A DNA stretch of 64,000 bases, taken from assembly GCF_000526515.1 (NCBI RefSeq), contig NZ_JAGF01000001.1, positions 3,038,001 through 3,102,000 on the forward strand, written 5' to 3'. The notes beneath the pieces were generated by a model. That model saw only the letters and a program-made list of their open reading frames with translations, had not been told where the DNA came from and made no database searches. Made by a program: the position numbers and the translations under genes. Positions 1 through 64,000 of the stretch are shown one piece after another. The stretch is from Cellulomonas sp. KRMCY2. GTDB lineage: Bacteria > Actinomycetota > Actinomycetes > Actinomycetales > Cellulomonadaceae. The number at the start of each line of letters is the position of its first letter. Within the stretch, counting starts at the first letter, position 1.

Positions 1-462
1 CTGGTCGAGCACGAGATCTTCCGGCTCGGTCGGTTGCTCGTCGGCCAGCGGGACCTGCGCAGGGCGCTCACGGACCGTGGTGCGCCGGCGGCGTCGCGCG
101 CCGAGCTCGTGCACGGGCTGCTCGTCGGGAAGGTCCAGCCGATCACGCTGCAGCTCGTCGAGCGTGCGGCGTTCGCACCCCGCGGCCGCACGATGGCCGC
201 GATGCTCGGGATGCTCGGCCGGCTGGCAGCCCGCAGGCGACAGCTGATGATCGCCCTGATCACCGCCGCCTCGGCGTTCTCGCCGGAGCAGGTGGACCGG
301 CTCACCGCCCTCCTGGAGCGCACCTACGGGCGCCCGGTACAGCTGAACGTGCTGATCGACCCCACGGTCGTCGGCGGACTGCGGATGGAGGTGGGCTCGG
401 AGGTGGTCGACGCGACCCTGCTGGCCCGCCTGGACGAGGCACGACGCAGGATGGCCGGCTGA
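1..462 (+). CDS. atpH: F1Fo ATP synthase delta subunit, C-terminal part
   Basis: The reading frame is open from the first base of the window, so the 5' end of the gene lies outside it; about 153 C-terminal residues remain. The delta subunit is the top of the peripheral stalk that ties the F1 head to the b subunits. The C-terminal end has the typical beta-alpha ending (PVQLNVLIDPTVVGG, then MEVGSEVVDATLLARLDEARRRM), where the conserved GG-R--VG core fits the OSCP/delta family. The long arginine-rich helical stretch before it fits actinobacterial delta proteins, some of which are fused to the b subunit; the missing N-terminus prevents deciding this. It is followed after 96 bases by atpA in the usual order. 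Confidence 0.93.
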   Translation: MVEHEIFRLGRLLVGQRDLRRALTDRGAPAASRAELVHGLLVGKVQPITLQLVERAAFAPRGRTMAAMLGMLGRLAARRRQLMIALITAASAFSPEQVDRLTALLERTYGRPVQLNVLIDPTVVGGLRMEVGSEVVDATLLARLDEARRRMAG

Positions 463-481
463 GACCGGCCGCAGGACACCT

Positions 482-541
482 GGGCCGCCCACCGCGCGCG
501 GCCCACGCATGACGTAGACGACAGCACCGACCGGTGCTGTC
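482..541 (+). promoter_or_regulatory. Two consecutive stem-loops between atpH and atpA
   Basis: The first stem pairs GGGCCGC (482-488) with GCGGCCC (498-504). The second pairs GACAGCACC (520-528) with GGTGCTGTC (533-541) around a four-base loop. The second stem ends seven bases before the purine-rich Shine-Dalgarno stretch of atpA (548-556). No U-run follows either stem, so neither looks like an intrinsic terminator. They could tune atpA translation or protect the message; this is inference. Confidence 0.5.
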
Positions 542-558
542 ACGACAGGAGAGAGACC

Positions 559-2190
559 ATGGCTGAGCTGACGATCAAGCCCGAGGAGATCCGGGCTGCG
601 CTGGACAGCTTCGTGAAGTCCTACGAACCGCACGGCGCGATCCGTGAGGAGGTCGGGCGGGTCACGCTGGCCGGCGACGGCATCGCGCAGGTCGAGGGCC
701 TTCCGGGGGCGATGGCCAACGAGCTGCTCGAGTTCGAGGACGGCACCCTCGGCCTGGCGCTGAACCTCGACGTCCGCGAGATCGGCGTCGTCGTGCTCGG
801 CGAGTTCCGGGGCATCGAGGAGGGCCAGGTCGTCCGACGGACCGGCGAGGTCCTCTCGGTGCCGGTCGGCGACGGGTACCTGGGTCGCGTCGTCGACGCG
901 CTGGGCACCCCGATCGACGGGCTGGGCCCGGTCGCGACCGAGATGCGCCGCGCACTGGAGCTCCAGGCTCCCGGCGTGATGGCCCGCAAGTCGGTGCACG
1001 AGCCGCTGCAGACCGGCCTCAAGGCGATCGACGCGATGATCCCGATCGGCCGCGGCCAGCGTCAGCTGATCATCGGCGACCGGCAGACCGGCAAGACCGC
1101 GATCGCGATCGACACGATCATCAACCAGCGGTCCAACTGGGAGACCGGCGACCCGAAGAAGCAGGTCCGCTGCATCTACGTCGCGATCGGCCAGAAGGGT
1201 TCGACGATCGCCGCGGTCCGTGGCGCACTCGAGGAGGCCGGAGCGCTCGCCTACACGACGATCGTCGCGGCGCCCGCGTCGGACTCGGCCGGGTTCAAGT
1301 ACATCGCGCCGTACACCGGATCGGCGATCGGCCAGCACTGGATGTACGAGGGCAAGCACGTCCTGATCGTCTTCGACGACCTGTCGAAGCAGGCCGAGGC
1401 CTACCGTGCCGTCTCGCTGCTGCTGCGGCGTCCGCCGGGCCGCGAGGCGTACCCCGGCGACGTCTTCTACCTGCACTCCCGCCTGCTCGAGCGTTGCGCC
1501 AAGCTGAACGACGAGCTCGGCGGCGGCTCGATGACCGGTCTGCCGATGATCGAGACGAAGGCCAACGACGTCTCCGCGTACATCCCGACCAACGTCATCT
1601 CGATCACCGACGGCCAGATCTTCCTGCAGTCCGACCTCTTCAACGCCGACCAGCGGCCGGCCGTCGACGTCGGCATCTCGGTCTCGCGGGTCGGCGGCGC
1701 AGCCCAGGTGAAGGCGATGAAGAAGGTCTCCGGGACGCTCAAGATCGACCTCGCCCAGTACCGGTCGCTCGAGGCGTTCGCGATGTTCGCCTCGGACCTC
1801 GACGCGGCGTCGCGCCAGCAGCTGACCCGGGGTGCGCGCCTGATGGAGCTGCTCAAGCAGCCCCAGTACTCGCCGTACCCGGTCGAGGACCAGGTCGCCT
1901 CGATCTGGGCCGGCACGAAGGGCAAGCTGGACAAGGTCGCCCTGGCCGACGTCCGGCGCTTCGAGGCCGAGATGCTCGAGCACCTGCGCCGCACCTCGAC
2001 GGTCCTGACGACCATCGCCGAGACCGGCCTGCTGTCGGACGAGGTCGAGGTGGCCCTCGGGCAGGCCGTCGACGAGTTCGCCGCGCGGTTCATCGCGGGT
2101 CGTGACGTCCCGGTCGCCGAGCTGAGCGTCGAGGTCGACGATGCTGCCGATGTCGAGCAGGAGCAGATCGTCAAGCAGAAGCGGGGCTGA
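559..2190 (+). CDS. atpA: F1Fo ATP synthase alpha subunit
   Basis: This 543-residue protein is the non-catalytic nucleotide-binding subunit of the F1 head (alpha3beta3). The P-loop GDRQTGKT is at residues 173-180, with the N-terminal beta-barrel domain before it and the helical C-terminal domain after it. The segments [24 protein letters not shown] and [13 protein letters not shown] are typical alpha-subunit signatures. The length is usual for actinobacteria, including the acidic/basic tail after residue 515. The ATG start follows the sequence AGGAGAGAGACC, a good Shine-Dalgarno. The gene sits between atpH and atpG in the standard operon order, only two bases upstream of atpG. Confidence 0.98.
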
Positions 2191-2192
2191 GC

Positions 2193-4611
<2,419 letters not shown>

Positions 4612-4622
4612 GGAGCTCACCT

Positions 4623-4913
4623 GTGGCACATCTCGAGGTCGATCTCGTCGCGGCGGACCGCAGGGTCTGGGCGGGCGAGGCCACGGCCGTCAGCGCGCCC
4701 GCGGCCGACGGCGAGATCGGCATCCTGCCCGGTCATGCCCCGGTCCTGACGCTGCTCCGTCCGGGGACCGTCCGGATCACGGCGGTCGGTGGCGAGCATC
4801 GCGCCGTGCGGGTCGACTCCGGGTTCCTCTCGGTCGACAGCAACCAGGTCACCCTGGTGGTGCACCGTGCGGAGGTCGCCGACGACGTCGTGACCCCGAC
4901 TGCCGGGTACTGA
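4623..4913 (+). CDS. atpC: F1Fo ATP synthase epsilon subunit, short form
   Basis: This 96-residue protein covers the N-terminal beta-sandwich of epsilon, which binds gamma and the c-ring. The motif GEIGILPGHAPVLTLLRPG (residues 30-48) is the family signature. Family members such as E. coli epsilon (about 139 residues) have two additional C-terminal helices that inhibit ATP hydrolysis; here only about ten residues follow the sandwich, so that domain is absent. The short form also occurs in other Micrococcales as far as I know. The GTG start lies 11 bases after atpD behind a GAGGAG stretch. It is the last ATP synthase gene of the operon. Confidence 0.95.
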   Translation: MAHLEVDLVAADRRVWAGEATAVSAPAADGEIGILPGHAPVLTLLRPGTVRITAVGGEHRAVRVDSGFLSVDSNQVTLVVHRAEVADDVVTPTAGY

Positions 4914-4926
4914 GAACGTCACGACC

Positions 4927-5352
4927 GTGGAGCTGCTCGCGGTGTCGCTGGGGATCGGCGCACTGCTGCTCGCCGTCGTACTGGTCGTGATCCTGTTCGT
5001 CTCCCGCCAGCGGACCCTGTCCCTCCGGGTCGGGGCGTTCACCTGCCTCGTCCGCGCCGACCCGGCGTCGGATGCGACGTGGACCGCCGGGACGGCCCAG
5101 TACGGCGTCGACCAGCTCGTGTGGTGGCGGACGCTGTCGTTGTCCCCCCGGCCGGCCCGCTGCTGGTCGCGCAGCCGGCTCACCCTGCTCGAGCGCGAGC
5201 CGCTCGACGAGACGGACGACGCCGGCCGACCGATGCTGCGCGTCCACTGCCGCCATGACCAGGAGGTGTTCGAGCTGAGGATGTCCGTGCCGGCCTTCGC
5301 CGGGCTCGTCTCGTGGCTCGAGGCAGCGCCGCGCAGCGGGCGGGTGGTCTGA
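4927..5352 (+). CDS. DUF2550 family membrane protein
   Basis: This 141-residue protein has one N-terminal transmembrane helix (about residues 3-24, ELLAVSLGIGALLLAVVLVV) and a cytosolic domain rich in tryptophan and arginine, containing ATWTAGTAQYG and LVWWRTLSLSPRP. That pattern and its place directly after atpC match the actinobacterial DUF2550 family. Its function is unknown. The GTG start is 13 bases after the atpC stop and its own stop codon touches the start of nucS, so it is probably in the same transcript. Nothing indicates a role in ATP synthesis beyond this linkage. Confidence 0.85.
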   Translation: MELLAVSLGIGALLLAVVLVVILFVSRQRTLSLRVGAFTCLVRADPASDATWTAGTAQYGVDQLVWWRTLSLSPRPARCWSRSRLTLLEREPLDETDDAGRPMLRVHCRHDQEVFELRMSVPAFAGLVSWLEAAPRSGRVV

Positions 5353-6048
5353 GTGCGCCTCGTCGTCGCGCGCTGTGCGGCCCGCTACACCGGCCGGTTG
5401 TCGGCCCATCTGCCGCTCGCCACCCGGCTGCTGGTCGTCAAGGCCGACGGGAGCGTGCTGCTGCACTCCGACGGCGGTTCGTACAAGCCGCTGAACTGGA
5501 TGAGCCCGCCGTGCACGCTCGCGGTGCAGGAACCCGACGACGACTCCGCCGCGCGTGGTGTCCGGGTCGTCTGGTGCGTCCAGCACGCGAAGTCCGACGA
5601 CCGCCTCGAGATCGAGCTGCACGAGATCCTGCACGACTCGGCCCACGAGCTGGGCGTCGACCCCGGTCTGGTCAAGGACGGTGTCGAGGCCCACCTGCAG
5701 GTGCTCCTGGCCGAGCAGATCGAGCTGCTCGGCGCCGGGCACCTGCTGGTGCGGCGGGAGTACCCCACAGCCATCGGCCCGGTGGACATCCTTGCGCGGG
5801 ACGCCTCCGGCGGGACGGTCGCGGTCGAGATCAAGCGCCGGGGTGACATCGACGGCGTCGAGCAGCTGACCCGCTACCTCGAGCTGCTCAACCGTGACCC
5901 GCACCTGACACCCGTGCGTGGGGTCTTCGCGGCGCAGGAGATCAAGCCGCAGGCGCGGGTGCTCGCTCTCGACCGGGGCATCGCCTGCATGGTCCTGGAC
6001 TACGACGCGATGCGTGGCGTCGACGACGTCGGCTCCCGCCTGTTCTGA
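5353..6048 (+). CDS. nucS: Mismatch-specific endonuclease NucS (EndoMS)
   Basis: The 231-residue protein matches NucS/EndoMS, which cuts both strands at mismatched bases and carries out non-canonical mismatch repair in actinobacteria that lack MutS/MutL. The RecB-like nuclease motif is visible: Asp145 in GPVDILARD, then Glu159 and Lys161 in AVEIKRRG. The N-terminal DNA-binding domain contains [15 protein letters not shown]. The extreme C-terminus GSRLF fits the sliding-clamp binding tail known in this family. The GTG start directly follows the DUF2550 stop codon, so the two genes are probably coupled. The length is normal. Confidence 0.96.
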
Positions 6049-6064
6049 CACGGTCGTGATCCGC

Positions 6065-6096
6065 CTGCCGACCGGCCTGCCTGCCGACCGGCCTGC
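6065..6096. repeat. Perfect 16-bp tandem duplication after nucS
   Basis: The unit CTGCCGACCGGCCTGC occurs at 6065-6080 and again at 6081-6096, followed by a partial copy. The unit contains GCCGACCGGC, which folds back on itself, so the transcript can form several alternative stems between nucS and pdxH. It may act as a terminator or attenuator, although no U-run follows. Confidence 0.6.
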
Positions 6097-6134
6097 CGGC
6101 CGACGGATCGGGCCCGACGGGGGAGGATCACAGG

Positions 6135-6854
6135 GTGGGAACCGCCGATGAGACAGTGCCTGCCGATCCCGCCCGCGGCCTGCCGACCGCCGACGAGGTC
6201 ACGGCCCAGCGACGAGCCCGTCTGGCGGCTCTGCGGCGCAGCTATGCGCGCGCGACGCTGCGGGAGGTGGATCTCGCGGCGGAGCCGATCGCCCAGTTCC
6301 AGCGCTGGTTCGAGGACGCCGTCGCGGGGGGGCTGACCGAGCCGAACGCGATGGTGCTGGCGACCGCGGCGGCCGACGGCACGCCATCGGCCCGGACCGT
6401 GCTGCTCAAGGGCGTCGACCAGCGTGGCTTCGTCCTGTTCACCAACCACGGCTCCCGCAAGGGCCGGGAGATGCTGGCGAACCCGCGTGCCTCGCTCGTC
6501 TTCCCGTGGTTCGAGATCGACCGGCAGGTCGTCGTGGTCGGTGACGTCGAGCCGGTCGACCGCGAGGCCAGCGCCGCCTACTTCGGCAGCCGCCCGCACG
6601 ACTCGCGGATCGGCGCCTGGGCCAGTCCCCAGTCCACGGTCCTGCCGGACCGGGCCACGCTCGACCAGCGGTTCGCCGAGCTGACCCTGCGCTGGCCGGA
6701 GGGCACCGACGTCCCGCTGCCCGACCACTGGGGCGGCTTCCGCGTCGTGCCGGTGACAGTGGAGTTCTGGCAGGGCCGCACCTCCCGGCTGCACGACCGT
6801 CTGCGGTACCGCCGGGACGCCGGTGGCTGGGTCGTGGAGCGCCTCGCGCCGTGA
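6135..6854 (+). CDS. pdxH: Pyridoxine/pyridoxamine 5'-phosphate oxidase
   Basis: The 239-residue protein is a PNPOx that uses FMN and oxygen to make pyridoxal 5'-phosphate, the last step of vitamin B6 salvage. The FMN-binding core SARTVLLKGVDQRGFVLFTN (about residues 78-97), the SRKGREMLANPRASLVFPW region and the C-terminal RTSRLHDRLRYRR segment are characteristic. The enzyme is cytosolic and acts as a dimer. GTG at 6135 is the most upstream plausible start; an ATG near residue 64 would remove part of the fold. PLP made here would serve the PLP enzymes in this window (GlgP and the cysteine desulfurase). Confidence 0.95.
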   Translation: MGTADETVPADPARGLPTADEVTAQRRARLAALRRSYARATLREVDLAAEPIAQFQRWFEDAVAGGLTEPNAMVLATAAADGTPSARTVLLKGVDQRGFVLFTNHGSRKGREMLANPRASLVFPWFEIDRQVVVVGDVEPVDREASAAYFGSRPHDSRIGAWASPQSTVLPDRATLDQRFAELTLRWPEGTDVPLPDHWGGFRVVPVTVEFWQGRTSRLHDRLRYRRDAGGWVVERLAP

Positions 6855-6880
6855 CGGCTCACGGGCCCGGCTGAGGCCCG

Positions 6881-6922
6881 TCCGCGTCCGATCGACACCA
6901 GTTCCGCGTCCGATCGATACCA
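6881..6922. repeat. 20-bp direct repeat downstream of pdxH
   Basis: Two copies of TCCGCGTCCGATCGAyACCA lie at 6881-6900 and 6903-6922 and differ at one base. They sit just upstream of the promoter of the sugar locus (6941-6970), so they could be an activator site or the 3' processing region of pdxH. No function can be assigned from sequence alone. Confidence 0.6.
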
Positions 6923-6940
6923 CTTCGTGATGTGGGCACC

Positions 6941-6970
6941 TTGACCGTATCGATGCGTTTGTCGCATACT
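6941..6970 (+). promoter_or_regulatory. Promoter of the LacI-ABC-GH31 transcription unit
   Basis: A -35 hexamer TTGACC (6941-6946) is followed after 18 bases by a -10 hexamer CATACT (6965-6970). Both fit the housekeeping sigma consensus well, which stands out in such GC-rich DNA. The expected transcription start near 6977 falls at the edge of the palindromic operator at 6979-7007, so a bound repressor would block initiation. Confidence 0.7.
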
Positions 6971-6978
6971 CGCCATGC

Positions 6979-7007
6979 GTCGAAGCGCTTCGACGAAGCG
7001 CTTCGAC
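6979..7007. promoter_or_regulatory. Double LacI-family operator
   Basis: GTCGAAGCGCTTCGAC (6979-6994) is a perfect 16-bp palindrome with the central CpG usual for LacI-family sites. A second palindrome CGAAGCGCTTCG (6994-7005) adjoins it in the same register, 13 bp further on. The site begins about nine bases after the -10 box and about 105 bases before the LacI gene at 7112, so autoregulation of the whole locus is likely. Confidence 0.75.
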
Positions 7008-7045
7008 GGCGATGAGGCCGCGCGGACCGCGTCACACCGAGGCTG

Positions 7046-7093
7046 CCCGACCCGAACGCCCGACCCGAACGCCCGAACGCCCGAACGCCCGAC
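7046..7093. repeat. CCCGAACG tandem repeat in the 5' leader
   Basis: CCCGAACG or the shorter CCCGA is repeated about seven times between the operator and the LacI start codon, mostly at 8-bp spacing. It lies within the expected 5' untranslated leader, just upstream of the GGAGA ribosome-binding site (7101-7105). Such repeats can vary in copy number by slippage. Confidence 0.65.
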
Positions 7094-7111
7094 CGTCGAC
7101 GGAGACCGGAC

Positions 7112-8179
7112 ATGGCAACGATGCACGACGTCGCGCAGCTCGCGAACGTCTCGTTGAGCACCGTCTCCTATGCCCTGAGCGGGTCACGGCCGGTCTCCCA
7201 GGCGACCAAGGCGCGTGTCCGTGCGGCGATGACCGAGCTCGGCTACCGGCCGAACGCGCTGGCGCGAGGGTTGGCGAGCCGCCGCAGCCGCACCCTGGCG
7301 CTGATCTTCCCGGCGATGGAGAGCGGGATCGGCGGCACGGTCGCCGAGTTCGTCAGGAGTGCTGCGAGCACGGCGCACCTGCATGGCTACCACCTCGTCC
7401 TGTGGCCGTTCGGTGCGGACCAGCCTGAGGAGATCCGTGACCTCGTGCACCAGGGGATGGCTGACGGCGTGCTCCTGATGGAGGTCTGCCTCGCCGACGC
7501 CCGGGTCGACGCCCTGCATGCCGCCGGGCTGCCCTTCACCATGATCGGCCGCACCGAGGACGTGGTGGGGCTGACCTACGTGGACATCGACTTCGACCGG
7601 ACCACCGAGGATGCCGTCGCGCACCTCGCGGAGCTCGGGCACCGGCACATCGGATTCCTCAACCACTCCGCGCAGAGCCACGCGGCGGGGTACGGGCCGA
7701 CCCTGCGGGCGGAACAGGGGTTCCGAGCCGCGATGGAGCGTCGCGGGCTGACGGCGTGCACGGTGCTCTCGCACGAGAGCCCGGGCGCGGGCCGTTCGGC
7801 GATGGCCGACCTGCTCGATCGTGACCCGGCGATGACGGCAGTGGTGACGATGAACGAGATGGCCACCTTCGGTGCCACCGTCGAGCTCCAGAGCCGCGGG
7901 CTGCGGATCCCGGACGACTTCTCGGTGCTCTCGATCGTGACCTCACCGGGCGTCGGCCAGATGAGCAACCCGCCGTTGACCACCATGCACGCACCCGGCG
8001 CGGAGCTCGGTCGACTCGGCGTCGAGGCGCTGCTCGGCCTCATCGAGGCGGCCGGTCCTGCACCGATGGACCCCGTCCTGCTCGGCTGCCCGCTTGAGCC
8101 GGGCGGGAGCACGGCCATGGCGCCGCGACGCCCCACGGACCAGAACGATCATCCAGCACCCGGCACGACCACTCAATGA
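7112..8179 (+). CDS. LacI-family transcriptional regulator of the sugar locus
   Basis: The 355-residue protein starts directly with the LacI helix-turn-helix (TMHDVAQLANVSLSTVSYAL, residues 3-22), followed by the hinge segment GYRPNALARGLASRRS and a periplasmic-binding-protein-like effector domain from about residue 62. The ATG at 7112 follows a GGAGACCGGAC ribosome-binding region. It is the first gene of a unit with a binding protein, two permeases and a GH31 enzyme, and an excellent palindromic operator lies upstream. It probably represses the unit and is released by an imported sugar or its breakdown product. The inducer is not known. Confidence 0.93.
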   Translation: MATMHDVAQLANVSLSTVSYALSGSRPVSQATKARVRAAMTELGYRPNALARGLASRRSRTLALIFPAMESGIGGTVAEFVRSAASTAHLHGYHLVLWPFGADQPEEIRDLVHQGMADGVLLMEVCLADARVDALHAAGLPFTMIGRTEDVVGLTYVDIDFDRTTEDAVAHLAELGHRHIGFLNHSAQSHAAGYGPTLRAEQGFRAAMERRGLTACTVLSHESPGAGRSAMADLLDRDPAMTAVVTMNEMATFGATVELQSRGLRIPDDFSVLSIVTSPGVGQMSNPPLTTMHAPGAELGRLGVEALLGLIEAAGPAPMDPVLLGCPLEPGGSTAMAPRRPTDQNDHPAPGTTTQ

Positions 8180-8189
8180 GGAGAAGAAC

Positions 8190-9518
8190 ATGACTCGACG
8201 CAGGCACGGCCGGCTGGTCGCCGGCCTCCTGGTGCTCCCGCTCGCGCTTGCCGCGTGCAGCGGTGGCACCGACGACACCGACGGCGGTGACGAGGGCACT
8301 GGCGGTGAGACCGCCGCGACGGAGGGCGGCACCCTCAAGCTCTGGCACTACGAGAGCGCTGACGGTGCGATGGGCATCGCCTGGGACGAGGCGATCAAGG
8401 TCTTCGAGGAGGAGACGGGAGCGACGGTCGAGTTCGAGCGGAAGGCGTTCGAGCAGATCCAGCAGACCGCAGGCATGGTCCTGAGCTCCGACGAGGGCCC
8501 GGACATCATGGAGTACAACAAGGGCAACGCGACAGCGGGCCTGCTGTCCTCCCAGGGCCTGCTGACGGATCTCACCGACGTCGCCGAGGAGCGTGGGTGG
8601 ACCGACATGCTGCCGGAGAGCATCCAGACCACCGCCCGGTACGAGAACGGCGTGATGGGTTCCGGGCCCTGGTTCGGTGTCCCCAACTACGGCGAGTTCG
8701 TCACCGTCTACTACAACAAGGCGATGTTCGAGGAGTACGGCGTCGAGGTGCCGACGACTCTCACGGAGATGGAGGACGTCATGGACACCTTCGTCGCCGC
8801 CGGCGTCGTCCCGCTCGGCATGGCCGGAGCGGAGTACCCCGCGGGCCAGCTGTTCTACGAGCTCGCGCTGAGCAAGGCCGACCGCGACTTCGTCTCGGCG
8901 TACCAGACGTACACCGACGACGTGGACTTCCAGGCCGACCCGCTCAAGTACGGCGCCGAGACCTTCGACGCCTGGGTCAAGGCCGGCTACGTCGCGCAGG
9001 ACTCGGCGAGCATCAAGGCCGAGGACATGGGTGTGGCGTTCATCAACGGCACGACACCGATGATCGTCTCCGGGTCGTGGTGGTACGGCCGGTTCGTCTC
9101 GGAGATCACGGGCTTCGACTGGGGGATCTTCAACTTCCCCGGTAACACCCTCAACGCAGGGTCGAGCGGCAACATCTGGGTCGTGCCGGAGAACTCGGCG
9201 AACAAGGAGCTCGCCTACGAGTTCATCGACATCACGATGCGCCCGGAGATCCAGGCCCTGCTGGGCAACAACGGTGGCCTCCCGCTCAACGCCGACCCGG
9301 CAGACCTCACCGACCCGAAGAGCCAGGAGCTCATCACGGCCTTCAACGAGGTGCTCGACAACGACGGGCTCGCGTTCTACCCGGACTGGCCGGTTCCCGG
9401 CTACTACGACGTGCTGGTCGCGGCCTTCCAGTCCCTGATCAACCAGAGCAAGACCCCGGAAGAGGTGCTGACCGAGATCGGCACCGCCTACGACGACGGC
9501 GTCGCGAACATCGGCTGA
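8190..9518 (+). CDS. ABC transporter sugar-binding lipoprotein
   Basis: The 442-residue protein has a lipoprotein signal peptide: RRR start, hydrophobic core LVAGLLVLPLALA and lipobox LAAC with Cys at about residue 22, then a Gly/Asp/Thr-rich linker. The mature part is a family 1 extracellular solute-binding protein (GTLKLWHY at its start, SGSWWYGRFVSEITGFDWGIF later). It should be anchored outside the membrane and deliver an oligosaccharide to the two permeases that follow. The start is the ATG at 8190, 10 bases after the LacI stop and preceded by GAGGAGAAG. An earlier start in the same frame would overlap the regulator gene and spoil the signal peptide. Confidence 0.93.
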   Translation: MTRRRHGRLVAGLLVLPLALAACSGGTDDTDGGDEGTGGETAATEGGTLKLWHYESADGAMGIAWDEAIKVFEEETGATVEFERKAFEQIQQTAGMVLSSDEGPDIMEYNKGNATAGLLSSQGLLTDLTDVAEERGWTDMLPESIQTTARYENGVMGSGPWFGVPNYGEFVTVYYNKAMFEEYGVEVPTTLTEMEDVMDTFVAAGVVPLGMAGAEYPAGQLFYELALSKADRDFVSAYQTYTDDVDFQADPLKYGAETFDAWVKAGYVAQDSASIKAEDMGVAFINGTTPMIVSGSWWYGRFVSEITGFDWGIFNFPGNTLNAGSSGNIWVVPENSANKELAYEFIDITMRPEIQALLGNNGGLPLNADPADLTDPKSQELITAFNEVLDNDGLAFYPDWPVPGYYDVLVAAFQSLINQSKTPEEVLTEIGTAYDDGVANIG

Positions 9519-9523
9519 CACCG

Positions 9524-9562
9524 CCGGCGGATCCGGCCGCAGCCTGCGGCCGGATCCGCCGG
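9524..9562 (+). terminator. 18-bp perfect stem-loop between binding protein and permeases
   Basis: The arms 9524-9541 and 9545-9562 pair perfectly over 18 bp around the three-base loop GCC. There is no U-run, so it is not a standard intrinsic terminator. Strong stems at this place in sugar ABC operons are known to stabilise the binding-protein message or reduce read-through, giving more binding protein than permease; that role is inferred here. Confidence 0.75.
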
Positions 9563-9594
9563 ACGGCCGGTGACCACCTGCGACAGGGAGACCC

Positions 9595-10554
9595 ATGACC
9601 ACCGTGACCCATCCGCCCGCCAGGGCGACGACGACACCGACCAGGCGCCGCGCGCGGCCCCGGTCCGGGCAGGGGACCTACTGGCTGTACCTCGTCCCGG
9701 GCGCCGTGCTGTTCATCGGCGTGATCGTCGTGCCGTTCTTCATGAACCTGTACTACTCGATGACCCGCTGGCCCGGGATCGGGGAGCCCCGGTGGATCGG
9801 CTTCGACAACTACACGCGGCTCTTCGCCGACGACACGTTCTGGCTCTCCTTCCGCAACTCCGTGGCGATGATCGTCGCGATGGTGGTCGTACCGACGCTC
9901 GTCGGTCTGCTGCTGGCCGCGGTGCTCTTCGACTATCTGGGCAAGCGGTTCGACGGGCGGGTGGCCAGTGGCCTGCGCGCGACGTACTACCTGCCGCAGA
10001 TCCTGCCGGTGGCCGTCGCAGGCATCCTGTGGGGCTGGGTCCTCAACCCGCAGACCGGGGCTCTGAACGTGATCCTGAGGAACCTCGGGCTCGAGTCGTG
10101 GGCCCTGAACTGGCTCGGTGACACCGGCACGGCGCTGCCCACCGTGATGCTGGTGATGATCTGGGTGCAGGTCGGCTATCCCGTCGTCATCTTCATGGCG
10201 GCCCTGCAGCGCGTCGACCCCGAGCTCTACGAGGCCGCCGAGCTCGACGGTGCGGGCTGGTTCCGACGGTTCCGGGCGATCACGCTGCCGCAGATCAAGC
10301 CGGAGACCTTCGTCGTGACGCTCACCTGCACGATCGCCGCTCTCAAGGTGTTCGGCCCGATCTACGTGCTGACCAAGGGCGGTCCGGAGAACAGCACCAA
10401 CGTGCCGTCGTACTTCGCGTACCAGAACTTCTTCCCGAAGTCGCAGGTCGGCTACGGCGCAGCGATCGCGATGGTGCTGACCGTCATCGTGATCATCGTC
10501 TCGATCATCTTCATGCGGGTCCAGGCAGCCAGCGAGCGCAAGGAGGGCATCTGA
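9595..10554 (+). CDS. Sugar ABC transporter permease, MalF type
   Basis: This 319-residue protein is an integral membrane permease with about six transmembrane segments; the first is about residues 25-47 (TYWLYLVPGAVLFIGVIVV). The EAA loop that contacts the ATPase is visible at about residues 213-234 (YEAAELDGAGWFRRFRAITL). It pairs with the MalG-type permease that overlaps it. The ATG at 9595 follows a CAGGGAGACCC ribosome-binding region. No ATPase gene is encoded nearby, so the pair probably uses a shared ATPase such as an MsiK homolog elsewhere in the genome. Confidence 0.93.
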   Translation: MTTVTHPPARATTTPTRRRARPRSGQGTYWLYLVPGAVLFIGVIVVPFFMNLYYSMTRWPGIGEPRWIGFDNYTRLFADDTFWLSFRNSVAMIVAMVVVPTLVGLLLAAVLFDYLGKRFDGRVASGLRATYYLPQILPVAVAGILWGWVLNPQTGALNVILRNLGLESWALNWLGDTGTALPTVMLVMIWVQVGYPVVIFMAALQRVDPELYEAAELDGAGWFRRFRAITLPQIKPETFVVTLTCTIAALKVFGPIYVLTKGGPENSTNVPSYFAYQNFFPKSQVGYGAAIAMVLTVIVIIVSIIFMRVQAASERKEGI

Positions 10555-11462
10555 TGAGCACCGACCTTGCTGTCGCCGATCGCGTCGGCCCGGCTCGCGG
10601 TGGCCGGACGGGCGGGGCGACGGCCCCGCACGAGCGGCTGCGCCGCGGCCCGGGACGCTGGCTCGTGCTCACCGCGGCGGTGCTGCTCGCCGTCGCGATG
10701 ATGGTGCCGTTCGCGATCATGCTGCTCAACGCGTTCAAGTCACCGACCGACTACTCGACCAACGGCCCGCTCAGCCTGCCGACGAGCCTGTACACCGACG
10801 GCCTGGTGAACTTCTGGAACCGCGTCGACTACCCGGGCAAGCTCGTGAACTCGATCGTGATCAGCGGTTCCGTCGCGTTCCTCGCCACTGTCGTCTCGTT
10901 GCTCAACGCCTATGCGCTGGGCATCGGGCGGATCAAGGGCCGGCTGTGGATCGTCATGCTCTTCCTGCTCGCGAACATGCTGCCGCAGGAGGCGTTGATC
11001 TACCCGCTGTACTACCTGGCCAAGCAGACCGGCCTCTACAACACCCAGCTGTCCGTGATCATCATCTTCACCGTCATCCAGAGCGCATTCGGGACCTACC
11101 TGCTCGCGTCGGTGTTCTCCACCTTCCCGCCGTCCGTCCTGGAGGCGGCCGCGCTCGACGGGGCGAGCAGGTGGCAGGTGCTCTGGCGGGTGGTCTTCCC
11201 GATCTCGCGCCCGACCCTCGCCGTCCTGGTGATCTTCTTCTTCATCTGGACCTGGAACGAGTTCTTCATCCCGTTGGTGATGCTCATCGACAACGCCACG
11301 CAGACGATCCCGGTCGCGATCGCCTCGCTCCAGGGCGACCGTCTGATGGATGCCCCGACGATCAACGCGGGGTCCCTGATCAGCCTGCTGCCCGCGGTGA
11401 TCTTCTTCCTGATCTTCCAGCGCACGCTCACCCGCGGGATCACCGCCGGTGCCGTGAAGTGA
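10554..11462 (+). CDS. Sugar ABC transporter permease, MalG type
   Basis: The 302-residue protein is the second membrane permease of the importer. A long cytosolic N-terminus of about 35 residues precedes the first transmembrane helix (WLVLTAAVLLAVAMMVPFAI). The EAA loop is LEAAALDGASRWQVLWRVVF, followed by more membrane helices and the typical C-terminus FQRTLTRGITAGAVK. Its ATG overlaps the stop of the preceding permease (ATGA), which signals translational coupling and equal production of the two subunits. Confidence 0.93.
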   Translation: MSTDLAVADRVGPARGGRTGGATAPHERLRRGPGRWLVLTAAVLLAVAMMVPFAIMLLNAFKSPTDYSTNGPLSLPTSLYTDGLVNFWNRVDYPGKLVNSIVISGSVAFLATVVSLLNAYALGIGRIKGRLWIVMLFLLANMLPQEALIYPLYYLAKQTGLYNTQLSVIIIFTVIQSAFGTYLLASVFSTFPPSVLEAAALDGASRWQVLWRVVFPISRPTLAVLVIFFFIWTWNEFFIPLVMLIDNATQTIPVAIASLQGDRLMDAPTINAGSLISLLPAVIFFLIFQRTLTRGITAGAVK

Positions 11463-11496
11463 GCCGGCCCACCGAGATGTCTGAGAGCAGCAACCG

Positions 11497-13794
11497 ATGA
11501 AGTTCAGCGACGGGTACTGGATGGTTCGCGAGGGCATGCACCCGATGCACCCCGCGGAGGCGTACGACATCTGGTCGACCGACGACGCGATGACCGTCTA
11601 CGCGCCGACGGCGCCGATCGCGGTGCGCGGGGACACGCTCAACCGGCCGGTCATCACCGTGACCTACAGCTCGCCGATGCCCGACGTGATCCGGGTGCGG
11701 ATCGAGCACCACCAGGGCGCCCTGGAGCCGGGTCCGTCGTTCGCGCTGCACGGCGCCGAGCGGATCCCGGTCCAGGTCGTCCTCGATGATGCGACGGGGG
11801 TCCTGACCTCGGGCGGTCTGTCCGTGCGGGTGCATCGCGGCCCGCAGTGGCGGGTGGACTTCGTCGCGGACGGCCGGGTCCTGACCTCGAGCCTGCACAA
11901 GGGCATCGGGGTCGTCGACGCCGACGACGGTGCGCACTACGTCCACGAGCAGCTGAGTCTCGGGGTGGGGGAATACGTCTACGGCCTCGGCGAGCGCTTC
12001 GGTGCGTTCGTCAAGAACGGCCAGACCGTCGACGTCTGGAACGCCGACGGCGGCACGTCGAGCGAGCAGGCCTACAAGAACGTGCCGTTCTACCTGACCA
12101 CCGGCGGCTACGGCGTCTTCGTCAACCAGCCCGAGCTGGTGTCCTTCGAGGTGGGGTCGGAGATCACCTCGCGGACGCAGTTCAGCGTGCAGGGCCAGGC
12201 GCTGGAGTACTTCGTCATCCACGGGCCGGAGCCGAAGGAGATCCTGCGGCGGTACACCGCACTGACCGGTCGCCCGGCGGCGGTGCCGCGCTGGTCGCAC
12301 GGGCTGTGGATGTCGACCTCGTTCACCACGGACTACGACGAGAAGACGGTCAACGAGTTCGTCCAGGGCATGGCGGACCGCGAGGTCCCCTTGAGCGTCG
12401 TGCACTTCGACTGCTTCTGGATGCGTGAGCTCAACTGGTGCGACTTCGAGTGGGACCCGCGCACGTTCCCCGACCCGGAGGGCATGCTCGCCCGGCTCAA
12501 GGAGCGCGGGCTCAAGGTGTGCCTGTGGATCAACCCGTACGTCGCCCAGCGGTCCCCGCTCTTCGCCGAGGGCGCGGCCAAGGGCTATCTCGTCCGGCGG
12601 CCCGACGGGTCGGTGTGGCAGTGGGACCGGTGGCAGGCCGGCATGGGTGTCGTCGACTTCACCAACCCCGAGGCGACGGCGTGGTTCGTCGGCCATCTCG
12701 ACCGGTTGCTCGCGATGGGTGTCGACGCCTTCAAGACCGACTTCGGTGAGCGCATCCCGACCGACGTCGTGTGGCACGACGGCTCGGACCCCGAGCGCAT
12801 GCACAACTACTACGCCCACCTCTACAACAAGGCGGTCTTCGACCTGCTGACCGAGCGGCGGGGGCCGGGCGAGGCGGTCGTGTTCGCGCGGTCGGCCACG
12901 GCCGGCGGTCAGCAGTTCCCGGTGCACTGGGGCGGCGACTGCTGGTCGACCTACGAGGCGATGGCCGAGTCGCTGCGTGGCGGGCTGTCCCTGTCGATGT
13001 CCGGCTTCGGCTACTGGAGCCACGACATCGGCGGCTTCGAGGGCACCCCGGACCCGTCCGTCTTCAAGCGGTGGACGGCGTTCGGCCTGCTCTCCTCGCA
13101 CTCGCGGCTGCACGGCTCGGACTCCTACCGGGTGCCCTGGGCCTTCGACGACGAGGCCGTCGAGATCACGCGCCGGTTCACCCGGCTCAAGCTCACGCTG
13201 ATGCCCTACCTCGCGCGGATCGCGGACGAGGCCCACACCGACGGTCTGCCGATGATGCGACCGATGGTGCTGGAGTTCCCGCACGACCGTGGGGCGGCGA
13301 CCGTGGACACCCAGTACATGTTGGGCGACTCGCTGCTCGTCGCCCCGGTGTTCAGTGCCGACGGCACCGTCGAGTACTACGTGCCCGAGGGGACGTGGAC
13401 GCATCTGGAGACGGGCGCCCAGGTGAGCGGTCCGCGGTGGATCCGTGAGCAGCATGCGCTCGACTCCCTGCCGCTCATGGTCCGGCCGGGCACCGTGGTC
13501 GCCATCGGCGCGCGTGACGACGTTCCCGACTACGACTACGCCGACGGCGTCCTGCTGCGCGTCGTCGAGCCGGCGGACGGCGTGCTGACCGAGGTGGTTG
13601 TCCCACGCGGCGGTGCCTGCGCCGATCAGTCCGCTGCCCGCTTCACCGTCCAGCGATCGGGCGGTGGCGTGCGCGTGACGGCGCAGGGGGCGCCGGGGAC
13701 CTGGGGGGTCGCGGTCGTGCTCGCCGGTCGCCCCTGGCCCGCGACCTGGGCCGCGTCGGGGCAGCAGGACCTGGCGGTGGTCGCGCCCGACTAG
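11497..13794 (+). CDS. yicI: GH31 alpha-xylosidase, YicI-like
   Basis: The 765-residue enzyme belongs to glycoside hydrolase family 31. The nucleophile motif FKTDFGERIPTD places Asp415, and the acid/base motif HWGGDCWSTYE places Asp481. These numbers are almost the same as in E. coli YicI alpha-xylosidase (416 and 482), and the KTDFGE wording separates xylosidases from the usual GH31 glucosidases. The N-terminal beta-domain and the C-terminal beta-sandwich are complete. No signal peptide is present, so it acts on sugars already imported by the transporter genes upstream. Likely substrate: alpha-1,6-linked xylose on glucose, as in isoprimeverose or xyloglucan oligosaccharides. The stop codon shares bases with the stop of the convergent LacI gene. 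Confidence 0.9.
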   Translation: MKFSDGYWMVREGMHPMHPAEAYDIWSTDDAMTVYAPTAPIAVRGDTLNRPVITVTYSSPMPDVIRVRIEHHQGALEPGPSFALHGAERIPVQVVLDDATGVLTSGGLSVRVHRGPQWRVDFVADGRVLTSSLHKGIGVVDADDGAHYVHEQLSLGVGEYVYGLGERFGAFVKNGQTVDVWNADGGTSSEQAYKNVPFYLTTGGYGVFVNQPELVSFEVGSEITSRTQFSVQGQALEYFVIHGPEPKEILRRYTALTGRPAAVPRWSHGLWMSTSFTTDYDEKTVNEFVQGMADREVPLSVVHFDCFWMRELNWCDFEWDPRTFPDPEGMLARLKERGLKVCLWINPYVAQRSPLFAEGAAKGYLVRRPDGSVWQWDRWQAGMGVVDFTNPEATAWFVGHLDRLLAMGVDAFKTDFGERIPTDVVWHDGSDPERMHNYYAHLYNKAVFDLLTERRGPGEAVVFARSATAGGQQFPVHWGGDCWSTYEAMAESLRGGLSLSMSGFGYWSHDIGGFEGTPDPSVFKRWTAFGLLSSHSRLHGSDSYRVPWAFDDEAVEITRRFTRLKLTLMPYLARIADEAHTDGLPMMRPMVLEFPHDRGAATVDTQYMLGDSLLVAPVFSADGTVEYYVPEGTWTHLETGAQVSGPRWIREQHALDSLPLMVRPGTVVAIGARDDVPDYDYADGVLLRVVEPADGVLTEVVVPRGGACADQSAARFTVQRSGGGVRVTAQGAPGTWGVAVVLAGRPWPATWAASGQQDLAVVAPD

Positions 13795-14855
13795 GTGCGG
13801 GGCAGGGCCGTGCTGTCCCGAGGTGCTGTGCTGTCCCGATCGGTGACCTGCGGCGCGAACAGCCTCGTCTGCACGGCCCCGGAGCCGGCGAGCCGCTCCA
13901 TGACCATGTCCACCGCGGCTGCGCCGATCTGCTGTGCGGGGATGTCGATCGAGGTCAGTGCGACGGACTGGCTGAGCGCCACGTCCGCGGGACACACCGC
14001 GAGCAGGGAGACGTCGTCGGGGATCCTCCGCCCGGCGGTCCGCAGCGCGCTGACGACCGTGGGCAGCGCCGACTCGTTGTGCACGACGACGGCTGTCACG
14101 TCCGGCATGTGCTCGAGAACGGCGGCGACGGCCCGCCTGGCACCGGCGCTGGTGCTCTCGCACGGCTCGACGAGGACCTCGACGTCGTCCACCAGCGCCT
14201 GGGCGCGATAGCCGCGCAGCATGCGGTCCGCGTAGGACGTGTGTCGATCGAGCACGGACGGCGGCGGCCCGATGAGCGCGATCCGGCGGTGGCCCAGCGC
14301 CGTGAGGTGGCTCAGTGCGAGGCGCCCGACCTCCTCGAAGTCGAGGTCCACGCAGCTCAGGGGCTGGGTGTGCCCCGGCAGGCCGATCAGGACCGCCGGC
14401 TGGCGCAGCCCGACGAGCGTGGGGATGCGCGCGTCCTGCGCCTCGACGTCCATCACGATGACGGCGTCCACCATCGAGCCGTTCGAGACGCGCTCGATGC
14501 CGACGACGTCGTCCTGGGTCAGCAGGAGCACGTCGTGCTCGAACTCGCGCGCCCTGGTCACCACTCCGGTGACGAACTGCATGATGACGTTGACGTCGAC
14601 GCCGACCCGCAGGGGTGCCATCAGCGCGATCACGTTCGTCCGGCTCGAGGCCAGCGCACGCGCGCCGGCGTGCGGCCGGTAGCCGAGCTGGGCGATCGCC
14701 CGCTTGACCCGTTCCCGCGTCGGGCCGCTGATCGAGCGCTTGCCCGAGAGCACGTAGGAGACGGTCGAGGCGGAGACCCCGGCAGCGCGGGCGACGTCGT
14801 CGATCGTCGGCATCCGGCGCTCTGCACGGACGTCGCCCGGGGGTGGTGTGCTCAT
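13791..14855 (-). CDS. LacI-family transcriptional regulator (second of the locus)
   Basis: The 354-residue protein has a LacI helix-turn-helix ([20 protein letters not shown]), the hinge [20 protein letters not shown] and a sugar-binding effector domain. ATG at 14855 gives 14 extra residues before the usual start; ATG at 14813 (MPTIDDVAR) would give the more typical N-terminus, and no Shine-Dalgarno clearly favours either. The gene is convergent with the GH31 gene and divergent from the GH1 beta-glucosidase, so it probably regulates that enzyme and itself through the 14856-15097 gap. Its effector is unknown. Confidence 0.9.
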
Positions 14856-14914
14856 CGTCGCGCCGCCGGGCCGCCCGCGTGCACAGCACGTCGCATCTCG
14901 GTAGGGCCCAGCAC

Positions 14915-14926
14915 GGAGAACGCTCC
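14915..14926. promoter_or_regulatory. Possible operator between LacI and GH1 genes
   Basis: GGAGAACGCTCC is an imperfect inverted repeat (outer four base pairs match) about 60 bases upstream of the LacI start and about 170 upstream of the GH1 start. Its CGCTCC half resembles cellobiose-type LacI operators. A further short inverted repeat ACCGA-A-TCGGT lies at 15063-15073. Both assignments are weak. Confidence 0.3.
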
Positions 14927-15097
14927 TTGATCATGAGGCTCGCGCAAGCCTACAGGGTGGCTCGGCGAGTGCTTCGGACGTGCAGCGCCCCGACGGGGGG
15001 TACCTGTCCAGGATGGTGCCCACGCCCGGCGTGGCCGCGCTCCCACTATGTGGACCGGGCCGACCGAATCGGTTCGATCGAGGCAGGATATGGCCCC

Positions 15098-16543
<1,446 letters not shown>

Positions 16544-16577
16544 GCCGGACCACGACGGCGCGGGGGGAGAATGCCTC

Positions 16578-16880
16578 ATGCCGTCGGGACGTAGATCAGG
16601 CAAGCGGCCCTGGGCGCAGGAGCACCCGGAGCTCGACGTCGACCGTGCCATGGGTGGTCGACGCGTCGAGGCTGCCCCCGACGGTCGATGGACCGTGCAG
16701 GCCGTTCCCGGCACGGGTTCGAAGACCTACCGGTGCCCCGGGTGCCACCAGGGGATCGGCCCCGGTACGGCGCACGTCGTCGCCTGGGCGAACGACTCCC
16801 TGCTCGGCGCCCAGACCGCTCTGGACGACCGCAGGCACTGGCACACCGCCTGCTGGCAGACCCGCGGCCGGCGCCGGTGA
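16578..16880 (+). CDS. Small Cys/His-motif protein of unknown function
   Basis: The 100-residue protein has a basic N-terminus (SGRRSGKRPW), a middle part starting HPELDVDRAMGG, and a likely metal site: CPGCH at about residues 53-57 paired with HWHTACW near residues 88-94 (Cys-x2-Cys and His-x4-Cys spacing). Similar small proteins are common in actinobacteria and are sometimes loosely labelled ATP/GTP-binding, although I see no P-loop. The stop overlaps the GTG of the HAD gene, so the two are likely co-translated. Function unknown; a small zinc-binding or nucleic-acid-binding protein is possible. Confidence 0.8.
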   Translation: MPSGRRSGKRPWAQEHPELDVDRAMGGRRVEAAPDGRWTVQAVPGTGSKTYRCPGCHQGIGPGTAHVVAWANDSLLGAQTALDDRRHWHTACWQTRGRRR

Positions 16881-17734
16881 ACGAGGCGCTGCCGCGGCCC
16901 CGGCTGATCGCGTCGGACCTCGACGGGACCCTGCTGCGCGATGACGGCCGGATGTCGGCGCGCACCGTGGCCGCCCTGCTGGCGATGCAGGCTGCCGGCA
17001 TCGAGGTGGTCTTCGTCACCGCCCGACCGCCTCGCTGGGTCGACGAGGTCGCGCACGCCGTCGGCGACCACGGGGTCGTGATCTGCCTCAACGGTGCCTT
17101 CGTGTACGACGCGACGCAGCGCAGCGTCCTGGCCGAGCAGGCCATGTCCGACGGCCTGGTCCGTCAGCTCACCGCGGACCTGCGCTCGGCCCTGCCGACG
17201 ATCGCCTTCGCGGCCGAGCGGCGCGGCGGGTTCGCCACCGAGCACCGCTTCTCCGGGCCGCACCCGGTCCCCGACGGGTCGCCCGCCGCATCGATGATCG
17301 AGGACCTGCTCGACGGCGCGACCGGCAAGCTCCTCGCGCGGTGCGTCGAGGTCCCCGACGCCGACCTCGTCGGGCTGGTCGCCGAGGTGCTCGCCGACCG
17401 CGCGATCGTGGCGTACTCCGGTGCCGTGGGCCTCGCCGAGATCAGCGGACCGGGGGTGACCAAGGCGTCGACCCTGGCCCGCTGGGCGGCTGAGCGGGGT
17501 TTCTGCCCGGGTGAGGTCTGGGCGTTCGGGGACATGCCGAACGACCTGCCGATGCTGCGCTGGGCGGGTCGATCCTTCGCCGTGGACAACGCCCACCCCG
17601 CGGTCCGGGCCATGGCCGACCACGTGTGCGGCTCCAACCAGGACGACGGCGTCGCTGCCGTCCTGGAGTCGATCCTCTCGGCAACCACCGGCAGCCACCG
17701 ACAACCACCGACAGCCCCAGGCAGGGCCCGATAG
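16877..17734 (+). CDS. Cof-type HAD-superfamily phosphatase
   Basis: The 285-residue protein carries all four HAD motifs: DLDGT at about residues 14-18, FVTARPP, the lysine in GVTKASTL and the acidic motif FGDMPNDLPML. The cap domain between motifs 2 and 3 is of the Cof type, whose members remove phosphate from sugar phosphates or cofactors such as FMN. The GTG start at 16877 overlaps the stop of the preceding gene (GTGA). A longer open frame upstream runs through that gene and is not used. The final 20 residues are low in complexity. The substrate cannot be told from sequence. Confidence 0.92.
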   Translation: MNEALPRPRLIASDLDGTLLRDDGRMSARTVAALLAMQAAGIEVVFVTARPPRWVDEVAHAVGDHGVVICLNGAFVYDATQRSVLAEQAMSDGLVRQLTADLRSALPTIAFAAERRGGFATEHRFSGPHPVPDGSPAASMIEDLLDGATGKLLARCVEVPDADLVGLVAEVLADRAIVAYSGAVGLAEISGPGVTKASTLARWAAERGFCPGEVWAFGDMPNDLPMLRWAGRSFAVDNAHPAVRAMADHVCGSNQDDGVAAVLESILSATTGSHRQPPTAPGRAR

Positions 17735-17737
17735 GCT
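17732..17737 (+). promoter_or_regulatory. Candidate -10 box for a leaderless message
   Basis: TAGGCT ends seven bases before the ATG at 17745, the spacing of leaderless actinobacterial transcripts that start at the initiation codon. It also contains the stop codon of the HAD gene. No good -35 element is visible. Confidence 0.35.
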
Positions 17738-17744
17738 TCGGGTG

Positions 17745-18515
17745 ATGAGCAGCGACAGCGCGGGCGGCACCGAGATCCGTGCCCTGAGCATCCTGCCCGC
17801 GCGTCGGACGGACATCGAGCTGCACACGGCGGACGGTCTGACCCTCGTCGGCGAGCTGGCTCTGCCCGCGGTCCGGCCACCGGTGGCGACCCTCGTCACG
17901 CTGCACCCGCTGCCGACGCACGGCGGCTTCATGGACTCCCACATCCTGCGCAAGGCCGCGTGGCGGCTGCCTGCGCTCGCCGACCTGGCCGTGCTGCGCT
18001 TCAACACCCGGGGCACCTCCAGCGCACGGGGGCGCAGCGAGGGCACCTTCGACGGCGGCCGCGGCGAGCACTTCGACGTCGTGGCGGCGATGGAGTACGC
18101 CGAGTTCCACGACCTGCCCCGCCGGTGGCTCGTCGGCTGGTCGTTCGGGACCGAGCTGGCCCTGATGCACGGCGCCGACCCGTCGGTCGAGGGTGCGATC
18201 CTGCTCTCGCCGCCGCTGCACCAGGCGTCCGACGCCGACCTCGCCGCATGGGACGAGCTCGGCAAGCCCCTGGTCGTCCTGGTCCCTGAGCTGGACGACT
18301 ACCTGCGTCCGGACGAGGCCAGAGCCCGGTTCGCGGCCGTGCGGCAGGCCGAGGTGATCGGCGTCGAGGGCGCCAAGCACCTGTGGGTGGGGGAGGCAGC
18401 CGTGCGGCGCGTGCTCGACGAGATCGTCCAGCACGTCCTGCCGGGTCACCCTCCGTTGCCCACGACCTGGGCCGGCCCGGTGGACATCGCGGGCGAGGAC
18501 GACGAGACACGCTGA
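17745..18515 (+). CDS. Alpha/beta hydrolase
   Basis: The 256-residue protein has an alpha/beta-hydrolase fold with the nucleophile elbow GWSFGTEL, the oxyanion stretch LHPLPTHGG near residue 50 and the late histidine in AKHLWVGE. The fold resembles dienelactone-hydrolase-like and YfhR/BAAT-type esterases, but the substrate is unknown. ATG at 17745 is preferred over the adjacent GTG at 17742; no Shine-Dalgarno is present, which fits the leaderless spacing noted for the -10 box. It stands between a HAD phosphatase and another alpha/beta hydrolase on the same strand. Confidence 0.88.
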   Translation: MSSDSAGGTEIRALSILPARRTDIELHTADGLTLVGELALPAVRPPVATLVTLHPLPTHGGFMDSHILRKAAWRLPALADLAVLRFNTRGTSSARGRSEGTFDGGRGEHFDVVAAMEYAEFHDLPRRWLVGWSFGTELALMHGADPSVEGAILLSPPLHQASDADLAAWDELGKPLVVLVPELDDYLRPDEARARFAAVRQAEVIGVEGAKHLWVGEAAVRRVLDEIVQHVLPGHPPLPTTWAGPVDIAGEDDETR

Positions 18516-18560
18516 GACACTGGTGCCTGACGGGTACCGGACGACGACACGGAGGGTCTG

Positions 18561-19427
18561 ATGACGACGGACGGCATGGTGCGGCTGCACACACTCCGGC
18601 GGGGTGTCCCAGCGACGTTGCCGCTGGTGCTCATCCACGGCTTCCCGCTCGACCACCGGATGTGGCTGGACGTCACGGACCTGCTCGCCGGCGACCGCAC
18701 GGTGATCGCGCCGGACCTGCCCGGCTTCGGCTCGTCGCCGACGGGTCCGGATGTCGCCAAGGCCCTGGGGGCGGACCCGGCCGTCGCATCGATCGACGTG
18801 ATGGCCGACGGGGTCGCGGCCGCGCTCCGGGCAGCGGGCGTGGATCGGGCGGTCATCGCCGGGCTGTCGATGGGTGGCTACGTCGCGATGGCGATCACCG
18901 AGCGGCACCCCGACCTCGTCGCAGGCCTCGGCCTGATCGACACGAAGTCCACGGCCGACGACGAGGGGGTCCGGGCGATGCGTCGGGCGATCGCCGACAC
19001 GGTCGTCGCCGAGATGCTCGTCGACGCGGTCTTCGGGATGCGCACGTCCGTGCTCGGCGCCACGAACCGGGTGGCGCGACCGGACCTGGCCGAGCGGATC
19101 GAAGGGTGGATCCGTGACCAGGGTCCGCACGCGGTCGCCTGGGCGCAGCGTGCGATGGCGGCTCGTCCCGACCGGACCGCCGTGCTGGCCGCCTACCGCG
19201 GCCCGTCGGTCGTCGTGGTGGGCGACGAGGACGAGCTGTCTCCAGTTCCCACCGCGCAGCACATGGTCGACGTGCTGACCGACACCGAGCTCGTCGTGGT
19301 CCCGCGTGCGGGTCACATGACGAGCAACGAGAGCCCGGAGCCGGTGGCGTCGGCGCTGGCGCTGCTGCTCCGGCGAGCCGAGCGCGCCCAGCCGGACCTG
19401 ACGTCGTTGTCGGGCGTCACCGTCTGA
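18561..19427 (+). CDS. Alpha/beta hydrolase
   Basis: The 288-residue protein has the oxyanion motif LIHGFPLDHRMW (about residues 25-36), the nucleophile elbow GLSMGGYV with Ser near residue 100, an acidic residue in VVGDEDELSP and the catalytic histidine in RAGHMTSNE. This is the complete triad of the esterase/haloperoxidase-like group. The ATG follows ACACGGAGGGTCTG, a good ribosome-binding site, so it is translated independently of the hydrolase 46 bases upstream. The two hydrolases are not close copies. The substrate is unknown. It converges with the minus-strand gene at 19530. Confidence 0.9.
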   Translation: MTTDGMVRLHTLRRGVPATLPLVLIHGFPLDHRMWLDVTDLLAGDRTVIAPDLPGFGSSPTGPDVAKALGADPAVASIDVMADGVAAALRAAGVDRAVIAGLSMGGYVAMAITERHPDLVAGLGLIDTKSTADDEGVRAMRRAIADTVVAEMLVDAVFGMRTSVLGATNRVARPDLAERIEGWIRDQGPHAVAWAQRAMAARPDRTAVLAAYRGPSVVVVGDEDELSPVPTAQHMVDVLTDTELVVVPRAGHMTSNESPEPVASALALLLRRAERAQPDLTSLSGVTV

Positions 19428-19467
19428 CGCCACAGTCGGCCGTCTCGGCCCGGTCCGGTTCGCGGCC

Positions 19468-19526
19468 GGGCTGGGTGGTCCGGGCGGGCGGGCGCGGGCG
19501 GGCTGGGCGGGCTGGACGGGCGCGGG
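19468..19526 (+). other. G-quadruplex-capable G-run array
   Basis: At least ten runs of three guanines separated by one to six bases occur on the plus strand, most densely from 19482 to 19526. It fills the gap between two convergent genes and lies downstream of the stop of the 18561 hydrolase, so its transcript could fold into an RNA quadruplex and end transcription. The folding is inferred from the pattern only. Confidence 0.55.
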
Positions 19527-19529
19527 CGG

Positions 19530-19964
19530 TCAGGTACGACGCGGGGCGTCGCCCAGGGCGATCGCCAGGGCGTCGACGAGGTCGATCGACTCGCCGTCCC
19601 GCCCACCCTTGCCCAGCACGAGCGGAGGCTCGCTGGGCACCGGCGTCGCACCGGTGACCAGCGATCGCAGGCGGGGCGGGACGCTCAGGACGTAGAACTC
19701 GCCATCGGTGCCCACCGCGACGCTCTCGTTGCGGCGTAGGTACCAGCCCTGCAGCAGCGTCCGGTAGCGGCTCTGCCCGTCGTAGCTGCGCGCACGCAGG
19801 TGGACCGGCTCCAGGCCGCGCTCGGTGGCGGTGCGGACGAAGTCGGCAATCAGCGCGCGCGCCTGCGCCGACTCGCCCGTCTGTCGTTGTTCGAGGGCCT
19901 TGGCGTGCGCCGCCGCAGCCTCGCTGCGATGGTCGCGCCAGGCCTGCGAGCCGTCGTCAGGCAC
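19530..19964 (-). CDS. Conserved hypothetical protein next to the coiled-coil gene
   Basis: The 144-residue protein is not recognised with confidence. It begins with a charged helix rich in Ala, Arg and Glu (EAAAAHAKALEQRQTGESAQA) that suits a helical hairpin, continues with RYRTLLQGWYLRRNESVAVGTDGEFYVLSV, which looks like a small beta-sheet unit, and ends with a Gly/Asp-rich stretch and a helix. There is no signal peptide or membrane segment. The start is GTG and overlaps the end of the upstream DivIVA-like gene by 8 bases, so it is almost certainly in the same transcript and may act with it. Function unknown. Confidence 0.75.
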   Translation of the reverse strand: MPDDGSQAWRDHRSEAAAAHAKALEQRQTGESAQARALIADFVRTATERGLEPVHLRARSYDGQSRYRTLLQGWYLRRNESVAVGTDGEFYVLSVPPRLRSLVTGATPVPSEPPLVLGKGGRDGESIDLVDALAIALGDAPRRT

Positions 19965-22290
19965 CCCTGCGGGCCCCCTTGCGCCGGTTGTCCGCTGCGG
20001 TGGTCAGCGCGTCGTCGTCGGACGGGTCCTCGGTGACGCCCTGGTCGTCGGCGGTGCCCTGATCCGCCTCCGGTTCGCCGTCGGCCGGGTCCGGTTCGAG
20101 GTCGGGGACGACGAAGCCGGCGGCAGCCTCGTCGGACGGCACGTCGCCGGCCGCGGCTGCCTCGACCTCGGACGCCTCGGCCGCGGCTACGTCGACCTCG
20201 GACGCCTCGACCTCGGATGCGTCCGCCTCGTCGTCGGCTGGCTCGGCCCCGGCCTCGGGAGTCTCGACCTCGGAGGCGCCCGCCTCGTCGTCGGCGACCG
20301 TCTCGTCAGCCACCGTGTCATCAGCAACCGCCTCGTCGTCACCGACGTCGTGACCACCGGAATCCTGCTCGTGCACGCCGTTCTCGTCGGACACCGGGGC
20401 ACCCTCGACCGTCACGGCGGTCGCTGCGAAGCGTGCCTCGACGTCGTTGGCGCGCTCGAGCGTGAGTCGTGACGGCACCGGGTCGTGGCCGAGCAGGTTG
20501 CGCAGCTCGTCCAGGTAGGACGTGATCGACTCGCGCTGACGGTTGAGGTCCTCGACCTGGCGCTGGGCGCTGGTGCGCTCGCGCTCGGCCTCGATCATCG
20601 CCTCCGAGAGCGTCTTCTCGGCGTGCTCGCGAGCCTCCGCGACGACGCGATCGGCGTTCCGGCGTGCGTTGGAGAGCAGGTCCTTGGCGTGCGAGTCGGC
20701 ATCCTTCCGGACCTTCTCGGCCTGCTCGAGCGCGTTCGCGACGCGCAGCTCGGCCTCGGCGGCGTGCGCCTCGGCGTCGGCGACGAGCCGCTCGGTCTCG
20801 ACCCGGGCCGCCTCGTGGCGCTCGGCGTCGGAGCGCTCGGCTGCCTCGCGACGGGTCGCGATGGCGATCTCCGCCTCGGCGAGCGCCGCGCGCACCTCCT
20901 CGCGGCGTGCGTCGGCCTCGGCTGTCGCGCTCGTGGTCACGTCCGCCGCCGTGCGACGGGCTTCGGTGAGCTGGCGGTCGACCTCGAGCCGCGTCAGCTC
21001 GCGCAGCTCGGTGGTCTCGCGCTCCGTGGTCGTGAGCAGCTCGGTGGTCTCCCGCTCGGCCAGCGCCCGCAGCTCGGTGGTCTCGCGTTCCGTCGTGGTC
21101 CGCAGGTGACCGGCCTCACGCACGGTGGTCTCGCGCAGCTCGGTGGTCTCCCGCTCGGCGGTCGCGCGGAGCTCGAGGGCGTACTGCTCCGCCTCGGCTC
21201 GCACCTCGGTGACCTCCTGGGTGAGCGCGTTGCGGGTCATCGTGAGCTCGTCGGCGACGGCGGACCGCTGCTCGGCGACCTCGCGGTCGGCGGTCGCCTT
21301 CACGAAGCCGGCGTACTGGTCCGCCTCGGTGCGCAGCGCGGTGGCACCGACCTCGGCGCGACGGAGCACCGCTCGCGCCTCGCGCTCCGCGGCGCCACGA
21401 ACGTTGTCGGCGTATTCCTGGGCCTCGGTGCGCAGGGCGGCTGCGGCCGACTCGGCGCGCTGGTAGAGCTCGGCCGAGCCGGTCTCGGCGCCTGTGCGCA
21501 GGGCCGCGGCGTACTGCTCGGCGTCTGCGCGCAGGGCCGCGGACTCCGCCTCGGTGCGCTGGCGCAGCTCGGTCGTGTCGACGTCGGCCGACGCGCGAAG
21601 GTCCTGGGCGTACCGCTCCGCCTCGTCACGGGCCCGGCTCGTCTCCGCCTGGCTCGTCGACCGCAGCTCGGCGGCGGCCTGCTCGGTGGACACGCGCAGC
21701 TCGGTGGTCTCGAGCTCGACGGTTGCTCGCAGGGTGCCGAGCTCGCGCTCCAGACCGGTGCGGCGCTCGTTCTCCTCGGTCGTGATCGCGCTCGAGATCC
21801 GAGCGGCCTCACGCTCGGCCGAGCCGACCAGCTCTTCGGCCCGCCGCTGGGCGGCGGTCAGGGTGCTCTCGGCCTCCGACGCTGCCGTGCTGCGCAGCTC
21901 CTCGGCCTCGCGGCGTGCCGTCGCCAGGAGCTCGGCGACCTCGTTCTCGGCGCGCGCCCGCAGCTGACCCGACGCGAGCTTCGCCCGCGCCAGGGAATCG
22001 GCTGCCTGCGCGTTGGCCTGCGAGACGACGTCGGAGGACTGCTCCTCCGCCGACCGCAGCAGCTGCTCGATCCGGGTGCCGAGCCCGGAGTAGGTGGGGC
22101 GCTCGGCCTCGCGGAGCTGGCGGTGCGCCTCGGAGAGCTCCCCGGACACCTGCATTGCCTTGTTGTCCATCTGCTCGACCTGCGCGCGTGCGTCGGTGAG
22201 CTGCTGTTCGAGCTGCTGGAGTCGCTGCTCGACCTGGGCGCGCTCGTAGCCGCGCATCACCACCGGGAAGAGCGATCGCTCGTCGGGCAC
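19957..22290 (-). CDS. Long DivIVA/Scy-like coiled-coil protein
   Basis: The 777-residue protein begins with a DivIVA-like segment (FPVVMRGYERAQVEQRLQQL) and continues as an almost unbroken coiled coil to about residue 615. Short degenerate repeats based on ERETTELR fill about residues 350-440. The last 150 residues form a very acidic Glu/Asp/Ala tail. This layout resembles Scy and other actinobacterial polar-growth or cytoskeletal proteins. The GTG at 22290 is chosen because AGGAGG lies six bases upstream (22297-22302); a GTG at 22341 would add 17 residues but lacks such a site. It is probably cytosolic or membrane-associated at growth sites. Confidence 0.85.
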   Translation of the reverse strand: MPDERSLFPVVMRGYERAQVEQRLQQLEQQLTDARAQVEQMDNKAMQVSGELSEAHRQLREAERPTYSGLGTRIEQLLRSAEEQSSDVVSQANAQAADSLARAKLASGQLRARAENEVAELLATARREAEELRSTAASEAESTLTAAQRRAEELVGSAEREAARISSAITTEENERRTGLERELGTLRATVELETTELRVSTEQAAAELRSTSQAETSRARDEAERYAQDLRASADVDTTELRQRTEAESAALRADAEQYAAALRTGAETGSAELYQRAESAAAALRTEAQEYADNVRGAAEREARAVLRRAEVGATALRTEADQYAGFVKATADREVAEQRSAVADELTMTRNALTQEVTEVRAEAEQYALELRATAERETTELRETTVREAGHLRTTTERETTELRALAERETTELLTTTERETTELRELTRLEVDRQLTEARRTAADVTTSATAEADARREEVRAALAEAEIAIATRREAAERSDAERHEAARVETERLVADAEAHAAEAELRVANALEQAEKVRKDADSHAKDLLSNARRNADRVVAEAREHAEKTLSEAMIEAERERTSAQRQVEDLNRQRESITSYLDELRNLLGHDPVPSRLTLERANDVEARFAATAVTVEGAPVSDENGVHEQDSGGHDVGDDEAVADDTVADETVADDEAGASEVETPEAGAEPADDEADASEVEASEVDVAAAEASEVEAAAAGDVPSDEAAAGFVVPDLEPDPADGEPEADQGTADDQGVTEDPSDDDALTTAADNRRKGARRGA

Positions 22291-22419
22291 AGGAAACCTC
22301 CTGGGAGAGCCGCCCTGGCGCCTCTGGATGGCGTCAGGCACGCCGGCCAGGACCCCGACCTGTGACGGTCGTGGTCAGCACCGGTTCACCACGGGCAGCC
22401 GATCGGCAGGCCCGGCGCC

Positions 22420-22463
22420 CAGCCTAACGGTCGACGCCGCGGGGCCCCAGCCGAACGGTCGAC
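22420..22463. repeat. 16-bp direct repeat in the divergent 22291-22553 gap
   Basis: CAGCCTAACGGTCGAC (22420-22435) and CAGCCGAACGGTCGAC (22448-22463) differ at one base and start 28 bp apart. They lie between the divergent coiled-coil gene and the 22554 membrane-protein gene, the natural place for a shared regulator. I see no convincing promoter hexamers in this gap. Confidence 0.5.
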
Positions 22464-22553
22464 CTGCCTCGACAGGGGTGCGCGGTCGTGACTCACCGTG
22501 CCCGGAACGTGCCTCTCGCCTAAGGTGGACCGTCACGTCTGAAGGGACGGCCT

Positions 22554-24110
22554 GTGCTCCAACGTGTTCTCGCGTCGCTGTTGTGCGTGCTCGGCGCTGC
22601 TGCCATCGGCCTCGGGATCGCCTCGGCGACCCTCTGGCGGTCGTCCGACACCCTGGTCGCCACGGGGTCGGCCGCACCCGGCACGACGCTGCTGATGACC
22701 GAGCCCGGCGTGCTCGATCTCGCCGCCGACGAGGTGACCGTCACGGCGTCGGCGGAGTCCGGTGAGCAGATCGTGATCGCCCTGGGACGCACCGCGGACG
22801 TCGAGGCGTGGATCGGCGACGACGCGCACACCCGGGTCACCGGCCTGGCGAGCTGGGATGCCCTGAGCACGGTGGACGTCGCGGCGGTCGAGCAGCCTGC
22901 GGAGGGTGAGGCGGCCCCTGCGGAGGGCGAGGCAGCGCCCGCGGAGACTGAGGCAGCGCCCGCAGAGACTGAGGCAGCGCCCGCAGAGACTGAGGCAGCG
23001 CCCGCGGAGGCCGAGGCGGCGCCCGCTGAAGGTGAGGCGGCACCTGCCGAGGGCGAGGTCGTGCCCGGTGCCCCGGATCCGTCCGGGTCCGACCTCTGGC
23101 TGACGGAGGTCGCCGGCGCGGACGAGGCGACCCTGGAGTGGACCCGCCAGGACGGCAGGTGGAGCGTCCTGGTCGCGACCACGGGCGAGGACGCGGGCCC
23201 GGCGACGATCACCCTGACCTGGCCGCAGGTCGTCACGACACCATGGCTCACGCCTGCTGTCGGCGGCGGCTCGGCCCTCCTGCTCGCCGGTCTGATCTGG
23301 TGGGTCCTGCTGCTGATCCGTCGTCGGCGGCCGGCTCCCGTCCTGGTCACCGCCGGCCGGGTACGGACCGCTGCGCACGCGGCGCCGGAACCGGCACCGG
23401 AGAGCCCGGCCGATGTCGTGACGGTGCCGCTCACGCGTCGTGCCATCCGCGAGCTCGAAGAGGCACAGAGCCGCCGCCACGAGCGCGAGCGGACCCGCTC
23501 GGCGTTCCCGGTGCGGATCGCCGGCCCGGATCACGGTGCTGACGACCGTCACGGTGCTGGTGTCAGCGGGACGCCGGGCGCCGCACCGCTGGGGAGCGGG
23601 AACGACACTGCTTCCCGGAGCGCGAGCCATCGGTCGACGGTGCCGGAGCCGGAGCCGGAGCCGGTGTCGCACGAGCCGGTGTCGCACGAGCCGGTGCCCG
23701 ACGGGCTGGTGTCCGACGAGTCGGTCGACGGACGTGCACGCCGCGAGTCCGCGGTCCGGTGGGGCAGACGTCCGATCCTCAACCCGCGGCTGCGTCGTTC
23801 CCGCCGTGATGCGACAGGTCCGGACGCGACCGGTGACGCCGTCGTCGCGTCGACCGCAGCCGTCTTCACCCCTGGCGGGACGCCGACCGGCGCACCACCG
23901 GTGCAGGCGCCACCGACGTCGAGCACGTGGGGCCATGCGGTCTCCGGGCCGACGGCCGCCCATCAGGCGTCGGCATCGGCCGACGCCTGGCGACGCGCCT
24001 GGGGCTTCCCGAACGCGGGCTCGGCCCCCGATCCGGACGGCAGGCCGGCTGCCGGGACACCCGAGGGCAACGACGACCAGACCGGCACCACCCAGGGAGG
24101 CCACCGATGA
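22554..24110 (+). CDS. Membrane protein with an Ala/Glu/Pro heptapeptide repeat
   Basis: The 518-residue protein has an N-terminal membrane helix (about residues 4-26), an extracytoplasmic domain, a second membrane helix near residues 240-262 (GGGSALLLAGLIWWVLLLI), and a long basic, disordered cytosolic tail rich in Arg, Pro and Asp. Between the helices, about residues 117-171, eight copies of the seven-residue unit E-x-E-A-A-P-A form a spacer, encoded by 21-bp DNA repeats. The GTG start follows GAAGGGACGG. It overlaps the lipoprotein gene after it (ATGA). No family is recognised; a role at the cell envelope is likely from topology alone. Confidence 0.8.
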   Translation: MLQRVLASLLCVLGAAAIGLGIASATLWRSSDTLVATGSAAPGTTLLMTEPGVLDLAADEVTVTASAESGEQIVIALGRTADVEAWIGDDAHTRVTGLASWDALSTVDVAAVEQPAEGEAAPAEGEAAPAETEAAPAETEAAPAETEAAPAEAEAAPAEGEAAPAEGEVVPGAPDPSGSDLWLTEVAGADEATLEWTRQDGRWSVLVATTGEDAGPATITLTWPQVVTTPWLTPAVGGGSALLLAGLIWWVLLLIRRRRPAPVLVTAGRVRTAAHAAPEPAPESPADVVTVPLTRRAIRELEEAQSRRHERERTRSAFPVRIAGPDHGADDRHGAGVSGTPGAAPLGSGNDTASRSASHRSTVPEPEPEPVSHEPVSHEPVPDGLVSDESVDGRARRESAVRWGRRPILNPRLRRSRRDATGPDATGDAVVASTAAVFTPGGTPTGAPPVQAPPTSSTWGHAVSGPTAAHQASASADAWRRAWGFPNAGSAPDPDGRPAAGTPEGNDDQTGTTQGGHR

Positions 24111-25093
24111 CCGGTCGGCGTGTCACCGTCGCGAGCACCCTCACCGTCGCCGCCCTGCTCCTGGCGGCGTGCACCCCGCCACTGCCCGTACCGGCTCCCG
24201 ACGCCGTGCCGGCCGCCATGCCGCCGGCGATCTCCACGGAGCAGGTCGAGCGCATCCTCGCCGACCTCGACGTGACGGTCGAGGAGGCGGACGTGGCCTA
24301 CAGCGCCGACCTGCTCGATCCTCGGCTGACCGGCCCGGCCCGCGCGATGCGGGCCACCGAGTACGCACTGCGCCTGGCGGGCGACACCGAGGCGATCACC
24401 GCCGTGCCGCCCGTGGCGCAGACGATCGTCGCGCCGACGACGGACACCTGGCCGCGCACCGTGATGGTGATCACCGAGCCGCCCGAGGACCTCCAGGCCC
24501 CGCTGCTGCTGACCCTCGTGCAGGAGGGCCCGCGCGACCCCTATCGGCTGTGGTCGTGGGCGCGGCTCTTCCCCGGTGTCGCCGTCCCGGCGATCGCCCA
24601 GCCCGAGGTCGGCAGCCTGCCGGTCGAGCCCGACGCGGAGTCGCTCGCGGTGTCGCCGAAGGCGGTCGTCGAGCAGTACGTCGACGTGCTGACGAGCGGC
24701 GCGGGGTCGCAGTACGCCGCATCGTTCAGCGACGACCCGTTGCGCGCCGGGATCGTCGCGACCCGGGAGGCCTACGCCGGTCTCGTCGTCGACAAGGGCA
24801 GCCTGACCGAGACCTACCAGCCGTACGAGTCGGGCCCGTACTCGATCGCGACGGCCGACGGTGGTGCGATCGTCGTCGGGGCCGTCCAGACCGTCACGAC
24901 GATCACCCTCGACGACAGCACCCTGACGATCGGCGACCAGACGGCAGCCCTCCTCGGCAAGCAGACCGTGGCGAGCAACCTCGCCATCACCTGGTTGAGC
25001 GTCGTCGCCTTCGCCGTCCCGCCGGCCGGCTCGACCGACCCCATCACGGTGCTCGGCGCCGAGCACTCCCGCATGCAGGTGACGGGCGAGTAA
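24107..25093 (+). CDS. Lipoprotein of unknown function
   Basis: The 328-residue protein has a clear lipoprotein signal: basic start TGRR, hydrophobic stretch and lipobox LLAAC with Cys near residue 22, followed by a Pro-rich linker. The mature part consists of two similar-sized alpha/beta regions, about 45-190 and 205-325, with no catalytic motif that I recognise. Repeated Thr/Val-rich strands (AVQTVTTITLDDSTLTIGD) suggest a secreted beta-rich domain. ATG at 24107 overlaps the stop of the preceding membrane protein, so the two are translated together and probably act together at the membrane. An earlier in-frame start would lie within that gene. Confidence 0.85.
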   Translation: MTGRRVTVASTLTVAALLLAACTPPLPVPAPDAVPAAMPPAISTEQVERILADLDVTVEEADVAYSADLLDPRLTGPARAMRATEYALRLAGDTEAITAVPPVAQTIVAPTTDTWPRTVMVITEPPEDLQAPLLLTLVQEGPRDPYRLWSWARLFPGVAVPAIAQPEVGSLPVEPDAESLAVSPKAVVEQYVDVLTSGAGSQYAASFSDDPLRAGIVATREAYAGLVVDKGSLTETYQPYESGPYSIATADGGAIVVGAVQTVTTITLDDSTLTIGDQTAALLGKQTVASNLAITWLSVVAFAVPPAGSTDPITVLGAEHSRMQVTGE

Positions 25094-25139
25094 CCTCCCC
25101 CCGTCACGACCAGCCGGACCGCGAAATGAGAGCAGGACG

Positions 25140-26090
25140 ATGACCCAGCCAGCCGGACCCCAGCCGCGCCTCGACGTGCGCGGTGCAGTCGACCTCTCGA
25201 ACCTCGGTCGCCCGCCCGCCCCGGCGCCCGGTGGCCCGGCGGCCGGCGGTCCTGGCGCTGACTCGGCCGGTGTCGTGGTCGACGTGACCGAGGCGAGCTT
25301 CGCCGACGTCGTCCAGCGGTCCGTCCAGGTGCCTGTCGTCTTCGTCCTGTGGGCGGCGTGGAGCGAGGCGAGCACGGCCGTCACCGAGACGCTTGTCGCA
25401 CTGGCCGGCGAGTACGGCGGCCGCTTCCTGCTGGCCCGCGTCGATGCCGACGGGAGCCCGCAGATCGCCCAGGCCTTCGGTGCGCAGACCGTGCCGGCCG
25501 TCGTGGCCGTGCTCCGCGGGCAGCCGCTCCCACTGTTCCAGGGGCAGGCCGGCCGCGAGGAGATCCGGGCCGTCCTCGACCAGCTCCTGCAGGCGGCCGC
25601 CGCGAACGGGGTCACCGGGACGGTGACCGGCCCCGGCGAGGAGCCGCAGGAGGTCGCTGAGCCCGAGGAGCCGCCGCTGCCGCCGCTGCACCAGGCTGCT
25701 TTCGACGCGATCGAGCGGGACGACCTCGACGCCGCCGTCGTGGCCTACGAGCAGGCGCTGCGACAGGACCCGCGCGACTCGATGGCGGCCGTCGGCCTCG
25801 CACAGGTCGGGCTGCTCCGCAGGACCCATGACGTCGACCCGGCCGCGGCGCGCGAGGCCGCCGCGGCAGCACCGAAGGACGTCGACGCCCAGCTCGTGGT
25901 CGCGGACCTCGACCTGCTCGGTGGGCACATCGAGGATGCCTTCGCGCGTCTGGTCGACCTCGTGCGGGTGACCGCCGGGCCGGACCGCGAGGCGGTGCGG
26001 CTGCGGCTGATCGATCTCTTCGCCGTTGTCGGCGACACCGACCCGCGCGTGCTCGCGGCCCGGCGTGCGCTCGCCAGCGCGCTGTACTGA
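25140..26090 (+). CDS. ybbN: YbbN/CnoX-like thioredoxin-TPR protein without active-site cysteines
   Basis: The 316-residue protein has a disordered Pro/Ala/Gly N-terminus (about 1-40), a thioredoxin fold (about 43-150) and a helical TPR-type C-terminal half (about 180-316), as in the chaperone-linked YbbN/CnoX family. The usual WCxxC is replaced by WAAWSEAS, so it cannot do thiol-disulfide exchange; the cis-proline in QTVPAVVAV is kept. It probably works as a holdase or interaction module in the cytosol. The ATG follows GAGAGCAGGACG, 46 bases after the lipoprotein gene, and may be in the same transcript. Confidence 0.9.
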   Translation: MTQPAGPQPRLDVRGAVDLSNLGRPPAPAPGGPAAGGPGADSAGVVVDVTEASFADVVQRSVQVPVVFVLWAAWSEASTAVTETLVALAGEYGGRFLLARVDADGSPQIAQAFGAQTVPAVVAVLRGQPLPLFQGQAGREEIRAVLDQLLQAAAANGVTGTVTGPGEEPQEVAEPEEPPLPPLHQAAFDAIERDDLDAAVVAYEQALRQDPRDSMAAVGLAQVGLLRRTHDVDPAAAREAAAAAPKDVDAQLVVADLDLLGGHIEDAFARLVDLVRVTAGPDREAVRLRLIDLFAVVGDTDPRVLAARRALASALY

Positions 26091-26137
26091 CTCGCCGGCG
26101 CTACAGACTCGCCGGCGCTGCAGACCTCGCCGGCGAG
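26089..26137. repeat. 17-bp tandem repeat between convergent ybbN and glgB
   Basis: GACTCGCCGGCGCT occurs at 26089-26102 and 26106-26119, and a third copy (26123-26137) contains the perfect 12-bp palindrome CTCGCCGGCGAG. The first copy begins inside the ybbN stop codon. The palindromic GCCGGC cores could form stems in either direction, so a bidirectional terminator is likely. Confidence 0.6.
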
Positions 26138-26152
26138 CTGTCCTGAGCTGCC

Positions 26153-28354
26153 CTACTGCCCCTCGGGCACCAGCATCAGCGTGCCGAGCGGCGGGAGCTG
26201 CAGGGTGACCGAGTACGGCCGGCCGTGCACCGAGTCCGCGACGGCATGGGCCTGGCCGAGGTTGCCGACCCCTGAGCCGCCGTACGGCTCGGCGTCGGTG
26301 TTCAGGGCCTCCCGCCAGGTGCCACCGCTCGGCAGGCCGAGGCGGAAGTCGTGGTGCGCGGTCCCGGCGAAGTTGACCACCACGACGACGACCCGGCCGC
26401 TGCCGTCGCGCCGGAGGTAGCTCAGCACGTTGTGCCCGGCGTCCTGGGAGTCGATCCACTCGAACCCGGCCGGGTCGTTGTCGAGGGCCCAGAGGGCGGG
26501 CTCGCCGCGGTAGAGCCGGTTGAGGTCCGTCACGAGACGCGAGACGCCTGCGTGCTCGGGGTAGGCGAGGAGGTGCCAGTCGAGGCCGAGGCCCTCGGCC
26601 CACTCGTTCGACTGGCCGAACTCGCCGCCCATGAACAGGAGCTGCTTGCCCGGGTGCGACCACTGGTAGGCGAGCAGGGACCGGAGCCCGGCGGCCTGCT
26701 GCCAGTGGTCGCCCGGCAGCTTGCGCAGCAACGAACCCTTGCCGTGCACGACCTCGTCGTGGCTCAGCGGCAGCACGAAGTGCTCCGAGAACGCGTAGAC
26801 CAGCGAGAACGTGACCTCGTGGTGGTGGTAGCGCCGGTTGATCGGCTCCTCCGCGAGGTAGCGCAGGGTGTCGTTCATCCAGCCCATGTTCCACTTGAGC
26901 CCGTACCCGAGGCCGCCGGCATCGGTCGGTGCCGTGACACCCGGCCAGGCGGTCGACTCCTCGGCGATCATCAGGATGCCCGGCGTGCGACGGTAGGCCG
27001 TCGCATTCGTCTCCTGGATGAACCGGATCGCCTCGAGGTTCTCCCGCCCGCCGTGGATGTTGGGCCGCCACTGCCCGTGGCTGCGCGAGTAGTCCAGGTA
27101 GAGCATCGAGGCGACCGCGTCGACCCGCAGGCCGTCGATGTGGAACTCCTCGAACCAGTAGGTGGCGTTGGCGACCAGGAAGTTGCGCACCTCGTTGCGA
27201 CCGAAGTTGAACACGTACGTGCCCCAGTCGGGCTGCTCGCCGAGCAGCGGGTCCGGGTGCTCGTACAGCGGGGTGCCGTCGAAGCGGCCGAGCGACCACT
27301 CGTCCTTGGGGAAGTGCGCCGGGACCCAGTCGAGCAGGACGCCGATACCTGCCTGGTGCAGGCGGTCGACCAGGTAGCGGAAGTCGTCGGGGTGGCCGAA
27401 GCGTGCGGTGGGCGCGTAGTAGGAGCTGACCTGGTAGCCCCAGGAGCCACCGAACGGGTGCTCGGCGACCGGCATCAGCTCGATGTGCGTGAAGCCGAGA
27501 CTCTGGACGTACTCGGTCAGCTGGTCGGCGAGCTCGCGGTAGCCGAGGCCCGGCCGCCACGAACCGAGGTGGACCTCGTAGATGCTCATCGGGCCGGTGT
27601 GCGGGTTGCTCGCCGCGCGGTGGGCGAGCCACTGCGCATCGCCCCAGGTGTGGCCCGACGCGATGACGACCGACGCCGTCGCCGGTGGCACCTCGGTGCC
27701 CTTGGACAGCGGGTCGGCCTTCTGGCGCCACGACCCGTCGTTGCCGAGGATCTCGAACTTGTAGCGGTCACCGGCGACGACCTCCGGGACGAAGAGCTCC
27801 CAGATGCCGCTGCCGCCCAGGCCCCGCATGGCGTGCGCCGCACCCTGCCAGTGGTTGAAGTCGCCGACGACCCGCACGGCCCGCGCGTTCGGCGCCCACA
27901 CGGCGAAGGCCGTCCCGGTGACCTCGCCCAGGACGCTCGGGTAGGTGCGCACGTTGGCGCCGAGGACCGTCCACAGCTCCTCGTGCCGACCCTCGCTGAT
28001 CAGGTGGAGGTCCACCTCGCCGACGCTGGGCAGGAACCGGTAGGGATCGTCGGCCACCGTCGTCACGTCGCCGTAGGTGACGCGCAGGCGGTAGTCGGGT
28101 ACCCCGGCTGCACGGATCGCGCAGACCCACACCCCGCCGTGCTCGTGCCGGGCGACGTGGTCGCCGTCCGGCGTGACGACGACGACCGCGTCGGCGAGCG
28201 GCCGCAGGACGCGGATCGTCACGATGCCGCCGTCCTGGTGGCCGCCGAGGATGCGGTGCGGGTCCTGGTGGACGCCGCCCGCAATCGCGTCGAGCTCGGC
28301 GGTGAGCACCTCACGTGCTTCGGGTGCTGGCAGAGAGCTCGGCGACGTGGTCAT
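26153..28354 (-). CDS. glgB: 1,4-alpha-glucan branching enzyme
   Basis: The 733-residue enzyme introduces alpha-1,6 branches into alpha-glucan. It has the N-terminal CBM48-type domain ([20 protein letters not shown] region at about 151-170) and the GH13 catalytic barrel, with nucleophile Asp412 in [13 protein letters not shown], acid/base Glu465 in IAEEST and the [10 protein letters not shown] motif. Length and order of motifs are those of a complete GlgB. It is the last gene of glgE-treS-mak-glgB on the minus strand, 84 bases after mak. In the GlgE route it branches the linear maltosyl chains made by GlgE. Confidence 0.97.
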
Positions 28355-28438
28355 GGGTTCACCCTGCCACGGGCGGAGCCTCCTCGCACGGGTCCGAGCA
28401 CGTGGCGGGGCAGCAGCGCGACCGGATGCGCCGTCCGG

Positions 28439-29839
28439 TCAGGGGAGGAGGCCGAGCAGACGGTCGACGGCGTCCAGCGGGATGGCGACCCAGTCCGGCC
28501 GGTTGCGGAACTCGTAGACGACCTCGTACAGCGCCTTGTCGAGCTCGAGGGCTGCGAGCAGCAGGTCCTCAGCGGCGTCCTGGTCGATGGCAGGGCCCTG
28601 GTCCGCCTCCTGGTGGTAGCCGGTGACCAGCTGGGTGCGCGCGGTGGCGGCCCACTGCGATGAGGACGCGTGCCCGACGGCGGCCGCGTAGTCGATCGAG
28701 CGGAGCATCCCCGCGAGGTCGCGCAGGGCGAGATCCGGCCGGATCTTCTCGGCGGCGGCCGCCTGCGGCTCACCCTCGAAGTCGAGCACCGACCAGCCGC
28801 GCGCCTCGGAGCGGAGCACCTGGCCGAGGTGGTAGTCGCCGTGCACCCGCTGGAGTGGTGGGAGGCCTTCGACGCGTTCGACGGCGGTGAAGGCCCGGTC
28901 GATCGCCGGCACGCGTCCGAGCAGCACCGGGGCGGCCTCGACGGCTGCGGCGGCGCGGCTGCGCAGGGTCGCGACGACGGCATGGGTCGCCGCGGCCCGT
29001 GCTGTCGGGCTGCGGGGTCCCCGCTCGTCCGAGCGGACCGGCAGGGCCGTCCGCAGGGCGCGGTGCATCTGCGCCGTGGTCCGCCCGAGGTCATGGGCGA
29101 GGGCCCCGAAGTCGACACCGTCGCGCGCGCACCGGCACGCGAGCTCGAAGCCGTCCTCGGCGTCGGGCACGAGCTCGCTGAGCACGCCGAGGTGCCCGAC
29201 GTCGTCCCGGCTCGGGTCGGCGCCCGGCCACGAGCCGGTCAGCCAGGCCAGCGGGCGCGGTACGCCGGGCCAGCCGACGCGGCTCAGGGCGAGCGGGACC
29301 TCGACGTCGGGGTTCGGCCCGGCGCTGAGCCCGCGGAAGACCTTGAGGATGGCGGGTGTGGGGGTCGCCGGGACCAGGACCGACGTGTTGGACTGCTCGC
29401 CGGTGAGCACCCGGGCCCCGGTGAGGTCGGCCCCGGCGATCGGCTCCGGCGGGTCCGCAGGTTCGGCAGCGGCGAACCAGGCACGCAGGAAGGCGGCGTC
29501 GTGCGGGCCGTCGACGACCAGCCGCGATGCGCCGTGCCGGCCACCGGGCAGGGTGCCGATCACCCCGGGCCGGTCGAGGCCGTCGTCGTCCCGGACCACG
29601 ACCGGGACCTGGAGGGTCCCACCCTGGGGCAGCCGGAACAGGTGGACGAGCACCTGGGCCTCGGCCGACGGATCGACGAGGTCGATGACGGCGACGGGGT
29701 GCACCGTGGTGCCGCTGCCCTTCGCCGGGAACCAGCGCTGCCGTGGCGCCCAGTCCTGCAGGAGCGCGAGCATCTCGTCGGACGGTTGGGCGCGCCCGAC
29801 GAGCGGGTGGTCGGTCGTGCTCGGTGTCCTCGCGTCCAT
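28439..29839 (-). CDS. mak: Maltokinase (Pep2)
   Basis: The 466-residue protein phosphorylates maltose to maltose 1-phosphate with ATP, the activated donor for GlgE. The C-terminal kinase lobe has the aminoglycoside-phosphotransferase-like motifs VHGDYHLGQVLRSE and SVLDFEGEPQAA. The N-terminal lobe carries QRWFPAKGSG, typical of maltokinases. It lies 71 bases after treS and before glgB. The start ATG at 29839 leaves a short disordered N-terminus before QDWAPRQRWF. The protein is separate from treS here, unlike the TreS-Pep2 fusions of some bacteria. Confidence 0.95.
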   Translation of the reverse strand: MDARTPSTTDHPLVGRAQPSDEMLALLQDWAPRQRWFPAKGSGTTVHPVAVIDLVDPSAEAQVLVHLFRLPQGGTLQVPVVVRDDDGLDRPGVIGTLPGGRHGASRLVVDGPHDAAFLRAWFAAAEPADPPEPIAGADLTGARVLTGEQSNTSVLVPATPTPAILKVFRGLSAGPNPDVEVPLALSRVGWPGVPRPLAWLTGSWPGADPSRDDVGHLGVLSELVPDAEDGFELACRCARDGVDFGALAHDLGRTTAQMHRALRTALPVRSDERGPRSPTARAAATHAVVATLRSRAAAAVEAAPVLLGRVPAIDRAFTAVERVEGLPPLQRVHGDYHLGQVLRSEARGWSVLDFEGEPQAAAAEKIRPDLALRDLAGMLRSIDYAAAVGHASSSQWAATARTQLVTGYHQEADQGPAIDQDAAEDLLLAALELDKALYEVVYEFRNRPDWVAIPLDAVDRLLGLLP

Positions 29840-29910
29840 CGCGCTCCGCCCCCCTTCCTCGTCGACGTGCTCGTGCGGGTCGTCCCGGTCCGGCCGGACC
29901 GCGCCCGGCC

Positions 29911-31691
<1,781 letters not shown>

Positions 31692-31695
<4 letters not shown>

Positions 31696-33818
31696 AGGGT
31701 CCTCACACCGATGATGTGGGCACACTGTGTCCAGGGGTCGAGGCGGACGAACGGCTGGGCGCCCCAGGCGTGGACCGCGCCGGTGAACAGGTCGTGCGCG
31801 GCGAAGCACGGGGCGTCCGGGTCCGTCGGTGGCTGCACGCCGATCGCCTCGAGGTCGAGGTCGATCAGGCCCTCGCGGGTGCTGTGCGGGTCGGTGTTGA
31901 CCACGACGATGACGGTGTCCGCCCGGCCGTCGGGGGACTGTGCGGCGGTCACCCGGCGGCTGAAGCACAGGATCGCGTCGTCGGTCGTGGGGTGCACCGT
32001 CAGACCGCGCAGGCGGCGCAGGGCGGGGTGCTCGCGGCGGATCGAGTTGAGCAGCGTGAGCAGGTCGCTGATGCCGGACTCGGCGGTCGTGGACCAGTCG
32101 CGCGGCTTGTACTCGTACTTCTCGTTGTCGATCTGCTCCTCGACGCCCGGCCGCGCCACGTTCTCGACCAGCTCGTAGCCGGAGTAGATGCCCCAGGTGG
32201 GTGCTCCGGTGGCGGCGAGGACGGCCCGGATCGCGAACGCCGGGGCGCCACCGTGCTGCATGTACGGCGTCAGGATGTCGTGCGTCGTCGGCCAGAGGCT
32301 GGGCCGCATGTACGCGGAGCCCGGACCGGAGAGCTCGGTCAGGTACGTCGCCAGCTCCTTCTTGGTGTTGCGCCAGGCGAAGTACGTGTACGACTGGTGG
32401 AAGCCGATCTGCGCGAGCGTGTGCATCATCGCCGGACGGGTGAACGCCTCGGCCAGGAAGATCACGTCCGGGTGGTCGGTCGCGACGTCGGCGAGCATGC
32501 GCTCCCAGAAGTCCAGCGGCTTGGTGTGCGGGTTGTCCACCCGGAACGCCGTCACGCCGTGGTCGATCCAGACCTGGAGCACCCGCCGGATCTCGGTGTA
32601 GATGCCGTCCGGGTCGTTGTCGAAGTTCAGCGGGTAGATGTCCTGGTACTTCTTCGGCGGGTTCTCGGCGTAGGCGATGGTGCCGTCGACCCTGGTCGTG
32701 AACCACTCGGGGTGCTCGGTGACCCACGGGTGGTCGGGGGAGCACTGCAGGGCGAGGTCGAGCGCGACCTCCAGGCCGTTGCTGCGGGCGGTCGCGACGA
32801 ACGCGTCGAAGTCGTCGAACGTGCCCAGCTCGCGGTGGATCGCGTCGTGACCGCCGTCCGCCGAGCCGATCGCGTAGGGGGAGCCCGGATCGCCGGGCTC
32901 GGTCTTCAGCGAGTTGTTGCGGCCCTTGCGGTAGGTCGACCCGATCGGGTGCACCGGGGTGAGGTAGACGACGTCGAAGCCCATCGCCGCGATCGCCGGC
33001 AGCCGTGCGGCAGCCGTGGTCAGCGTGCCCGAGCGCCACATCCTGGTCGCAGCGTCGTAGGTCGCACCCTCCGACCGCGGGAACATCTCGTACCAGGCGC
33101 CGACGAGCGCGAGCTCGCGCTCGACCGTCAGCGGGTACGTCGGCGAGCTCGAGACGTGCTCGCGCAGCGGGTGGGCCGCCAGCGCCTCGGCGACCTCCTC
33201 CGACAGCCCGGCGGCGAGCCGGGCCTGCGGTGGCCGACGGGTGTCCCGCAGCCCCAGCACGGCGTCGTGCAGGGTCCGCACGGCCGCCGCGGACTGGCCG
33301 CGGCGGGTTGCCGCACCCGTGAGCAGGGCGGCGCCCTCGGCGAGCATGAGCTCGATGTCGACGCCGGCAGCGACCTTGATCGCCGCGTCGTGGCACCAGG
33401 TGCCGTACGGGTCCGACCAGCCCTCGACGCGGAAGGTCCACCGGCCGGTCGCGTCCGGGACCAGATCGGCGCGGTAGGTGTCGAGGCCGGCGTTGACGAC
33501 GTCCATCCGGACCGCCCGGCGGTCGACGCCGTCCGGACCGATCAGGACGGCGGTCGCGGCGACGGCGTCGTGGCCATCGCGGAAGACGGTCGCGGTGACC
33601 TCGACGGCCTCGCCGACCACGGCCTTGGCCGGCCAGCGACCGCACCCGACGACAGGCCCGACGTCGACGACCGGGATGCGACCGATGCCAGGGATCATCG
33701 GGCCCTTGGCCGGCTTCCGGGCGGCACGGCTGCGCGCTGCGGGGCGCGGGGCGGGGTTTGTCGCGGCGGATCGGGGCGAGGGGGTTCGCGGCGAGCGGGG
33801 CGGCGGGGGCGGCGTCAC
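31692..33818 (-). CDS. glgE: Alpha-1,4-glucan:maltose-1-phosphate maltosyltransferase
   Basis: The 708-residue enzyme transfers maltosyl units from maltose 1-phosphate to alpha-glucan chains. The GlgE-specific motifs include the nucleophile region FRVDNPHTKPLDFWERM, the acid/base LAEAFTRPAMM and the substrate loops YRKGRNNSLKTEPGDPGSPY and NPPKKYQDIYP. The first 40 residues (Pro/Arg/Ala-rich) are not part of the family; homologs begin close to GRIPVVDVGPVV, so an internal ATG coding for MIPGIGRIPVV (residue 41) is a credible alternative start. It heads the minus-strand cluster and is divergent from glgP, with an operator between them. Confidence 0.95.
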
Positions 33819-33976
33819 ACCACGAACCTACCCAGCCGGATGCCCCTACGGCATCCGGGAGATCGGTGCGTCGCGGTTCATCCGCCGTGCGGCCCCGCGG
33901 GCGTCCACGGCCCGTCAGGGGCCCGAAGGTGGACTCCGCGCTCGCGGCGGGCCGCGCGCGCAGCGACTGCGGGCCG

Positions 33977-34018
33977 TTGACCTGCGCGATCACCCGATCA
34001 GCGATGTAAGCGCTTGCA
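33977..34018. promoter_or_regulatory. LacI-type operator with TTGACC box between glgE and glgP
   Basis: TGTAAGCGCTTGCA (34005-34018) is a near-perfect 14-bp palindrome around AAGCGCTT, the same core as the operator at 6979-7007, and close to the TGWNANCGNTNWCA pattern of CcpA/LacI-type sites. A TTGACC box (33977-33982) lies 22 bases upstream on the plus strand, toward glgP. No good -10 hexamer is seen. One bound repressor could control glgP and possibly divergent glgE. Confidence 0.6.
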
Positions 34019-34062
34019 CAGGCTCTGGATACCGGCGGGTCCGACCGCGTAGTGTCGCCGTG

Positions 34063-36642
34063 GTGAGAGCCATCCGCAGATTCACCGTCCGAACCGTCCT
34101 GCCGGCCGAGCTCGCCGAGCTCGACGAGCTGGCCCACAACCTCCGGTGGTCGTGGCACGCCCCGACGCGCGATCTGTTCGCGGACGTGGACCCCCAGCTC
34201 TGGCACGAGGTCGCCGGTGACCCGGTGGCCCTGCTCGGCTCGCTGGACCCGGCGCGCCTCGCCGACCTGGCTGCCGACTCCGCGTTCGTCGGCAAGGTCG
34301 AGGCGGCGGCGGCGGATCTCCGCGCCTACCTGACCGAACCGCGGTGGTACCAGACGGCGGCCGGTCCGGACGAGCAGCTGCCGCGGGCGATCGCCTACTT
34401 CTCCCCGGAGTTCGGCATCACGTCCGTGCTGCCGCAGTACTCCGGTGGCCTCGGCATCCTCGCCGGTGACCACCTCAAGAGCGCATCGGACCTCGGCGTC
34501 CCGATCGTGGGCGTCGGCCTGCTCTACGGCTCGGGGTACTTCAAGCAGGCGCTCACGCGGGACGGCTGGCAGGTCGAGACGTACCCGGTGATCGACCCCG
34601 ACGGGCTGCCGCTGCTGCTCCTGCGCGAGGCCGACGGTGCACCGGCCCGGATCTCGCTGCCGCTGCCGGGCGGGCGGACGCTGCACGCGCACGTCTGGAA
34701 GGCCGCGGTCGGCCGCGTACCGCTGCTGCTGCTCGACTCGAACATCCTCGAGAACGACGAGCAGGCCCGCAAGGTCACCGACCGGCTGTACGGCGGCACG
34801 GGCGAGCACCGTCTCCAGCAGGAGCTCCTGCTCGGCGTCGGTGGGGTCCGCGCGCTGCGCCTGTGGTCGCGGCTGACCGGCGCCCCGGCGCCGGAGGTCT
34901 TCCACACCAACGAGGGGCACGCGGGCTTCCTGGGCGTCGAGCGCATCCGCGAGCTCGTCGCTGAGGTCGGCCTCGACTTCGACGCGGCGCTCGAGGCCGT
35001 GCGTGCGGCCACCGTCTTCACCACGCACACGCCCGTCCCGGCCGGCATCGACCGCTTCGACGCGGCGCTCGTCGGGCACTACTTCGGTGGCGACAACGCC
35101 TACCAGGGCGTCCCGGTCGAGAAGGTGCTCGCACTGGGCGTCGAGGACTACGACGGCGGCGACCTGACCATGTTCAACATGGCAGTCATGGGGCTCCGCC
35201 TGGGTGGTCGCGCGAACGGCGTCTCGCTGCTGCACGGCGAGGTGTCCCGCGGGATGTTCAAGGGCCTGTGGTCCGGCTTCGACCGGTCGGAGGTGCCGAT
35301 CGGCTCGATCACCAACGGCGTGCACACCCCGAGCTGGGTCGACCGCAAGCTCGACGACCTCGCTGTCTCGCGGCTGACCGCCGAGGAGATCGAGGACGGC
35401 ACGGGCTGGCTGCGCCCGGACGGCGTGACCGATGCCGAGCTGTGGGACATGCGGCACACGCTGCGTGCACAGCTCGTCGTGGAGGCCCGGAACCGGGTCC
35501 GTGCGTCCTGGCGGCAGCGCGGCGCGAGCCCGGCCGAGCTCGGCTGGGTCGACGACGTGCTCGACCCCGACGTGCTGACGATCGGGTTCGCGCGCCGCGT
35601 GCCGACCTACAAGCGGCTGACCCTGATGCTCAGCGACCCGGTGCGGCTGACGAGCCTGCTGCTGGACCCGGACCGTCCGATCCAGATCGTCATCGCCGGC
35701 AAGTCGCACCCCGCCGACGAGCAGGGCAAGCGGCTCATCCAGCAGCTCGTCCGGTTCGCCGACGACGTGGGGGTGCGGCACCGGATCGTCTTCCTGCCGA
35801 ACTACGACATCGCGATGGCGCAGACGCTGTACCCCGGCTGCGACGTGTGGCTCAACAACCCGCTGCGCCCGCTCGAGGCCTGCGGCACGTCGGGCATGAA
35901 GGCGGCGCTCAACGGCGGTCTGAACCTGTCGATCCTCGACGGGTGGTGGGACGAGTGGTACGACGGCGAGAACGGCTGGGCGATCCCGACGGCCGACGGC
36001 GTCGACGACCCGGACCGGCGGGACGACCTCGAGGCCGCCGCGCTGTACGACCTGATCGAGAACCAGGTCGCTGCCCGCTTCTACGACCGCGACGTCCGGG
36101 GTCTGCCGGTCACCTGGCTCGGGATGGTCCGGCACACGCTGGCGACGCTCGGCCCCAAGGTGCGGGCCAAGCGGATGGTCTCCGAGTACGTCCGCAGGCT
36201 CTACGCGCCCGCCGCGACGGCCGGCCGGGACCTGGACGGCGTCGGCTACCCGGGCGCTCGCGAGCTCGCTGCGTGGAAGGCGACGGTGCGTGCCGCCTGG
36301 CCGCACGTGCGCGTCGACCACGTGGAGTCCGTCGGGGTCGAGGAGGTCGCACAGGTCGGTGACGTGCTGCAGGTGCGCGCCTACGTCTCGCTCGGCACGC
36401 TGCGTCCGGAGGACGTCGCTGTCCAGGTGGTGCACGGCCGGGTGTCCGAGGCGGACGAGCTCAGTGACGTCCGGTACTCCGAGCTCGTCTGGGCAGACGC
36501 CTACGAGGCCGGCCGGCACGCCTTCGCCGGGGACGTGCGGCTCGAGACCTCCGGTCCGTTCGGCTACACCGTGCGGATCGTGCCCAAGAACGCGCGCCTC
36601 ATGTCGTACGCCGACACGGGTCTGGTCGCGCACGCCAGCTGA
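34063..36642 (+). CDS. glgP: Alpha-glucan phosphorylase
   Basis: The 859-residue GT35 enzyme releases glucose 1-phosphate from alpha-glucan with phosphate and PLP. The N-terminal signature AYFSPEFGITSVLPQYSGGLGILAGDHLKSASDLG, the nucleotide-sugar-like region GFARRVPTYKR and the PLP-lysine motif EACGTSGMKAALNG are clear. This is the actinobacterial type that begins with a DUF3417-like segment (ELAELDELAHNLRWSWH). The GTG at 34063 (or the GTG just before it) matches this N-terminus; the longer open frame upstream overlaps glgE. It is divergent from glgE and probably regulated by the operator about 45 bases upstream. Confidence 0.96.
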   Translation: MRAIRRFTVRTVLPAELAELDELAHNLRWSWHAPTRDLFADVDPQLWHEVAGDPVALLGSLDPARLADLAADSAFVGKVEAAAADLRAYLTEPRWYQTAAGPDEQLPRAIAYFSPEFGITSVLPQYSGGLGILAGDHLKSASDLGVPIVGVGLLYGSGYFKQALTRDGWQVETYPVIDPDGLPLLLLREADGAPARISLPLPGGRTLHAHVWKAAVGRVPLLLLDSNILENDEQARKVTDRLYGGTGEHRLQQELLLGVGGVRALRLWSRLTGAPAPEVFHTNEGHAGFLGVERIRELVAEVGLDFDAALEAVRAATVFTTHTPVPAGIDRFDAALVGHYFGGDNAYQGVPVEKVLALGVEDYDGGDLTMFNMAVMGLRLGGRANGVSLLHGEVSRGMFKGLWSGFDRSEVPIGSITNGVHTPSWVDRKLDDLAVSRLTAEEIEDGTGWLRPDGVTDAELWDMRHTLRAQLVVEARNRVRASWRQRGASPAELGWVDDVLDPDVLTIGFARRVPTYKRLTLMLSDPVRLTSLLLDPDRPIQIVIAGKSHPADEQGKRLIQQLVRFADDVGVRHRIVFLPNYDIAMAQTLYPGCDVWLNNPLRPLEACGTSGMKAALNGGLNLSILDGWWDEWYDGENGWAIPTADGVDDPDRRDDLEAAALYDLIENQVAARFYDRDVRGLPVTWLGMVRHTLATLGPKVRAKRMVSEYVRRLYAPAATAGRDLDGVGYPGARELAAWKATVRAAWPHVRVDHVESVGVEEVAQVGDVLQVRAYVSLGTLRPEDVAVQVVHGRVSEADELSDVRYSELVWADAYEAGRHAFAGDVRLETSGPFGYTVRIVPKNARLMSYADTGLVAHAS

Positions 36643-36658
36643 GATCGCACCCTCGCGC

Positions 36659-36800
36659 GAGTGGAGCGTTGCGCTCGCGAGTGGAGCGTTGGGTTCGGGA
36701 GTGGAGCGTTGGGTTCGCGACTCGCGGGGGCGTCGAGGTGCGGACGCTCCACTTGAGGTGCGAACGCTCCACTCGAGGGCCGAACGCTCCAGTCGAGGGC
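36659..36800. repeat. Three direct and three inverted 20-bp repeats between glgP and glgX
   Basis: GAGTGGAGCGTTG begins at 36659, 36679 and 36699, a period of exactly 20 bp. After about 30 bp, three inverted copies follow in 20-bp units (cGaACGCTCCActc) starting at 36741, 36761 and 36781. The two sets can pair into a long hairpin in either strand. The array fills almost all of the gap between the convergent stop codons, so a bidirectional terminator is the simplest role; the regular 20-bp period is unusual for one. Confidence 0.85.
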
Positions 36801-36801
36801 C

Positions 36802-39174
36802 TCAGGTCGCGACGTACACCCGGACGCTCAGCGGGTCGAGGACCAGGCGCTCGTCGGCCGGCGGGTGCAGCGCGCCGATCATCGCGGCAGTGTGCAGGTC
36901 GTCGGGCCGCTCCCAGACGGAGTCCCACAGGTACTTCCACGGGCCCGGCGCCGGGTCGTCGACGTCCGCACCGTCGATGTCCGCACCGGCACCGTCCGCA
37001 CCGGCGCCGGCACCCGCACCGGCACCGTCAACACCGGCACCGTCCTCGGCCACCGCTCCGCCCTGTCGCGGCGCAGGGGCGAGCACCACCTCGACCGGGT
37101 CGAGCGATCCGTTGATGACCAGCAGCACGCACGAGCCGTCCTTGGCCGTCCGCACCATCTGCAGGGTTCGCATGGCGGGGTCGTTCCACTGCCCGTGGCT
37201 GACCGGCTCGCCGTTCGCGCCCCGCCAGTCCAGGTCGGGCTGGTCGGTCGCGCCGCGTGGCTTGCCGAGGTAGAAGCCGTTCGATCGGAGGGCCGGGTGC
37301 TCTCGGCGCAGCCACAGCAGGTAGCGGCTCGTGGCCAGAAGGTTCTCGCGCCAGGGCTCCAGCTCCCAGCGCAGCCATGAGGTCTCGTCGTCCAGGGTGT
37401 AGGCGTTGTTGTTGCCGCGCTGGGTCCGCCCCAGCTCGTCGCCGGCGGTGATCATCGGCGTGCCGGCAGACAGCAGCAGGGTCGCGAGCAGGTTCCGGAT
37501 CGACCGGCGCCGCAGCGGCAGGATCTCAGTGCCGATGACGAGGTCCCGGACCGAGCCCTCGATGCCGTGGTTCCACGAGCGGTTGTCGTCGGAGCCGTCG
37601 CGGTTCTCCTCGCCGTTGGCCCAGTTCTGCTTGTGCTCGTAGGCGACGAGGTCCGCGAGCGTGAACCCGTCGTGCGCGGTGACGTAGTTGATCGACGAGA
37701 CCGCGCCCCGCATCAGCGGTGGGTCGGAGTAGCCGAAGAGGTCAGCCGACCCGGCCAGACGGGTGGCGAGCTCGCGCACGCCGTGCCCCGGTCGACCGTG
37801 GGCCGCCTGCGCCGGGTCGCCGAGCCAGAACGTCCGCACCGCGTTGCGGAAGCGGTCGTTCCACTCAGCCATCGGCGCCGGGAACGCGCCGGTGCGCCAG
37901 CCGCCCGGGCCGACGTCCCAGGGCTCGGCGATCAGCTTGCGGTGAGCCAGGACCGGGTCGGTCTGCAGGGCCACCAGGAACGGGTGGTTGGGCGTGAAGC
38001 CGTCGTCGTCCCGGCCGAGGGTCACCGCCAGGTCGAAGCGGAAGCCGTCGATGTCGACCTCCTGCGCCCAGTAGCGCAGCGAGTCGAGCGCCATCTGGAC
38101 GACGCGCGGCCGGCGGAAGTCCAGCGAGTTGCCGCAGCCGGTCACGTCGGCGAACCGCGCCGGCATCCCGCCGTCGTGCAGGTAGTAGACGGTGGGGTCC
38201 AGGCCGCGCCAGCTCAGCTGTGGTCCGTGGGTGCCGCCCTCGCAGGTGTGGTTGTAGACGACGTCGAGGACCACCTCGATGCCGGCGGCGTGCAGCAGCC
38301 GGACCATGCCCTTGACCTCGATGAGCACGGCCTGCGCGCCGGCCTGCTGCGCGGCCGCTGTCGCGTAGTCGGGGTTCGGGGCGAAGAAGCCGAGGGTGCT
38401 GTAGCCCCAGTAGTTCGTCCGCCCGCGGCGCAGCAGGTGCGGCTCGCTGACCATGGCGTGGATCGGCAGCAGCTCGAGCGTCGTGACGCCGAGCGAGTGC
38501 AGGTGCGCGACGGTCACCGGGTGCGCGAGCCCGGCGTAGGTGCCGCGCAGCTCGGCCGGCAGCCCCTGCAGCTGCTGCGTCAGGCCGCGCACGTGCGCCT
38601 CGTAGATCACGGTGTCCGACCACGGCACGTCCGGACGCCCGACCGGCGTCCCGTGGAACTGGTCGTCGATGACCACGGCGTGCGGCACGGCCGCGCGCGA
38701 GTCGGTCGGATCGAGCTCGGGTGCGTCCCCGACCACGTTCCCCGCCTCGTCGACCCGGTGGCCGTAGACGGCCTGGCCGGGCACGACCGAACCTTCGGTG
38801 CCGCGCGCGTACGGGTCGACGAGCAGCTTGGCGGGGTTGTAGCGCGTGCCCGCGGCGGGGTCCCAACGCCCGTGGGCGCGGAAGCCGTAGTGCTGGCCGG
38901 CGCGGACCCCGGTGGCGTGGGTGAACCAGACACCGTGCACCGGCCCGCTCAGCGGGATCCTCCGCTCGGCCCAGCCGTCGTCGCTCGTCGCGTCGGGATC
39001 GAGCAGACAGAGCTCGACGGCGTCGGCGTGGGACGCGAGCACAGCGACGTCGACCCCGTCGCCCGCCAGGTGCACGCCCAGGCGGTGAGGGGGTCGCCCC
39101 GTCGGTCCGGTTGCGCCCATGGGGAGAAGTCTGGACCAGAGAGACGGGTGCTCGGGCATCGGGAGGCTCGGCAA
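36802..39174 (-). CDS. glgX: Glycogen debranching enzyme GlgX
   Basis: This GH13 debranching enzyme hydrolyses alpha-1,6 branches of glycogen trimmed by phosphorylase. The motifs DVVYNHTCEGG, DGFRFDLAVTLGRD, LIAEPWDVGPGGW and YVTAHDGFTLADLV are complete. The C-terminal domain contains an unusual low-complexity insertion of about 30 Ala/Gly/Asp residues (nucleotides about 36950-37050). The TTG at 39174 gives 790 residues; ATG at 39159 (785) or ATG at 39120 (772, MGATGPTGRPP) are equally possible and no Shine-Dalgarno decides it. It converges with glgP, its functional partner in glycogen breakdown. Confidence 0.94.
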   Translation of the reverse strand: MPSLPMPEHPSLWSRLLPMGATGPTGRPPHRLGVHLAGDGVDVAVLASHADAVELCLLDPDATSDDGWAERRIPLSGPVHGVWFTHATGVRAGQHYGFRAHGRWDPAAGTRYNPAKLLVDPYARGTEGSVVPGQAVYGHRVDEAGNVVGDAPELDPTDSRAAVPHAVVIDDQFHGTPVGRPDVPWSDTVIYEAHVRGLTQQLQGLPAELRGTYAGLAHPVTVAHLHSLGVTTLELLPIHAMVSEPHLLRRGRTNYWGYSTLGFFAPNPDYATAAAQQAGAQAVLIEVKGMVRLLHAAGIEVVLDVVYNHTCEGGTHGPQLSWRGLDPTVYYLHDGGMPARFADVTGCGNSLDFRRPRVVQMALDSLRYWAQEVDIDGFRFDLAVTLGRDDDGFTPNHPFLVALQTDPVLAHRKLIAEPWDVGPGGWRTGAFPAPMAEWNDRFRNAVRTFWLGDPAQAAHGRPGHGVRELATRLAGSADLFGYSDPPLMRGAVSSINYVTAHDGFTLADLVAYEHKQNWANGEENRDGSDDNRSWNHGIEGSVRDLVIGTEILPLRRRSIRNLLATLLLSAGTPMITAGDELGRTQRGNNNAYTLDDETSWLRWELEPWRENLLATSRYLLWLRREHPALRSNGFYLGKPRGATDQPDLDWRGANGEPVSHGQWNDPAMRTLQMVRTAKDGSCVLLVINGSLDPVEVVLAPAPRQGGAVAEDGAGVDGAGAGAGAGADGAGADIDGADVDDPAPGPWKYLWDSVWERPDDLHTAAMIGALHPPADERLVLDPLSVRVYVAT

Positions 39175-39350
39175 GGGGGGTGATTCCCTGTCCTCGTGGT
39201 CGTTTTCGCCCGGTGTCCGGCACCTGGCGCCGTCGTCGTGGCCGGAGCAGGCCCGGGGTAGCCTTCCTGGGGGCCGAGCGCTCCGGGGCCCGGCGGTTCC
39301 GGCGTGACGGGGCCCGCAGCGAACCGTACGGAGCCAGGAGAGCTGAGCCG

Positions 39351-40139
39351 ATGAAGATCGTCGTCTGCGTCAAGCACGTGCCCGACCTGCAGGCCGAACG
39401 CCAGTTCACCGACACCGGCCGGGTGGACCGGACCGGCGGGGACGGCACCCTCAACGAGCTCGACGAGAACGCGGTCGAGGCCGCGGTCACCCTCGTCGAG
39501 CAGCACGGTGGCGAGGTCACGGTGCTCACTGTCGGCCCGGACGACGCCGTGGACGCGGTGCGCCGCGGTCTGCAGATGGGCGCGGACCACGCGGTGCACG
39601 TGATCGACGACGCGATCGCCGGCTCGGACGCGTTCGGCACGGCGCTCGTGCTCGCCGCCGCGCTGCGCGAGCTCGGCAAGGATGAGCCGATCGACCTGGT
39701 CGTCACGGGCATGGCGGCCCTCGACGGGCTGATGTCCGTCATGCCGACGCTCCTGGCCGCCCACCTCGGCCTGCCACAGGCGACCCTCGCGGCCGAGCTC
39801 ACCGTGACCGACGGCGTCGTGCGGGTACGTCGCGAGCTCGACCTCGTGACCGAGGTGCTCGAGGCGCCGCTGCCCGCCGTGGTGAGCGTGACGGACCAGG
39901 CGAACGAGCCGCGCTACCCGTCGTTCAAGGGGATCATGGCGGCCCGCAAGAAGGCTGTGACCACCTGGTCCCTCGCGGACCTGGGCATCGACGCCGCGGA
40001 CGTCGGCGAGGCGGCGGCCCGCACGCGCGTCCTCGAGGCCGTGCCGCGCCCGCCGCGGGAGAACCGCGTGCTCATCACCGACGAGGGAGATGCCGGCCTG
40101 CGCCTGGCCGCCTACCTCGCCGAGAACAACCTCGTCTGA
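39351..40139 (+). CDS. etfB: Electron transfer flavoprotein beta subunit
   Basis: The 262-residue protein is the AMP-binding small subunit of ETF, which carries electrons from acyl-CoA and other dehydrogenases toward the respiratory chain. The N-terminal motif MKIVVCVKHVPD, the NELDENAVEAA segment and the C-terminal PSFKGIMAARKK are family signatures. The ATG follows CCAGGAGAGC. The open frame extends upstream without homology and is ignored. It is paired with etfA 10 bases downstream; the order etfB-etfA next to a cysteine desulfurase is also seen in mycobacteria. Confidence 0.96.
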   Translation: MKIVVCVKHVPDLQAERQFTDTGRVDRTGGDGTLNELDENAVEAAVTLVEQHGGEVTVLTVGPDDAVDAVRRGLQMGADHAVHVIDDAIAGSDAFGTALVLAAALRELGKDEPIDLVVTGMAALDGLMSVMPTLLAAHLGLPQATLAAELTVTDGVVRVRRELDLVTEVLEAPLPAVVSVTDQANEPRYPSFKGIMAARKKAVTTWSLADLGIDAADVGEAAARTRVLEAVPRPPRENRVLITDEGDAGLRLAAYLAENNLV

Positions 40140-40149
40140 AGGAGACCCG

Positions 40150-41130
40150 ATGACCGGCAGCACCGTCCTCGTCCTGGTCGACCACCACGACGGCACGCTC
40201 CGCGGGCCCGCCCTCGAGCTGCTCACCGCCGCCCGCGGGCTGGGCGAGGTGCACGTCGCGTGGCTCGGCGACGGGCTCGACGGGGCCCTCGGGCTGCTCG
40301 GCGAGCACGGTGCGGCAGTCGTGCACCAGGTCCGGCTCGACGGCCCCGAGGCGCGGCTCGCACCCGGCGTGGCCCAGATCCTCGAGCAGGTCGCCGGCGC
40401 GGTCGGGGCCACGACGGTCCTGCTGTCCTCGACGTTCGAGAACAAGGAGGTCGCCGCCCGGCTCGCGCTGGCCACCGGCGCCGGCTTGGTCGTGGACGCC
40501 GCGGGTGTCGAGCGTGGCGTGGACGGCAGGGTGGTCACCGTCCAGCAGGCGTTCGCCGCGACCTGGACCCTGCGTGGTGAGGTGACCGTCGAGAAGGCCG
40601 TCGTCGCGCTCAAGCCCAACGCGGTGCCGGTCGTGCCGGCCCCGACGCCGACGACGCCCCAGGTGCAGGTGCACGACGTCGCCGTCCCCGCCGATCTGCT
40701 CGGCGTACGCGTCGTGGGACGCACCGAACGGGCCGGGTCCGACCGGCCCGAGCTCGGCGAGGCGCAGATCGTGGTGACCGGCGGGCGGGGGACCGACGGC
40801 GACTTCAGCGTCGTCGAGGACCTTGCCGACGCGCTCGGCGGGGCGGTGGGTGCGACGCGCGTCGCGACCGACGAGGGCTGGATCAGCCACGACGCCCAGA
40901 TCGGCCAGACCGGGGTGACGATCTCCCCGAAGCTCTACATCGGCGCCGGGGTCTCCGGCGCGGTGCACCATCGCGGTGGGATGCAGTCGTCCGGCACGAT
41001 CGTCGCGGTCAACTCCGACCCGGAGGCGCCGATCTTCGAGATCGCCGACTTCGGCGTCGTGGGGGACCTGTTCACGGTGCTGCCGCAGGCCGCTGCCGAG
41101 ATCCGTCGGCTGCGCGCGGCTGACGCCTGA
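40150..41130 (+). CDS. etfA: Electron transfer flavoprotein alpha subunit
   Basis: The 326-residue protein is the FAD-binding subunit of ETF. The C-terminal FAD domain is complete, with GQTGVTISPKLYIGAGVSGA, HHRGGMQSSGTIVAVN and APIFEIADFGVVGD. The N-terminal half is the alpha/beta domain that contacts EtfB. The ATG at 40150 follows GAAGGAGACCCG, a strong ribosome-binding site 10 bases after the etfB stop. No electron donor or ETF-quinone oxidoreductase gene is adjacent. Confidence 0.96.
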   Translation: MTGSTVLVLVDHHDGTLRGPALELLTAARGLGEVHVAWLGDGLDGALGLLGEHGAAVVHQVRLDGPEARLAPGVAQILEQVAGAVGATTVLLSSTFENKEVAARLALATGAGLVVDAAGVERGVDGRVVTVQQAFAATWTLRGEVTVEKAVVALKPNAVPVVPAPTPTTPQVQVHDVAVPADLLGVRVVGRTERAGSDRPELGEAQIVVTGGRGTDGDFSVVEDLADALGGAVGATRVATDEGWISHDAQIGQTGVTISPKLYIGAGVSGAVHHRGGMQSSGTIVAVNSDPEAPIFEIADFGVVGDLFTVLPQAAAEIRRLRAADA

Positions 41131-41239
41131 GCGCGTCCGGCCCGACCGGCCGACGTCGTCGCGCAGGTGGGCGAGCTCTCAGAGCGGGCCCGGGAGCCCA
41201 CAGCGCAGGTCCGGAAGCCCTCAGCTCAGGTCCGGAAGC

Positions 41240-42214
41240 TCAGAGCTCGCGCAGCCAGCTCAGCGCGGCGATGCCCTGCCCCAGCTGGAACGCTCGCAGG
41301 TTCGCGATGCCCAGCGGTGGGGGCTGGACCGCACCGTGCACGAAGTAGCCGGTGAGCGCGGCCAGGACCGCCCGGACGGCGTCCCGATCGGCGCCGACCG
41401 CATTCGGGTGGGCCCAGAAGAGCGGGTCCGGGTCGCCGCCGTTCTGCATCGCGACGCTGGGCAGCATGCCAAGCAGGTCGAACCAGCGGGCGCCGACCGT
41501 CGCGTGCGGCCAGTCGATGAGCCACACCCGGTCGGGGCCGAGCATCACGTTGTCGGCTCGCAGATCACCGTGCACGAGGGTCGTGCCGGCGCTCGCGGCC
41601 GGCGCCTGGTCGCACCACCCGATGATCTCCGGTAGGTGCGCACGCAGCCACGCACCGTGCGGCCCGACAGCTGCCACGGCGCGGTCCAGCGCGGCGTCGT
41701 CGGCTGCGAGGCTCGCCCATCCGGTCGCGTACGCCTCGACGTCGCCGGACACCGAGCGGAGCCCGTCCGGGGCCGGGGTGCCGGCCGCTGCAAGATCGGT
41801 CAGCGCGGCCAGGACGCGATCGAGGTCCTCGGGCCGCCAGGGCTGCTCGGGCGACCGACCCTCGACCGCCTCGAAGGCGAGGATCACCCACGTCCCGTCG
41901 TCGTCCCACCAGCGCAGCGCCGGGGCGCTCACGGCGGGCGGAAGGAGCGCGGCGACCCGGGCCTCGGCCCGCGCGAGCACGGGGGACTCGGGGTTCTGCT
42001 CGGCGGAGACGGCCTTGACGAACAGCCGCGTTCCGCTGCCGAGCTCGAGCAGGGACGCGTAGCCGGGGCTGAACCCGCTGGTCGCACTCGTCTCGGAGAT
42101 CACATCCGAGCCGGCCAGGGTCGCGATGCGTGTCCGTACGGTACGCGGCAGGTCCGCCCAGGCGAGCCGTGAGCCGCTGAAGGCACGCGGTGGCGGGCTC
42201 GGCTCAGAGGTCAC
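41240..42214 (-). CDS. Aminoglycoside-phosphotransferase-like kinase
   Basis: The 324-residue protein has a small-molecule kinase fold of the APH/choline-kinase type. Brenner's motif is present (VHGDLRADNVMLG) with the metal-binding DWPHA about ten residues later, and the N-terminal nucleotide loop contains SGFSPGYASLLEL and LFVKAVS. The substrate is not clear: such proteins phosphorylate antibiotics, sugars, choline or homoserine, and resistance should not be assumed. The GTG at 42214 avoids overlap with the divergent cysteine desulfurase, whose start is 38 bases away; a longer start is possible in the open frame. Confidence 0.88.
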   Translation of the reverse strand: MTSEPSPPPRAFSGSRLAWADLPRTVRTRIATLAGSDVISETSATSGFSPGYASLLELGSGTRLFVKAVSAEQNPESPVLARAEARVAALLPPAVSAPALRWWDDDGTWVILAFEAVEGRSPEQPWRPEDLDRVLAALTDLAAAGTPAPDGLRSVSGDVEAYATGWASLAADDAALDRAVAAVGPHGAWLRAHLPEIIGWCDQAPAASAGTTLVHGDLRADNVMLGPDRVWLIDWPHATVGARWFDLLGMLPSVAMQNGGDPDPLFWAHPNAVGADRDAVRAVLAALTGYFVHGAVQPPPLGIANLRAFQLGQGIAALSWLREL

Positions 42215-42252
42215 GGGAGGATTGTGCCAGTCCCTTCGTAGACTTCTGCCTC

Positions 42253-43434
42253 GTGACGGCCTACCTCGACCACGCGGCGACGACTCCGATGCACCCGCGT
42301 GCCGTGGAGGCACTGGTCGCGGAGCTCGCCCGCACGGGCAACGCCTCGTCCCTGCACGACGCCGGACGCGCCGCCCGGCGGGTCGTCGAGGAGTCGCGCG
42401 AGCTCGTGGCTGCGCGGCTGGGCGCCAGGCCGAGCGACGTGATCTGGACCGCCGGCGGCACCGAGGCGGACAACCTCGCGGTCAAGGGCCTGTTCTGGTC
42501 CCGCACCACCGCCGAGCCGGCTCGACGTCGGGTCCTGGTCTCGGCCGTGGAGCACCACGCCGTGCTGGACCCCGCGTTCTGGCTCGCCTCGCAGGCCGGT
42601 GCCGAGATCGTCCTGCTGCCCGTCGACCCGGCCGGGCGGCTGGACCTCGGCGCGCTGCGCGCCGAGCTCGACGAGCGCGGCGACCAGGTGGCCCTGATCA
42701 GCGTGATGTGGGCGAACAACGAGATCGGGACCGTGCAGCCGGTGGCCGACGTGGTCGCACTGGCCCGGCGGTACGGGATCCCGGTGCACTCCGACGCCGT
42801 CCAGGCCGCCGGGCAGCTCGAGATCGACTTCGCGTCGAGCGGTCTGGACGCGATGACGGTCTCCGCGCACAAGCTCGGCGGGCCGGTGGGTGTCGGTGCA
42901 CTCCTCGCGCGGCGCGGGCTGGAGCTCACGGCGGTGCTGCACGGTGGCGGTCAGGAGCGCGGCGTGCGGTCCGGGACGTTGCCGGTCGCGCCCATCCGGT
43001 CCTTCGCCGTCGCCGTGGACCTCGCGGTGACGGCCCGTCCGGACGAGGCGGTGCGGCTCGCCGGGTTGCGCGACCGCTTGGTGGCCGGGGTCCGTGCCGC
43101 CGTCCCGCAGGCCGAGCTGCGCGGACCGGAGCCCGGTGACGGGCGGCTGCCCGCGAACGCGCACTTCACCTTCCCGGGCTGCGAGGGGGACTCGCTGCTC
43201 TACCTGCTCGACAGCCGCGGCATCCAGTGCTCGACGGGCTCGGCGTGCCAGGCCGGCGTGCCGCAGCCCTCGCACGTGCTGCTCGCCTCGGGCGTGTCGG
43301 AGACCAGTGCCCGCGGCGCCCTGCGGTTCTCACTCGGCCGGACGTCGACGCAGGCGGACGTCGACGCACTGCTCGCGGCCCTGCCCGAGGTGGTCGAGCG
43401 CGCGACGGCGGCGGGGCTCGCGGCGAGTCCGTGA
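42253..43434 (+). CDS. Cysteine desulfurase (NifS/IscS family)
   Basis: The 393-residue PLP enzyme takes sulfur from cysteine and holds it as a persulfide. The N-terminal TAYLDHAATTPMHPRAVEAL, the PLP lysine in VSAHKLGGPVGVG and the active-site cysteine in IQCSTGSACQAG are typical. In other actinobacteria this gene precedes mnmA, which uses its sulfur for tRNA 2-thiouridine; here mnmA lies 7 kb downstream beyond an accessory block. The GTG at 42253 gives the usual N-terminus. No Shine-Dalgarno is obvious. Confidence 0.96.
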   Translation: MTAYLDHAATTPMHPRAVEALVAELARTGNASSLHDAGRAARRVVEESRELVAARLGARPSDVIWTAGGTEADNLAVKGLFWSRTTAEPARRRVLVSAVEHHAVLDPAFWLASQAGAEIVLLPVDPAGRLDLGALRAELDERGDQVALISVMWANNEIGTVQPVADVVALARRYGIPVHSDAVQAAGQLEIDFASSGLDAMTVSAHKLGGPVGVGALLARRGLELTAVLHGGGQERGVRSGTLPVAPIRSFAVAVDLAVTARPDEAVRLAGLRDRLVAGVRAAVPQAELRGPEPGDGRLPANAHFTFPGCEGDSLLYLLDSRGIQCSTGSACQAGVPQPSHVLLASGVSETSARGALRFSLGRTSTQADVDALLAALPEVVERATAAGLAASP

Positions 43435-43563
43435 GCGGGGTCGGTGCACCGGGTCGGTCTCCCCGTGCCCCGCGGCTCTCGCTCGCCGGGATGTCGGGTC
43501 GCTGAGCGTTGCGCTGGTTGTCCACAGGTCGTCGATCCGGCCGTGCGGCGTGGTTCGCGTTGC

Positions 43564-43569
43564 TAGGGT
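43564..43569 (+). promoter_or_regulatory. Candidate -10 box for leaderless transcript of the DUF6318 gene
   Basis: TAGGGT ends six bases before the ATG at 43576 and no Shine-Dalgarno is present, which fits a leaderless message. It would give the accessory block its own promoter, separate from the cysteine desulfurase. The 43435-43563 stretch shows no other element. Confidence 0.4.
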
Positions 43570-43575
43570 CGCCGC

Positions 43576-44175
43576 ATGGCGCGGGGGGCGATTTCGGTAG
43601 GTCTGTCCATGGTCGGTGTGCTGCTGCTCGGTGGCTGCACCGGGCCGGCGGAGGCGGGGCCGACGCCGAGCGTGGTGGCGCAGGAGACGGGGACGCCGGA
43701 GCCGGGCCCGACGGCGACGCCGGGTGTCGCCCCGGTGACGGCGCCGGTGCGGCCGGCGGAGATGGAGCGGTCGGACGAGGTCGGCGCTGCGGCGGCGGCG
43801 GAGTACTTCCTGCGGCTGTTCCCCTACGTGATGCAGTCGGGTGATCTCGAAGAGTGGGCGCTGATCAGCACCACCGACTGTGAGTTCTGTTCGACGGTGC
43901 GCGGATGGGTTGAGGACTTCGCGGCGGCGGATGAGGACTACGCAGGTGGTGACGTCACGGTGGCGGGCGTGCACGTGTTTCCGCAGGACGCGGTGCTGGG
44001 TGGGTACACCGTCCAGCTGGAGTTCACGCAGGCTGATGCCCGAGTCGCGGGCCCCGATGGCGTCGTCACTCGGTCGGTCGAGGCCTATGGCGAGTATGCA
44101 TTCGTCGACGTGATCAGGTCCCAGACCGGTTGGGTGCTCGTTGAGCTCGTGACCAGGGAAGAGCCCTTGGCATGA
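43576..44175 (+). CDS. DUF6318-like lipoprotein
   Basis: The 199-residue protein has a lipoprotein signal peptide with lipobox LLGGC (Cys near residue 21), then a Pro/Thr/Ala-rich spacer of about 40 residues and a compact domain with AAAAEYFLRLFPYVMQSGDLEEW and a Cys pair in TTDCEFCSTV. This matches the DUF6318 family of actinobacterial lipoproteins, whose function is unknown. The protein should sit outside the membrane. Its stop overlaps the start of the PKD-domain gene (ATGA), so the two are likely made together. Confidence 0.85.
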   Translation: MARGAISVGLSMVGVLLLGGCTGPAEAGPTPSVVAQETGTPEPGPTATPGVAPVTAPVRPAEMERSDEVGAAAAAEYFLRLFPYVMQSGDLEEWALISTTDCEFCSTVRGWVEDFAAADEDYAGGDVTVAGVHVFPQDAVLGGYTVQLEFTQADARVAGPDGVVTRSVEAYGEYAFVDVIRSQTGWVLVELVTREEPLA

Positions 44176-45092
44176 ACGCGATCTCCGCGAGGGTGTGCAT
44201 CTGCGTCGCCGTGAGCCTGTTCCTTGGTGCAGGGAGCGCAAGCGCCACGTCGGTCGACGTCCGTCGCGACGAGCCGGCGACGTCGACGGAAGTCGACGAG
44301 CCGAGCATCCGGGGTGCGGGTGACGGCGATGGGATGACGTTCGCCGGAGCGGAGACGACCGAGACGGACCCGTCGGTGACCGATGTGGCCACGTCGCCAA
44401 CGATCGTCCCGACCTTCGTCGAGCGCCGGATTCCGGTGGTTGTGTGCGGTACCGAGTCGGACCTGGCCGCCTCCGGGGCGCCGTGTGTCGACGGAGCGGA
44501 GACGTTCGCTCGGGCGCGCGTCTGCGCGGATGGCTCCGAGGCGCTGCCGCCCTTGTGGCGTCGTGACGTCGATCCGGCCACCGGGCTGGGAGTGGGCCCG
44601 TGGGTTCGGGTCGACGAGGGGTACTGCCCGGAGGATGACGCCGCCGTCGTCCTGACGGTCGAGGAGTTCCGTCGTCTGCCGCTGGTCGCGTCGGTCCCGA
44701 CGTTCCAGCCTGCTGGTGGTCGGGCGTTGGTCAACAAGGATCTGATCGTGTTCACCGACCCGGCCCCGCAGGAGCTTTCGACCGTGATCCTCGGCACGCC
44801 GGTCCTGGTCCGCGCGACGCCGGTCGGGTACGCGTGGGACTTCGGTGACGGGTCGGCGCCGCTGGTCACGACCGACCCTGGTCGGCCCTACCCGGACTAC
44901 TCGGTGGCCCACCTGTATGGGTCGCTCGGCACGTTCGAGGTGCGGCTGGTCACGACCTGGCAGGGGGTCTACCAGGTCGCCGGTGCCGGTCCGTGGCTCG
45001 CCGTGGCCGGGACCGCGCAGACGACGTCGGCGCCGTATGGGGTGGGCATCGAGGAGGCCCGCACCTACCTGGTCCAGGACTCCCAGGGCTAG
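44172..45092 (+). CDS. Secreted PKD-domain protein
   Basis: The 306-residue protein has a signal peptide (about residues 1-26, ending near GSASA), a Thr/Glu/Asp-rich spacer, a cysteine-containing region (VVVCGTESD, GAPCVDGAE, ARVCADG, EGYCPEDD) and a C-terminal PKD-like domain with YAWDFGDGSAP and HLYGSLGTFEVRLVTTW. PKD domains mediate binding to sugars or proteins outside the cell. No sortase motif or catalytic domain is present. It overlaps the DUF6318 lipoprotein gene and converges with the anti-sigma gene, so the pair likely forms one surface unit of unknown role. Confidence 0.85.
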   Translation: MNAISARVCICVAVSLFLGAGSASATSVDVRRDEPATSTEVDEPSIRGAGDGDGMTFAGAETTETDPSVTDVATSPTIVPTFVERRIPVVVCGTESDLAASGAPCVDGAETFARARVCADGSEALPPLWRRDVDPATGLGVGPWVRVDEGYCPEDDAAVVLTVEEFRRLPLVASVPTFQPAGGRALVNKDLIVFTDPAPQELSTVILGTPVLVRATPVGYAWDFGDGSAPLVTTDPGRPYPDYSVAHLYGSLGTFEVRLVTTWQGVYQVAGAGPWLAVAGTAQTTSAPYGVGIEEARTYLVQDSQG

Positions 45093-45144
45093 TGCGGGCT
45101 CTCGAGAAGGGGTCGTTCCGGTCGCGGCGTGCGGGCGAGCGCTG

Positions 45145-45969
45145 CTACTCCGGCCGTGTGGGTTCGGCGTCGTTGATCACCGTGCCGTCCTTCAAGGTGA
45201 CGGTGTACGTGAGGTCAGGAGCGGGGCCGCCGTTGCCTTCGAGTTCGTCGCCGAACGCGAGGCCGGGCCACCAGGCGAGGTAGCGCCCGTCACCGACGGT
45301 GGCGTACACGGTCTGGCCGTCCGCGGTCCCGATGGTCACCGCAGTGACGTCGTCACCGACGTCACCCAGGGTGAAGGAGACGGTCGGGCGCTGGCGCAGG
45401 TCGAAGGTTCCGGGACCGTGCTGGAAGATCGGGCCCTGCGTGAACTGGCCGTCGACCGGCACGGCGCCCTGGCCGCCGGCCGCAGCGATGTCGAGCTGAT
45501 CGGCGTGGTCGCCGCCGGCAGGCAGGTGAGCCAGGCAGGTCGCGGCCATGGGCTCGTCGCTCGTGTAGAGCAGCCCCACCCAGTCGCCGCGGCGTTCGAC
45601 GAGCGCCAACGCCGGTGAGTCCATCTCCAGTCCGGCATCACGGCAGGCGGCGTCGGCGACGGCGCTGTCGGCAGCGCTGATCGCCTCCGGCTCCGGAGTC
45701 CAGGAGGCGTAGGCGGCGTCGGTGACCGTGAGCTCGGGGATCACCCAGGTGACGGCCACCGCTGCGACGGCGACGGGGATCGCCACCCAGCGCAGGCGTC
45801 GGGCTCGGCCGGTGGGCGCCGGGGCAGGGCGCGGGCCCGGGCTGCCGGGTTCGCCGGCGAGGATCTGGTGCAGCCTCGCGGCGGCGTGTCGTCGGGCGGT
45901 GTCGTCGGGCTCGACGTGGGGTGCTGCGTCGAGTGCGCGCAGGGCGGTCAGGTCGGTGTCGTTGTTCAT
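45145..45969 (-). CDS. Anti-sigma-factor-like membrane protein
   Basis: The 274-residue protein has a cytosolic N-terminus with LTALRALDAAPHVEPDDTARR, one transmembrane helix at about residues 57-76 (WVAIPVAVAAVAVTWVI), and a secreted domain of about 195 residues with two cysteines. It follows the ECF sigma gene directly, and the N-terminus resembles that of actinobacterial sigma-linked membrane proteins (CU044_5270-like). I infer that it controls the sigma factor. ATG at 45969 with GGAG eight bases upstream is preferred; a GTG at 45978 would overlap the sigma stop. It lacks a visible HxxxCxxC zinc motif. Confidence 0.75.
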   Translation of the reverse strand: MNNDTDLTALRALDAAPHVEPDDTARRHAAARLHQILAGEPGSPGPRPAPAPTGRARRLRWVAIPVAVAAVAVTWVIPELTVTDAAYASWTPEPEAISAADSAVADAACRDAGLEMDSPALALVERRGDWVGLLYTSDEPMAATCLAHLPAGGDHADQLDIAAAGGQGAVPVDGQFTQGPIFQHGPGTFDLRQRPTVSFTLGDVGDDVTAVTIGTADGQTVYATVGDGRYLAWWPGLAFGDELEGNGGPAPDLTYTVTLKDGTVINDAEPTRPE

Positions 45970-45974
45970 GTCGA

Positions 45975-46520
45975 TCACTCCGTTGCTGGGATCTCGGTGA
46001 GCTGGACCGAGGAGGTGGTGGTCTCGACCTGTCGGCGCAGCGACAGGCGCGCGCGATGGAGCCTGATCCGGTAGGCGGTCGATGAGATGCCGAGCACCCG
46101 GCCGGCCTGTGGCGAGGGCAGGTCCTCCCAGATCGCCAGGGACAGGACCTCCTGGTCTTCGGGGCGCAGTCGCCGCCAGGCTGCTGCGAGGTCGACGCGC
46201 CGGGAGATCAGGTCGTCCTCGGCGTCGGTGGACGAACTGGTCGTGGCGGCGAGCCGCACCTCGAGGGCGCCGCGCCGGACCTGCCCGCGCTGGTCGTTGA
46301 GCAGGCAGTTCCGGGCAGTGCCGAACAGCCACGCCCGCGCGTCATCGGCCCTCTCGGGGACGTCGTCGAACCGTCGCCAGGTGATCAGGAATGCCTCGTG
46401 GACGATGTCCTCGGCGCGCTCCGGGCCGGCCCTCCGCTGCACGAACCGCAGCACGTCGGTGTAGGCCCGGTCGTACAGGTCCGCGAACCGTTGCTCGCGG
46501 GTCTGCTCTGGTGAGTGCAT
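45975..46520 (-). CDS. ECF-type RNA polymerase sigma factor
   Basis: The 181-residue protein has sigma region 2 (RFADLYDRAYTDVLRFVQRR, then AEDIVHEAFLITWRRFDDVP) and region 4 (WRRLRPEDQEVLSLAIWEDL, with the helix-turn-helix in SPQAGRVLGISSTAYRIRLH). Length and layout are those of an ECF factor. The ATG at 46520 gives a short N-terminus before region 2; an upstream extension in the same frame is not needed. It precedes the putative anti-sigma gene and is divergent from the GNAT-AAA+ gene, so one or both of these may be among its targets. Confidence 0.9.
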   Translation of the reverse strand: MHSPEQTREQRFADLYDRAYTDVLRFVQRRAGPERAEDIVHEAFLITWRRFDDVPERADDARAWLFGTARNCLLNDQRGQVRRGALEVRLAATTSSSTDAEDDLISRRVDLAAAWRRLRPEDQEVLSLAIWEDLPSPQAGRVLGISSTAYRIRLHRARLSLRRQVETTTSSVQLTEIPATE

Positions 46521-46726
46521 ACCTGTACTTGTCCGGATCCCGTCATCTGTTTCGCGGCCGGGCCAAGGCGGCACGTCCATCACAGTGAACCGTCTCGTGC
46601 GCGTCCTCGGCACGCATCCATCGACCGAGCCCCTGCGCGGCGGACGCGGCAGTAACGTGATCGTCGACGCAGGCCGGGATCCGGCGGACGCCGACGTGAC
46701 AACGACTCGGACGAGTGGGGACGCAC

Positions 46727-48013
46727 ATGCCGGGATGGCGACTCAGGGAGTTCCACGCCGATGACCTCGACGGCATCCTGCGGCTGTGGGAGGTCGCCAC
46801 GCGCGACAATGCCGAGCCCGTGTACGGGCTCGCCGAGGTCCTCGCGTCCTGCCAGAAGGACCACGCGCTGGTGGCCGTGCACGGCGAGGAGATCGTCGGT
46901 GCCGTCGTCGGCCGCGCGGCGCACGCACAGGGCTGGATCGTCTTCCTCGCCACCGCCGAGCAGTGGCGCGACCGCGGCATCGGGACGGCCCTGCTGGCCG
47001 CGCTGGAGAAGCGGATGGAGCCGCACGGCCTGACCAAGCTCTCCGCGCTGCTGCCCGAGTCCGAGACCCGGGTCGACGACTTCCTGGGGCAGGGCTTCGA
47101 GGTCAAGAGCCGCCTGCGCTACTTCGAGCGCCGGCTCCCGGTGCAGCGCGAAGAGCTCGGTGCGCTCAGCGAGCTCGGCGGACGCATCCTGCCGAGGGGC
47201 CTGTGGGACGCCGTCGGCGGGATGCAGCGTGAGAAGGACCTGCTCGAACGCAGGCTCGTGCTTCCGCTGGCCAAGCCGGACCTCGCCGAGCAGTACGGGA
47301 TCGTCCCGCCGCGTGCGGTCATGCTCTTCGGCCCTCCGGGGACCGGCAAGACGACGTTCGCCAAGGCGATCGCGTCGCGGCTCGAGTGGTCGTTCGTCGA
47401 GGTGTTCCCGTCACGGCTCGCCGCCGATCCGCGGGGGCTTGCCGGCGCGCTGCGGGAGACCTTCGACAAGATCGCCGACCTCGAGCACGCGGTCGTCTTC
47501 ATCGACGAGGTCGAGGAGATCGCCGCCCGGCGCAAGGGCGAACCGCCGTCGCCCATGCAGGGCGTGACCAACGAGCTGCTCAAGATCATCCCGGTGTTCC
47601 GCGAGCAGCCCGACCGGCTCCTGGTGTGTGCGACCAACTTCATCCGGATCCTCGACTCCGCGTTCCTGCGCCACGGCCGGTTCGACTACGTCATCCCGAT
47701 CGGCCTGCCCGACGACGCCGCGCGTCGCGCCATCTGGGACCGCTACATCCCGCCGTCGGTGTCCGGGAGCGTCGACCTCGACCTGCTCGTCCAGAACAGC
47801 GAGGGCTTCTCGCCGGCGGACATCGAGTACGCCGCTCGCAAGGCCTCCCAGCAGGCGCTCGAGACCTCGCTCGACACCGACGACGAGTCCGCCCGTGCGA
47901 TCGGACCGTCCACGACGGACTACCTCGATGCGATCGGTGGGACCAAGGCGACCGTCTCGGTCGAGGTCGCTGCGGAGTTCCTCGACGACATCGCGTCGAT
48001 CGCGCGCCTCTGA
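46727..48013 (+). CDS. GNAT acetyltransferase fused to a Cdc48/FtsH-type AAA+ ATPase
   Basis: The 428-residue protein joins two domains. Residues about 4-135 form a GNAT fold with the acetyl-CoA motif EQWRDRGIGTALLAALEKRM. From about residue 158 a classical AAA+ module follows: the VGG motif (LWDAVGGMQREKDLL), Walker A GPPGTGKT at about 202-209, Walker B VVFIDEVEEI, sensor 1 LLVCATNF, arginine-finger box HGRFDYVIPIGLPD and sensor 2 GFSPADIEYAARKA. There is no protease or membrane segment. ATG at 46727 follows GTGGGGACGCAC; a GTG at 46715 is possible. Its partner and role are unknown; it precedes the GH5 gene by 24 bases. Confidence 0.9.
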   Translation: MPGWRLREFHADDLDGILRLWEVATRDNAEPVYGLAEVLASCQKDHALVAVHGEEIVGAVVGRAAHAQGWIVFLATAEQWRDRGIGTALLAALEKRMEPHGLTKLSALLPESETRVDDFLGQGFEVKSRLRYFERRLPVQREELGALSELGGRILPRGLWDAVGGMQREKDLLERRLVLPLAKPDLAEQYGIVPPRAVMLFGPPGTGKTTFAKAIASRLEWSFVEVFPSRLAADPRGLAGALRETFDKIADLEHAVVFIDEVEEIAARRKGEPPSPMQGVTNELLKIIPVFREQPDRLLVCATNFIRILDSAFLRHGRFDYVIPIGLPDDAARRAIWDRYIPPSVSGSVDLDLLVQNSEGFSPADIEYAARKASQQALETSLDTDDESARAIGPSTTDYLDAIGGTKATVSVEVAAEFLDDIASIARL

Positions 48014-48037
48014 GCCCGACCTCTGAAGGAGACGACG

Positions 48038-49582
48038 ATGTCTGCACGCCGCCGCGCCGTTGTCGTGGTGCTCGTCGCACTGTTCGCGTTCGGGGCCGGT
48101 CTCGGCGTCTACGCCCTGCTGAGCCCGGCCGACGGCCCGGGCCCCGAGTTCGTGACCCGCGACGGCGACCAGTTCATGCTCGACGGCGAGCCGTTCTACG
48201 CCGCCGGATCGAACAACTACCGGCCGATGTTCCTCGACCCGACAGTCGTCGACCAGATCATGGCTGCGGTCGCGGACAACGACCACCGGGTGCTGCGCGC
48301 CTGGGCGTTCAACGACATCGGCGACCCCGCGGACCCGACCACGTCGATCGACCCGCAGAACACCACGACCTACTTCCACTCCTGGGATCCCGCGGCCGAG
48401 GCCCCCGCCTTCAACGACGGCGAGACCGGCCTGGAGCAGCTCGACTACATGGTGGCCTCGGCCAAGGAGCACGGCGTCCGGCTCGTCCTGCCCTTCGTGA
48501 ACAACTGGGGCCCCTACGGCGGGATGGACCAGTACGTCAGGTGGGCCGGCGCCGAGTTCCACTCCGACTTCTACACCGACGCGACGATCCGCCAGTGGTA
48601 CAAGGACTGGGTCGAGCACCTGCTCAACCGGGTCAACACGATCACCGGCGTCGCGTACAAGGACGAGCCGACGATCATGGCCTGGGAGCTCGCGAACGAG
48701 CCGCGCTGCGTCGCCTCGGGGAGCTACGAGGCGGGCCCCGACTGCACGACCGACACGCTGACCGCGTGGGCCACCGAGATGGCCGCCTTCGTGAAGTCCG
48801 TCGACGGCAACCACCTGGTCGGCCTCGGCGACGAGGGCTTCTGGTGCGAGCCGGACGGTGAGCACTGGACCGACGACTGCAGCCAGGGCGTCGACGCGCG
48901 CGCCATCGCGCAGCTCGAGGACATCGACATGGTCGGCCTGCACCTGTACCCGGACCACTGGGACACGACGGTCGACTGGTCCGAGCAGTACGTCATCGAG
49001 CACGTCGCGCTGGCCGCCGACGTGGACAAGCCGGTCTTCATCGGCGAGTACGGCTGGCGCGGCGACGCCCCCCGCAGCATCGTCTTCCACCAGTGGATGA
49101 GCGCGTACTTCGAGCAGGGCGGCGACGTCGCGCTCTACTGGCTGATGCAGCCGAGGGACCAGTTCACGACCCCGCCGGACTCCGACGGGTTCACCGCCTA
49201 CTGCCCGTCGGCGGTCTGCACCCAGGTGGGCCAGTGGACACGTGCCGTGGCCGACGGCGACCGCGACCAGCCACCCGTGGCCGAGGTCGACGTCCTGGTC
49301 GCGACCGAAGGAGTCAGAGGCCTGGCCGACCTGCTGGCCAACGACGTGTCCCTATTCTCCGAGCTCGACCCGACGAGTGTGGACCTCGACCCGGAGGCTT
49401 CGGGTGTGCAGGACGAGGTGACGTCGTCCGACGGCGTGGCTCGGGTGGCCGATGGCGTGCTGACGTACGAACCGGCGGAGGGGTTCGTCGGTCGCAGCGA
49501 GGTCTCGTACACGGTGGCCGATGTCGACGGGCTGGTCAGTGAGCCGGTTGACGTGACTGTGCGGGTGAACGCTGCGGAGTAG
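48038..49582 (+). CDS. Secreted GH5 mannanase-like glycoside hydrolase with Ig-like domain
   Basis: The 514-residue protein has an N-terminal signal anchor or signal peptide (residues 7-28), a GH5-type barrel and a C-terminal Ig/cadherin-like domain (about 412-514, with LLANDVSLFSELDPTSVDLD and GRSEVSYTVADVDG). The acid/base is Glu221 in AWELANEPR and the nucleophile Glu337 in FIGEYGW. The barrel start FYAAGSNNYRP and LRAWAFNDIG resemble subfamily GH5_7 beta-mannanases. It probably acts outside the cell on mannan or a related polymer. The ATG follows CTGAAGGAGACGACG. It is likely co-transcribed with the GNAT-AAA+ gene. Confidence 0.88.
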   Translation: MSARRRAVVVVLVALFAFGAGLGVYALLSPADGPGPEFVTRDGDQFMLDGEPFYAAGSNNYRPMFLDPTVVDQIMAAVADNDHRVLRAWAFNDIGDPADPTTSIDPQNTTTYFHSWDPAAEAPAFNDGETGLEQLDYMVASAKEHGVRLVLPFVNNWGPYGGMDQYVRWAGAEFHSDFYTDATIRQWYKDWVEHLLNRVNTITGVAYKDEPTIMAWELANEPRCVASGSYEAGPDCTTDTLTAWATEMAAFVKSVDGNHLVGLGDEGFWCEPDGEHWTDDCSQGVDARAIAQLEDIDMVGLHLYPDHWDTTVDWSEQYVIEHVALAADVDKPVFIGEYGWRGDAPRSIVFHQWMSAYFEQGGDVALYWLMQPRDQFTTPPDSDGFTAYCPSAVCTQVGQWTRAVADGDRDQPPVAEVDVLVATEGVRGLADLLANDVSLFSELDPTSVDLDPEASGVQDEVTSSDGVARVADGVLTYEPAEGFVGRSEVSYTVADVDGLVSEPVDVTVRVNAAE

Positions 49583-49894
49583 GGGTGGGTGCTGGTGGTG
49601 TCGGGTGGGACGCGGGCGGGCAACCCCACGTTCGTCAGCACCCTCGAGTCTACGGCCCGTGCGGCACGGGATGCAGGGCCCTCATCAGGCGTACGCCGGA
49701 TCGCCCGCCGGCCGACTCGGCCGCGAAACCGTCGTGCGGCGGTGCGGGGTGTTCGAGGGGGCGGAGCTTGTGGCTCGCGTGGCCGGTGGCGTCTGGGGTG
49801 CCAATCAGGGACCCCAAGCCTCACTCCAGTCCCATGATCCGCGCGGTGTGGCGCCCGTCTGCCACGCGAGTGCGGTGCCGGGCACCGCCGCCCG
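49583..49894. other. Intergenic stretch without a recognisable gene
   Basis: Between the GH5 stop and the stop of the convergent membrane-protein gene lie 312 bases with no supported gene. Several frames are open by GC bias, but none shows family-like composition or a ribosome-binding site. A short GCCCGTGCGGCACGGG-type fold near 49655-49672 might serve as terminator. I see no repeats or att-like duplications here. Confidence 0.5.
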
Positions 49895-50464
49895 TCAGCC
49901 GAGAGTGCAGCTCCCCGCGCCGAGTGCGCGGAGGCGGTTGTCGAGATGGTCGACGAGCGCGCCGGCCCCGTCGAGCGCCTCGAGGAACTCGCTGAGGAGC
50001 GGTTCGGCAAGGAAGGCCTGCGGATCCATCTGCACAACGATGTCGACGACGTGCAGGTACGCCGCGTCAACCGTGTCGGCATCGCTGAACAGCTGCTTCA
50101 CTGCGGCGGCATCCCGAGCAGGCAACTCCAGGCTCCGCAGCTGTCCGACGAGCTCTCGCTGAGCGTCCGCCGTGTCTTCAAGGGCGCGTGCCACTACCTC
50201 GGTGTCCACCACTGTGGGATCGCCGAGTGCCCAGTCCATGGCGTCGATGGCCTCCCTGTACCGGTGGGTGAGGTCGCCTCGGGTGATGTCGCACTGTGCG
50301 GAGGCTTCCCGCGCCCAGTCGTCGAGGGTGCGTGGGGCGGGCCGGTCCTGGAGGGCGAGCACGGTCGTGACGACGCCGGCGACCAGTGCCACGAGGGTCC
50401 CTGCCACGGTCAGGGTCGTCCGCATGACGCCCCACCCCGTCTTCGGTTGGTCGGTTGTCGTCAT
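49895..50464 (-). CDS. Membrane-anchored hypothetical protein
   Basis: The 189-residue protein has one membrane helix near the N-terminus (about residues 17-38, LTVAGTLVALVAGVVTTVLAL), so most of the chain is probably outside the cell. The rest is helical, with DDWAREASAQCDITRGDLTHR, many acidic residues and two cysteines (in QCD and near the C-terminal GSCTLG) that could form a disulfide. No family is recognised. It is transcribed opposite to the genes on both sides and marks the right border of the accessory block before mnmA. The ATG at 50464 follows no strong Shine-Dalgarno. Confidence 0.75.
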   Translation of the reverse strand: MTTTDQPKTGWGVMRTTLTVAGTLVALVAGVVTTVLALQDRPAPRTLDDWAREASAQCDITRGDLTHRYREAIDAMDWALGDPTVVDTEVVARALEDTADAQRELVGQLRSLELPARDAAAVKQLFSDADTVDAAYLHVVDIVVQMDPQAFLAEPLLSEFLEALDGAGALVDHLDNRLRALGAGSCTLG

Positions 50465-50638
50465 GTCGAACCCCCTGGGTAGGCACCTGCTGCGAGGCCA
50501 GCGCTACCCGACAATTCTGACACCGGGACGGCGTCCGTGACCGGCGAATCCGCTCCTTGGGTCGCGCGGCAGGCGGGCTGACGGGCCGGGCGCCCACGGT
50601 CCCGCAACCCACCCGTCACCCGTCGAGCGACCGCCACG

Positions 50639-50644
50639 TACCCT
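50639..50644 (+). promoter_or_regulatory. Candidate -10 box for leaderless mnmA
   Basis: TACCCT ends six bases before the mnmA ATG and there is no Shine-Dalgarno. This is the expected spacing for a leaderless actinobacterial transcript. The -35 region is not conserved, which is common in such promoters. Confidence 0.45.
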
Positions 50645-50650
50645 TGCCCC

Positions 50651-51751
50651 ATGCGTGTGCTGGCAGCCCTCTCCGGGGGCGTGGACTCCGCTGTGGCCGC
50701 CGCCCGTGCGGTCGACGCGGGGCACGACGTCGTCGGCGTGCACATGGCCCTGTCGCGCAACCGTCAGGAGTACCGGACCGGCTCGCGCGGCTGCTGCTCG
50801 ATCGAGGACGCCGGTGATGCGCGCCGCGCCGCGGACGTGCTCGGCATCCCCTACTACGTGTGGGACCTGTCCGAGAAGTTCGAGCAGACAGTGGTCGCGG
50901 ACTTCCTGGCCGAGTACGAGGCCGGCCGCACCCCCAACCCGTGCGTCCGCTGCAACGAGCACATCAAGTTCGAGGCGCTCCTGGACAAGGGTGTCGCGCT
51001 CGGCTTCGACGCCGTCTGCACCGGCCACTACGCCCGCATCGAGCTGCACGAGGACGGCACCCGCGAGCTGCACCGGGCCGTCGACCTGGCCAAGGACCAG
51101 TCCTACGTGCTGGCGGTGATGGGCCCGGACCGGCTCGCCCGCGCCATGTTCCCGCTCGGCGAGGTCGCCTCGAAGGACGACGTCCGGGCGGAGGCGGCGG
51201 TGCGCGGCCTCGGGGTCTCGGCCAAGCCGGACTCCTACGACATCTGCTTCGTGGCCGACGGCGACACCCAGGGGTTCCTGCACGAGCACCTCGGGATCCG
51301 GCCCGGTGAGGTGCTCGACACCGACGGGAACGTGGTCGGGCGGCACGAGGGCGCCTACGCGTTCACGGTCGGCCAACGGAAGGGTCTGGCCCTCGGCCGG
51401 CCGGCTCCGGACGGCCGTCCGCGCTACGTCCTGGACGTGCAGCCGGTTACCAACACGGTCGTCGTCGGGCCCGCCGAGCTGCTCACGGTGACCGGCATCG
51501 CCGCCGACCAGGCCGTGTGGTTCGTGTCGCCCGAGCCGGGCGCGTGGTTCGACTGCGCCGTGCAGGTCCGCGCCCACGGCGCACCCGTCCCGGGTCGCGC
51601 GACGGCCACCATCGACGACGCCGGGAAGCCTTCCGGCGTCGTGATCCAGCTGCACGAGGGTCTGCGGGGCGTCGCCCCGGGCCAGTCCGTCGTGCTCTAC
51701 GACGGGACGCGCGTGCTCGGCCAGGCGACTGTGGGGTCCACGACACGATGA
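50651..51751 (+). CDS. mnmA: tRNA-specific 2-thiouridylase
   Basis: The 366-residue enzyme inserts sulfur at C2 of the wobble uridine of tRNAs for Lys, Glu and Gln, using ATP and a persulfide. The PP-loop [12 protein letters not shown] is at residues 6-17, and the two active-site cysteines lie in [12 protein letters not shown] and [11 protein letters not shown]. The HYARIELH and [10 protein letters not shown] segments complete the family pattern. The sulfur donor is probably the cysteine desulfurase at 42253. The gene is followed by a MetE-like gene after seven bases, as in other actinobacteria. Confidence 0.96.
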
Positions 51752-51758
51752 GCGACCG

Positions 51759-52790
51759 ATGACCGGGGCCGGCGTGCTCGGACCCCTGCCGGGCACCAAC
51801 GTGCTCGAGGCCCAGCGCACGATGTTCGGCGACCTCAGCGACCTGCCCGAGGGCGTCCTGGGCATGCCGTCCCTCGTCCAGCTGCCGCAGCGCGGCCCGG
51901 GCGGGGACTCGGTCGCACGCACCGCGGCGCTGCTCACCGAGATGCCGGTCGAGCTCGGGACGCACGGCTGGAAGCTCGCCGACCGGCCGGGGCGCGACCT
52001 CGAGCGCAGCCGCGCCATGCTCCGCGAGGACGTCGACACCCTCGCGATCACCGGCCACGACTGGACCGGGCCGCTCGTCGTGGCGATCCGCGGCCCGTGG
52101 ACGCTCGCGGCGATCCTCTACCTGGCCCGCGGCGACCGGGTGCTCAGCGACCAGGGCGCCGTGCGCGAGCTGGTGTCCTCGCTCGCCGACGGGCTGGGCG
52201 TCTACCTCGCAGCCGTCCGGGCCTCCGTCCCGGGTGCGGAGATCACCGTCGTGCTGCGCGAGCCGATGCTGCCCGACGTCCTCGGCGGGGCGGTCGCGAG
52301 CTTCGCGGGCAACGGACGGCTCCGGACGGTCCGTGGTGAGGACGCCGCCGTCGCCCTGGGCGAGGTCGTCGCCGCCGCCCGGGCGGGCGGCGCGCACAGC
52401 GTCGTGGCGCACGGCGGGGCGCGGTTCGCGTCGCGCTCCCTGCGGACCCTCGCGGCGAGCGGGGCGGACGCCGTCGGGGTGGACGCCGTCGCGGTGCGCG
52501 GACCGCAGTGGGACCAGGTGGCCGAGCTCGTCGAGGGCGGGCAGCGGATCTGGTTCGGGCTGCCGCAGGACCGGCAGGGCAAGCCTGCGGACGTCGTCGC
52601 CCTCGCCGATCTGGTCTCCCGGCCGTGGACGGCCGTCGGCCTTCCGGCGAAGGGGCTCGACGACGTCGTCGTGCACGTCGAGACGTCCCGGAGCGTGGCC
52701 GGGGGAGACCTCGTGCTGCGCAAGCTGCAGGCCGTCCGGACGGCCATGGCGGCAACCGTGCGGGTCGCCGCCGAGCTCGCCGAGCGGGCC

Positions 52791-52802
<12 letters not shown>
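51759..52802 (+). CDS. MetE C-terminal-domain-like protein lacking cysteines
   Basis: The 347-residue protein resembles the C-terminal barrel of cobalamin-independent methionine synthase and is often labelled methionine synthase, with SLVQLPQRGPGGDSVARTAAL at its N-terminus and TVVLREPMLPDVL inside. The real enzyme needs a zinc site made of His, Glu and two Cys, but this protein contains no cysteine at all, so methyl transfer by that mechanism is not possible. A homolog sits at the same place between mnmA and ligA in mycobacteria, so the gene is conserved for some other role. The ATG lies seven bases after mnmA. Confidence 0.85.
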
Positions 52803-55209
<2,407 letters not shown>

Positions 55210-55242
55210 TGCTGCTCACCGGCCGACCTCGGAGGACAATGG

Positions 55243-55752
55243 GTGTCCATGACGATCATCGTGCGTCCCGTCGAGCCAGGCGACCTGATCCGGGTCGGAG
55301 AGCTGACTGCCCATGCCTACCTCGCGGACGGCCTGATCAGCGAGCAGGACGACTACTTCCAGGAGCTGCGGGACGCGCGGCGCCGGGCCGACGAGGCGAA
55401 GGTTCTGGTCGCGGTCGAGGACGAGCACGTCGTCGGCACCATCACCCTCGCCGGCCACGGCTCGCCGTACGCGGAGATCGCCGGACCGGGTGAGCTCGAG
55501 ATCAGGATGCTCGCCGTCGACCCGGCCTTCCGGGGCAAGGGGGTCGGTGAGAAGCTCGTCCGGGCGGGCCTCGCGCTCGGTCTCGCCGAGGGCGCCCGGT
55601 CGATCATCCTGTCGACCATGCCGGGGATGCGCACGGCACGGCGGATGTACGAGCGGATCGGGCTGTACCGGGCCGCCGAACGGGACTGGCCGATCGGCGG
55701 CCAGACGATGCTCGTGTTCTCCACGAGCCGCGGTCCGACCGACGACGACTGA
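55243..55752 (+). CDS. GNAT-family N-acetyltransferase
   Basis: The 169-residue protein is a single GNAT domain. The acetyl-CoA motif is LAVDPAFRGKGVGEKLV (about residues 90-106) and the C-terminal part has ARRMYERIGLYRA, the usual ending of motif B. The substrate is unknown. The GTG at 55243 lies seven bases after GGAGG, a perfect ribosome-binding site; the ATG two codons later is less well placed. It follows ligA after 33 bases, is on the same strand and may be read from the same transcript. Confidence 0.9.
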   Translation: MSMTIIVRPVEPGDLIRVGELTAHAYLADGLISEQDDYFQELRDARRRADEAKVLVAVEDEHVVGTITLAGHGSPYAEIAGPGELEIRMLAVDPAFRGKGVGEKLVRAGLALGLAEGARSIILSTMPGMRTARRMYERIGLYRAAERDWPIGGQTMLVFSTSRGPTDDD

Positions 55753-55841
55753 CCGCTGGCTGACCGCCGACCGACACCGACGGACGACCGTCCCTCGGCG
55801 GCCGGTGTGGCGCCGGGCGACGACGGGCGCAGACTGGGGGC

Positions 55842-56291
55842 ATGATCTCCCAGCACCTGGCCGAGGCACTGCGTGACGCAGGGGTCCGGTGGCAGCCCGC
55901 CGCCGGCGACCGATTCGTCATCCCGCAACCGGAGCTCGCCGGCGAGCTCTTCACGTTGAGCGAGATGACCATCGAGGCGCGGGACTACCCGACCGGCACG
56001 ATCCTCGGCTTCAACGGCACCACGGAGTGGGCGATGGACTCCGTCGCGCAGGACGACACCCTGTGGATGCCACGCGAGGACCAGCTCCGCGAGCTCCTGG
56101 GCGGCGCCTTCATCGGCCTGACCCGTTCCGCCGTCGACCCGCTCGACGGCGACGAGGCCGTCCGGTACACCGTGACCCTGCAGACGCCCTCGGGCGGGGT
56201 CACGGAGCACGTCGCACAGGCGGCAGCCGACGCCTACGCCCTCGCGGTGCTCGCCCTGGTCGACCTGGCGGTGGGGGAGCGCAGCACCTGA
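55842..56291 (+). CDS. Small conserved actinobacterial protein of unknown function
   Basis: The 149-residue protein has no signal peptide or membrane helix. Its core FTLSEMTIEARDYPTGTILGFNGTTEWAMDSV and WMPREDQLRELLGGAF are conserved in a family that is often mislabelled pilus assembly protein CpaE. I see no Walker motif that would support this name. The even mix of beta-strands and short helices suggests a small alpha/beta fold. CAGACT ends six bases before the ATG and could be a weak -10 for a leaderless message. It converges with the response-regulator gene, eight bases away. Confidence 0.8.
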   Translation: MISQHLAEALRDAGVRWQPAAGDRFVIPQPELAGELFTLSEMTIEARDYPTGTILGFNGTTEWAMDSVAQDDTLWMPREDQLRELLGGAFIGLTRSAVDPLDGDEAVRYTVTLQTPSGGVTEHVAQAAADAYALAVLALVDLAVGERST

Positions 56292-56298
56292 GGGCCGG

Positions 56299-56952
56299 CT
56301 ACGACCCCACGCCGCGCAGCCAGGCCAGGACAGCCAGCACGCGACGGTGGTGCCCCTGCGACGGCGGCAGGCCCAGCTTGGCGAAGACGTTGCCGACATG
56401 CTTCTCGACGGCGCCAGGACTGACGACGAGCGCGGTGGCGATCGCGGCGTTGGACCGTCCCTCGGCCATCAGCGCCAGCACCTCGCGCTCGCGCGGCGTG
56501 AGCGTCCCCAGCGGATCGACCGCGAGCCGGCCGACGAGCAGCTGGGCGACCACCTCGGGGTCCAGGGCCGAGCCACCCGCCGCGACCCGCGTGAGGGCGT
56601 CGTCGAGGGCCTCGAGATCCTGGACCCGATCCTTGAGCAGGTAGCCGACGCCACCGCGCCCGTCGGCGAGCAGGTCACGGGCGTAGGACCCCTCGACGTA
56701 CTGCGAGAGCACCAGCACACCGAGGCCCGGAACCGCCTGCCGGGCCTGGACCGCTGCGCGCAGCCCGTCGTCGGTGAAGGTCGGTGGCATGCGCACGTCG
56801 ATCACGGCGACGTCGGGCCGGTGCTCCACGACGGCCGGCACGATCGCGTCGGCGTGGTCCACCGCCGCGACGACCGCGTGGCCGGCCTCCTGAAGCAGCC
56901 GGACGAGCCCTTCCCTGAGCAGGACCGAGTCCTCCGCGAGCACGATGCGCAT
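56299..56952 (-). CDS. LuxR-family response regulator
   Basis: The 217-residue protein has an N-terminal receiver domain (MRIVLAEDSVLLREGL, phosphorylated Asp near residue 52 in VAVIDVRMPP) and a C-terminal LuxR helix-turn-helix (LTPREREVLALMAEGRSNAAIATALVVSPGAVEKH). It is the DNA-binding partner of the histidine kinase at 57041-58363 on the same strand. ATG at 56952 is chosen because the receiver fold begins there; a GTG at 56958 would add two residues. The genes it controls cannot be told from this window. Confidence 0.93.
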   Translation of the reverse strand: MRIVLAEDSVLLREGLVRLLQEAGHAVVAAVDHADAIVPAVVEHRPDVAVIDVRMPPTFTDDGLRAAVQARQAVPGLGVLVLSQYVEGSYARDLLADGRGGVGYLLKDRVQDLEALDDALTRVAAGGSALDPEVVAQLLVGRLAVDPLGTLTPREREVLALMAEGRSNAAIATALVVSPGAVEKHVGNVFAKLGLPPSQGHHRRVLAVLAWLRGVGS

Positions 56953-56990
56953 GGGCACACTATGGCGGTCCCCGGGGACGCGCCGCCGCG

Positions 56991-57050
56991 GGCGCGACGG
57001 TCGGGTCGCGTGCGCGACGGTCGGGTCGCGTGCGCGACGGTCAGGTCAGG
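56991..57050. repeat. 20-bp tandem repeat between the kinase and response-regulator genes
   Basis: Three consecutive 20-bp units (GCGCGACGGTCGGGTCGCG with a leading G or T) begin at 56991, 57011 and 57031; the third is degenerate and contains the kinase stop codon. Each unit holds the inverted repeat CGCGAC/GTCGCG, so the mRNA can form a stem per unit. It probably modulates how much regulator is made relative to kinase. Confidence 0.75.
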
Positions 57051-58363
57051 GGCAGCTCGGCCACGACCGACGTCGGGCCCCCGACCGGGCTCACGAGGTC
57101 CAGCGTGCCGCCGAGTCCCGCGACCCGGTCGGCGAGGCCCGCCAGACCGTGCCCCTTGCCGAGCGCCGCGCCGCCGCGGCCGTCGTCGTGCACCTCGATG
57201 CGGAGCACCCCCGCGCCGGTCGGTAGATACCTGACCCGGACGGTCGCCGACGTCGCGGCGGCGTGCTTGGCGGTGTTGGCCAGAGCCTCGCTCGCGACGA
57301 AGTAGGCGGCGTTCTCGATCGCGGGCGTCGGGCGCTCGGCCGGCAGGTCGACCTCGACCGAGGTCGGCACGCTCGACCTGGCCGCGACAGCGGTCAGCGC
57401 GGCGGCAAGCCCACGGTCGGCCAGGATCGGTGGCGCGATCCCGCGGGACAGCGCCCGGAGCTCGGTGAGCGTCTCAGCGGCGAGGGCGCGCGCCCCGGCG
57501 AGCAGCTCCCGCGCAGCGGCCGGGTCGTCCTCGAGCGTCCGCTCTGCCGAGGACAGATCCATCCCGAGCCGGACCAGGCGCTGCTGGGGACCGTCGTGGA
57601 TGTCGCGCTCGAGACGCCGCAGGGACTGCGCCTCGGCGGCCGCCGCCGCTGACCGGCGCGCGTTGAGCTCGTCGACCTGGGCCGCCAGGGCCTGGCGCGA
57701 GGCGCCGGTGAGCAGGAGCCGTGCCCATCCCGCATGGGCGGCCACGCAGCTGCGCAGCACGGGGACGAGCGTCGCGGCGAAGAACAGGCCGATCAGGAGG
57801 TTCAGGGCGGAGTCGCTGAGCGGCAGGTCGAGCAGGTCGACCAGGGTCGTGCTCGTGTCGGGGCTCGGCAGCCAGCGCTCCCAGAACCAGTAGGTCAGGC
57901 CGCCGAGGGCCCCGGCCCACCAGGTCACCGCGATGCTCCACGTCGCGACGGACAGCGGCAGGGCGCCGACGCCGTGCAGCACCGCGGCCCACCGGCGTGG
58001 GTCCCTGAGCACGCCGACCATGCGACGCAGCCCGGTGCCCTCCGGCGGCGCGTAGACCACAGGTTCCAGGGTGGTGCCGCGGGCGCCGAGCCGGGCTCGC
58101 TCGGCGCGCTCGAAGCCGACGGCGAGGGCGAGGGTCGCGACCGCCACCGGGATCCCGATCACGGTGACCAGGAGGCCCGCCGCGAGCGAGATCCCCGTGA
58201 TGAGCAGGGTGAACGACACGATGGCCACCGGCAGCGTCGCCAACAGGTAGGCGCTGTCCCGGCCCAGCTGCTGCAGGGCGGAAGGGTCGGCCGGGTCGGG
58301 GGAGGAGGCGGACGGGTCCGAGCCGGCGATGTCGTCGGCTCCGGGGTACGGGAGGTGGCTCAT
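57041..58363 (-). CDS. Sensor histidine kinase (HisKA_3 type)
   Basis: The 440-residue protein has four membrane helices in its first half (near residues 38-75, 120-150 and 180-200), forming a sensor domain with short loops. The phosphorylated histidine lies in ERDIHDGPQQRLVRLGMDL and the ATPase domain has SEALANTAKHA (N box) and VHDDGRGGA plus GHGLAGLADRV. This matches the NarL-type kinases that pair with LuxR regulators. The ATG at 58363 is preferred; the frame stays open upstream across the divergent gatC. The signal it senses is unknown. Confidence 0.92.
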   Translation of the reverse strand: MSHLPYPGADDIAGSDPSASSPDPADPSALQQLGRDSAYLLATLPVAIVSFTLLITGISLAAGLLVTVIGIPVAVATLALAVGFERAERARLGARGTTLEPVVYAPPEGTGLRRMVGVLRDPRRWAAVLHGVGALPLSVATWSIAVTWWAGALGGLTYWFWERWLPSPDTSTTLVDLLDLPLSDSALNLLIGLFFAATLVPVLRSCVAAHAGWARLLLTGASRQALAAQVDELNARRSAAAAAEAQSLRRLERDIHDGPQQRLVRLGMDLSSAERTLEDDPAAARELLAGARALAAETLTELRALSRGIAPPILADRGLAAALTAVAARSSVPTSVEVDLPAERPTPAIENAAYFVASEALANTAKHAAATSATVRVRYLPTGAGVLRIEVHDDGRGGAALGKGHGLAGLADRVAGLGGTLDLVSPVGGPTSVVAELPLT

Positions 58364-58444
58364 GACTCGATCCTGGTGACGGCGGCGCGTCCGCACGATC
58401 CTGCTGCCTGGCCGGTCCAGGGTAGGGCTCACCCCACCCCCCAC

Positions 58445-58450
58445 TAGACT
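58445..58450 (+). promoter_or_regulatory. Candidate -10 box for leaderless gatC
   Basis: TAGACT ends seven bases before the gatC ATG at 58458 and no Shine-Dalgarno is present between them. This fits a leaderless transcript for the gatCAB operon, started in the short gap that separates it from the divergent kinase gene. Confidence 0.5.
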
Positions 58451-58457
58451 CGGCGCC

Positions 58458-58754
58458 ATGTCCACCATCTCCCGCGAGGAGGTCGCACGCCTTGCGGCCC
58501 TTGCCAGGATCGACCTGACCGATGCCGAGCTGACGCGCTTGGCCGGCGAGCTCGACGTGATCGTCGAGTCCGTCGCCCGGGTCAGCGAGATCGCCACCGC
58601 CGACGTGCCCGCCACGAGCCATCCGCTGCCGCTGACCAACGTCTACCGCGAGGACCTCGCCGAGGAGCCGCTGCCGGTCGCCGACGTGCTCGCCGGTGCG
58701 CCCGCGACCGAAGGCACCCGGTTCGCCGTGCCGCAGATCCTCGAGGAGGACTGA
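58458..58754 (+). CDS. gatC: Asp-tRNA(Asn)/Glu-tRNA(Gln) amidotransferase subunit C
   Basis: The 98-residue protein wraps around GatA and stabilises the GatCAB complex, which converts Glu-tRNA(Gln) to Gln-tRNA(Gln) or Asp-tRNA(Asn) to Asn-tRNA(Asn). The N-terminal [21 protein letters not shown] is the family signature, and the C-terminal [18 protein letters not shown] is typical. The stop overlaps the start of gatA (ATGA), so the subunits are translated together. It starts the gatCAB operon, divergent from the two-component genes. Confidence 0.96.
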
Positions 58755-60334
58755 TGACCGACAGCACCGGGCGCGCCCCGAGCGCCGACCTCACCCGCCG
58801 CACCGCGGCCGAGCTCGCGACGGCCCTGCGCTCCCGTGAGGTGAGCAGCGTGGAGGTCACGCAGGCCCACCTGGACCGGATCGCCGCGGTCGACGGCGCC
58901 GTGCACGCCTTCCTGCACATCGCGTCCGACGAGGCGCTGGCCACGGCCCGCGACGTCGACGCGCGTCGCGCGGCGGGCGAGGACCTGCACCCGCTCGCCG
59001 GGGTGCCGATCGCCGTCAAGGACATCGTCGTGACCAAGGGCCTGCCGACGACGGCGGGCTCCAAGATCCTGGAGGGCTGGATCCCGCCCTACGACGCGAC
59101 GATCGTCGAGCGCCTGCACGCCGCCGGGCTGCCGATCCTCGGCAAGACGAACATGGACGAGTTCGCGATGGGCTCGTCGACCGAGCACTCCGCGTACGGC
59201 AACACGCACAACCCGTGGGACCTGGACCGGATCCCCGGTGGCTCGGGCGGCGGCAGCGCAGCAGCCGTCGGTGCGTACGAGGCGCCGCTGGCGATCGGCA
59301 CCGACACCGGTGGCTCGATCCGTCAGCCGGCCGCCGTGACCGGGACCGTCGGGGTCAAGCCCACCTACGGCGGGGTCTCCCGGTACGGCCTCATCGCGCT
59401 CGCCTCGAGCCTCGACCAGGCGGGCCCGGTCACCCGGTCCGTGCTCGACTCCGCGCTGCTGCACGAGGTCATCGGTGGGCACGACCGACGCGACTCGACG
59501 TCGCTGCCGGACGCCCTGCCGGCGCTCGTCGAGGCGGCACGGACCGGCGCCGGCGGTGACCTCACCGGGGTGCGGGTCGGCGTCGTGCACGAGCTCAACG
59601 GCGAGGGCTACCAGGCCGGCGTGCGCGCGCGCTTCGAGGAGTCCCTGGACCTGCTCCGCAGCGCGGGCGCCGACGTCGTCGAGGTCTCGTGCCCGCACTT
59701 CACCTACGCCTTGGCGGCCTACTACCTGATCCTGCCGGCCGAGGCGTCGAGCAACCTCGCCAAGTTCGACGGCATGCGCTTCGGCCTGCGCGTCGAGCCG
59801 ACCGACGGACCGATCACCGCCGAGCACGTGATGGGTGCGACCCGTGGGCAGGGCTTCGGCGACGAGGTCAAGCGCCGCATCATCCTGGGCACCTACGCGC
59901 TGTCCGCCGGCTACTACGACGCCTACTACGGCAGTGCGCAGAAGGTCCGCACCCTGATCCAGCGGGACTTCGCGGCCGCCTTCGAGCAGGCCGACGTCCT
60001 GGTCTCGCCGACCGCACCGACCACCGCGTTCAGGCTCGGCGAGAAGCTCGACGACCCGCTCGCGATGTACCTCAACGACGTCGCGACCATCCCGGCGAAC
60101 CTCGCCGGCGTCCCCGGGATGTCCCTGCCGAGCGGCCTGTCGGACGACGGCCTGCCGGTCGGCTTCCAGATCCTGGCACCGGCGCGGGCCGACGACCGGC
60201 TCTACCGGGTCGGCGCCGCGCTCGAGATGCTGCTCGAGCGCCGCTGGGGCGGGCCGCTGCTGAGCCTGGCCCCCGAGCTTCCGACCGGTGTGCCGCTGAC
60301 CGGTGTGCCGCTGACCGAGGGGACGACCCGATGA
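58754..60334 (+). CDS. gatA: GatCAB amidotransferase subunit A (glutaminase)
   Basis: The 526-residue protein is the amidase subunit that releases ammonia from glutamine and passes it to GatB. The Ser-cisSer-Lys triad is visible: Lys in [12 protein letters not shown], cis-Ser in the Gly/Ser loop [11 protein letters not shown] and the nucleophile Ser in [10 protein letters not shown]. The C-terminal end contains a duplicated five-residue element ([10 protein letters not shown]) encoded by a 15-bp repeat, probably a recent local duplication without effect. Stop and start overlap with both neighbours, gatC and gatB. Confidence 0.97.
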
Positions 60335-61842
60335 GCACCGTGACCACCCCCCTCGTCGACTACGACGACGCCGTCGCGCGCTACGACCCCGTCATCGGGA
60401 TCGAGGTGCACGTCGAGCTGGGCACCGTGAGCAAGATGTTCTGCACCGCGCCGACCGTGTTCGGTGCCGAGCCCAACACGCAGGTCTCGCCGGTGTCCCT
60501 CGGGCTGCCGGGCGCCCTGCCGGTGCTCAACCGGACCGCCGTCGAGTCCGCCATCAAGATCGGTCTCGCGCTCAACTGCCAGATCGCCGAGGTGTGCCGC
60601 TTCGCGCGGAAGAACTACTTCTACCCCGACGTCCCGAAGAACTTCCAGACCTCGCAGTACGACGAGCCGATCGCCTACGAGGGCTACCTGGACATCGAGC
60701 TCGACGACGGCACCGAGTTCCGCGTCGAGATCGAGCGCGCCCACATGGAGGAGGACGCCGGCAAGAACCTCCACGTGGGAGGGGCGACCGGCCGGATCCA
60801 CGGCGCGGAGTACTCGCTGGTCGACTACAACCGGGCCGGCATCCCGCTCGTGGAGATCGTCACCAAGCCGATCACCGGGGTGGGGGACCGCGCGCCGGAG
60901 ATCGCCCGCGCGTACGTGCTGGCGCTGCGGGACATCTTCCGCGCGCTCGAGGTCTCCGAGGCCAGGATGGAGCGCGGGAACGTCCGCGCCGACGTCAACG
61001 TGTCCCTGCGACCGACGTCGGAGTCCCCGCTGGGCACCAGGACCGAGACCAAGAACGTCAACAGCTTCCGCTCGGTCGAGCGCGCGGTCCGCTTCGAGAT
61101 CTCCCGGCAGGCCGGGATCCTCGACGCGGGCGGCAGCATCGTCCAGGAGACGCGGCACTGGCACGAGGACACCGGCGTGACCACGCCCGGGCGGATCAAG
61201 TCCGACGCCGACGACTACCGGTACTTCCCCGAGCCGGACCTGGTGCCGGTCGCACCGAGCCGTGAGTGGGTCGAGCAGATCCGTGCGACCCTGCCCGAGG
61301 CGCCGGCGCTCCGCCGTCGCCGGCTGCAGGTCGAGTGGGGCTACGCCGACGCCGAGATGCGCGACGTGGTCAACGCCGGCGCGATCGAGCTGATCGAGGC
61401 CACGATCGTCGCCGGTGCGGCGCCGGCCGCAGCCCGCAAGTGGTGGATGGGTGAGCTCGCCAGGACGGCGAACACCGACGGCATCGACCTCGCCGAGCTG
61501 CCGGTCACCCCCGAGCAGATCGGCGAGCTGCAGCGTCTGGTCGACTCCGGCCGGCTCAACGACAAGCTCGCCCGGCAGGTGCTCTCCGGGGTGCTCGCCG
61601 GCGAGGGTTCGCCCGAGCAGGTCGTCGTCGCGCGCGGCCTGGGCGTCGTCTCGGACGACGGTGCGCTGATCGCCGCCGTCGACGACGCACTGGCCGCGCA
61701 GCCGGACATCGCGGCGAAGGTGCGCGGCGGGAACCTCGGACCGATCGGCTCGATCATCGGTGCCGTCATGAAGGCGACCCGGGGGCAGGCCGACGCCGGT
61801 CGGGTCCGCGAGATCGTGCTCGAGCGGATCAGCCAGAGCTGA
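60331..61842 (+). CDS. gatB: GatCAB amidotransferase subunit B
   Basis: The 503-residue protein activates the misacylated tRNA with ATP and transfers the ammonia. The N-terminal part has [21 protein letters not shown], then [15 protein letters not shown] and the kinase-like core [21 protein letters not shown]; the C-terminal YqeY-like tail contains [12 protein letters not shown] and [12 protein letters not shown]. The ATG at 60331 overlaps the gatA stop (ATGA); the longer open frame upstream lies within gatA. The presence of GatCAB implies that the organism lacks a direct glutaminyl- or asparaginyl-tRNA route for at least one tRNA. Confidence 0.97.
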
Positions 61843-61878
61843 CCCGCGCAGGGGCCCGACCGACGACCGGAGGAACCG

Positions 61879-62439
61879 ATGGACAAGCCGGTGCTGCGCG
61901 GCGAGATGGTCGTGCTGCGACCCATCCGCGCCGATGACGCCGACGCCATGTGGGAGATGGTCAACGACCCGGAGGGCATGCGCCTGACCGGGACGACGAC
62001 CGTCTTCAGCAGGGACCAGGTGGACCGGTGGTGCGCCGGGGTCTCCGCGCGGGAAGACCGGCTCGACCTGGCCATCACGCACGGCACCGACGAGTACCTC
62101 GGCGAGATCGTGCTCAACGAGATGGATGCGTACGCCCGCAGCGCGAACCTGCGCCTGGTGCTGCGACCGGGACAGCGGGGCCGGGGCTTCGGCGGTGAGG
62201 CGATCTCGCTCGTCCTGGGTCATGCCTTCGCCGAGCCCCCCGAAGGTCTCGGGCTGCACCGGGTGTCCCTCGACGTCCTGAGCATCAACCCCCGTGCCCG
62301 GATGCTCTACGAGAGCCTCGGCTTCGTGGTCGAGGGCCGGCTCCGCGAGAGCCACCGCGACGGCGACTTCTGGTGCGACAGCATCGTCATGGCCGTCCTC
62401 GAGGACGACTTCCGTGCGGCCCAGGCCACCTCCGCGTGA
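61879..62439 (+). CDS. RimJ/RimL-type GNAT acetyltransferase
   Basis: The 186-residue protein is a GNAT domain of the RimJ/RimL group that acetylates protein N-termini or small amines. It begins with GEMVVLRPIRADDADAMWEM, has the acetyl-CoA motif LRPGQRGRGFGGEAISLVL and ends with VLSINPRARMLYESLGFVVEGRLRES, the usual pattern. The ATG follows CGGAGGAACCG. Its stop overlaps the GTG of the dehydrogenase gene (GTGA), so both are translated together; why they are linked is not clear. Confidence 0.91.
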   Translation: MDKPVLRGEMVVLRPIRADDADAMWEMVNDPEGMRLTGTTTVFSRDQVDRWCAGVSAREDRLDLAITHGTDEYLGEIVLNEMDAYARSANLRLVLRPGQRGRGFGGEAISLVLGHAFAEPPEGLGLHRVSLDVLSINPRARMLYESLGFVVEGRLRESHRDGDFWCDSIVMAVLEDDFRAAQATSA

Positions 62440-63407
62440 GCGCCGGAGGCCCGGCTCGGCTGACGGTGACCCTTGCCCATGCCGACCTGCTCGAGGCCGT
62501 CGGCCACCGGCTCGCCGGCCAGGGCGACCAGGCGGCGGTCCGGCTCGTGCCCTGGGACATGCGCGGACCGCTGCCGGGCGGGACCGACCCGGCGGAGGTC
62601 GACGTCGTCGTCGTCCCGAACTACTTCGTCACTCCCGATGGGCTGCGCCGCCTGCGTGACCTGCCGAACCTGCGCGTGATCCAGCTGCCCAGCGCGGGCT
62701 ACGAGCACGCCGTGGCGTACGTCCCGGCCGGGGTCACGCTGTGCAACGGGCGCGGGGTGCACGATGCCGGGACCGCGGAGCTCGCCGTGGCACTGACGCT
62801 CGCCTCCCAGCGCGGGGTCGACGACGCGGTCCGGGCCATGGCGCAGGGCCGGTGGGCGCCGGTGCACCGGTCGTCGCTCGCCGACCGTCGGGTCATGGTG
62901 CTGGGCGCCGGGTCGATCGGCGGGGCGATCGCCCGACGGCTCGAGGCGTTCGAGGTCGACGTCGTCCTGGTCGGCCGAAAGGCCCGCGACGAGGCGATCG
63001 GCCACGTGCACGGACGTGACGAGCTCGCCACCTTGGTGCCCACGGTCGACGTCGTCATCGTGATCGTGCCGCTCTCGCCGGAGACCGCCGGCCTCGTCGA
63101 CGTGGAGTTCCTGGCGCGGATGCGCGACGGCGCCCTGCTGGTCAACGTCGCCCGCGGCAAGATCGTCGACACCGCGGCCCTGCTGGCCGAGGTGCGGTCC
63201 GGGCGGCTGCGCGCCGCGCTCGACGTCACCGACCCCGAGCCGCTGCCCGCCGACCATCCGCTGTGGCGGGCACCCGGTGTGATCATCACGCCGCACGTGG
63301 GCGGCTTCACCGACGCGACCACACCGCGGCTGGTCGGCCTGGTGCTCCGTCAGATCGGGCACCTGCTCGCCGGACGCGAGCCGGTCAACGTCGTCCTGCG
63401 GGCCTGA
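62436..63407 (+). CDS. D-isomer 2-hydroxyacid dehydrogenase
   Basis: The 323-residue NAD(P)-dependent enzyme has the Rossmann motif VLGAGSIGGAIARRLEAF (about residues 153-170) and the catalytic set: Arg in LVNVARGKIVDTAAL, Glu in DVTDPEPLPADHPLW and His in IITPHVGGFTD. This matches the D-2-hydroxyacid dehydrogenase family (phosphoglycerate-, glyoxylate- or hydroxypyruvate-type). It is shorter than SerA and lacks an ACT domain. The GTG start overlaps the stop of the preceding GNAT. The substrate is open. Confidence 0.92.
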   Translation: MSAGGPARLTVTLAHADLLEAVGHRLAGQGDQAAVRLVPWDMRGPLPGGTDPAEVDVVVVPNYFVTPDGLRRLRDLPNLRVIQLPSAGYEHAVAYVPAGVTLCNGRGVHDAGTAELAVALTLASQRGVDDAVRAMAQGRWAPVHRSSLADRRVMVLGAGSIGGAIARRLEAFEVDVVLVGRKARDEAIGHVHGRDELATLVPTVDVVIVIVPLSPETAGLVDVEFLARMRDGALLVNVARGKIVDTAALLAEVRSGRLRAALDVTDPEPLPADHPLWRAPGVIITPHVGGFTDATTPRLVGLVLRQIGHLLAGREPVNVVLRA

Positions 63408-63486
63408 GGGTCCCGGCCCGACCTGCCGGGTCTGAGGGTTCGCTCTGACCGGCCGGGTCTGAGGGTCCCGCTCCGACCGGCCGGGT
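63404..63486. repeat. 28-bp tandem repeat between convergent genes
   Basis: Three units of 28, 27 and 28 bp begin with CTGAGGGT and end with CCGGGT, at 63404-63431, 63432-63458 and 63459-63486. The first contains the stop codon of the dehydrogenase, and the last ends at the stop codon of the convergent LacI gene. GGCCGG-type stems in each unit could form terminators for both genes. Confidence 0.75.
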
Positions 63487-64000
63487 CAGATCGGCCGGCA
63501 GGACCGCCGCTCGACGAGCTCGGTGGGCAGGGTGATGTGGGTGCTGCCCTGCGTGGTCCCGTTCATCAGGCCGATCAGGAGCATGATCGCCTCCGAGCCC
63601 ATCTGGCGGATCGGCTGGTTGATCGTCGTCAGGGGCGGCCGGGTCAGTGCCGACTCGGGGACGTTGTCGAACCCGATGATCGACACGTCCTGCGGCACGG
63701 ACAGGCCGAGGGAGTACGCGACGTCCATGGTGCGGATCGCCGAGAGGTCGTTGGCCGCGAAGATCGCCGTCGGCCGCTCCCGCATGGTCAGCAGCTCGTG
63801 CGCGGGCTGGTCGGCGGTCTCCGGGCGGTAGCCGCCGACCCGCATCAGCGAGGGGTCGACAGCGATGCCGGCGTTGGCCAGCGCCTTGCGGTAGCCCTCC
63901 TCGCGCAGGCGGGCCGACTCGAGGTCCGACCGGCCGCCGAGGAAGCCGATCCGGCGGTGGCCGAGCGCCAGCAGGTGCTCGGTCGCCAGGACGGCGCCGC
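63486..64000 (-). CDS. LacI-family regulator, C-terminal part
   Basis: The frame stays open to the window end, so the N-terminal half with the helix-turn-helix is outside. About 171 residues of the effector domain remain, with HLLALGHRRIGFLGGRSDLESARLREEGYRKAL near the visible start, FAANDLSAIRTMDVAYSLGLSVP and DVSIIGFDNVPESALTRPPLTTI, all typical of sugar-responsive LacI proteins. It is the third LacI-family gene in this window and its targets lie beyond it. It converges with the dehydrogenase, separated by the 28-bp repeats. Confidence 0.93.
   Translation of the reverse strand, partial: GAVLATEHLLALGHRRIGFLGGRSDLESARLREEGYRKALANAGIAVDPSLMRVGGYRPETADQPAHELLTMRERPTAIFAANDLSAIRTMDVAYSLGLSVPQDVSIIGFDNVPESALTRPPLTTINQPIRQMGSEAIMLLIGLMNGTTQGSTHITLPTELVERRSCRPI

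Follow-up and report, generated by a model that had tools for sequence, protein, structure and literature searches.

The window, the whole 64,000-nucleotide stretch of Cellulomonas sp. KRMCY2 DNA that we analyzed, contains an open reading frame (ORF) in which a GNAT acetyltransferase domain is joined to an AAA ATPase module. The features of this ORF and of the genes on either side of it are as follows.

45975..46613, minus strand: sigma-70-type (ECF-like) factor with regions 2 and 4 (Pfam)
46727..48013, plus strand: GNAT-AAA fusion protein of 428 amino acids (ATG at 46727, stop at 48013; alternative GTG at 46715)
46727..47146, plus strand: GNAT domain, residues 1-140 (Pfam, structural model, and closest solved sequence relative, YpeA, 2pdo, E 2.1e-7)
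46967..46984, plus strand: acetyl-CoA (motif A) loop R81-x-x-G84-x-G86, RDRGIG
47189..48010, plus strand: AAA ATPase module and C-terminal helices, residues 155-428
47330..47356, plus strand: Walker A motif GPPGTGKTT, residues 202-210
47402..47452, plus strand: pore-loop-1 segment VFPSRLAADPRGLAGAL, residues 226-242, whose pore-loop position is not aromatic
47492..47515, plus strand: Walker B motif VVFIDEVE, residues 256-263
47630..47692, plus strand: second region of homology, residues 302-322, with sensor-1 N304 and arginine fingers R315 and R318
48038..49582, plus strand: GH5-type (Cellulase) protein with a Big_9 domain, starting 24 bp downstream of the fusion gene

Judged from the sequence, the ATG at 46727 is more likely to be the start codon than the GTG at 46715. 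The closest relatives (L010 and L011) open with the same M-x-x-W, and W4 is present in 88 of 120 aligned members of the family. Pfam places Acetyltransf_1 (PF00583) at residues 30-107 (E 1.6e-10; 41.7 bits against a cutoff of 20.7), AAA (PF00004) at residues 198-326 (E 2.8e-24), and AAA_lid_3 at residues 348-386, the last at 26.5 bits, slightly below its cutoff of 27.2. The ATPase half has the marks of the classic AAA clade: PF00004, Walker A and B motifs, and a second region of homology with two arginines. An AlphaFold2 model of the whole chain as a monomer (77 alignment rows; mean pLDDT, 94.6; pTM, 0.84) consists of a GNAT-like alpha/beta domain at residues 5-121, a linker helix at residues 141-149, and then the AAA core and C-terminal helices. 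A protease domain was not found in the chain among the best 25 of 34 Pfam matches. An HbYX-type C terminus is a mark of protease-coupled AAA proteins; the GNAT-AAA chain ends in SIARL and lacks an HbYX-like C terminus. The in-frame fusion described in an earlier note on this DNA is therefore upheld by the single ORF, by the Pfam matches to both domains, and by recurrence in relatives. Because the fusion recurs across Actinomycetota, a chance fusion or a frameshift artifact can be ruled out.

The same note had placed the gene in an accessory block beside a sigma/anti-sigma pair, with no protease partner nearby. The sigma half of the pair is borne out by Pfam; the anti-sigma half is a putative assignment, as that neighbor has no informative Pfam match. 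The sigma factor shows no sign of belonging to the GNAT-AAA system. The GH5-type gene is possibly cotranscribed with GNAT-AAA in this genome and is not a repeated neighbor in relatives. Two putative exported proteins (DUF6318; PKD) are also encoded in the window, and, in agreement with the note, there is no protease among the seven window neighbors that were scanned. The gap between the cysteine desulfurase gene and mnmA measures 7220 bp in the window (43435-50650). The two genes share a contig in 17 of 19 genomes of the genus. Ten of these have a gap of 26-436 bp, and the other 7, the host of the window among them, have one of 1.8-7.2 kb. The variable length of this gap marks a site of variable cargo and, with it, an accessory location for the GNAT-AAA gene. 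In G001, the sole other same-genus carrier found, GNAT-AAA is on contig C12 and the flanking genes are on contig C14.

Of 59 relatives searched, 6 encode a full-length GNAT-AAA protein. By group, the count is 2 of 19 in the same genus (the host included), 0 of 18 in other genera of the family, and 4 of 22 in the rest of the order. Two broader draws of 396 genomes each, with a few genomes in common, contained the in-frame fusion in 63 genomes for the order (G302 having just a C-terminal fragment) and in 29 for the phylum. A scan of named genomes gave 80 loci among the matches listed, comprising 66 fused loci, 5 deltaproteobacterial AAA-only loci, 8 archaeal Cdc48- or PAN-type loci, and 1 degenerate Streptomyces copy. 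The 66 fused loci among these matches encode 64 distinct proteins, and their record names read as Actinomycetota. One of the fused sequences, from a metagenome-assembled genome (MAG) labeled Bifidobacterium breve (L074), groups on the tree with a genome of another family and may be misbinned. Plasmids also carry the family (23 of 72,556 records), with 3 of the 23 proteins named “bifunctional GNAT family N-acetyltransferase/ATP-binding protein” by NCBI. These results identify GNAT-AAA as a conserved accessory actinobacterial family.

A viral origin is disfavored, as 50,697 phage records contained no match at E 1e-25 and the IMG/VR matches listed (at least eight, at 23-32% identity) are confined to the AAA region. 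GNAT and AAA as separate adjacent genes, an arrangement that the earlier note had said would count against a true fusion, were not seen among the loci examined; the AAA part does occur with a different N-domain at the five deltaproteobacterial loci. Three Rhodococcus plasmids are annotated with a GNAT protein next to a hypothetical protein, which in the one inspected reflects an apparent difference in gene start. In the degenerate Streptomyces copy (L113:9920-11659), the broken start of a GNAT-AAA gene runs into sequence that by eye resembles a universal stress protein. Elsewhere, an incomplete second copy (G339:C17:30693-33037; query 93-270, 67% identity) adjoins a full-length gene.

The gene neighborhoods of the family vary, and most members do not sit in a tight operon. 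A same-strand neighbor within 60 bp lies upstream at 6 of 63 loci and downstream at 10 of 63, with five deltaproteobacterial loci included, ORFs called by a GC-frame rule, and overlapping ORF picks counted as close. The earlier note had proposed listing the neighborhoods of fusion homologs; when this was done by clustering the ORFs of 71 named loci from the matches listed, the commonest cluster besides the family itself was an ABC-transporter-like ORF at 13 of 71 loci, and no other neighbor family exceeded that count. With no widely recurrent gene in this clustering, we rejected an operon or protease partner common to the family. Six plasmid neighborhoods, compared by annotation, all differ from one another. 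In three of them a protease lies no more than 8 kb away, no two alike; examples are an M4 metallopeptidase (Kitasatospora plasmid) and a short P1-peptidase ORF (Arthrobacter plasmid). We did not count these as a partner because the kinds differ from case to case. Given that the neighborhoods vary and no family recurs widely, GNAT-AAA likely acts without a dedicated encoded partner.

Several individual neighborhoods have features of their own. On a Tsukamurella plasmid (L181), the family member is preceded, 5-8 kb upstream, by genes for two Clp proteolytic subunits and trigger factor, and on Arthrobacter plasmid pAD51 (L179), isocitrate lyase and malate synthase genes are directly upstream. An SPFH/Band_7 gene is immediately upstream in one Streptomyces group (L077, at 9018-9878; L075; L079), and HflC/HflK-like genes are found near the AAA relative in deltaproteobacterial L107. 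These last two associations occur in too few lineages to support a conclusion. DUF5994 genes adjoin some Streptomyces copies.

To describe conservation, we used 121 fused members, a nonrandom sample consisting of the retrieved loci with blastp scores of at least 200 bits after removal of duplicates (L078 and L079 duplicate L077). Eleven ATPase positions are identical in all 121: six in Walker A (G202, P203, P204, G205, G207, and K208), D260 and E261 of Walker B, sensor residue N304, and arginine fingers R315 and R318. The complete set of ATPase motifs that the earlier note had read in the window protein is thus invariant in the family. The AAA half is also the better conserved of the two, with a mean pairwise identity of 0.62 versus 0.44 for GNAT in the group that keeps the CoA motif.

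The central pore loop is different. An aromatic-x-G pore loop was found in none of 12 rows from the family and its sister group, versus 25 of 25 comparator AAA domains, of which 23 were read in one alignment and 2 pairwise. The 23 were archaeal Cdc48-type D1 and D2 domains, one PAN-type, one ARC-type, and one FtsH-like domain, five IetA proteins, and three other actinobacterial single-AAA proteins; the Cdc48, PAN, ARC, and FtsH-like labels were assigned by eye, and the IetA rows alone were identified with a profile. The two pairwise comparators are aromatic as well, with MFVG in the FtsH-like protein of the same genome (L001) and KYVG in L003. Our aromatic pattern also allowed His, yet each comparator displayed has F, W, or Y. 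Aromatic residues anywhere in residues 230-242 occur in 4 of the 121 fused members, Streptomyces-type copies with AAEYGLA in a different register. The loop itself is well conserved in the family as PSRL..(D/E)..GLA, and it could grip a client in some other way.

According to the sections of PMC5762779 that deal with pore loops, Cdc48/p97, Vps4, the Clp translocases, and NSF share a conserved aromatic-hydrophobic dipeptide, and when it is mutated in Pex1 and Pex6 together, unfolding is blocked while basal ATPase activity remains. The same sections state that threading motors use aromatic pore loops and that NSF-type remodelers have them but can act through motion of the N-domain (PMC5762779). 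By this yardstick, the GNAT-AAA ATPase should hydrolyze ATP without threading protein. The earlier note had suggested that the protein might unfold a target; because the aromatic residue is missing from both the family and its sister rows, “unfoldase” is an unlikely label.

The nearest AAA-only relatives among the matches listed are the five deltaproteobacterial proteins (L104 to L108; 38-40% identity), which have in common with the family both PSxL and a nonaromatic pore loop. They differ at the N terminus, where no GNAT model matches and a stretch of about 35 amino acids corresponds to the last positions of DUF4032 (E 7.9e-6 to 8.2e-4, with the Pfam cutoff exceeded in two of the five). Since the loop is also nonaromatic in these relatives without GNAT, loss of the aromatic residue probably preceded the GNAT fusion or was ancestral to both branches. 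In a small AAA tree, GNAT-AAA forms one clade (local support, 1.0) apart from IetA, other single-AAA proteins, and Cdc48; seven rows that missed the P-loop pattern are not on this tree (three deltaproteobacterial, two IetA, the FtsH-like protein of the host, and L003).

In the GNAT half, the CoA loop of the window protein, RDRGIG, is intact and canonical. A strict R/Q-x-x-G-x-G/A pattern finds the loop in 99 of 121 fused members, and admitting His or Thr variants raises the count to 102; by column, R/Q81 is found in 100 of 118, G84 in 104 of 121, and G/A86 in 109 of 120. Retention in 102 of 121 members suggests that the motif is usually under constraint. V49, A50, G58, W70, E94, and G123 are conserved family-wide. 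In the remaining 19 members, the motif is degenerate. These include a deep clade of eight (one of them a Rubrobacter MAG) and several Micrococcales, Propionibacteriaceae, Brevibacterium, and Tsukamurella copies. Relatives at 61-67% identity are among them (L012, L013, L059, L061, L062, L063, and L065, the last being the Tsukamurella member on the tree).

We mapped the state of the motif onto a tree of the AAA region from 117 fused rows, a quick search with long-branch warnings that omits the irregular or incomplete rows L051, L103, L140, and L145. At least six changes are required, or nine under the strict pattern, and strongly supported branches alone force four. The motif-degenerate members keep their ATPase residues intact and retain R7, D13, V49, A50, G58, W70, E94, and G123 (16-19 of 18-19 each). 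This pattern fits a GNAT domain that would catalyze or bind CoA in most of the family and, in some members, serve for docking. A second GNAT resembling that of the fusion was not found in the rest of the host genome at E 0.001. The claim of the earlier note that the protein could acetylate is supported by motif (RDRGIG) for the window protein; the loss of acetyl-CoA residues in close relatives, which the note had named as evidence against its reading, is observed in a minority of them.

Among characterized proteins, Cdc48/p97 (VCP-like) is the closest to the ATPase half. The two have in common the AAA core, a VGG-type N-linker, Walker A and B motifs, two arginine fingers, and a lid, and Cdc48/p97 provides both the best PDB sequence match (5vc7, E 7.6e-66) and the top fold matches. 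They differ in that GNAT-AAA has one AAA domain rather than two, a GNAT N-domain, and a nonaromatic pore loop. Of the description “Cdc48/FtsH-like” in the earlier note, the FtsH part is not supported, as the FtsH_fam match scores 91 bits against a cutoff of 600 and the chain has no room for a protease domain. The GNAT half is of the YpeA type, matching PRK03624 (E 3.8e-15; 55.9 bits, below the cutoff of 124) and the YpeA structures 2pdo, 4qus, and 4qvt. Those PDB chains are 144-158 amino acids long and consist of GNAT alone, whereas here the domain is fused to an ATPase. In the part of PMC6199490 that we consulted, YpeA is named in strain tables.

The architecture, which the earlier note had called unusual, is widespread in Actinomycetota and already recorded by name in databases. 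For example, the NCBI entry WP_007297117.1 (“bifunctional GNAT family N-acetyltransferase/ATP-binding protein”) belongs to the same family and is 48% identical over its full length; the name is purely descriptive, and the records examined assign it no function. We found no description of the family in open-licence PMC papers, judged on titles and the starts of abstracts, which is weak evidence of absence. Within the sections of PMC11254643 on bacterial lysine acetyltransferase types I-V, none of the arrangements combines GNAT and AAA ATPase domains; among the classes given there are GNATs that carry an effector-binding domain (for cAMP, NADP, or amino acids) at the N terminus.

We propose, at about even confidence, that GNAT-AAA is a ring ATPase that uses GNAT as its N-domain and handles a client at the GNAT face. 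The protein would assemble into a ring, probably a hexamer, with the GNAT domains on the N face; both the ring and this placement rest on homology because the model is of a monomer. ATP binding and hydrolysis would move or order the GNAT domains, and a client protein would be acetylated, or a complex rearranged, at the N face in an NSF- or activase-like manner without pore threading. The family would not be an exact copy of the NSF mechanism, because NSF has an aromatic pore loop. In lineages without the CoA motif, the GNAT fold would probably be retained solely as a docking domain. The system is probably self-contained. More tentatively, the family may be part of a nonthreading AAA clade in which the aromatic loop was lost before the present N-domains were acquired, with interchangeable N-domains (GNAT in Actinomycetota and the DUF4032 tail in Deltaproteobacteria). 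In the GNAT branch of such a clade, the ATP cycle might gate acetylation of the client, coupling energy charge and acetyl-CoA in one ring.

Alternatively, the AAA module might be a regulatory oligomer that switches the GNAT by its ATP or ADP state, with no mechanical remodeling of a client. This possibility, to which we give roughly one chance in four, is consistent with the CoA motif being intact in 102 of 121 members, with a pore loop that is not of the threading type, and with the precedent for regulation of GNATs by a fused ligand-binding domain in the sections of PMC11254643 cited above. A module serving purely to regulate catalysis would be odd, however, because AAA is the better conserved half and stays intact where the GNAT motif is lost. 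The opposite view, in which the GNAT is a degenerate passenger, noncatalytic in every member, and the protein is simply an AAA ATPase, could explain why GNAT is the less conserved half and why its motif is degenerate in 19 members through at least six changes. We regard this as improbable, since the motif columns are kept in most members, six further GNAT residues are conserved family-wide, and the window protein has the canonical loop.

A threading unfoldase or remodelase, in which the GNAT marks or binds a protein and the AAA ring pulls it through the pore, is unlikely in our estimation. It would agree with the Cdc48/p97 sequence and fold neighbors, with the intact ATPase residues tested, and with the proteases lying no more than 8 kb away on three of the six plasmids compared. 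The missing aromatic residue, the SIARL terminus, and the lack of a protease among the seven scanned window neighbors argue against it. Still less probable, and the least favored of the explanations considered, is a defensive relative of IetA, from the IetAS anti-phage system. IetA, which works with the protease partner IetS, is also an AAA ATPase; it is the best PADLOC model for GNAT-AAA (E 5.2e-28), and the GNAT-AAA genes are accessory and present on 23 plasmid records. That match, however, is limited to the AAA region (profile positions 110-303 of 374), and the IteA NCBIfam model NF042959 gives 89.9 bits against a cutoff of 510. Moreover, the pore loop is aromatic in each of the five IetA proteins aligned, those placed on the AAA tree (three) form a separate branch, no neighbor family (by clustering rather than by the IetS name) is found at more than 13 of 71 loci, and the phage records contained no match at E 1e-25.

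If the proposed N-face ring ATPase is correct, a widespread actinobacterial protein would unite acetyl-CoA and ATP in one ring machine of a nonstandard kind, without threading through the pore. Acetylation would then be regulated, or proteins remodeled at the N face of an AAA ring, by a mechanism of a new kind. Natural pairs of members with intact and degenerate CoA motifs are available, and the AAA part also occurs with another N-domain, making the family cleanly testable.
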